From Bacteroidota bacterium (GTDB taxonomy: Bacteria; Bacteroidota; Bacteroidia; Chitinophagales; Chitinophagaceae): 33,296 nt of DNA. The stretch's first letter is position 1, and each line of letters opens with the position of its first letter. The DNA is taken from contig JAUZOA010000066.1 of assembly GCA_030706685.1 (NCBI GenBank), positions 1-33,296 on the forward strand. Reading direction: 5' to 3'. Shown here in pieces: positions 1-33,296 of the stretch. Below the pieces are notes generated by a model. That model searched no databases, was not told the origin of the DNA, and saw nothing but the letters and a program-made list of their open reading frames with translations. The translations under genes and the position numbers were made by a program.

Positions 1-332
1 AAAAAGAAAGCCAGCAACCCGATGATAACTACTAATTTTTTTTTAGAAGTAGTTTTTATGCGGCTGGCTATGATCTCAAATCCATCATGGGAGTCAATCA
101 GCTCAACGATTGTCATAGCCCCCATCAGGAAGAATAATACCTGGGATAATTCGCCAAGATGATGGGTTAATTGGTTGGTGACGGCTTCCTTATTATCAGA
201 AAAAAGAATATAGACTGTCCAGCACAGAACGCCGGTCACCAATGCGGAAGCGGCTTTATTGAGCCGGATGGCATGTTCAAAAGCAATGGCCAGGTAGCCA
301 AGGATGAATATGATCACGATTGCCAATGCCAT
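1..332 (-). CDS. nhaD: NhaD-type Na+/H+ antiporter, N-terminal part (runs off left edge)
   Basis: This is the N-terminal ~110 residues of an inner-membrane sodium/proton antiporter of the NhaD (ion transporter superfamily) type, which exports Na+ in exchange for H+. The reading frame is open to base 1. Translation from the ATG at 332 gives a hydrophobic start (MALAIVIIFILGYLAIAFEH), then IRLNKAASALVTGVLCW and a stretch with HHLGELSQVLFFLMGAMTIV followed by ELIDSHDGFEIIASRIKT. The order of 'FEH..I.LNKAA.AL..GVLCW' and 'LGE.SQVLFFL.GAM..VE.ID.H.GF' is what I recognise from NhaD proteins. The ATG is preferred because it directly precedes the first membrane segment and no upstream in-frame ATG is seen. 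The C-terminal three quarters lie outside the window, so completeness cannot be judged. The family call is from remembered motifs. Confidence 0.85.
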   Translation of the reverse strand, partial: MALAIVIIFILGYLAIAFEHAIRLNKAASALVTGVLCWTVYILFSDNKEAVTNQLTHHLGELSQVLFFLMGAMTIVELIDSHDGFEIIASRIKTTSKKKLVVIIGLLAFF

Positions 333-371
333 AGCTATAAAAATACTGAAGAAAGTCCGGTTCAGGGAGAC

Positions 372-474
372 GTTTAAGGGTTTAAAACGTTTAAGGGTTA
401 TTGATAGCGGGTGAACTCTTTATAGTCCGGGGATTTCAAATAGCAGAACCTTTAAACGTTTTAAACCCTTAAAC
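372..474. repeat. Long intergenic inverted repeat (23-bp arms)
   Basis: The left arm 372-394 (gtttaagggtttaaaacg plus ttaa) is the exact reverse complement of the right arm 452-474. The match extends outward over a further 2 bp with a 1-nt offset. The spacer is 57 bp. The arms are built from reiterated TTTAAACG/TTTAAACC-like blocks. The element sits between the divergent nhaD and the 559-1041 gene, so it is not a simple terminator for a gene that ends there. It may be a dispersed intergenic repeat or a regulatory palindrome; the sequence does not decide. Confidence 0.8.
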
Positions 475-558
475 TTTTCAAACCTCCATGCACTTTTGCA
501 TTTTATTTAGACTTTGTTGGCACTATTTTTCGTTTTCAGGAGAATAAAATAAATCACC

Positions 559-1041
559 ATGAAAAAAATAATGTGCTCTTTCCTGCTTATTTCGGGACTT
601 TGTTTCGCCACTGCTGTCTCCGCGCAAGATTATAAAACCGCTCTTGGCGTAAGGCTCAGCAGCAGCGCTGCCATGGTCAACAACTCTATTTCACTCAAAC
701 ATTTCCTGAATGAAAGCACAGCCATCGAAGCGCTTTTTTCATTTGGGGACCCTCTTGCATTGGGCGCCATGGTGGAAATTCATAAGCCATTCAGTACTTC
801 CGGTATTCAATGGTTCTACGGGGGTGGCGGCTATCTTGGTTTTGTAAAAACCTACGATGCCAACAAAAACAAAAACGGAACCAATACCAATTTTGGAGCA
901 CAGGGTGTGCTTGGCCTTGATTATAAATTTGCCAATTTGCCCCTTAATCTTTCTCTTGACTGGAAGCCCGAGCTAAATCTTGTAACTGATATTAATTTTG
1001 AACCCGCGGCCATTGGATTTACAGCGAGGTTTACTTTCTAA
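559..1041 (+). CDS. Small secreted outer-membrane beta-barrel protein
   Basis: This 160-residue protein begins with a clear signal peptide (MKKIMCSFLLISGLCFATAVSAQ, cleavage probably at SA-Q near residue 22). The mature part alternates polar and hydrophobic/aromatic residues, is rich in Gly and Asn, and ends in a terminal Phe (GFTARFTF), as outer-membrane barrels do. At ~135 mature residues it would suit an eight-stranded barrel of the OmpW/porin-like kind. It appears to be monocistronic: nhaD is divergent upstream, and a repeat-bearing gap lies downstream. No enzymatic motif is seen. I infer an outer-membrane location, but the specific role is unknown. Confidence 0.8.
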   Translation: MKKIMCSFLLISGLCFATAVSAQDYKTALGVRLSSSAAMVNNSISLKHFLNESTAIEALFSFGDPLALGAMVEIHKPFSTSGIQWFYGGGGYLGFVKTYDANKNKNGTNTNFGAQGVLGLDYKFANLPLNLSLDWKPELNLVTDINFEPAAIGFTARFTF

Positions 1042-1104
1042 AAAATAATTCAATACCCGGAATGCTATAATATCTTCCCGCGAAGCGGTAACGACGTATA
1101 GGGA

Positions 1105-1260
1105 CAAAGGGTGCAAAGTATAAGACTCCCTTTGCCTCGCTGCGTTAACGTTGCCTCTGCGTGAAATATGATTTGTAATAAAAAGGTTTCACGCAAAGAA
1201 TGCTAAGGAGCAAAGGGCGCAAAGTTGAAGACTCTCTTTGCCTCGCTGCGTTAACTTTGC
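1105..1260. repeat. Pair of 50-bp REP-like direct repeats in the 1042-1465 gap
   Basis: Copy 1 (1105-1154) and copy 2 (1211-1260) align without gaps at 45 of 50 positions. Both read caaagggNgcaaagt, then aagactc, then ctttgcctcgctgcgttaac. Between them, 1155-1166 (ctctgcgtgaaa) and 1187-1198 (tttcacgcaaag) are inverted with one mismatch, so the whole block can fold on itself. The sequence style (GCAAAG/CTTTGCG with GTGAAA ends) matches REP-like intergenic palindromes that I know from many bacteria. The rest of the 424-bp gap shows no convincing gene. A 70-codon plus-strand frame across copy 2 (1238-1450) has no protein-like features. Confidence 0.75.
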
Positions 1261-1465
1261 GGCTTTGCCAATTTTTTCTGGTCTCCCGGGACGGCCATTT
1301 TGGGCAGATGGTTTTCTTCCATTCTCACTTCTAATAAGGGGCACTACATCTCTGTCAATCCCTGTTTCCCGGTTTTATCCACAAGTTTTTAAAGGTTGCA
1401 AATTTTTTCATGTTTGTGCGTTTTTGTGCGGTAATTTCACCTATATTTAAACCCAGAAACTAACT

Positions 1466-2215
1466 GTGCTTAAGAAAGAACGGCAGGCTTATATATTGCA
1501 CCAGATAAACCTGCACAACAAGGTGCTGTCTTCTTCCTTGTCGGCTGACATTAATGTGTCTGAAGATACTATCCGCCGGGATTTGCAGGAATTGGCCGAA
1601 GAAGGAAAAGTGATAAAAGTCCATGGTGGGGCTCTCTCCCATTCATTCAGCCAGGTGCATTTTCCTCCCAATGAAGTTTATTCACAAGATCAAAAGAAAA
1701 AAATTGCACAAAAGGCCATTAGCCTGATCAGTAATGGCATGTTCATATTGACCAGCGGTGGCACGACCATACTTGAAATGGCAAGGTCATTGCCTCCCCA
1801 ATTAAAAGCGACTTTTATATCCGGGAGCATTGCCGCTATTCTTGAATATATGAATCACCCGAATATCGAGGTAATTATTATCGGGGATAAAATTTCAAAA
1901 AGCTCTAAAATAACTGTTGGTTCTGAGGCAATTGCAAAAATAAAGCAACTTAAGCCCGATATCTGTTTCCTGGGAACCAATGCCATTGACCTGGAGCATG
2001 GGGTTACGGATAATGACTGGGAAGTGGTGCAGCTAAAAAGGGCTATGATAGAGTCTTCTCAAAAAGTAGTATGCTTATCCATTGCTGAAAAGATCAACAC
2101 CTTTCAGCCTATCCATATCTGTGAATTAAAAAAAATAGATATCCTGGTTACTGAATTGCCTTTTGATGATCCGTTGTTAAAACCCTATGCAGACACAGGC
2201 ATCAAAGTTTTGTAA
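1466..2215 (+). CDS. DeoR/GlpR-family transcriptional regulator
   Basis: This 249-residue protein has the standard DeoR architecture. Residues ~3-57 form the N-terminal winged helix (VSEDTIRRDLQELAEEGKV, then IKVHGGAL). Residues ~75-235 form the DeoR C-terminal sensor domain, related to phosphosugar isomerases: it has SGGTTILEMA in the usual [DS]GGTT position, GTNAIDLEHGVTDND in the usual GADGI..GGVT position, and KRAMIESS. Members normally bind a phosphorylated sugar or sugar alcohol and repress nearby uptake/catabolic genes. The start is a GTG: an in-frame TAA lies 18 nt upstream and no ATG begins the domain. It lies 44 bp upstream of susC on the same strand, so I infer that it controls the 2260-7942 cluster. 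The ligand cannot be told from the sequence. Confidence 0.92.
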   Translation: MLKKERQAYILHQINLHNKVLSSSLSADINVSEDTIRRDLQELAEEGKVIKVHGGALSHSFSQVHFPPNEVYSQDQKKKIAQKAISLISNGMFILTSGGTTILEMARSLPPQLKATFISGSIAAILEYMNHPNIEVIIIGDKISKSSKITVGSEAIAKIKQLKPDICFLGTNAIDLEHGVTDNDWEVVQLKRAMIESSQKVVCLSIAEKINTFQPIHICELKKIDILVTELPFDDPLLKPYADTGIKVL

Positions 2216-2259
2216 CGATTTCGACTGCTTATTAAAACATATATCTAAAACAACAAGCT

Positions 2260-5200
2260 ATGAGAAAAATTCTCTGTTCAGTAGTAGTATTATTCCTGAT
2301 GATACTGGCGCTACCCCCTTCTTTGCAGGCACAGCAAAGAACCGTTACGGGCACAGTAGTCTCCGAAGACGATAAAACTCCTTTGCCGGGAGTAACGATC
2401 AAGGTCAAAGGCACCAATCGCAGCACGCAAACAGACGCGAATGGAAAATTCAGTATCCAGCTAAATGCGGGAGAAACATTGGTATTGACCCACGTCGGAT
2501 ATGAGCCGCAGGAAATAAAACCAGGTACTGGCAACAGCATTGGTATAAGTCTGAAAAGATCTGACAGTACCATGAGTGAGGTAGTGGTAACGGCGATGGA
2601 TATAAAAAGGAATCCAAGGGAATTGGGATATTCAGTTCAAACGGTCAAAGGGAGCGATATTCAACAAACACAAAGGGAAAATTTTGTAAATAGTTTGCAG
2701 GGACGGGTCGCCGGGCTGACGGTTACACCCACAACAGGTGCTGCGGGCGCTTCTTCAGGTATTATATTAAGAGGATTCAACACCTTGTCGGGCACCAACC
2801 AGCCTTTGTTTATTGTAGATGGTATTATTGTAGATAATCAAACCCTGAATACCAATTCGCAGGGAGGCTCAGGTATCGGGCTTGCTTCAGATCTACCTAA
2901 CCGGAACAATGACTATACAAACCGCATCGCGGATTTGAACCCTAACGATATAGAATCTGTCACTGTATTAAAAGGACCCGAAGCAACAGCCTTGTATGGC
3001 AGCCAGGCAAGCTCAGGCGCCATTGTAATTACCACCAGGAAAGCCAAGAGTACCAACGGAAAAGTGCTGGTAACTTACGATGATAATTTTCGTATGCAAA
3101 GGATTACCCGCTTTGCACAATTAAATAATGATTATGGTCCGGGTGGAAGCAATGGAATTCCTACCCAGCCCCCACTTTCAGGACAATTCACATCCTTTGG
3201 CCCGGCCTGGGCGCCAGGAACCAAGTTATATGACAACCTTCATCATTTTTATGAAACCGGTTTTTCTCAAACACATAATTTAGCTTTAGACTTTGGCACC
3301 AAGAATGTAGGTTTCAGGCTTACTGGTCAATATTTCAATGACCATGGAGTAGTTCCTTTTAATACTTATAAAAAATACAATTTTAAATTTTCCAATACTA
3401 CTAGAATCGGGAAGTATATAACTATTACTCCTACGATTGCTTACACTAATTCTGATAATGTCAAACCATTAAAAGGAACCACAGCTAACGGGGGATACCT
3501 GCTGGATTTATATGCATGGCCTGCCAACAATGATATCAGGCACTACCAGGATGCAAACGGTGGAAAATTTGTAGTTTTTAGCCCCAATTATAATAGTGAT
3601 TATGACAGCCCGATCTGGAGCGCTAAAAACAACAAAAGTGGTGATAAAACACAACGCTGGGTGGGAACCCTGGGCGTTGATATCAATCCTTTCCCCTGGT
3701 TGTCATTAGCCGGAAGATTTGGCTATGATACCTATAAAACCGATGGCTACCTGTTTACCCACCCCGAGTCCTTTGTACTAACCTCTGCTACAGGCGGAAC
3801 TCTGGATAATTATTACAGAACTTATGTGGGATATAATCATACCATCACGGCGACGGTGAAAAAAAGTATAAAGAACTTTTCAGGAAGATTATTGCTGGGT
3901 ACTATGTGGCAGGATTTGGAAACCAAGCAGTTTAGCTTAGTGGGCAGTCATATCACTGATTCAGTACATTCAGGCAGTTTGTATCACAATGGTGCAGTCG
4001 TTACAGATTTTAATCCCTGGGACAGCAGTATTACATTGCCGGGTTCAAGAACCCGCTTGCTAAGAAATGTTTTTGGTTTACCCAATTTAAGCATCCTGAG
4101 AGAGATAGCTTATTTTGGCGAGGCCTCCATCGCATTTAAAGATGTGGCATTTCTTTCCTATTCCCTGCGTTTTGAGTCTGCTTCGCCTATTCCCGCAGAA
4201 AACAGGAATTATCATTACCCCGGCGCAAGTTTAAGTCTTATTGTATCAGATATATTCCCGGAAATTAAGAAAGGAAATATCATCAACTATGCTAAGCTAA
4301 GGTCTTCGCTGGCCTACACGGCAAGGTTGAATGATCCTTATTCTAACCAGTCTGTTTTTGTCAATAACCAGAATAGCTCTGTCATACCCGGGTTTACTTA
4401 CGGCTTTACCAATTCTAATCCTTTTCTTCGTCCTGAACGGCAAAAAACCTACGAGGTAGGTATGGAACTCAGGCTCTTAAAAGATGCCATATCTACGGAG
4501 ATAACTTATTATAATACTCTTTGTACCGACCAGATAAGCCAGGGGTACAGGGCCAGTTATGCCACAGGTTATGTATTGAATACAACAAACGCTTCTTCAT
4601 TGCGCAACCAGGGACTGGAAGTGAGTTTAAACCTTTACCCGGTAAAAAAGAAAGATTTCAGTTGGACAGTCAACTTTAACTTCAACCACATGTGGAGTAA
4701 AGTATTGAAGCTGCCTGAATCCATCGGCGTTTATAATGACTTTTATAATTCCGACACCTATATTTCGAATGTCAGGGGCGGTTTGATCAGGGGTCATTCA
4801 ACAGGAACCATTACCGGCTCCATTTATTCCAGGAATAATGCCGGCCAGATCCTTATCAATCCTTCAACAGGCGTACCGGTAGTTACAGGAGGTAATTCCC
4901 TGATTGCTGACAGAACTCCCAAATTCACATTGGGAACCCTCAATGCTTTCAGATTCAGGAACTGGACATTAAGCTTTTTATGGGATCTGAAAGTAGGAGG
5001 AGATATTTATAATGGAACCGACCAGGTGCTTACCGGTTTAGGTAAAAGCGCGAGAACAGCCAACCGCACGCAGCCAATCGTAGTCCAGGGAGTACTGAAT
5101 GATGGTTTGCAGAATACAGCTAAACCAACTGTCAATACGATCGCTATTCTTCCTTATTTCCTGAGTACCTATTATACCTCGTTACCGGATGAAGAGTTTA

Positions 5201-5469
5201 TTCAAAAGAATGTGAACTGGTTTAGATTGAGGGATCTTAGCTTAAGTTATATGCTTCCTGAAAAAACGATTCGTCACTTAAAGGGTATAAGGAACCTGGC
5301 ATTCTTTATTACGGGGAATGACCTGATACTATTGACGAATTATAATGGAGCAGATCCGGCCGTAAATTCTAACAATCCGGGATCAGTCGGTGTAGGAGGA
5401 TATGGTCTTGACCTTGGAAGCGCACCTACTCCATTGGGCTTAAGCTTTGGATTACGTGCAAACTTTTAA
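2260..5469 (+). CDS. susC: SusC/RagA-family TonB-dependent outer-membrane transporter
   Basis: This 1069-residue TonB-linked outer-membrane channel has a signal peptide at 1-25 (cleavage near LQA-QQ). Residues ~28-105 form a CarboxypepD_reg-like N-terminal domain (TVTGTVVSEDDKTPLPGVTI). It is followed by the SusC-type plug at ~110-260, with EVVVTA, VNSLQGRVAGL, LRGFNTLSG, PLFIVDG, IESVTVLKGPEATALYGSQA and GAIVITT. The remainder is a 22-strand-type barrel ending in LSFGLRANF with terminal Phe. Length and order are normal for the family. It works with the SusD lipoprotein encoded 39 bp downstream to import a nutrient ligand, often a glycan or peptide, using TonB energy. No glycan-degrading enzyme is adjacent, so the ligand is unknown. 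The symbol denotes the family only. Confidence 0.95.
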   Translation: MRKILCSVVVLFLMILALPPSLQAQQRTVTGTVVSEDDKTPLPGVTIKVKGTNRSTQTDANGKFSIQLNAGETLVLTHVGYEPQEIKPGTGNSIGISLKRSDSTMSEVVVTAMDIKRNPRELGYSVQTVKGSDIQQTQRENFVNSLQGRVAGLTVTPTTGAAGASSGIILRGFNTLSGTNQPLFIVDGIIVDNQTLNTNSQGGSGIGLASDLPNRNNDYTNRIADLNPNDIESVTVLKGPEATALYGSQASSGAIVITTRKAKSTNGKVLVTYDDNFRMQRITRFAQLNNDYGPGGSNGIPTQPPLSGQFTSFGPAWAPGTKLYDNLHHFYETGFSQTHNLALDFGTKNVGFRLTGQYFNDHGVVPFNTYKKYNFKFSNTTRIGKYITITPTIAYTNSDNVKPLKGTTANGGYLLDLYAWPANNDIRHYQDANGGKFVVFSPNYNSDYDSPIWSAKNNKSGDKTQRWVGTLGVDINPFPWLSLAGRFGYDTYKTDGYLFTHPESFVLTSATGGTLDNYYRTYVGYNHTITATVKKSIKNFSGRLLLGTMWQDLETKQFSLVGSHITDSVHSGSLYHNGAVVTDFNPWDSSITLPGSRTRLLRNVFGLPNLSILREIAYFGEASIAFKDVAFLSYSLRFESASPIPAENRNYHYPGASLSLIVSDIFPEIKKGNIINYAKLRSSLAYTARLNDPYSNQSVFVNNQNSSVIPGFTYGFTNSNPFLRPERQKTYEVGMELRLLKDAISTEITYYNTLCTDQISQGYRASYATGYVLNTTNASSLRNQGLEVSLNLYPVKKKDFSWTVNFNFNHMWSKVLKLPESIGVYNDFYNSDTYISNVRGGLIRGHSTGTITGSIYSRNNAGQILINPSTGVPVVTGGNSLIADRTPKFTLGTLNAFRFRNWTLSFLWDLKVGGDIYNGTDQVLTGLGKSARTANRTQPIVVQGVLNDGLQNTAKPTVNTIAILPYFLSTYYTSLPDEEFIQKNVNWFRLRDLSLSYMLPEKTIRHLKGIRNLAFFITGNDLILLTNYNGADPAVNSNNPGSVGVGGYGLDLGSAPTPLGLSFGLRANF

Positions 5470-5508
5470 CTGCTAACCTATCAACGATAAAATTTAAAAA
5501 CTCTTTGT

Positions 5509-7188
5509 ATGCAAAATAAATTTTTTAAATCAATAGTTTTTGCCGGGATGATCAGCATGGTCGGTATGATATCCTGTAAGAAAAAAATTGATGATGCCTA
5601 TCTCAATCCCAATGCGGCTACCATTGAGCCCATTGAGAGTATTTTATCCGGTGTGATCGGGAGTTTTACCGCTTTCTTTTCTTCAGCCGGTACGGGCTAT
5701 GGTGTACAGGCCGATGGAATATTGCTGGGGAGGTATATACAATTCTGGGGCTCTCAAACCAATGGCGAAAATTACGGCCAGATGGGCGGAGCAACGCCTG
5801 CCAGTGATAATACGGGAGGACTTTGGGCCGCCGTTTATTATGGCCAGGGGCAAAATTTAAATAAGATTGTACAATGGGGCAATGAACAGCAAAAATGGGA
5901 TTATGTAGGTGTTGCCTGGGCTATCAGGGCATGGGGTTGGCTGGAACTAACGAATATCTATAGCGACGCTATACTAAGAGAAGCGTTTAATACTAACCTG
6001 TCCCAATTTCATTATAATCCGCAACCTGAGTTTTATGACAGTTGCCGGGCCATCTGTTTTCGCGCTTTAAATTATTTAAGCAGAACGGATGGTAATGTAA
6101 GCGCTACCAACCTGGCAATAGGCGATGCTTATTTTTATAATGGTGATGTAAACAAATGGAAAAAATTTGTGTATGGGATCCTGGCGCGCTCTTATATTGA
6201 TATAAGTAACAAAGCCATTTTTGCCGCCAATAACTATGCCTATGCCGATTCCGCCATCAAATATGCAAGCCTGGCCATGACGTCCAATGCTGATAACGCC
6301 ACGGTTAAAGTAAAGGGTGGTCTTACTTCTGCTGTTAATAATTATTTTGGACCGTTTCGTGGAAATATCGGTACCATCAGGCAGGCATCTTTTCCTGCCG
6401 ACCTGATGTCGGGAAATAATCCTTCAGCTTTTGTGGGTGTAAGTGATCCAAGAAGATGGTATATGCTTCGTGAAAACCTGAATGGCACTTTCAAAGGGTT
6501 TACCGTATGGTTGGGTTCAACAGGGCTTTCTACCAATGACTATCCATTTAACTACTGGGGTCCTGTAATCCCGGCAACGGGTCCAATCGTACCTTCTTCA
6601 ACAGGTGCGCCGACTATTGATACAAGCCGGTACCTTTATCAAAATACAAGTCCCTGGCCCATGATGACAGCTTCGGAAATGCAATTTATTGTAGCAGAAG
6701 CCGCTTTTCGCAAAGGAGACAAACAAACCGCGCTTGCCGCTTATACCAATGCAATCAGCCTGAATTTCGATATGCTGACCACTACGTATCCGCAACATAT
6801 TCCGGCTGCGAATGCGATCACCCCTGCAGTAAAAGCCGCTTTCCTGTCAAATCCTGCTGTTGTTCCCACTACACCGGCCGGCTTAACCATGACGCATATC
6901 ATGTTGCAAAAATATATCGCGTTATATGCCTGGGGCGTCCAGGAAACATGGACAGATATGCGGAGATTTCATTACACGGATCCTGATCCGGCAACGGGCA
7001 ACCAGGTGTATGCGGGTTTTGTACCTCCATCGGGCGTTAATTTGTTCCCCAACAACGGTGGCAAGTTGGTGTACAGGTGCAGGCCAAGATATAATTCAGA
7101 ATACCTGTATGATATTCCTGAACTAACGAGGATCGGGGCTTTAAATCCCGATTATCACACGTATGAATGCTGGTTCTCTTTGCCATAA
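5509..7188 (+). CDS. susD: SusD/RagB-family nutrient-binding lipoprotein (SusD-like_2 type)
   Basis: This 559-residue surface lipoprotein carries a lipobox, MVGMISC, with the acylated Cys at 23 and KKK after it. LNPNAATIEPIESILSGVIG follows the lipid anchor, as in SusD-like_2 proteins. TPR-like helices lie around 125-270 (AWAIRAWGWLELTNIYSDA, the YADSAIKYASLAM region). The C-terminal part has QETWTDMRRFHY and RCRPRYNSEYLYDIPEL, which I recognise as the conserved end of this subfamily. The protein forms a lid on the SusC channel and captures the substrate at the cell surface. The gene is 39 bp after susC, and 25 bp separate it from the next start, so the three are almost certainly cotranscribed. 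The ligand is unknown. Confidence 0.93.
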   Translation: MQNKFFKSIVFAGMISMVGMISCKKKIDDAYLNPNAATIEPIESILSGVIGSFTAFFSSAGTGYGVQADGILLGRYIQFWGSQTNGENYGQMGGATPASDNTGGLWAAVYYGQGQNLNKIVQWGNEQQKWDYVGVAWAIRAWGWLELTNIYSDAILREAFNTNLSQFHYNPQPEFYDSCRAICFRALNYLSRTDGNVSATNLAIGDAYFYNGDVNKWKKFVYGILARSYIDISNKAIFAANNYAYADSAIKYASLAMTSNADNATVKVKGGLTSAVNNYFGPFRGNIGTIRQASFPADLMSGNNPSAFVGVSDPRRWYMLRENLNGTFKGFTVWLGSTGLSTNDYPFNYWGPVIPATGPIVPSSTGAPTIDTSRYLYQNTSPWPMMTASEMQFIVAEAAFRKGDKQTALAAYTNAISLNFDMLTTTYPQHIPAANAITPAVKAAFLSNPAVVPTTPAGLTMTHIMLQKYIALYAWGVQETWTDMRRFHYTDPDPATGNQVYAGFVPPSGVNLFPNNGGKLVYRCRPRYNSEYLYDIPELTRIGALNPDYHTYECWFSLP

Positions 7189-7213
7189 ATTATCAACAAG
7201 AAAAATTACTATA

Positions 7214-7942
7214 ATGAAATTTCTAAAAATAATTACAATAAGCCTGGGAGCGATAGCTGTATCTTCTCTTTACCTGTCATGCGCCAAGAACAAGCCTACC
7301 CTGGTGGGCGTTACAGACAATGATTTCAGTAATTCAAGCCTGGTGCAGGTGTATGATGCTACTGTCAGTTCCTCGAGAACCTATGTTTACGTGGATGGCG
7401 CTCCTGTTACAGGCAGTCCATTGTCTTATGGAAGCGTATTCCCTTCCGGGGCTTACGCGTTTAAAGTAAACGCCGGTCTCAGGTCTTTCGTCATAAAAGA
7501 TACATTGAGCGCTACCACCCAGGCGCGCCTGGCTTTCCCTGAGAATTTTGTCGCCGGAAAGAATTACACCATCTATATGTATGATACCACGCCATCGGCA
7601 AAGCAAATAACCATACAGAACGATGTGGTGTTCCCGGCAGATACCGCTGCCCGGGTCAAATTCGCCAACTTTATTTATAATAGCAGCGATGTACCGGCCG
7701 TAGATATTTTTTCAAAAAGGATCAATGCGAACCTTTTTACAAATATTTCCAGGACTATGGTTACAGACTATATTCCCTATGCCTCTAACGGGAATGATAC
7801 TCTGCTTGTAAGGGAAACCGGTACTACGAACCTGTTGGCTACTTTAAATGCGTTTTATGCTACTCCGAGGCGCAGTTATACATTCATTTACAGGGGCAGC
7901 CATAGAGGCGCCCGGGTGCTTGCTGCCTTTACTAATAATTAA
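7214..7942 (+). CDS. DUF4397-domain lipoprotein, third gene of the SusCD cluster
   Basis: This 242-residue lipoprotein has an N-terminal signal with lipobox LYLSC (acylated Cys 23). Its two repeated beta-rich halves carry the DUF4397 style, VKFANFIYNSSDVPAVDIF (residues ~155-175). A longer frame opens at 7163 inside susD, but its 17 extra residues would bury the signal peptide, so the ATG at 7214 is chosen. Proteins of this type commonly follow SusCD pairs in Chitinophagaceae and are presumed to be accessory surface-binding proteins. No catalytic motif is visible. A strong terminator follows 14 bp after the stop, closing the operon. Confidence 0.88.
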   Translation: MKFLKIITISLGAIAVSSLYLSCAKNKPTLVGVTDNDFSNSSLVQVYDATVSSSRTYVYVDGAPVTGSPLSYGSVFPSGAYAFKVNAGLRSFVIKDTLSATTQARLAFPENFVAGKNYTIYMYDTTPSAKQITIQNDVVFPADTAARVKFANFIYNSSDVPAVDIFSKRINANLFTNISRTMVTDYIPYASNGNDTLLVRETGTTNLLATLNAFYATPRRSYTFIYRGSHRGARVLAAFTNN

Positions 7943-7956
7943 AGAATCAGGAACAT

Positions 7957-7990
7957 AAAAAAAACTGCCCCGATCAGGGCAGTTTTTTTT
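7957..7990. terminator. Bidirectional intrinsic terminator
   Basis: A perfect 14-bp inverted repeat (A8 ctgccc at 7957-7970 and gggcag T8 at 7977-7990) encloses a 6-nt loop, cgatca. The GC-rich core flanked by A and T runs makes it function in both directions. It lies between the convergent DUF4397 lipoprotein gene and the SpmAB gene. Confidence 0.93.
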
Positions 7991-8030
7991 ATCCGTTATA
8001 TTGCTGAAATCTCCCGGTTGAAAAATTCCG

Positions 8031-9311
8031 CTATGCCGTATTTCCAAAAAACAAATAGGCCATGGCTATCGCTGTAATAATACCCACGAGGTCTGCCAGC
8101 AACATGGCCCCGATAGAATACCTTGTATTTTTAACGGCTACCGCGCCAAAATAAATGGCTACCACGTAAAAAGTAGAATCGGATGAACCCTGCATAATAC
8201 TGGATAATCTTCCGGCAAAAGAATCAGCGCCATAAGTAGTCATGGTGCTGACCATCATTCCTCTCGCGCCACTGGCGCTTAATGGTCGTACCAGTGCGGT
8301 GGGCAAACCTTCCACAAATCTTGTATCTGCGCCTAACCAGTGAAAAAAGTTTTTCATACCCATAATGATCACATCAAAGGTGCCGCTTGTCCGCAACATA
8401 CTAATCGCTACAAGCATACCTACCAGGTAGGGAATAATTTTTACGGCCGTTTCAAATCCACCCTTTGCACCGGTTACAAACGCGTCAAAGATGTCTATCT
8501 TTTTATAGACCGCGCCCAATATAATTAAAAGGAAGATCAATAATATCAGCCCGTTGCTTAATAACCCGGAAAAAGATTGCAATCCTTTCGCGTCCAGGGA
8601 AACCAGGTACAATACCAACGATACAATTAAAGCGGATATCCCCAATACCCAGAAGAGAATAACAGGCTGGAACAAGTTGATCTTTTGTTTGAACGAAACG
8701 ATACACATAGCCGCCAGCGTGGCTACAAACGTAACAATCATGCAGGGGATAAATATATCTGTAGGGTTCGCTGAATTAGCCGAAGCCCTTATTGCGATAA
8801 TACTAACAGGGATCAATGTAGGTCCGCAGGCATGTAAACAAAGAAACATGATCTGCGCATTGGAGGCAACTCCCTTATTCGGATTAATTTCTTCCAGGCT
8901 TTCCATTGTCTTCAATCCAAAAGGAGTAGCGGCATTGTCCAGGCCTAATAAATTGGCTGAAAAATTCATCATCATATGCCCCATAGCCGGGTGTCCTTTT
9001 GGAATATCAGGGAACAATTTCGTAAAGAAAGGGCCAACGATCCGGGATAATAACCTGATACCCCCGGCCTGTTCGGCAATAGTCATAAAACCCATAAACA
9101 GGGCCATAATGCCTACCAGCTTAAGGGCGATATTTACAGACGTCCAGCAGGTTTCAATAATGCCATCAATCTTTAACGGGTTGGCAGGATCATCCGCCTT
9201 ACCCACTACCATCCAGTTAAAAATTTCATGATTGCCTAAAAAGAAGCACTTTATCGAAGCGACAATAATAGCCACGATAATGAAGGCGGCCCATATCCTG
9301 CTTAATGCCAT
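8031..9311 (-). CDS. SpmA-SpmB fusion, nucleoside-recognition (Gate) domain membrane protein
   Basis: This 426-residue polytopic inner-membrane protein looks like SpmA (N-terminal ~200 residues) fused to SpmB (C-terminal ~190). The SpmA half has NLLGLDNAATPFGLKTMESL and then ASNAQIMFLCLHACGPTLIP. The SpmB half has the GAKGGFETAVKIIPYLVGML region, LPTALVRPLSASGARGMM and IMQGSSDSTFYVVAIYFGAV. Both halves belong to the nucleoside-recognition/Gate family. In sporeformers SpmA and SpmB are separate and needed for spore core dehydration. The fused form is common in non-sporulating Bacteroidota, where its substrate is unknown. The ATG at 9311 opens directly onto the first membrane segment. It is convergent with the SusCD cluster. 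Confidence 0.88.
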   Translation of the reverse strand: MALSRIWAAFIIVAIIVASIKCFFLGNHEIFNWMVVGKADDPANPLKIDGIIETCWTSVNIALKLVGIMALFMGFMTIAEQAGGIRLLSRIVGPFFTKLFPDIPKGHPAMGHMMMNFSANLLGLDNAATPFGLKTMESLEEINPNKGVASNAQIMFLCLHACGPTLIPVSIIAIRASANSANPTDIFIPCMIVTFVATLAAMCIVSFKQKINLFQPVILFWVLGISALIVSLVLYLVSLDAKGLQSFSGLLSNGLILLIFLLIILGAVYKKIDIFDAFVTGAKGGFETAVKIIPYLVGMLVAISMLRTSGTFDVIIMGMKNFFHWLGADTRFVEGLPTALVRPLSASGARGMMVSTMTTYGADSFAGRLSSIMQGSSDSTFYVVAIYFGAVAVKNTRYSIGAMLLADLVGIITAIAMAYLFFGNTA

Positions 9312-9760
9312 AGGTGATGGTTAATTTAATACTGAAGATTGAAGATTTTTCCCGAATCACCAAAATCAGCTTTACACAAGCAGTACTCCGTTCCGGGATT
9401 GAAAGAAACCTGCTTTGGCCATAGCAGTCATTTGGGGCGCATTCATGCGGGGGAGCAGGAAGATAATATAGTTGATACGGTGTAGTAGCGGGTGGGTAGC
9501 GCCGTAGTACCATGCCTCTGGTTGGGTTACTGCGCTTTTACTGCGCTTCTGAAAAGAGTGCTCCGGACAGTTTACCGGGATCCGGCGCACAGGCAAGGAG
9601 ACAAATAATATGGAAGATAAATAACGATCTCCTTGTTTTATTTATACTTCTGATTTAACACTTATAAAAGATAAAACCATCAGTGAGCAGGCATTTTTTT
9701 ATACGGGGGTTCACTGTAAAACACCTGCATAATTCACTTCCCTCCTATCTTTTCAAACCT
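9312..9760. other. Intergenic stretch between spmAB and the ychF promoter, no gene seen
   Basis: Two short overlapping minus-strand frames (9226-9513 and 9372-9596) are Arg/Pro/His-rich, have no domain-like features, and one overlaps the spmAB 5' end, so I do not call them. A small tandem duplication of ttactgcgctt lies at about 9528-9549. I see no tRNA or strong hairpin. Leader sequences of the two divergent genes must lie here. Confidence 0.6.
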
Positions 9761-9768
9761 TATCTTTG
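9761..9768 (+). promoter_or_regulatory. Bacteroidota -7 promoter element for ychF
   Basis: TATCTTTG matches the TAnnTTTG -7 consensus of Bacteroidota sigma-ABfr exactly. It would place the transcript start near 9775, giving a leader of roughly 65 nt before the ychF ATG at 9841. No clear -33 TTTG is seen at the usual ~19-nt spacing, so this is a one-element match. Confidence 0.55.
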
Positions 9769-9840
9769 CGCCTCAAAAAATGCTAACAGGCAGAAGAAAT
9801 CAGCAATATTTAACTATTCAATCTTAAATTATAAATAATA

Positions 9841-10938
9841 ATGGCTTTGCAGGCAGGAATTGTCGGGTTACCGAATGTGGGCAAATCAACTTTATTCAAC
9901 GCAGTAAGCAGCAGCGCTAAGGCACAGGCGAGCAATTATCGCTTTTGCACTATCGATCCCAACGTGGGCCTGGTGGATGTGCCTGACCCAAGATTGAATA
10001 AACTGGCGGAACTGGTGGTGCCCAACCGCGTTGTTCCAACGCAGATTGAGATAGTTGATATCGCGGGTTTGGTGCGGGGCGCCAGCAAGGGCGAAGGTCT
10101 TGGAAATAAATTTTTAGCGAATATCCGCGAAGTAGACGCCATCATCCACGTGATCCGCTGCTTTGAAGATGAGAATATATTGAGAGAAGAAGGAGCGATC
10201 AACCCCGTAAGCGATAAAGAAATTATAGATACAGAACTGCAATTGAAAGATCTTGAAAGCGTAGAGAAAAAGATCCAGAAAACTGAAAAACAGGCGCGCA
10301 TTGACCCCAAGCTAAAATCAGAACTGGATGTGCTGCTCCGCTGTAAAGAACACCTGGATAAAGGGAAAAGTATCCGGGAATTGAAATTATCCAAAGAAGA
10401 AAAAACAGCTATTGCTGATCTCTTTCTCCTGACCGACAAACCCGTTCTTTACGTAGCCAACGTAGATGAAGCTTCCATGCATACAGGCAATAAATATTCA
10501 GAAATATTGAAGGAAGCAGTGAAAAATGAAAAAGCGGAAGTCATTATCATGAATAACTCTATTGAAGAACAAATCGCCGGGATGGACAACCCGGATGACA
10601 AGCAACTCTTCATGGAAGAATATAAAATGACGGAGCCGGCCCTGGATCGTCTTATTCATTCTGCTTACAGGCTTCTAAACTTATATACTTATTTCACCGC
10701 CGGCGTTCAGGAAGTAAGGGCCTGGACCATCCACCAGGGATGGAAAGCGCCACAGGCGGCCGGCGTTATTCATACTGATTTTGAAAAAGGGTTTATCAAA
10801 GCTGAAGTAATCAGCTATGACGATTTTGTTCGCTATGGATCAGAAGCTGCCTGCCGCGAAGCAGGAAAACTCAGGATTGAAGGAAAGGAGTATATCGTGA
10901 AAGATGGGGACATTATGCATTTCAGGTTTAATGTGTAG
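9841..10938 (+). CDS. ychF: Ribosome-binding ATPase YchF (Obg-family)
   Basis: This 365-residue cytoplasmic P-loop NTPase has the full YchF layout. The P-loop GLPNVGKST is at 9-17, the switch I region FCTIDPN at ~36-42, and the G3 region is DIAGLVRGASKGEGLG. The G4 position reads NVDE (~201) instead of NKxD, the change that gives YchF its ATP preference. A helical coiled-coil insert spans ~130-190. The C-terminal TGS-like domain (~280-362) includes NLYTYFTAGVQEVRAWTI, the GVIHTDFEKGFIKAEV region and KDGDIMHFRFNV. Length is exactly that of the family. YchF binds ribosomes and is linked to oxidative-stress responses and translation. It appears monocistronic, with a -7 element at 9761. Upstream sequence in this frame carries no other plausible start. 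Confidence 0.97.
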   Translation: MALQAGIVGLPNVGKSTLFNAVSSSAKAQASNYRFCTIDPNVGLVDVPDPRLNKLAELVVPNRVVPTQIEIVDIAGLVRGASKGEGLGNKFLANIREVDAIIHVIRCFEDENILREEGAINPVSDKEIIDTELQLKDLESVEKKIQKTEKQARIDPKLKSELDVLLRCKEHLDKGKSIRELKLSKEEKTAIADLFLLTDKPVLYVANVDEASMHTGNKYSEILKEAVKNEKAEVIIMNNSIEEQIAGMDNPDDKQLFMEEYKMTEPALDRLIHSAYRLLNLYTYFTAGVQEVRAWTIHQGWKAPQAAGVIHTDFEKGFIKAEVISYDDFVRYGSEAACREAGKLRIEGKEYIVKDGDIMHFRFNV

Positions 10939-10965
10939 AGCCCCTGTCCCCCTTTGAGCCTTGTC

Positions 10966-13900
10966 TTAAAACAATGCCGTTATCGAAGCTCTTCCAATAT
11001 GCACTGTCCTGGATGCCCCCGGCTTTCTTCCATCATATTGAAAATTCAGCTCGAGATTATTCAGCAGTCTTTTCGTGAACGTAAGTGTCCAGAGATAATT
11101 TTTGCCGGGTAATAACCCATCCAGCATGATATAGCTAACCGTAGTGGTGGCGCCGGTCGCGGATTTGAAATCAATATTATTAAAAGTGAACTTAGCTGTT
11201 ATCGAGCTATTCTGAAGTACATTGTATTTCGACTCGATGTTGACAGAATTGGAAATTGATTTTTCACCACCATATACCGGCTGGTTTTTTTTATTCTCCA
11301 GTTTATACCCCGTAACGAGCCTGAATGAAGTACCCCGGATGAAAGATAAAACCGGCTCAATACTATAAATGTTTAACTGGTAATTGCGGTTATCAAATTG
11401 CGCATTCGGTGTATATAAGGCATTGGCGCCTTTACGGCCATTTATATTCAGGGAAACAGACCGGCTCATGTTCCAGCGAAACTTCGCCATCCAATCATTT
11501 ATTTTCCTGCTTTCATAGCCATAGGTGAGTAACGATTTACCGCTGGAACGATTATTACTCAAATCCATGCCCCACTTACTGCTGAAACGGTTAAAAGAAA
11601 TAGTATTGATCAGCGCGGTATTCAGTGTGATCAGCGCGGTATCATTGATGTTATAATTAAAAGGGTTAAACTCAAAATCGCCTTTAGCCACAGACTTTTT
11701 ATTGACCTGTAACGAAGTACTTACATTGAATTTCGAAACGAATTTTTTAAACCCGCCCAGGTTGGGAGCATTTAACACAGCCCGGGGATTAAGATCAAAA
11801 CGATAATTAAACGTGACATAATTCGCTTTCACAAACTGGTTGGTCGGTGTAAATATGCGGATAAATTTTGCCTGGTCCGGGAAAGCTGCGAGCTCAAATT
11901 CATTTAATTGCTGTATGCCGTCGTTATTGTAATCTATCCAGGCATATTGACCTGTACCAGCGGGTACTTCGAGATAGGCAAAATCCCTTTTTTGTTCCTG
12001 GCCGGCACCCACTTCGTACAGGATATTGCCAATAACCAATCCTTTCCATTCAGTCATTTCATACTCGGCGCGGCCAAGAATTGTTTCATCGGGTTGTTGG
12101 TTGGATACAGTTGTATTGGATACGGTCAATTTACGGAACGTGGCATCCAGAAAGAATTTTCGTTTTTCGTTGGCGAGCAATTCGGTTTTCAAATTGAGGT
12201 TATAACTCCTGTCGCCATGAAAAAATTCTTTTCCGCCCGGGTATTTATATTTATCGGCCCGGGTATAAAAATTGATACCATACCTGTTTTTCTTTCTTTC
12301 ATCCGATTTCAGGTAAACGGTATAGGTATCAAAAGAAAAAGCATTGGCGGTAAGGGTATCAGCAGATTTATCTGTTGTTTTATTTTGCTCCAATGAATAG
12401 CGTAAACCGACCCGCCAGTAATTCAGTTTCTTCAATTGTTTGCTGAAATCAATCGTAGGCCGGAAGAAAGTCCCTTTGCCTATCGCCGTACTGAAATTGG
12501 TGATCGTAAGATCATTATTAAATTGCCAGCCTTTCCAGCCCAACACCTGTGTTACAGTGTTTTGAAAACCATTGTAATTATCACTCCGGTGGTAATGGGT
12601 AAACCCGTAGTTCAAAGAGTTTCTTTTATTATTGGCAAGCCCTGCTCCGAGCCGGATGATATTTTCCGTCGCGGGCTGAAATAATACCGGCAGACCCCAG
12701 TCGCGTGAAAACTCAACGGTTCGCAATCTTTCCAATGGCTTGAATTTGTCCTGCACAAATTCATAATCCAGCGATGTATTCAGGCGCAGGCCGTTTTTGA
12801 CAGCAAGCGGCTTTGTATTATTCAATTGAAATTTTGTGGCCCATCCCCGGTCATCGCCATTATTTATTTTTGAGAACGTATTGACATCATTATTGCTCAT
12901 CGCCACTTCCGTCTTCAATAACGTATTTTTATCGATAGCATAATCCACTCCCAGGTTGAGCAACTGCTGTTTTTTCGGCGTCACCAATACGACAACCGGT
13001 TCATAATTGCCCTGCTTTATTCCTGCTACAGGCATTACGAACTTAAATACTTTCCCGTTGGCGCCGTTAAAATCTGAAACATAATTGCCGTTGCCTTGTC
13101 CCACATCCGTAAAAGCGAGATTGTATTTGGCAAGATTCGGATCGGAAGAATATTGATAAATGGAATCAATGCCCGGAGCGGGATTATAGATCTTCTCGTA
13201 TAAAATTTTACCGGCCGCAAATGTGTCCAGCACCGCTGAGGGGTAAAGGGCCCGTTGAATACTATCACCAATAGTTGACAGGAATTGCTTTTGCTGGTTA
13301 TCGAGCACCTGGTTGATCGAAGAATTTTTCGCATCGCTGTTATTAAAAATACCAAACCTCAGTTTTAATTTCTTCCCGAAATCAAACTCCTGCGATAAAT
13401 ACAGGTTAGCGTTGAGATAATTCCGGTCGGCATATTCAAATTCCACTTGTATGCGACTGTCCTTGGTAATCATTCTTTTGGGGGTGAAAGTGATCTCGGC
13501 GGTATTGTAATTGATCACATAATCCTGGTCCTCGCCGCGTTGAAGTAGCTGGCCATCGAGGAAAACCCGTTCTGTATTTGCCAATACAATAAAAAAAACC
13601 TCGTTATTAGCCCCTTTGAGCCGGTATGGGCCCTGGTTCCCTTCCAGCGCATCCAGGATATTACGGGTGAATTTTCCCTTGGCAATAGAGCCGCTCGCCA
13701 GTGTCTTTGAAATAGTATTCTTTGAAATGCGATTGCTGGTCTGAAAAGATACTCCTTGTAATCGTTTATAGAAATTAAGGAAATAGCTCTGATCCTGGCG
13801 CAGGTCAATATCTCCAAGATTGAGTTGCCAGTTGTGCTGTTTGAATTGCAGGTACACCTGGTCAAATTCATTTAATTGTTGTGTAGTACCATCCGGCTGG

Positions 13901-14484
13901 ATAGGGATGTTATTATCCGTGATCGCAGCCTGCACCTCGATGCTGTCGCCCAGCATGCCGCTTAGCTGGAGGTTTAATACTGAATTTAGCACCGCATCCT
14001 GGCTATTGCCAAAAGCGATCTGGCGCCCAAAACTTCCTTCAGCTTTAATAGTGCCGAAATTGAAAATCCCTTTTTGAGATTCGGTTAGCTCATTATTGAA
14101 CTCATAAGGTTTGAGCGACATATTATTCATGATACTGTCGTAGCTGATATGCTGCGCAACAGGATTCAATTTGTATGGAAATACCCGGTAACTCATGGTA
14201 ACACTATCGGCCGAAGGTTTTTTAATCCAGTATAAAACTGCATTAGCAAAATCCAGGCGGTAGTCCCCGGTGGGAATGTTCCTGACAATAAAAGTATTGG
14301 GGATAATACTGATTGTATCAATTCGTAAACTATCGGCTGATACCTTGAAAACCCTTTGGCGGAAATTAGAGGATGTCTTATTTGAAATGGGAATTTGAGC
14401 ACTGCCCCAAAGGGATAACAGTACGGATAAAAGGAATAGTGATATTGGTCGCAAATCCCTCAAAAGCAGCGGGTTTATTCTCAA
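10966..14484 (-). CDS. Large outer-membrane beta-barrel protein, unknown role
   Basis: This 1172-residue exported protein has a signal peptide with cleavage near GSAQ (residue ~30). There is no TonB plug, PKD or sorting domain. Residues ~35-115 form a beta-rich N-terminal domain. Around 150-235 lies SFGRQIAFGNSQDAVLN, then ITDNNIPIQPDGTTQQLNEF, and then QVYLQFKQHNWQLNLGDIDL. Around 295-360 is VFLDGQLLQRGEDQDYVINY, followed by AEITFTPKRMITKDSRIQVEFEY in two parts. The rest is alternating strands ending in RASITALF with a terminal Phe. From memory these motifs resemble parts of SprA-like giant Bacteroidota barrels, but the protein is about half the size of SprA and I cannot name it. The start is a TTG at 14484, chosen because it begins the signal sequence and lies ~23 nt after the predicted transcript start. 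It is convergent with ychF and divergent from 14572. Confidence 0.82.
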   Translation of the reverse strand: MRINPLLLRDLRPISLFLLSVLLSLWGSAQIPISNKTSSNFRQRVFKVSADSLRIDTISIIPNTFIVRNIPTGDYRLDFANAVLYWIKKPSADSVTMSYRVFPYKLNPVAQHISYDSIMNNMSLKPYEFNNELTESQKGIFNFGTIKAEGSFGRQIAFGNSQDAVLNSVLNLQLSGMLGDSIEVQAAITDNNIPIQPDGTTQQLNEFDQVYLQFKQHNWQLNLGDIDLRQDQSYFLNFYKRLQGVSFQTSNRISKNTISKTLASGSIAKGKFTRNILDALEGNQGPYRLKGANNEVFFIVLANTERVFLDGQLLQRGEDQDYVINYNTAEITFTPKRMITKDSRIQVEFEYADRNYLNANLYLSQEFDFGKKLKLRFGIFNNSDAKNSSINQVLDNQQKQFLSTIGDSIQRALYPSAVLDTFAAGKILYEKIYNPAPGIDSIYQYSSDPNLAKYNLAFTDVGQGNGNYVSDFNGANGKVFKFVMPVAGIKQGNYEPVVVLVTPKKQQLLNLGVDYAIDKNTLLKTEVAMSNNDVNTFSKINNGDDRGWATKFQLNNTKPLAVKNGLRLNTSLDYEFVQDKFKPLERLRTVEFSRDWGLPVLFQPATENIIRLGAGLANNKRNSLNYGFTHYHRSDNYNGFQNTVTQVLGWKGWQFNNDLTITNFSTAIGKGTFFRPTIDFSKQLKKLNYWRVGLRYSLEQNKTTDKSADTLTANAFSFDTYTVYLKSDERKKNRYGINFYTRADKYKYPGGKEFFHGDRSYNLNLKTELLANEKRKFFLDATFRKLTVSNTTVSNQQPDETILGRAEYEMTEWKGLVIGNILYEVGAGQEQKRDFAYLEVPAGTGQYAWIDYNNDGIQQLNEFELAAFPDQAKFIRIFTPTNQFVKANYVTFNYRFDLNPRAVLNAPNLGGFKKFVSKFNVSTSLQVNKKSVAKGDFEFNPFNYNINDTALITLNTALINTISFNRFSSKWGMDLSNNRSSGKSLLTYGYESRKINDWMAKFRWNMSRSVSLNINGRKGANALYTPNAQFDNRNYQLNIYSIEPVLSFIRGTSFRLVTGYKLENKKNQPVYGGEKSISNSVNIESKYNVLQNSSITAKFTFNNIDFKSATGATTTVSYIMLDGLLPGKNYLWTLTFTKRLLNNLELNFQYDGRKPGASRTVHIGRASITALF

Positions 14485-14513
14485 AATCGTAAAATTCGCC
14501 TTTTTTATTGCCT

Positions 14514-14521
14514 CAAAATTA
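14514..14521 (-). promoter_or_regulatory. -7 promoter element for the 10966-14484 barrel gene
   Basis: On the minus strand the sequence reads TAATTTTG, an exact TAnnTTTG match. It predicts a transcript start near 14507 and a leader of about 23 nt, and so supports the TTG start at 14484. No good -33 element is seen. Confidence 0.5.
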
Positions 14522-14571
14522 TTAACCCCTGTTAATTATAGAAAAAAGGGGCAAATTTGAAGCAATAAGCT

Positions 14572-15135
14572 ATGAAAAAGACTCCTATTGTCATTTTAGT
14601 CTCTTGTTTTGCAGCGATTCAGCTACCGGCACAGAGTGGTTCTTCCATTCCATCTCCGGAGATAAAAGGAAAAAACAATGCCGTTTCTTTTGGAGCTATT
14701 CTGCCGATTGGTGAGTTTTCCCGGACACATTTTGCAGGAGTTGCTGTCAATTACTCATGGAGCCATCATCGCTTTGGACAAACGGGTAATCAACCCGGGA
14801 AATTGATCGATTTCCTGGCTGACGGCGGTATGAATTACTATTTTGGCAAAAATGAAACGGTAGCCGGGTATAAATATAAATATGGGGGATATATTTACCT
14901 TCATGCCTTTGGCGGAGCTATTTATAATTTTTCTAAAAAAGGGAATATTGCTTTGACAGGCGGGCCTGGTATGGGAATTTACAAAGGCGGTCATGATTGG
15001 GGATTGGGAGCAAGCCTCAGTGGCAGTTATTATGTTGGTACTGCCATTGCTTTTACACCCGAAATCGTTTTTTTTAAACATAATGAAGCTGCTGCACTAT
15101 GGTCCGGTGGCATACGGGCTGCCTATATGTTTTGA
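14572..15135 (+). CDS. Small secreted outer-membrane barrel-like protein
   Basis: This 187-residue protein begins with a signal peptide (MKKTPIVILVSCFAAIQLPAQ, cleavage near 21). The mature part is Gly- and Tyr-rich with alternating strands such as NAVSFGAILPIGEF, FADGGMNYYF-like and GGYIYLHAFGGAIYNF. It ends in GIRAAYMF with terminal Phe, the signature of a small outer-membrane barrel. There are no Cys in the mature part and no catalytic motif. It is divergent from the large barrel gene, with 87 bp between the two start codons, so the two may share control. The function is unknown. Confidence 0.78.
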   Translation: MKKTPIVILVSCFAAIQLPAQSGSSIPSPEIKGKNNAVSFGAILPIGEFSRTHFAGVAVNYSWSHHRFGQTGNQPGKLIDFLADGGMNYYFGKNETVAGYKYKYGGYIYLHAFGGAIYNFSKKGNIALTGGPGMGIYKGGHDWGLGASLSGSYYVGTAIAFTPEIVFFKHNEAAALWSGGIRAAYMF

Positions 15136-15290
15136 ATTTTTGTAAGTAATTTCATACCAGTGGAAATAAATGAATAAACTTATTGTAATAAATCCATTCC
15201 TGCTGATTGATCAAGGTGACTAATTGGGAAAGACGGCTTAATTTGTAAACATAAAGCTGCCTGATTGAATATTGACTAATGATTAGGTGC

Positions 15291-17426
15291 ATGAGAAAAC
15301 TGTTCGTCTTTATTTTACTTAGTGTATTGTTGCTGCCCGGCCGCGCTCAGCGGAATAATATCTGGTATTTTGGCGAACAGGCCGGGCTTGACTTTAATGC
15401 AAACAATACTAATAATCCTGTACCGGTAGCCCTTACCAACAGTGCTATGATTACACAGGAAGGATGCAGCAGCATTTGCGACAACAATGGAGCGCTTCTT
15501 TTTTATTCGAACGGGGTTGATGTCTTTAACCGTAATCACCAGGTAATGCTGAATGGCAGTGGTTTAAAAGGGCATATCTCTGCAGTGCAAAGCTGTATCA
15601 TCGTTCCTCATCCCGGCGATAATAACTTGTATTATATTTTTACGACAGACGCATTCGAAAATTCCTGGGCAAACGGGTATTGCTATTCCATAGTTGATAT
15701 GAGAGGTGATAATGGAAATGGTGAAGTGGTTTCGAAAAACAACCTTTTATGGCCTTCCTGCAGCGAAAGACTAACCGCTGCCAGGCATGCTAATGGTAAT
15801 GATGTATGGATTATTACCAATGATAACAATTCAAATACTTTCAGGGCCTGGTTACTGAATTGTAATGGTCTTCAAACCACGCCGGTTGTATCCAATGCCG
15901 GTGTCGTGCTTAACCAGCACAGGTTCACCAATGTAGGAATGATGAAAGTCAGCCCGGATGGAAAACAACTTTGCCAGACCCATTACCCACAACTCGACCT
16001 TGCCGAAAACGGGTCTAATTTCTTTCAATTATTTGATTTTGATAACAACACAGGTATCATCTCTAATGCGAAACAAATAAGCGAACCCAACTTTGCTTAT
16101 TTTGCCTGCGAGTTCTCTCCCAACTCTTCGTTGCTCTATGTAATTCATTTTTTCCAGGATACGATTGACCAGTTTCAGTCAAAACTCCCGGGTATACCGG
16201 CGATACTTGCGTCAAAATATTCATTCAAGACCATCAATCAATATAATGGAATTCAATTGGCGCCTGATGGAAAAATTTATCTTGGCCGCCAGTCATCGGG
16301 TATGGCGGCCATCAACAACCCTGATATTCCGGGAACAGGCTGCAATTTCATCAGCAACCAGCTCAACCTGAATGGCAAGCGGGCAGGTCTCGGACTTCCC
16401 GGCTTTATTAATGATGTTTCATCCGACCCCTTCAATAATTTTAACTACCAGGTGCTGGATAGTTGTTCGGGGACTGTACAGTTCAATGGCGTCACGCAAT
16501 TACAGGGAAATGTGCTATGGCAATGGGATTTTGGAGATGGCGCTAGTTCTTCCCTCCAAAACCCGGTTCACCAGTTTACCCCGGCGCAACAGGTATATGT
16601 TGTTAAGCTATCAGTAAGCAATAATATACTCTGCACAAGAAATTTTGAAAAAATAAAACAGGTAAAGCCAAGTGGCATTGTAAACGAAATTGATTTCCAG
16701 TTTTCAATTTCCTGTGATACGGTTCACCTGGTCAATACAACAACGGACCTCGCTAATTCCATAGGTCAATTTACCTGGGACTTTGGCGATGGCGCTTCAT
16801 CCAATGAAATTTCCCCAACACATATATATGCTGCCGGCAGCTATACTATTCAACTTACTTTGACCACTCCTACACCCTGCCTCAATAAAACAATAAGCCA
16901 TCCAATAAATATCAGCACATTTACGATACAGGCCCCGCCCGACCAGTCTGTATTAGTAGGAAGATCGGTACAGCTCGTCGCTACAGGGCCTCCCGGCACT
17001 ACTTACCGATGGTCACCTTTTACGGCTCTCAGCAGCGCGACTATTCAGGACCCGGTCGCTTCGCCGGTGGATGATATTGTTTATACAGTAACCGGTACTT
17101 ATCACGGCTGCGATCATGAAGATTCTGTTCTTATTCATGTAGTGCAGCTCGATGATTTTTATGTGCCGAGCGCTTTTACTCCCAATGGGGATGGAAAGAA
17201 TGACGATATCAAACCTTTCTATGGGACAAAATTCATTCTCCAGGAGTTTGCAATCTTTAATCGCATGGGGCAAAAGGTTTTTTCTACCAACCGGCGTGGG
17301 AAAGGCTGGGATGGAACAGTAGCAGGGCGGTCACAAAATGCCGACGGCTATGTCTGGATCATCAAAGCAAAAGATAACAACGGGAAGGCGGTTGTAAGAA
17401 AAGGGATATTTACCTTAATACGCTAA
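15291..17426 (+). CDS. Secreted PKD protein with CHU_C (T9SS type B) sorting domain
   Basis: This 711-residue exported protein begins with signal peptide MRKLFVFILLSVLLLPGRAQ. Residues ~20-390 form an N-terminal region that looks like a beta-propeller (NIWYFGEQAGLDFN, CDNNGALLFYSNGVDVFN, MMKVSPDGKQLC, LAPDGKIYLGR). Two PKD domains follow, each with WDFGDGAS, at ~403 and ~493. At ~620-711 comes the C-terminal gliding-associated domain, FYVPSAFTPNGDGKNDDI, then FNRMGQKVFST and GWDGT. CHU_C domains direct type IX secretion and surface attachment. A start four codons earlier (15279) is possible, but it spoils the signal peptide. It is a probable adhesin or surface-matrix protein. Its partner PorP-type protein, which is often adjacent, is absent here. 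Confidence 0.9.
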   Translation: MRKLFVFILLSVLLLPGRAQRNNIWYFGEQAGLDFNANNTNNPVPVALTNSAMITQEGCSSICDNNGALLFYSNGVDVFNRNHQVMLNGSGLKGHISAVQSCIIVPHPGDNNLYYIFTTDAFENSWANGYCYSIVDMRGDNGNGEVVSKNNLLWPSCSERLTAARHANGNDVWIITNDNNSNTFRAWLLNCNGLQTTPVVSNAGVVLNQHRFTNVGMMKVSPDGKQLCQTHYPQLDLAENGSNFFQLFDFDNNTGIISNAKQISEPNFAYFACEFSPNSSLLYVIHFFQDTIDQFQSKLPGIPAILASKYSFKTINQYNGIQLAPDGKIYLGRQSSGMAAINNPDIPGTGCNFISNQLNLNGKRAGLGLPGFINDVSSDPFNNFNYQVLDSCSGTVQFNGVTQLQGNVLWQWDFGDGASSSLQNPVHQFTPAQQVYVVKLSVSNNILCTRNFEKIKQVKPSGIVNEIDFQFSISCDTVHLVNTTTDLANSIGQFTWDFGDGASSNEISPTHIYAAGSYTIQLTLTTPTPCLNKTISHPINISTFTIQAPPDQSVLVGRSVQLVATGPPGTTYRWSPFTALSSATIQDPVASPVDDIVYTVTGTYHGCDHEDSVLIHVVQLDDFYVPSAFTPNGDGKNDDIKPFYGTKFILQEFAIFNRMGQKVFSTNRRGKGWDGTVAGRSQNADGYVWIIKAKDNNGKAVVRKGIFTLIR

Positions 17427-17476
17427 GTATACCAATTACCAATCCCCTGGTCAGGCTTTTATACCGCCTTTCTCTT

Positions 17477-18226
17477 CTATTTTTCGCTGCTCAAGCCAGC
17501 TAAAAGATATTCCTTATTCAACCTGGAGATATTCATGACAGAAATTTCCTTAGGGCAAACAGCTTCGCAGGCCTGGGTGAATGTGCAACTGCCAAACCCT
17601 TCTTTATCCATCTGCGCTACCATTCCCAATACCCTTGTTTTTCTTTCAACATCACCCTGCGGCAACAAAGCAAGATGCGAAACTTTGGCGGCAACAAATA
17701 ACATGGCAGAAGAATTCTTACAGGCGGCTACGCAGGCGCCGCACCCTATGCAGGCGGCCGCGGCAAAAGCCTTTTCCGAGTTTTCTCTTTCAATAGGTAT
17801 AGTATTGCCATCAACCGATACACCGGTATTGACTGAGATGTATCCTCCTGCCTGTATAATACGGTCAAAAGCTGCCCGGTCAACTACAAGGTCTTTTAAA
17901 ACAGGAAAAGCATTCGCTCTCCAGGGTTCTACTACTATCGTATCTCCATCTTTGAAAGCGCGCATATGCAACTGGCAGGTAGTCGTTCCATGCCAGGGAC
18001 CGTGCGGGCGGCCATTGATATACATCGAACACATGCCGCAGATACCTTCGCGGCAATCATGATCAAAAGCGATAGGCTCTTTTCCTTCACGAATCAATTG
18101 CTCATTCAATACATCAAACATTTCCAGGAAAGACATTTCGGAAGAGATATCCTTTACCTGGTAAGTTTCGAAATTACCCCTGCTATCCGCATTTTTCTGT
18201 TTCCAGACTTTCAGCGTAAGATTCAT
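17477..18226 (-). CDS. sdhB: Succinate dehydrogenase iron-sulfur subunit
   Basis: This 249-residue protein carries three Fe-S clusters that pass electrons from SdhA to the membrane subunit. Cluster motifs (numbering from the ATG at 18226) are C58/C63/C66 with C84 ([10 protein letters not shown]) for [2Fe-2S], [11 protein letters not shown] (159-169) for [4Fe-4S], and C214 with CEAVC (220-224) completing the [3Fe-4S]/[4Fe-4S] ligand set. This pattern fits the b558-type menaquinone enzymes of Bacteroidota. The frame extends upstream to an in-frame GTG (18259) and ATG (18241). The ATG at 18226 gives the conserved [10 protein letters not shown] start and lies downstream of a hairpin, so it is preferred. 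It is the last gene of sdhCAB and lies 84-117 bp after sdhA. Confidence 0.95.
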
Positions 18227-18253
18227 TGAATAATGTTCCATATAGCTTCTTGA

Positions 18254-18271
18254 CTCCACCTTATGGCGGAG
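18254..18271 (-). repeat. Short hairpin in the sdhA-sdhB gap (CCGC-type palindrome)
   Basis: On the minus strand CTCCGCC, loop ATAA, GGTGGAG forms a 7-bp stem in which one pair is G-U. It lies ~28 nt upstream of the chosen sdhB start and resembles the hairpins at 23297-23314 and 26914-26933. The G-U pair keeps the RNA stem while breaking the DNA palindrome. It may affect sdhB translation or message stability; this is inference. Confidence 0.6.
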
Positions 18272-18315
18272 AGCTTAGATTAATAATTTAATTAAATAAG
18301 AACCTTTATAGAATG

Positions 18316-18340
18316 CCCAAAGCCCCTTTAGGGGTTTGGG
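18316..18340. repeat. Imperfect palindrome directly after the sdhA stop
   Basis: The sequence cccaaagcccc, ttta, ggggtttggg is a 10-bp stem with one bulged g and a 4-nt loop, beginning 3 bp past the sdhA stop on the minus strand. There is no T run, so it is not a typical intrinsic terminator. It resembles the CCCCTTTAGGGG-type intergenic palindromes that I know from Bacteroidota genomes. It could be an mRNA end-stabiliser or a mobile small palindrome. Confidence 0.65.
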
Positions 18341-18343
18341 GTA

Positions 18344-20320
18344 TCATTTATAACTCCTCTGTGTCGGCTTCACCTCCTCATACTTCAACTCTTCTTTATG
18401 CAACTCCCATTGATGTTCACCTTTTAATTCCCATGCGGATACATACATAAATTGATCATCTCTTCTTTGTGCCTCACCATCCGGAGTCTGGTATTCCTCA
18501 CGAAAATGTCCGCCGCAACTCTCATTACGTTGCAAAGCGTCAATGCACATCAATTCGCCCAGTTCAATGAAATCTGCTACCCGGCCGGCTTTGTCCAGTT
18601 CAGGATTTATTTCATTAGTACCACCGGGTATTCTCAGATCGCTCCAAAATTCTTTTTTTAGTTGCTGTATCTCTTTAATCGCTTCCTGCAAGCCCTGCGC
18701 ATTTCTTGCCATACCGCATTTTTCCCACATGATCTTTCCAAGCCGCTTATGAAAACTTTCTACTGTTTGTGAACCTTTAATATTCATCAGGGTACTGATC
18801 CTTTCATTGACTTTTTTCTCTGCCGTTTCAAAAGCTTCATGTGAAGTCAGGATAGGTTTTACAGCAATCTCATCGGCCAAATAATTACCGATCGTATACG
18901 GGATAACGAAATATCCGTCTGCCAAACCCTGCATCAATGCAGATGCTCCAAGACGGTTTGCTCCATGATCGCTGAAGTTGGCTTCACCCAGTGAATATAA
19001 ACCGGGGATATTCGTCATCAATTCATAATCTACCCAGAGACCTCCCATGGTATAGTGCACCGCCGGGTAAATTCTCATCGGCACTTCATACGGGTTTTCA
19101 CCGGTGATCTTTTCATACATATCGAAAAGATTACCGTATTCTTCTTTTACAACTTCTTTCCCTAATGCTATCAATGTTCCCTCATCCGGGTCAGCAATGC
19201 CTTGCTTGCTAGCCTCAGCCCTTCCATATTTATTAATAAGGTTGAAACGGAAATCCAGGAATACCGCCTGCCGGGTAGTACCTACGCCATAACCCGCGTC
19301 ACATCTTTCTTTAGCGGCTCTTGAAGCCACATCTCTTGGTACCAGGTTACCGAATGCAGGATACCTTCTTTCCAGGAAATAATCTCTTTCCTCTTCGGGG
19401 ATATCATTTGCCTTCCGTGTATCGTTTTGTTTCTTCGGCACCCATATACGACCATCATTACGCAATGACTCGGACATCAGGGTGAGTTTGCTTTGGTGAT
19501 CACCTGTCACGGGAATACAAGTAGGATGTATTTGTGTAAAACAGGGATTGGCGAAATAGGCCCCGTTTTTATGCGCTTTCCACGCAGCGGTAACATTGCA
19601 GCCCATAGCATTGGTACTCAAATAAAATACGTTCCCATAGCCACCGGTACATAGTAAAACCGCATGACCAAAATGACGTTCCAGATTTCCATTGATAAGA
19701 TCTCTCGCTATAATGCCTCTTGCTTTTCCATCAATCACTACCACTTCCAGCATTTCATGACGGCTATACATTTTTACATTACCAAGGGCCACTTGTCTTT
19801 CCAAAGCCTGGTAAGCACCGATGAGCAATTGCTGGCCTGTTTGCCCTGCCGCATAAAAGGTTCTTTTTACCTGTGTACCGCCAAAGGAGCGATTATTCAG
19901 TAAACCGCCATATTCTCTCGCAAAGGGCACTCCCTGCGCCACACACTGGTCGATAATATTGACGCTTACTTCCGCGAGGCGATGCACATTGGCTTCTCTC
20001 GAGCGGTAATCACCTCCTTTGATCGTATCATAGAATAAACGATATACGCTATCTCCATCATTTTGGTAATTTTTTGCCGCGTTGATACCACCTTGCGCAG
20101 CAATAGAGTGAGCTCTCCTGGGTGAATCCTGGAAACAAAAAGCCTTCACTTTATAACCCAGTTCTCCCAGCGATGCCGCGGCAGAAGCTCCGGCAAGCCC
20201 TGTACCGACGACAATAATTTCTAATTTCCGTTTATTGGCGGGATTTACCAGTTTGCAATGCCCTTTATAATCAGTCCATTTCTTTTCTAAAGACCCGGCC
20301 GGTATTTTTGAATCAAGCAT
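18344..20320 (-). CDS. sdhA: Succinate dehydrogenase flavoprotein subunit
   Basis: This ~658-residue FAD subunit oxidises succinate to fumarate. The N-terminal dinucleotide-binding motif [12 protein letters not shown] is followed by [17 protein letters not shown], whose His (about residue 71 from this start) is the covalent FAD ligand. [20 protein letters not shown] and [13 protein letters not shown] form the substrate-side segment of the Bacteroidota/menaquinone-type enzymes. [24 protein letters not shown], read in two parts, and [18 protein letters not shown] lie in the capping/FAD C-terminal region. The ATG at 20320 is preferred to a GTG two codons upstream. The order C-A-B and the length are usual. 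A 145-bp gap separates it from sdhC and contains no gene. A fumarate reductase role in reverse is possible, but the sdhCAB layout favours succinate oxidation. Confidence 0.97.
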
Positions 20321-20465
20321 AACCACTGATTTCGCTGATTAAATATTATAGTGATTTTATTTTTAATTAATCCGAAAGTCCACAAGACCGGAAGCCGGAA
20401 AAAATCTGTCCGCTATTTGAAATATCCTTACTGACTTTTGGTCTCCGTCTTTACTGACTCCTTCT

Positions 20466-21164
20466 TCACTCCACCCATCCCAAATACATACTCACCGGCA
20501 TCATAGCAAATACAGTTGAAATAATGATAGCAAAAGCAATACCGGCTGTCCTGGCAATTACCAGGTAGCGCTGGTTGCTTACGCCGATCGTTCTGAATGC
20601 GCTTTGAAAACCATGTACCAGGTGCCAGCAAAGAGAAAAACAGGCGAAGACATATACGATTACTACCCACAATTCGGAAAAAGTCTCTTTCATTAACGCA
20701 TATAAATTATGAACCTCTTTACCATCGCTGTTCGGAAGAACCATCGGCGTTTCATGCACACCTGTGAATCTTGATGGTATCCAGAAATGATACCAGTGAA
20801 TGATAAAGAATAATAAAAGAATAGTGCCCAGCAATCCCATACTCCGGCTGTACCATCTGCTGCCTTTATTTCCCAGGCTTACCGTGTACCCGGTTTTTCT
20901 ACGGCTGCGGTTGGAAAATTCGAGCACATAACCCTGGATGATATGGATAAGAATACCGGCGAACAGGCCTACTTCAAGCACCCGTATCACGACCATAGAA
21001 CCCATGAAGTGGGCGGCCGTATTGAACATTACGCCATTATCATTTGCCCAGATACAGGCATTGATACCCGCATGAACGACTAAAAAAGAAATGAGAAACA
21101 AACCCGTCAATGCCATTACTAATTTCTTTCCAACCGAAGATGTGAAAAATTCAGACCATTTCAT
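20466..21164 (-). CDS. sdhC: Succinate dehydrogenase cytochrome b558 subunit
   Basis: This 232-residue membrane anchor has five predicted transmembrane helices, binds two b hemes and reduces menaquinone. It begins MKWSEFFTSSVGKKLVMALTG, in two parts, the usual start of the b558 family. Candidate axial His residues lie in LVVHAGIN, ILIHIIQGY, IIHWYHFW and CWHLVHGFQSAFRTIG. The ATG at 21164 is chosen over a TTG two codons upstream. A -7 element at 21216-21223 implies a leader of about 45 nt, so this is the promoter-proximal gene of sdhCAB. An open frame at 20428-20670 on the same strand is an out-of-frame shadow of its 3' end. Confidence 0.95.
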   Translation of the reverse strand: MKWSEFFTSSVGKKLVMALTGLFLISFLVVHAGINACIWANDNGVMFNTAAHFMGSMVVIRVLEVGLFAGILIHIIQGYVLEFSNRSRRKTGYTVSLGNKGSRWYSRSMGLLGTILLLFFIIHWYHFWIPSRFTGVHETPMVLPNSDGKEVHNLYALMKETFSELWVVIVYVFACFSLCWHLVHGFQSAFRTIGVSNQRYLVIARTAGIAFAIIISTVFAMMPVSMYLGWVE

Positions 21165-21215
21165 AGACAATCAAAGAGGGGTGAATAATGTGCTCCACAA
21201 AAATCCTTTGGATTG

Positions 21216-21223
21216 CAAAAATA
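21216..21223 (-). promoter_or_regulatory. -7 promoter element for sdhCAB
   Basis: The minus strand reads TATTTTTG, an exact TAnnTTTG match, ~52 nt upstream of the sdhC ATG. A TTTG upstream is 12 nt away rather than the usual ~19, so the -33 element is weak or absent. Confidence 0.5.
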
Positions 21224-21264
21224 GTATCGGAACGCCAAATAGCGCAGAAAACTTTGAAAGAGTT

Positions 21265-21828
21265 TCAGGCAAGTCTTGCCTTTTGCTCATTATCAATTTT
21301 TTTAAATAAATGAAAAGGCTTATAGGTTCGCCAATTATCCAGTTCCATTAATTCGATATAGCGGTCGAGATGGGCCTTCCGGAAATCATACTGGGATTGC
21401 TCCGGCATATTCAGGCATACCACCCAGCCACCCTCTTCGCTGGTCTCTTCATATAATTCCTGGTAATACTCGCTGTCACTGCTATGAAAATTCAATACAT
21501 TCTCCCCTACCAGTATGAATTTATGGATCCCGTCATACATAAATTTTTCCAGCACTTCGCGTTTCAGTTCCATGATATCATTTTCCACGGCGTCATTCCA
21601 TTCCCCCATTAATTCAATAATGGCATATTTCTCCTCGTAATCAGCGATCAAAACTTTCAAGTAAAGAGTCCGGCTGCCAAAATCATCCCATTGCGGATGG
21701 ATATAATAATTATAAACGGTATGCGTATATTCAAATTCAGAATAAGATCGTCCGTAGAAGGGTGATAAAACATCTTCTTCGCTTACATAAATGTGACGCC
21801 AGTTATAAAAAGGTTCCAGGTTATGCAT
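21265..21828 (-). CDS. Unrecognised acidic cytoplasmic protein
   Basis: This 187-residue protein has no signal peptide or membrane segment. It is acidic and rich in Tyr, Trp and Glu (EPFYNWRHIYVSEEDVLSPF, HPQWDDFGSRTLYLKVLIAD, then YELY-type repeats and EETSEEGGWVVCLNMPEQ). The frame is open for another 26 codons upstream to 21906, but an exact -7 promoter element at 21844-21851 lies inside that extension. The extension (MICKAFLKNAIDKSWG...) is also basic and unlike the rest, so the ATG at 21828 is chosen. It lies between thrC and sdhC on the same strand with 94-170 bp gaps and probably has its own promoter. I do not recognise a domain or catalytic motif. It is probably a lineage-specific Bacteroidota protein. 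Confidence 0.8.
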   Translation of the reverse strand: MHNLEPFYNWRHIYVSEEDVLSPFYGRSYSEFEYTHTVYNYYIHPQWDDFGSRTLYLKVLIADYEEKYAIIELMGEWNDAVENDIMELKREVLEKFMYDGIHKFILVGENVLNFHSSDSEYYQELYEETSEEGGWVVCLNMPEQSQYDFRKAHLDRYIELMELDNWRTYKPFHLFKKIDNEQKARLA

Positions 21829-21843
21829 CGTGTTTCTCCCCCG

Positions 21844-21851
21844 CAAATATA
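21844..21851 (-). promoter_or_regulatory. -7 promoter element that decides the start of the 21265-21828 gene
   Basis: The minus strand reads TATATTTG, an exact TAnnTTTG match. It predicts a transcript start near 21837-21838, only ~10 nt before the ATG at 21828. A longer protein starting at 21906 could not be made from this transcript. No -33 TTTG is seen. Confidence 0.5.
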
Positions 21852-21998
21852 AGAAACGACCCCACGATTTGTCTATGGCATTTTTTAGAAAGGCTTTACA
21901 AATCAAAGGGGTTCTTTGTATATTTTCGCCCGGGGGAGAAAAGAAATTTAACGCAAATAAAATCTTCCTTTTATCCCTGTGGATGCCCCTGCTCCTTC

Positions 21999-23291
21999 CT
22001 AAAGCAAATAATTTTTTAATTCTTCGCAGGCAGGCTTCATTTTTATACTTATTTTTTCGCTCTTCATGATCTCCTGTACCGTTATGGGCATATCAACTTT
22101 TTTGCCCGTATATTTTTCCACTGCTTCCGGGAACTTGACCGGGTGGGCTGTTTCCAGAAAAATACCTTTGGTCCCCTCATGATCTTCCAGCCATCTTTTT
22201 AAAGCTAGCCACCCTACCGCACCATGCGGGTCGGGAATATAGTTATAGCGGTGATATAGGTCGCTGATAGCAGCAATCGTTTCTACGTCAGAAATACTGA
22301 CAGCACTCATCATTTTTTCCAGCGCAGGAAACTGGTGATTGAATATCTCCAGGATGCGGATAAAATTACTCGGGTTACCCACATCCATTGCGTTCGATAA
22401 AGTAGGTACCGCTTTCTTTGATTCAAACTTTTGAGTTCTCATGAATTCCGGGATCACATCATTGCTGTTGCAGGCTGCAATAAAATGCTGTACCGGCAAT
22501 CCCGAATGAAATGCGAGCAGACCGGCGCAAATATTTCCGAAATTGCCGCTGGGAACACTGATAACCGGGGGGTTGTTTTTATCCGGCCATTGCTTGTAGG
22601 CAAAGAAATAATAAAATTGCTGCGGCAGCCATCTTGCTACATTGATCGAATTAGCGGAAGTCAAAAACCGTTTCTTCTTTATTTCATCATCAATAAACGC
22701 GTTTTTCACCATTTGCTGGCAATCATCAAAAGTTCCTTCGATCTCGAGCGCATGGATGTTTTTGCCTAAAGTGGTCAGTTGTTTTTCCTGGACGGGGCTC
22801 ACTTTGCCGGAAGGATACAATATCACTACTTCTATCCCGTCTACATTATAAAAACCACTGGCTACCGCCCCGCCGGTATCACCGGAAGTAGCTACCAGCA
22901 CAGTCACTTTCTTATCAACGTCTTTTACAAAATAACCGAGACAGCGGCTCATGAATCTCGCGCCGATATCTTTAAACGCCAATGTGGGTCCGTGAAAAAG
23001 CTCGAGCGAGAAAACAGATTCATCCAACCGGATAAGAGGAATGGGGAAGCTGATCGTTTCTTTCACTATTTGCATCAGCTTATCGCCGGGTATGGACTCG
23101 CCGGTATAAGGCATTATTACCCTGGAAGCGATTTCTTCATCAGAATATTTTTCCATATTGCTGATTAAATCAGGGTCAATGACCGGGATTTTTTCAGGAA
23201 AATATAACCCTTTATCAGGCGCCTGTCCGTTGATTGTTGCTTCCCTAAAATCAACTGCGGGAGATTGTTGATTAGTACTATAGTATTTCAT
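21999..23291 (-). CDS. thrC: Threonine synthase
   Basis: This 430-residue PLP enzyme converts O-phosphohomoserine to threonine, the last step of the pathway. The N-terminal part MKYYSTNQQSPAVDFREA is typical of the longer threonine synthase class. The PLP Lys lies in FHGPTLAFKDIG (about residue 107). ATSGDTGGAVASGF and SVPSGNFGNICAG are the substrate- and PLP-phosphate-binding loops. The C-terminal ETAHPVKFPEAV is conserved. Two ATGs are two codons apart; the second (23291) gives the usual MKYYSTN start, while the first (23297) abuts a hairpin. It is the last gene of thrABC, 138 bp after thrB. Confidence 0.96.
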   Translation of the reverse strand: MKYYSTNQQSPAVDFREATINGQAPDKGLYFPEKIPVIDPDLISNMEKYSDEEIASRVIMPYTGESIPGDKLMQIVKETISFPIPLIRLDESVFSLELFHGPTLAFKDIGARFMSRCLGYFVKDVDKKVTVLVATSGDTGGAVASGFYNVDGIEVVILYPSGKVSPVQEKQLTTLGKNIHALEIEGTFDDCQQMVKNAFIDDEIKKKRFLTSANSINVARWLPQQFYYFFAYKQWPDKNNPPVISVPSGNFGNICAGLLAFHSGLPVQHFIAACNSNDVIPEFMRTQKFESKKAVPTLSNAMDVGNPSNFIRILEIFNHQFPALEKMMSAVSISDVETIAAISDLYHRYNYIPDPHGAVGWLALKRWLEDHEGTKGIFLETAHPVKFPEAVEKYTGKKVDMPITVQEIMKSEKISIKMKPACEELKNYLL

Positions 23292-23296
23292 ATCCA

Positions 23297-23314
23297 TCTC
23301 CGCTATAGCGGAGA
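23297..23314 (-). repeat. Short hairpin directly before thrC (CCGC-type palindrome)
   Basis: TCTCCGC, loop TATA, GCGGAGA is a perfect 7-bp stem that can zip further through the self-complementary loop. Its 3' edge overlaps the A of the upstream thrC ATG (23297) and is 5 nt from the chosen ATG. A stem here could limit ribosome access to thrC. It is one of three similar hairpins on this strand. Confidence 0.7.
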
Positions 23315-23429
23315 ACTTAAATTGTTACTTAATAATTTTCATATTGGCTTCCTCATAGAATCTGACTATTTCAATTTACTACGACCAATATTGTCTATTA
23401 TATATTGTCAATTCCTTATTCACCACTCA

Positions 23430-24356
23430 CTACTCATCACTCACTATCTCCACGCCTTTCTTGTTTATTGTAGTCACATAGGTATTATAAGCTATGCCGG
23501 TCCTGTCATATACTTCTTTCATTACCTGCTCTGTCGCTTTTGCTGCTTTTTCACTACTGCTCAGCATAAATATGGATGGCCCCGAACCGGAAATACCGCC
23601 GCCCAATGCCCCCGCTTCTTTACAATTTGTTTTTATTTCATTAAACCCGGGGATCAGGATACTTCTTACAGGCTCAATGATCACATCTTCCAGTGAACGG
23701 CCTATCAAACTATGGTCATTTTTTAAAAAACCCGTTACCAGACCCGCAATATTTCCCCATTGCCGGATTGCATCTTTCAGCAAAACCTGTTTCCGCAATA
23801 TCTGCCGGGCATCCGATGTACGTACTTCTATTTGCGGATGCACTACTGTCACATACAGATCAGGAGAAGGAATAGCAATGATATCGAGCGGGTGAATACT
23901 CCTGATCAAACTAACACCTCCCAAAATGCAGGGAGCGATATTATCGGCATGCTTCACGCCGGAAGCCAGTTTTTCTCCGTTCATGGCAAACTGTACGACT
24001 TCATCAGAGGAAAAAATATTTCCAAGTAAATAATTGGCTGCTACCGCGGCGCCGGCCGCACTGGCGGCGCTGGAACCTATGCCGCTTCCGGGCTTGATAT
24101 GTTTTTCAATTTCAACTTCAAAACCAATTGTATTGTTCATCTTCTCCATTATGGATAATAAAACCACGCCCGCTACGTTTTTTTCAGGATCTGTGGGCAG
24201 ATTAAACTCGTCCTTATTCCTGATCACCACTTTGGGTTCGCTCAACAGCTTTAATTGCATGATATCACAGGGCTCATTCAAGGCCATTCCAAGAATATCG
24301 AATCCGCAGACAAGGTTAGCCACCGTAGCAGGACATCTTACTTTTATATTTTTCAT
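23430..24356 (-). CDS. thrB: Homoserine kinase
   Basis: This 308-residue GHMP-family kinase phosphorylates homoserine to O-phosphohomoserine with ATP. The N-terminal VRCPATVANLVCGFDILGMA is motif 1. KPGSGIGSSAASA (88-100) is the glycine-rich ATP-binding motif 2, and LGGGISGSGPSIFML near 257-271 is motif 3. Length is usual. It starts 15 nt after the thrA stop, so the two are cotranscribed. The 138-bp gap to thrC holds AT-rich sequence and a hairpin but no gene. Confidence 0.96.
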   Translation of the reverse strand: MKNIKVRCPATVANLVCGFDILGMALNEPCDIMQLKLLSEPKVVIRNKDEFNLPTDPEKNVAGVVLLSIMEKMNNTIGFEVEIEKHIKPGSGIGSSAASAAGAAVAANYLLGNIFSSDEVVQFAMNGEKLASGVKHADNIAPCILGGVSLIRSIHPLDIIAIPSPDLYVTVVHPQIEVRTSDARQILRKQVLLKDAIRQWGNIAGLVTGFLKNDHSLIGRSLEDVIIEPVRSILIPGFNEIKTNCKEAGALGGGISGSGPSIFMLSSSEKAAKATEQVMKEVYDRTGIAYNTYVTTINKKGVEIVSDE

Positions 24357-24371
24357 CTTAGATTCTGCATT

Positions 24372-26819
24372 TTATAAGTTACCCGCTCTTATGATATCCG
24401 CAAATACGCCACTGGCTGTGACATCCGCTCCGGCGCCTGCTCCTTTTACCACTAAAGGTTGCTCCCGGTAACGATCGGTATAAAATAAAACCACGTTATC
24501 CTTTCCATATAAATGATAAAGATCATGTTTCGGGTCAATATGCTGTAAACCTACTGAGGCTTTGCCATTATTATAGGAGGCAACAAATTTGAGCTTTGTA
24601 CCCTTATCAGTTGCTTCGGCATAAAGTTTTTTAAAATGATCTTCCATTTTTTTCATTTCTGAATAAAATATTCCAAGATTACCGATAAGCATCAGGGGTT
24701 CGGGCATAAATGAATTGTTAACAATATCTTCCATTTCTATTTTCTCTCCTGCCTCACGGGCCAATATCATGATCTTCCGCATTACATCTGTACCGCTCAG
24801 GTCAAGCCGCGGATCGGGCTCAGTATAGCCCTCATCCTGCGCCTGCTTTACTACTTCAGCAAATTTTCTCGTACCATTATAATTATTAAAGACAAAATTC
24901 AATGTACCGCTCAGTACAGCTTCTATGCGATGAACCTTATCGCCGCTGCGCACCAGGTCATTCAATGTAGCAATCACCGGCAAACCTGCACCAACATTGG
25001 TTTCAAACAAGAACTGGCAATTGAATTCTCTCGCGAGGTCTTTCAGTTTTTTGTAATTCTCATAGGCTGAAGAAGCAGCAACCTTATTACAGGCTACCAC
25101 TGAAATACTCTTTTTTAATAACTGATCATAGACTGAAGCGACTTTCTCGTTGGCCGTTATATCCACAAAGACAGAGTTGCGGAGATTCCGGCTGATGATT
25201 TCTTCTGTAAATTTTTGCAGATCGGCCGGAGCGGCTGCCTCTAATTTTTCCTTCCATTGGTTGATAAGGATGCCTTCTTCATCCAGCAGCATTTTACGGC
25301 TATTGGTGATACCGACGATCCTCACCTGCAATTTCATCTGTTCCTGCAAAAAATGGACTTGCTGTTTTAACTGCTCAAGCAGTTTAGTACCTACGTTTCC
25401 GGTGCCCACGATATAAAGGTTCACCTGCTTGTAAGTTGTTTCAAAAAATTCTTCGTGCAGGACATTGATAGCCTTGCGTACGTCCTTGGTGGAAATAACA
25501 GCAGAAATATTTTTCTCCGACGATCCCTGGGCGATAGCCCGGACATTGATACCATTTTTGCCCATGGCGCTGAACATACGGCCACTGATACCCGGGTGGC
25601 TTTTCATATTCTCCCCTACTAATGCTACAATAGAAAGTTCTTTTTCAATCTTAAGCGGTTCCACTTTTTGCAAAGCGATTTCATTGGCAAATGCCGAATC
25701 CACGGCAAGCTTAGCCTGTTCTGCCGATGATGCATCAATACCTACACAAATGGAATGCTCGGATGAACTTTGGGTAATCAGGATCACATTGATCTTTTCA
25801 TTGCTCAACGACTCGAACAGCCTCCTGGAGAAACCGGGAATACCGATCATACCGCTTCCTTCCAGGCTGATCAATGAAATATTATTGATACTGGAAATAC
25901 CCCTGACTATATTCCCGTTGCGGGTAGCGGCGGATTCTATCAGTGTTCCTTCGTCTTCCGGTACAAAAGTGTTTTTGATCCATACAGGTATATTTTGATT
26001 CATTACCGGCTGGATAGTCGGCGGGTAAATGACTTTGGCGCCAAAATGAGAAAGTTCCATAGCCTCCTGGTAAGAGATATGCGGGATGATCCGCGCATTG
26101 TTTGTCAATCTCGGATCCGCCGTCATCATACCGCTTACATCGGTCCATATCTCCAGTGTGTCCGCATTTAAAGCAGAGGCAATGATAGCGGCTGTATAAT
26201 CTGAACCCCCTCTTCCCAGCGTTGTCGTGACTCCCTTTTTATCGCTTGCAATAAACCCGGGTATTACAAACAGGGAAGAGTCCTGCGATAAAAAGAATTC
26301 TTTCATTTGTTTATTTGTCACTGTAAAATCAACCTCGGCAGCATTGAAGTTTGAATTAGTCAGGATAAGCTCCCTCGCATCTTTCCAGGTATTGTCCATA
26401 CCCTCCGATTGAAATTTTGCGGAAATGATGCGGGATGAGATCCATTCCCCGTAGCTGCTGATCCGGTCTTTTGATCTCGGTGTCAGTTCACCCAACAGAT
26501 AGATACCACTGCAGATATCTTCGATCTCGTTGCAGGCAGTTTTTACGAGGCTCAATACCTGGCTCTGGCGGGCTACAGGTATTAACTCTTTTACTGTTTC
26601 CAGGTGCCGCTGTTCGATAGCAATCAGTCTTTCATTGAACAATTCATTTCCTTCAGCAGCGAGGGTAGCGGCATCCAGTAACATATCTGTTATCCCTCCC
26701 AGTGCTGAAACAACCAAAACCGTTTTATCTTTTAGAATTGATTTTTTTACAATAGTGACCACCTTAGTGATATTCTCCGCGTTGGCGACCGAAGTGCCGC
26801 CGAATTTTAAGACCTGCAT
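24372..26819 (-). CDS. thrA: Bifunctional aspartokinase / homoserine dehydrogenase
   Basis: This 815-residue fusion enzyme catalyses the first and third steps of threonine synthesis. The aspartokinase domain (1-~290) has VLKFGGTSVANAENI at the N-terminus, TTLGRGGSDYTAAIIA and EIWTDVSGMMTADPR. Paired ACT domains (~310-450), with GSGMIGIPGFSRRLFE and GENMKSHPGISGRMFSAMGK, are the likely site of threonine feedback. The homoserine dehydrogenase domain begins near 467 with the NAD(P) motif IVGTGNVGTKLLEQL. It continues with TNVGAGLPVIATLNDL, VLSGTLNFVFN and SGTDVMRKIMILAREAG, and ends in VVKGAGAGADVTASGVFAD. It is the first gene of thrABC, preceded by a leader with a Thr/Ile-rich short frame (26923-27015). 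Confidence 0.97.
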   Translation of the reverse strand: MQVLKFGGTSVANAENITKVVTIVKKSILKDKTVLVVSALGGITDMLLDAATLAAEGNELFNERLIAIEQRHLETVKELIPVARQSQVLSLVKTACNEIEDICSGIYLLGELTPRSKDRISSYGEWISSRIISAKFQSEGMDNTWKDARELILTNSNFNAAEVDFTVTNKQMKEFFLSQDSSLFVIPGFIASDKKGVTTTLGRGGSDYTAAIIASALNADTLEIWTDVSGMMTADPRLTNNARIIPHISYQEAMELSHFGAKVIYPPTIQPVMNQNIPVWIKNTFVPEDEGTLIESAATRNGNIVRGISSINNISLISLEGSGMIGIPGFSRRLFESLSNEKINVILITQSSSEHSICVGIDASSAEQAKLAVDSAFANEIALQKVEPLKIEKELSIVALVGENMKSHPGISGRMFSAMGKNGINVRAIAQGSSEKNISAVISTKDVRKAINVLHEEFFETTYKQVNLYIVGTGNVGTKLLEQLKQQVHFLQEQMKLQVRIVGITNSRKMLLDEEGILINQWKEKLEAAAPADLQKFTEEIISRNLRNSVFVDITANEKVASVYDQLLKKSISVVACNKVAASSAYENYKKLKDLAREFNCQFLFETNVGAGLPVIATLNDLVRSGDKVHRIEAVLSGTLNFVFNNYNGTRKFAEVVKQAQDEGYTEPDPRLDLSGTDVMRKIMILAREAGEKIEMEDIVNNSFMPEPLMLIGNLGIFYSEMKKMEDHFKKLYAEATDKGTKLKFVASYNNGKASVGLQHIDPKHDLYHLYGKDNVVLFYTDRYREQPLVVKGAGAGADVTASGVFADIIRAGNL

Positions 26820-26850
26820 GTATCCTGATTTATTGATTAAGAATGAGTAA

Positions 26851-26933
26851 GCTGATAAGCAAGATCATTTTTTGATTTATCAGCCAAAGCCCAGGGTATA
26901 ATATGGAGTATTTCAATCCGCTTTAGCGGATTG
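26851..26933 (-). promoter_or_regulatory. Candidate attenuator structures in the thrA leader
   Basis: Two hairpins lie between the leader peptide's Thr/Ile codon run and thrA. The first (26914-26933) is a perfect 8-bp stem, CAATCCGC and GCGGATTG, with loop TAAA that contains the leader stop codon. The second (26851-26884) pairs GCTGATAA with TTATCAGC, with an inner ATCA/TGAT stem, and is followed by a moderately T-rich run (TTACTCATTCTT). A third small stem, GGCAAC/GTTGCC (26962-26977), lies inside the leader frame. A ribosome stalled on the Thr run would cover the 5' arm of the first hairpin. Neither downstream hairpin has a classical long T tract, so whether one terminates transcription is uncertain. 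Confidence 0.5.
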
Positions 26934-27015
26934 TAGTTGTAATCGTGATAATAGAAGCCAAGGCAACAGGCGTTGCCGGAGAGGAAAAAACCTTATGACT
27001 GTTAGTATTTATCAC
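26923..27015 (-). CDS. thrL: thr operon leader peptide
   Basis: This is a 30-codon frame starting with GTG at 27015, roughly a dozen nt after the predicted transcript start. It ends at a TAA (26925-26923) in the loop of an 8-bp hairpin. The last nine residues are IITITTTIR, encoded by ATT ATC ACG ATT ACA ACT ACA ATC CGC, so four Thr and four Ile codons fall in nine. The whole peptide has six Thr and five Ile. An Ile/Thr run just upstream of thrA is the hallmark of ribosome-mediated attenuation, as in enterobacterial thrL. The rest of the peptide is unremarkable. The start is uncertain: the frame is open further upstream, but no ATG is present. The symbol is by analogy. Confidence 0.62.
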   Translation of the reverse strand: MINTNSHKVFSSPATPVALASIITITTTIR

Positions 27016-27031
27016 TTGTTTGAATAGAGCT

Positions 27032-27061
27032 GCAAGATAACGAAGAATTCGTGTAAACAAA
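27032..27061 (-). promoter_or_regulatory. Promoter of the thrABC operon
   Basis: On the minus strand a -33 TTTG (27061-27058) is separated by 18 nt from TATCTTGC (27039-27032), a -7 element with one departure from TAnnTTTG. Spacing is as expected for the Bacteroidota housekeeping sigma factor. The transcript would start near 27025, giving a leader of ~205 nt before the thrA ATG. Confidence 0.6.
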
Positions 27062-27206
27062 ACATTTATTTATATTCTGCTGGTCTTGCCATGCAGCATT
27101 TTTCCCTTGAAATTAACCGGTCAAAGTCATAAAAATTTAATGCCCCTTCCGTGGTAAAATCGTATCTTTAATTTCTCTTGAGCATGCCTGTTTTTAGAAA
27201 ACTTGA

Positions 27207-30200
27207 ATGAAGCCATTTGCCTTTATCACACCTGCTCTGTTAGTCCTTCAATTATCTTTTTTTGATGCCAGTTCTCAATGCCTGACACCTTCTGATAATG
27301 GTGACACCCTGACGCCGGTCATTAACAGGATGTATACGTACGGCCCCTATGGCGCATCGCCTAATTTTAACTTCAGGCAATATGTTTACAGATCGGCCAT
27401 CTATGGGAATACTATGTATATCGGTGGAGGCTTTCTGAATATCGGACCCAATACCGGGACAGGGGTGATAATGGATCAAAATGCAACACAAATAATCAGC
27501 CCGAAAAAATGGAGAATAAATGGTCCCGTTTTTACCTCGTTAGCTGATGGCGCGGGTGGTTATTACATCGGGGGCATATTCAACCGTGTGGGTGATCTTG
27601 AATGTTATAACCTGGCCCATATTAACAGCAACGGAGAGCCTTATAACTGGACGCCGCAGGTCAATGATGTTGTACAGACCATGGTTATATATAAAGACAC
27701 ACTTGTAATCGGGGGTAGTTTCGGTACAGTGGACGGTCAAACAAGGCATGGCATTGCAATGTTCGATATAAATGCGGGATCTGTTTTACCTGCCTTATCG
27801 TTTCAGAGCGCACTGGTAAGCGGAACAGTGATCCATACTTTTGAGGTACTGGACAGTGTTTTGTATGTCGGTGGCAAATATGATGTCTTTAATGACTACG
27901 GTTCTTTTTATGCAATCAACCTGAATACAGGAGTTCCTAGTATTTTGCCGGCAGCTTATCAAATGACGGATGTATATGCCCTGAGTGTCAGCGATAACAA
28001 AAGAAGAATTTATATAGGGGGGAGTGCAATAGGCAGCAACGCCTCCAGCAACGGTTTTTGCATGGATACCTATAATGGCGCACTTCTTTACAAGATTGAT
28101 ATTGGAATACAAAGTAATTCCGATAATGCAGCTATATACAGTATAAAATCGTATGGAAAAGATGTATTTGTAGGCGGCCTTTTCAATTTTGGTATAATCA
28201 ATGGCCATAGTTTTACTCAAAAAGGAATCGTGGCTTTTGATACAACAACCGGGGTAATCCGCAATTATTTGAATAATTGCGATGGGTTTATTTCCTGTAT
28301 CCGGGGCAATAATGGTCTCATATATATGGGAGGAGAGTTCACCACAATCGGGGGTCAGAATAAAACAAATTTTGCATTATTTGATACATCCTCGCTGGTC
28401 ATAACTTCCCCTAATTCTCTCTCCGTGTCCGACCAGGTCAAAAGTTTTTCTTTTAGTGGCTCAACTATGTTTGCAGGCGGTTATTCTCAAAGCTGGGGCT
28501 GTGTCTCAAGAAATGGATTAGCCGCTTTCGATATGACTACAGGTGAAATAAAGCCCTGGCAGCCCCCGATTACAATGTATGAACTGGATGAGATGAAGGC
28601 AAAGGGAGATACGATCTTTATGGCCGGTCATTTCAGCCCGGGAGGTGCTTTCGTGGCACTGGATGCAATTACCGGTAATCCTTTTCCATCAGCGACTTTA
28701 AACAACACGGGTCATGACCTCCTATTTGATGGAGATAATTTATATGTAGGTGGTGCATCAGGTCATGCCAATAATGGGAATATAGTCAAGGTGTCACTTT
28801 CCAACCTGGCTGAGATAACTTCATGGGCCCCCAATCCCCAGTTTAATGTAGTATCCCTTCAAAAAAATGGAAATAAAATATATGCTACCGGACAAGATGG
28901 GAATTCCATAGGTTATATCGCCGAAATCACTGATAATGGCACTACAGGCAGTATTACCAGGCTTACCAACTTATCTGCGAATGGTGGCAATATTAATTCG
29001 TTGACCAGGACTGCGCTGGCAGGAAATAAATTATTCATAACGGGCCTGTTCACCAATATAAAAGGAACTCCAAGACACTGTTTCGCCGCTATTAATATTG
29101 ATGACTGGACAGTTTCACCGATAGATGTTAAAGTCCAGGACATGTCACCCTACGGCGGTTTAGAGTTCCTGAACGGGCAGATTTATGTGTTTGGCAGATT
29201 TGACATGATCAATAACCAGTTACATAGATACTTTGCAGTTATTGATACAACTGTTGGAGCTGTTTTTCCGGACAGGCTTCATTTGAATAATGATTTACCA
29301 TTTGGCTACTCCCTGGATGATTTTGCAGATGCGGATTTGAAATTAAATACGTTTCAGTTATCTGGCAACAATCTCCTTCTTGGGGGGAATTTCAGGAATG
29401 TCAACCAAAAGATGTTCCCAAGTCTTGCAAAAATATCCATGGCTACAGTTGGATCCTCTCCTGCAACCCCACAGGGAATAGCCGGTGCTGATACTCTCCA
29501 GTGCCCCAGTCAAAGCAATTTATATACAGTCACCAATTCTGATCCCGAACTCAGATACGCCTGGTTTTATTCGGGTAGCGACGTTACAATAAGAAATAAT
29601 GGGACCGATTCAGTTTTACTGGATGCAGGTCCGTTAGCCACTCCCGGCCAATTGAAAGTAATTGCAATTAATGAATGTGGCAAAAGCGATACAGCATTTC
29701 TGGCTATTTCAATAAAAACCCTTGAGCCTGCCGTGAATGCTTCTAATATTGTACTTATCAGAAGAACGGATACTACAGCCACTGTTCATTTCACACCTGG
29801 TAATGGTGCAAGAAGAGTGATTCTTGTCAGGGCTATTAACCCTGTAAGCGATTATCCCCAGGACACCCATGAATATAATGCCGATAGCATTTTTGGAAAT
29901 GGCTTTGACCTTGGCAACAATACTTATGTGGTGTATAAAGGCACAGGAGATTCGGTAGCTTTAAAAGGTTTGGCCCCTGCAACATTATATAATCTGACAG
30001 TTATTGAATTTAATGGCATCAATGAAAACACCAACTATTTAATTGCCGGCAATCCATCTTTCAGTTTTACCACCTACGCAACCCGGCCTTCACTCCAGGC
30101 AGATAATATCGTTATCACCAATGTGACTCAAACAAGCTTAACGATCAATTGCACCCCGGGAAACGGAACAGGGCGGCTGGTAGTAATAAGGCCGGCTCTG

Positions 30201-33200
30201 CCAAATGTTTCTTATGAAATCCCATCCAGCGGTGTAGTCTATAATCCAGCGACTGTCTTTGGCACCGGAAGCGATATTGCCAATAGCAATTATGTTGTAT
30301 CCACGGGTACATTACCTGTGACTGTCACCAATCTTCAGCCAAATACCCAATATGGGATCACCGTTTTTGAATATAATGGAGATGGAGTGGCCATTAATTA
30401 CCTGGCCACAAGCGTTCCCAACTATATAATAAGAACAATTGCACCAGAACCGACAATTCCGGCAAGCAATATTGTAGTTTCTGATATCGGATTTAATACC
30501 TGTACTATTAATTGTACCCCCGGAAACGGTCAATGGAGGCTGGTAGTAATGCGACAGGCCCTTCCTGTAACGTTTATTCCACAGGATTCTACCTTTTATG
30601 GCTGGGGTAGTTCCAACGCTGTCTTCGGCCTCGGGTCTCCTTTTGATTTAGGCGGCAATACGTATGTGATGAATTCGGCCACACCTGTATATGTTTCAAA
30701 CCTTGCACCTAACACGATATATCATATTGCTGTTTTCGAATTTAATGGTTTTGGCTGGAACAATAATTACCTGGCCACTTCCGTACCTGTAGCTTCGTTC
30801 AGTACATCAACAACAACTCCAACCATTCAGGCAAATAATTTATCAGTATCCAATATTACATCAACTTCCGCGACCACAACCTGCAGCAGTGGTAATGGAG
30901 TAAATCGTCTTTTCGTCATAAGAAGTGGTGCACCTGTCACCGATAATCCTGTTGATGGCGTAGATTATACAGCCAATCCTGCCTATGGACAAGGAAGTAA
31001 TATCGGTACGAATACCTTTGTTATCGGCAAACAACAACCTGTCGATATCACCAGCCTCACTACCGGAACCACCTATTATATAAAAGTTTTTGAGTACAAT
31101 GGATTGGGAACAAATACAAAATATTTAACTGCCGGAGCTCCTTCTTTTAGTTTTACTACAGCGACAACATTGGCTCCTCCGCCCACTACGCAAGCAAGCA
31201 ATATTGTTGTCAATAACATTTCTCAGAATGGAGTGACGATCAACTGTACCAATGGCAACGGCGCAAACAGGCTTGTTGTAATACGGGCCGGAACATCATT
31301 AACAGCGCTGCCTGTTGACGGAATAGCTTACGATGCCAGCACCACATTTGGCAGTGGTAGTGATATTGGCAATCAAACTTATGTCATATCTAATACCACG
31401 GCTCCGGTAAGCATAACAGGATTACAACCTAATACGGATTATACGGTAAGTGTTTTTGAATTCAACGGGAATGGCGCCAATGCGAATTACCTTATTACCG
31501 ATAATGTGACAACTACTTTCCATTCCGCAATACCGGCCCTTATCAATGATAATGCGGCCGGAGCCCTTTCATTAACAGTCAATGCAGGCTGCACCGGCGC
31601 TATTTATACAAACGTTGGCGCCACACTTGGAGCCAATGAGGTTTATCCATCCTGTTCAGGAAGCGGCATTGCGCCTGTTTGGTTCAAATTTTTGGCCCCT
31701 CCAAGTGGAGCAGTTCGTGTCAGCACTGACCTTGGTTCGGGCAATACATTTACAGATTCAAAAATCGCCCTCTTTTCTGCCGGTAATGTAAATGATTATT
31801 CCACCTTCACCATTCTGGCCTGTGATGATGACGGGGGTTCAGTTCTTGGTTCAGGCTTTATGTCTGTGTTGTATGCAACAGGGTTGACACCCGGCGACAC
31901 CTATTATGTTGCCGTAGATAAATTCTTTAGTGGCACTCCAAACGGTACATTCTGCATAGCAGTAGATGAGTTGAACGCTTCCATGCTCGCGTCATCAAAT
32001 ACCTGCGCAAGTACTTACCAGGCTCCTATCGGCTCAAATACCTCATACACGGGATGGGTACCTTTATTAGATGGTAACAGCAAATTGATTGCTCTGGTAA
32101 AAAACCCCACCGGGGGCAGTGCAAGTTCCTACCAGGTATCGCAGAATATAAATACATCATCAGTAAGAACGGATGCTACTTCTGGTCAGAAATATCTTGA
32201 CAGGAATTTTTTTATTAAAAATACTTCTGCCAGTGATACAGCAATTCTTAACGTGAGCATTCAGTTTTTTTTCCTAAATACAGAATTGACTTTGTTGCAG
32301 GTGTCTGATCCTGCGGTGACGTTGGCTAATTTAGGAGTAACAAGACAACCCGGGAGCACATGCCAGAAAGATTTTTCATCTGCCAATGGCTCTCATAGTT
32401 ACCTGACGCAAACAGCAAATGGCAGTTCCAACGACGGGCTGGTAAAGTGGATACGGGTGACAACACCCGGCTTCTCTAATTTTTACCTGCACACAAGTAA
32501 AGCGCCTGTAACCCTGAAAACATTTCTACAGGGAGCCTATAACGCAGGTTTGAGCCGTCATAAAGATGTGATAAGTGACTGGGCAACTATACTTAATACA
32601 AGTGCATTAAATCAACCGTATAATGTTGCTCCGTTTAATTATTCCGGAACTGAAAGCGTGGCTCCGGGATTCTTTACATCATCCACCGGAAGTACAACTG
32701 ATATATTAGATTGGGTATTATTGGAGCTTCGTAGTTCAGCTCCACCGGCTGCGCCAATCGCCACCCGCGCGGCATTTATCCGGGAAGATGGTGCGATAGT
32801 AGACCTGGATGGGGTATCCAGTGTATCCTTCAGAGATATTGCCAATGGCAGTTATTATATAACCATTCGTCATCGCAACCATTTAGGCATACGAACAGCA
32901 ACAGTGCAACTGGTAGATGGCGCTTTGGGCAGTAATCCTTCGCCGCCGGTATATGACTTCAGCACCGCGCTGAACCGGGCCTTTAAAGATGTAACGATAA
33001 CTACCAACGAAGCGATGGCCCAGAATGGTTCTGTTTTTATGATGTGGGCGGGTAATGCCAACACAGACAATTTTGTCAGGGTTACTTCTCAGATATTGCC
33101 GCCAATTTCATCTGATGCCGCTTTTATGCTAGGGACTATTTTGGGCGGCAATCCCAACGGGACGTTCTCCGGCTATTCTGTTGGAGATATAAATATGGAT

Positions 33201-33296
33201 GGAAAGGTTAGGGTCACGTCACAAATATTGCCACCCATAGCCTCCGATGCAGCCTTTATATTGAGCACACCGCTTGGTGGAAACCCAAATGGAACA
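27207..33296 (+). CDS. Giant secreted repeat protein (partial, open at right edge)
   Basis: This frame is open for 2030 codons to the window edge without a stop. A signal peptide (MKPFAFITPALLVLQLSFFD, cleavage near SSQC) is followed at ~60-740 by a beta-propeller-like region with about 13 strands of the form [YF]xGGxF (YIGGGF, YIGGIF, YMGGEF, LLGGNF) spaced roughly 50 residues apart. A PKD/Ig-like domain lies at ~750-842. Five tandem fibronectin-III-like units begin at residues 845, 965, 1086, 1209 and 1330. Each has ASNIV, NCTPGNG-type, RLVVIR, FGxGSDIGNxTYV and FEFNG motifs. A PPC-like domain (~1445-1590, VWFKFLAP, ACDDDGGS) follows. Near the edge the segment VRVTSQILPP is duplicated around GDINMDGK, a C-terminal module that I know from Bacteroidota surface proteins, so the true end is probably near. 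The protein is likely secreted and adhesive. A TATCTTTA promoter-like element at 27163 precedes it. Confidence 0.85.
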   Translation, partial: MKPFAFITPALLVLQLSFFDASSQCLTPSDNGDTLTPVINRMYTYGPYGASPNFNFRQYVYRSAIYGNTMYIGGGFLNIGPNTGTGVIMDQNATQIISPKKWRINGPVFTSLADGAGGYYIGGIFNRVGDLECYNLAHINSNGEPYNWTPQVNDVVQTMVIYKDTLVIGGSFGTVDGQTRHGIAMFDINAGSVLPALSFQSALVSGTVIHTFEVLDSVLYVGGKYDVFNDYGSFYAINLNTGVPSILPAAYQMTDVYALSVSDNKRRIYIGGSAIGSNASSNGFCMDTYNGALLYKIDIGIQSNSDNAAIYSIKSYGKDVFVGGLFNFGIINGHSFTQKGIVAFDTTTGVIRNYLNNCDGFISCIRGNNGLIYMGGEFTTIGGQNKTNFALFDTSSLVITSPNSLSVSDQVKSFSFSGSTMFAGGYSQSWGCVSRNGLAAFDMTTGEIKPWQPPITMYELDEMKAKGDTIFMAGHFSPGGAFVALDAITGNPFPSATLNNTGHDLLFDGDNLYVGGASGHANNGNIVKVSLSNLAEITSWAPNPQFNVVSLQKNGNKIYATGQDGNSIGYIAEITDNGTTGSITRLTNLSANGGNINSLTRTALAGNKLFITGLFTNIKGTPRHCFAAINIDDWTVSPIDVKVQDMSPYGGLEFLNGQIYVFGRFDMINNQLHRYFAVIDTTVGAVFPDRLHLNNDLPFGYSLDDFADADLKLNTFQLSGNNLLLGGNFRNVNQKMFPSLAKISMATVGSSPATPQGIAGADTLQCPSQSNLYTVTNSDPELRYAWFYSGSDVTIRNNGTDSVLLDAGPLATPGQLKVIAINECGKSDTAFLAISIKTLEPAVNASNIVLIRRTDTTATVHFTPGNGARRVILVRAINPVSDYPQDTHEYNADSIFGNGFDLGNNTYVVYKGTGDSVALKGLAPATLYNLTVIEFNGINENTNYLIAGNPSFSFTTYATRPSLQADNIVITNVTQTSLTINCTPGNGTGRLVVIRPALPNVSYEIPSSGVVYNPATVFGTGSDIANSNYVVSTGTLPVTVTNLQPNTQYGITVFEYNGDGVAINYLATSVPNYIIRTIAPEPTIPASNIVVSDIGFNTCTINCTPGNGQWRLVVMRQALPVTFIPQDSTFYGWGSSNAVFGLGSPFDLGGNTYVMNSATPVYVSNLAPNTIYHIAVFEFNGFGWNNNYLATSVPVASFSTSTTTPTIQANNLSVSNITSTSATTTCSSGNGVNRLFVIRSGAPVTDNPVDGVDYTANPAYGQGSNIGTNTFVIGKQQPVDITSLTTGTTYYIKVFEYNGLGTNTKYLTAGAPSFSFTTATTLAPPPTTQASNIVVNNISQNGVTINCTNGNGANRLVVIRAGTSLTALPVDGIAYDASTTFGSGSDIGNQTYVISNTTAPVSITGLQPNTDYTVSVFEFNGNGANANYLITDNVTTTFHSAIPALINDNAAGALSLTVNAGCTGAIYTNVGATLGANEVYPSCSGSGIAPVWFKFLAPPSGAVRVSTDLGSGNTFTDSKIALFSAGNVNDYSTFTILACDDDGGSVLGSGFMSVLYATGLTPGDTYYVAVDKFFSGTPNGTFCIAVDELNASMLASSNTCASTYQAPIGSNTSYTGWVPLLDGNSKLIALVKNPTGGSASSYQVSQNINTSSVRTDATSGQKYLDRNFFIKNTSASDTAILNVSIQFFFLNTELTLLQVSDPAVTLANLGVTRQPGSTCQKDFSSANGSHSYLTQTANGSSNDGLVKWIRVTTPGFSNFYLHTSKAPVTLKTFLQGAYNAGLSRHKDVISDWATILNTSALNQPYNVAPFNYSGTESVAPGFFTSSTGSTTDILDWVLLELRSSAPPAAPIATRAAFIREDGAIVDLDGVSSVSFRDIANGSYYITIRHRNHLGIRTATVQLVDGALGSNPSPPVYDFSTALNRAFKDVTITTNEAMAQNGSVFMMWAGNANTDNFVRVTSQILPPISSDAAFMLGTILGGNPNGTFSGYSVGDINMDGKVRVTSQILPPIASDAAFILSTPLGGNPNGT

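Follow-up and report, generated by a model that had tools for sequence, protein, structure and literature searches.

A candidate threonine- and isoleucine-sensing leader upstream of thrABC in Chitinophagaceae, with relatives elsewhere in the Bacteroidota

Background

The leader of the enterobacterial thr operon (Rfam Thr_leader) is an attenuator with a U-tract terminator and an antiterminator hairpin. In the Bacteroidota, leader-peptide attenuation is known in principle from the Bacteroid-trp leader RF01692, which is named in PMC2864571. Strong clues for leader-peptide attenuation have been described upstream of amino-acid biosynthesis operons of Flavobacterium psychrophilum (PMC9723704), and Bacteroides thetaiotaomicron has long 5' UTRs with short ORFs that are reminiscent of leader peptides (PMC7366714). 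A literature search of titles and abstracts found none that describes the thr leader reported here. The words 'threonine' and 'thrA' are absent from the main text of PMC9723704; a thr leader may already be listed in its supplement.

The window analysed here is a stretch of 33,296 nt from a member of the Chitinophagaceae (contig JAUZOA010000066.1 of assembly GCA_030706685.1), in which an earlier note had proposed a leader-peptide attenuator upstream of thrABC. The locus resembles the enterobacterial one in that a short ORF rich in Thr and Ile codons lies directly upstream of thrABC.

The thrABC locus and its leader ORF

The features referred to below are the following, with the basis of each in brackets.

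24372-26819, minus strand: thrA, fused aspartokinase-homoserine dehydrogenase (Pfam)
23430-24356, minus strand: thrB, GHMP kinase (Pfam), homoserine kinase by context
21999-23297, minus strand: thrC, threonine synthase (Pfam)
27058-27061, minus strand: candidate -33 promoter element TTTG (sequence; modest family signal)
27032-27039, minus strand: candidate -7 promoter element TATCTTGC, a weak match (18 nt from TTTG)
26923-27015, minus strand: leader ORF with GTG start, 30 codons and TAA stop (sequence and relatives)
27009-27015, minus strand: 5' arm of P0, GTGATAA, which includes the start codon (by eye, swap tests, MFE)
26990-26997, minus strand: site that corresponds to E1, degenerate in the window, CATAAGGT (many relatives have CATATYAY there, at codon 7)
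26962-26977, minus strand: P1 hairpin, GGCAAC-GCCT-GTTGCC, inside the leader ORF (fold of the window; coevolution in relatives)
26945-26951, minus strand: 3' arm of P0, TTATCAC, in the first part of the Thr/Ile run (by eye, swap tests, MFE)
26929-26952, minus strand: run of Thr/Ile codons from -9 to -2, reading I I T I T T T I (frame and family tally)
26914-26933, minus strand: P2 hairpin, with the stop codon in its loop (folding and covariation)
26889-26905, minus strand: E2 motif, CATATTATACCCTGGGC here, consensus CATATYAYCnnnTGGGC (tally of 75 leaders)
26882-26891, minus strand: P3, a short hairpin, GGC-TTTG-GCT, into which the end of E2 extends (pattern count in 75 leaders)
26851-26884, minus strand: P4, a second hairpin, GCTGATAA...TTATCAGC, of variable sequence and sharing bases with P3 (window sequence)

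The leader frame runs from a GTG at 27015, which is 196 nt upstream of thrA (start at 26819, minus strand), to a TAA at 26925-26923, and encodes the peptide VINTNSHKVFSSPATPVALASIITITTTIR. The 30-codon GTG frame with the C-terminal end IITITTTIR upstream of thrABC can thus be read in the window just as the earlier note had claimed. Of the -33/-7 promoter that was proposed with it, the elements and the 18-nt spacing are present; the -7 element is weak, scoring 4/6 against TAnnTTTG, which we take to be the consensus, and the signal over the family is modest, with a score of at least 8/10 in 35 of 74 leaders versus 16% of shuffles. Elsewhere in the window, ORFs of 234, 213 and 141 aa (20466-21170, 21265-21906 and 27795-28220, minus strand) have no Pfam match at E<=0.001; the 234-aa ORF adjoins genes with succinate dehydrogenase/fumarate reductase domains.

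Distribution of the leader

We searched for thrA in 59 genomes and examined the upstream regions of 30 thrA loci, and the leader is evident at 23 of these, among them L017 with a 17-codon version. A covariance model of P2 plus the downstream part (R1, 60 positions), built from 23 leaders, has 26 matches at E below 1e-6 in the 59 genomes, one per genome and each upstream of thrA by coordinates; 11 weaker matches were inspected and all look like chance. The set contains 36 members of the family, 29 with a fused thrA, and the 3' part of the leader (R1) is found in 26 of the 29. The family genomes with a fused thrA and no element are G031, in which the contig ends 108 nt upstream of thrA, and G013 and G020, in which no leader is visible upstream of the fused gene. 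None of the seven family genomes that lack a fused thrA has an R1 match at E<=0.001. The distribution is patchy, because eight genomes from other families of the same order (G036, G042, G046, G051, G052, G053, G055 and G056) have a fused thrA without a convincing R1 match. Over the sampled genomes of the family, the element is present in 171 of 294, and in 67 of 101 genera.

The leader or its P2/E2 was also found at 76 of 80 named thrA loci, from records titled Chitinophagaceae or its genera, wider Bacteroidota groups or, once, just bacterium. An ORF scan identified 73 of these and the model a further three (L188, L189 and L191); L184, L186 and L190 show no leader and L124 is cut by a contig end. 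In L189 the ORF pick is in the wrong frame, yet the element is present. In L188 (about 1330-1440) the Thr/Ile run is degenerate (VIKKQHRSSIDVIAIANSAMSTAIRTVSTL) while P2 and E2 are retained, making this locus a natural test case.

In 296 genomes of the phylum, R1 gave matches in 27 at E<=0.01. Of the 23 loci inspected, 16 lie upstream of thrA with a leader and seven (L108, L109, L113, L115, L116, L118 and L119) resemble chance. With a cut-off of E<=0.05, a broader model (R2), made from 34 leaders after three of 37 segments (L146, L015 and L192) had been removed, had matches in 51 of 392 genomes, including three weak, uninspected matches in one further family. All 21 R2 loci that were inspected are upstream of thrA and 20 have a leader ending in Thr/Ile; in L217 the script chose the wrong frame and the leader is visible in the sequence. 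The inspected R2 leaders come from f23 and f24, two families of the same class besides the Chitinophagaceae (f24 looks like Flavobacteriaceae), and from f42, a family of another class, and most f42 and f24 loci have the P2 core ACCCCTTAGGGG with a TAG stop. The occurrence of the element at other genes was considered and rejected, as the non-thrA matches inspected look like chance; the second match in G147 is inside a coding sequence.

Conservation of the Thr/Ile run and of the stop-codon hairpin

The tallies that follow are for 75 leaders, which remained when near-duplicates by similarity were taken out of 99; L184 and L189 had been removed earlier as wrong-frame ORF picks. Among the frame tallies are three CTG starts and a non-stop (L023), due either to errors in ORF picking or to read-through of P2. 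The share of Thr and Ile at codons -9 to -2 is 83-93% in frame versus 0-4% in the other two frames, and is down to 56% at codon -10 and 33% at codon -11. Of 623 Thr/Ile codons counted over the final twelve positions, one is the Ile codon ATA.

P2 (CAATCCGC-TAAA-GCGGATTG) has a stability of -12.1 kcal/mol and a fold z of -6.9 against 200 dinucleotide shuffles, none of which folds as well. The perfect 8-bp hairpin that the earlier note described, with the stop codon in its loop, is therefore borne out at 26933-26914. The longer stretch 27033-26881 folds at z -2.76, with 2 of 200 shuffles equally good. A perfect P2 stem is found in 73 of the 75 leaders, and in 67 the stop follows the final base of the 5' arm by 1-4 nt, with two more (L139 and L146) by eye. 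The stop is outside the P2 loop in L142, L167, L181 and L023, although in L023 the position is not a stop.

The covariation score of P2 is 0.279 versus 0.143 in shuffles, with 0 of 500 as high and 91% of cells paired, and in a cross-family set it is 0.240 versus 0.121. Pair types are no more numerous than in the shuffles (226 of 500 as high in the first set and 500 of 500 in the cross-family set), and changes on both sides are matched by 24 of 500 shuffles in the first set and by 413 of 500 in the cross-family set. Among 437 window pairs in the 75 leaders, P2 is the second strongest coevolving pair (z -5.8). None of these 437 pairs stood out as a second partner for either arm of P2, in a test that can miss short or shifting helices.

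The earlier note had suggested conservation of the run and covariation of the hairpins as a check on its reading. For P2 the paired changes are above shuffles, and the run, the start, the stop hairpin and these paired changes are all kept in the family, with related leaders elsewhere in the phylum. Because of this conservation we regard a Thr/Ile-sensing leader as well supported by the sequences.

Pairing at the leader start and within the ORF

P0, P1 and E2/P3 are parts of the leader that are absent from the earlier note. In P0, which was first seen by eye, the leader start region is paired with the upstream half of the Thr/Ile run, and in relatives its arms are AATAATAGTGG/CCACTATTATT or AATAATGGAAA/TTTCCATTATT. 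Native arms were compared with arms swapped between species in three sets, kinship being ignored in each: -12.1 versus -9.3 kcal/mol in 20 leaders, -10.1 versus -8.4 kcal/mol in 74 leaders that overlap these 20, and -12.8 versus -9.5 kcal/mol in 20 leaders from other families. In each set 0 of 20000 permutations was as good. The first test used 20 of 26 leaders, L002-L006 and L025 being out as same genus, and the later tests left out L017 and L217 (wrong frame). P0 is a signal at the level of the set, the native pair being in the best 5% of swaps for only 4 of 20, 11 of 74 and 3 of 20 leaders, and single window pairs reach only z -2.6. By subgroup, the permutation counts are 8 of 20000 for ten Flavobacteriales-like leaders and a borderline 944 of 20000 for ten f42 leaders. 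No clear P0 was found in L010, L017 or L019. The P0 arms of L226 and L239 (both f24) differ between the two loci, and by eye both pair well. P1 is the strongest coevolving pair of all (z -6.8, among the 437 window pairs in 75 leaders).

The E2 element and the hairpins P3 and P4

The distance from P2 to the start of E2 is 6-10 nt in 73 of 75 leaders, and the ATAT bases of E2 are A in 75, T in 74, A in 74 and T in 72 of the 75. Measured from the first base of the stop, it starts at 17 nt in 37 leaders and at 16-21 nt in 69, the distance in the window being 20 nt. With species-swapped controls, no partner for E2 was found among the UTR, the start region, P1, the run, P2 and the thrA start, none being significant. 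L072 (in G019) has a longer spacer, with E2 200 nt from thrA. The core of E2, CATATYAY, recurs in the ORF at codon 7 as E1, where +18 is the best-matching position in 36 of 75 leaders as a raw count. E1 and E2 presumably resemble the 3' end of 16S rRNA, a possible mimicry. A T-box-like, tRNA-binding reading of E2 was rejected, there being no Rfam T-box match and no fixed base before GGG; this ungapped column has T in 42, G in 21, C in 11 and A in 1 of the 75 leaders.

The P3 pattern GGC-N3..10-GCY follows E2 in 68 of 75 leaders versus 2.8 expected in shuffles, and its inner pairs change together in examples (GGCA/TGCT, GGCT/AGCT, GGCC/GGCT and GGCTTC/GAAGCT, with ACCAC/GTGGT in one). The second hairpin of the earlier note, our P4, is present at 26884-26851 and small hairpins are frequent at its place (57 of 74 leaders fold lower than the shuffles, the means being -4.0 and -2.8 kcal/mol), but its sequence is not conserved and by eye is kept only in part in relatives of the same genus. 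A coevolving window pair at the position of P4 has z -3.6, and swapping fixed halves between leaders gave no significant result (1140 of 5000).

Other leaders in the same genome

The genome of the window has two further leaders of interest. Upstream of hisG on contig C156 (L248, about 1218-1340), the His leader MIQYTHTHHHHLTHAVGCDGIM is followed by AAGGCTTACCGGATCCGGTAAGCC and a T tract and looks like a classical attenuator. On contig C212 (L251, reverse complement, about 1618-1800), a leader ending in SIIIVVVIIISSSTGGGA is followed by CCCGCCTCCAAAAGGCGGG and a T-rich tail; this Ile/Val-run leader precedes an ilvE-like ORF and ilvD and looks like a classical branched-chain attenuator. Since the his and ilv leaders have U-tract terminators, each being followed by a GC-rich hairpin with a T tract, leader attenuation as such is probably in use in this genome.

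The C/G ratio at the thr locus is 1.7 in the leader, 2.5 from about 60 nt after the stop to thrA, and 0.86 in thrA. A Rho signature was not accepted from this ratio, since coding bias and a low G content ahead of genes might also produce it.

Discussion

The leader described here is probably cis-acting, with a translating ribosome that would report charged tRNA-Thr and tRNA-Ile to thrABC and an output that is transcriptional and non-classical. When Thr and Ile are plentiful, the ribosome would clear the run and leave, P0 would close over the start codon of the leader and P2 would form; RNA polymerase, pausing at or near P2-E2-P3, would then mostly end transcription, either alone or through Rho. 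When Thr or Ile is short, a ribosome halted on the run would lie on or beside the 3' arm of P0, so that the leader start would stay open. If halted near the end of the run the ribosome would also cover the 5' arm of P2, and the polymerase would proceed into thrA. Such an output would be transcriptional without the U-tract terminator or the alternative hairpin of the enterobacterial thr attenuator. We infer the direction of control from biosynthetic logic; the output step, too, is an inference.

The geometry of stalling takes the size of the ribosome footprint into account. Thr/Ile codons are equally common at -9 to -7 and at -6 to -2, and the direction is therefore not fixed by the anatomy. 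A ribosome halted at -9 to -7 would leave P2 free, which would be a difficulty for pure P2 occlusion and is why P0 is placed first in the mechanism. In most leaders about 7 nt lie between the end of P2 and E2, and this spacing resembles that of hairpin-stabilised pauses or intrinsic termination. It points to an action of P2-E2-P3 on RNA polymerase, possibly together with Rho. In the mechanism of the earlier note a stalled ribosome blocks P2 as a terminator; the Thr/Ile-sensing leader is well supported from that proposal, but the terminator role of P2 is not, as P2 has no U tract in the window and no second partner for it stood out.

Other explanations have to be weighed against this one. The leader could be a classical attenuator, working as in enterobacteria with P2 (or P4) as a weak intrinsic terminator. 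Under one scoring, a hairpin with a T-rich tail, of -6 kcal/mol or better and at best a weak terminator-like site, is found in 30 of 75 thr leaders versus 3 of 75 shuffled ones, 21 of the 30 being P2-based by our own reading; the small hairpins at the place of P4 and the T-tract his and ilv leaders of the same genome point in the same direction. However, no terminator-like site is found in the window between 26700 and 27200, in agreement with the earlier remark that the hairpins lack long T tracts, and the Bacteroid-trp controls are stronger, with a strong terminator in 10 of 10 at -12 to -19 kcal/mol. Nor did a second partner for the P2 arms stand out, and the conservation of E2 would be left unexplained, so that we consider a classical attenuator unlikely. 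Weak terminators are also consistent with control of translation, as raised in the earlier note, where the state of the leader would open or close the thrA start or feed ribosomes to it by reinitiation, and the thrA start lies mostly 65-110 nt after E2. Pairing between leader windows and the thrA start, however, reaches at most z -2.3 in 437 tests (sd 1.2), and the spacing in L072 is far for reinitiation. That no such pairing stood out favours an output in transcription over one at the start site, and control at the thrA start seems to us quite improbable.

E2 is almost invariant, has no pairing partner that we could find, and its core recurs in the ORF as E1, all of which would suit binding sites (CATATYAY) of a trans-acting protein, with the leader peptide as a secondary input. 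The in-frame Thr/Ile run and P0 nevertheless need translation as an explanation, and E2-like sites are not in excess genome-wide (110 matches with up to 2 mismatches versus 139 for the reversed pattern); we give such a protein little credence. The promoter match in the window is weak, as might be expected of chance hairpins beside a chance Thr/Ile-rich frame with no regulatory role, but conservation across families and in a second class, the frame bias and the paired changes make this scarcely credible.

We therefore return to a leader with a transcriptional, non-classical output. The conserved fold without the usual terminator suggests that in many Bacteroidota threonine is probably sensed by ribosome stalling, along a route that is not the textbook one. 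More speculatively, the leader may represent an ancient class of Bacteroidota attenuator that does without both the U-tract terminator and the antiterminator hairpin. The position of the ribosome would be read out by a P0 lock on the start codon and by P2, the latter lying at an almost constant distance from E2/P3 as a sequence-specific element for polymerase pausing or termination; we regard this broader idea as a possibility somewhat short of probable. Such a leader may be the means by which many environmental Bacteroidota control threonine synthesis as a branch of their amino-acid metabolism. To our knowledge pausing and termination signals have been little studied in the Bacteroidota, and E2, which is near-invariant in the family, recognisable in another class and partnerless, may expose one. 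Because the same genome carries his and ilv leaders that end in ordinary terminators, the two kinds could be tested side by side.

Comparison with known systems

The window has no Rfam match at gathering score, and Thr_leader is not among its matches at E<=10; 14 other loci likewise have no Rfam match at gathering score. The locus is thus not a member of the enterobacterial type of thr attenuator, either by model match or by a U-tract terminator in the window. It has the general features of a leader-peptide attenuator, namely a run of end-product codons in a short ORF upstream of a biosynthetic operon and conserved structure (P0, P1, P2 and P3) where the position of a ribosome can affect it. 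The window differs from the enterobacterial thr leader in that no U-tract terminator was detected and no antiterminator pairing stood out among the 437 window pairs, and is set apart from it by the stop codon in a hairpin loop, by P0 and by the conserved E2/P3.

Within the phylum, the Bacteroid-trp leader RF01692 is similar in being an amino-acid leader peptide upstream of a biosynthetic operon, but the 10 examples examined end in a strong intrinsic terminator and have no E2 by eye. It was rejected as a relative, with matches in 0 of 59 genomes at E<=0.001, that of the window included. The passages on the F. psychrophilum attenuators in PMC9723704 name no thr leader, stop-codon hairpin, P0 or E2. 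The his and ilv leaders in the genome of the window are similar as run leaders, upstream of hisG and of the ilvE-like ORF with ilvD, and differ from the thr leader by their GC-rich hairpins with T tracts. The general principle of leader-peptide attenuation is known, and it is the output step, probably other than the textbook terminator, that is the interesting part.
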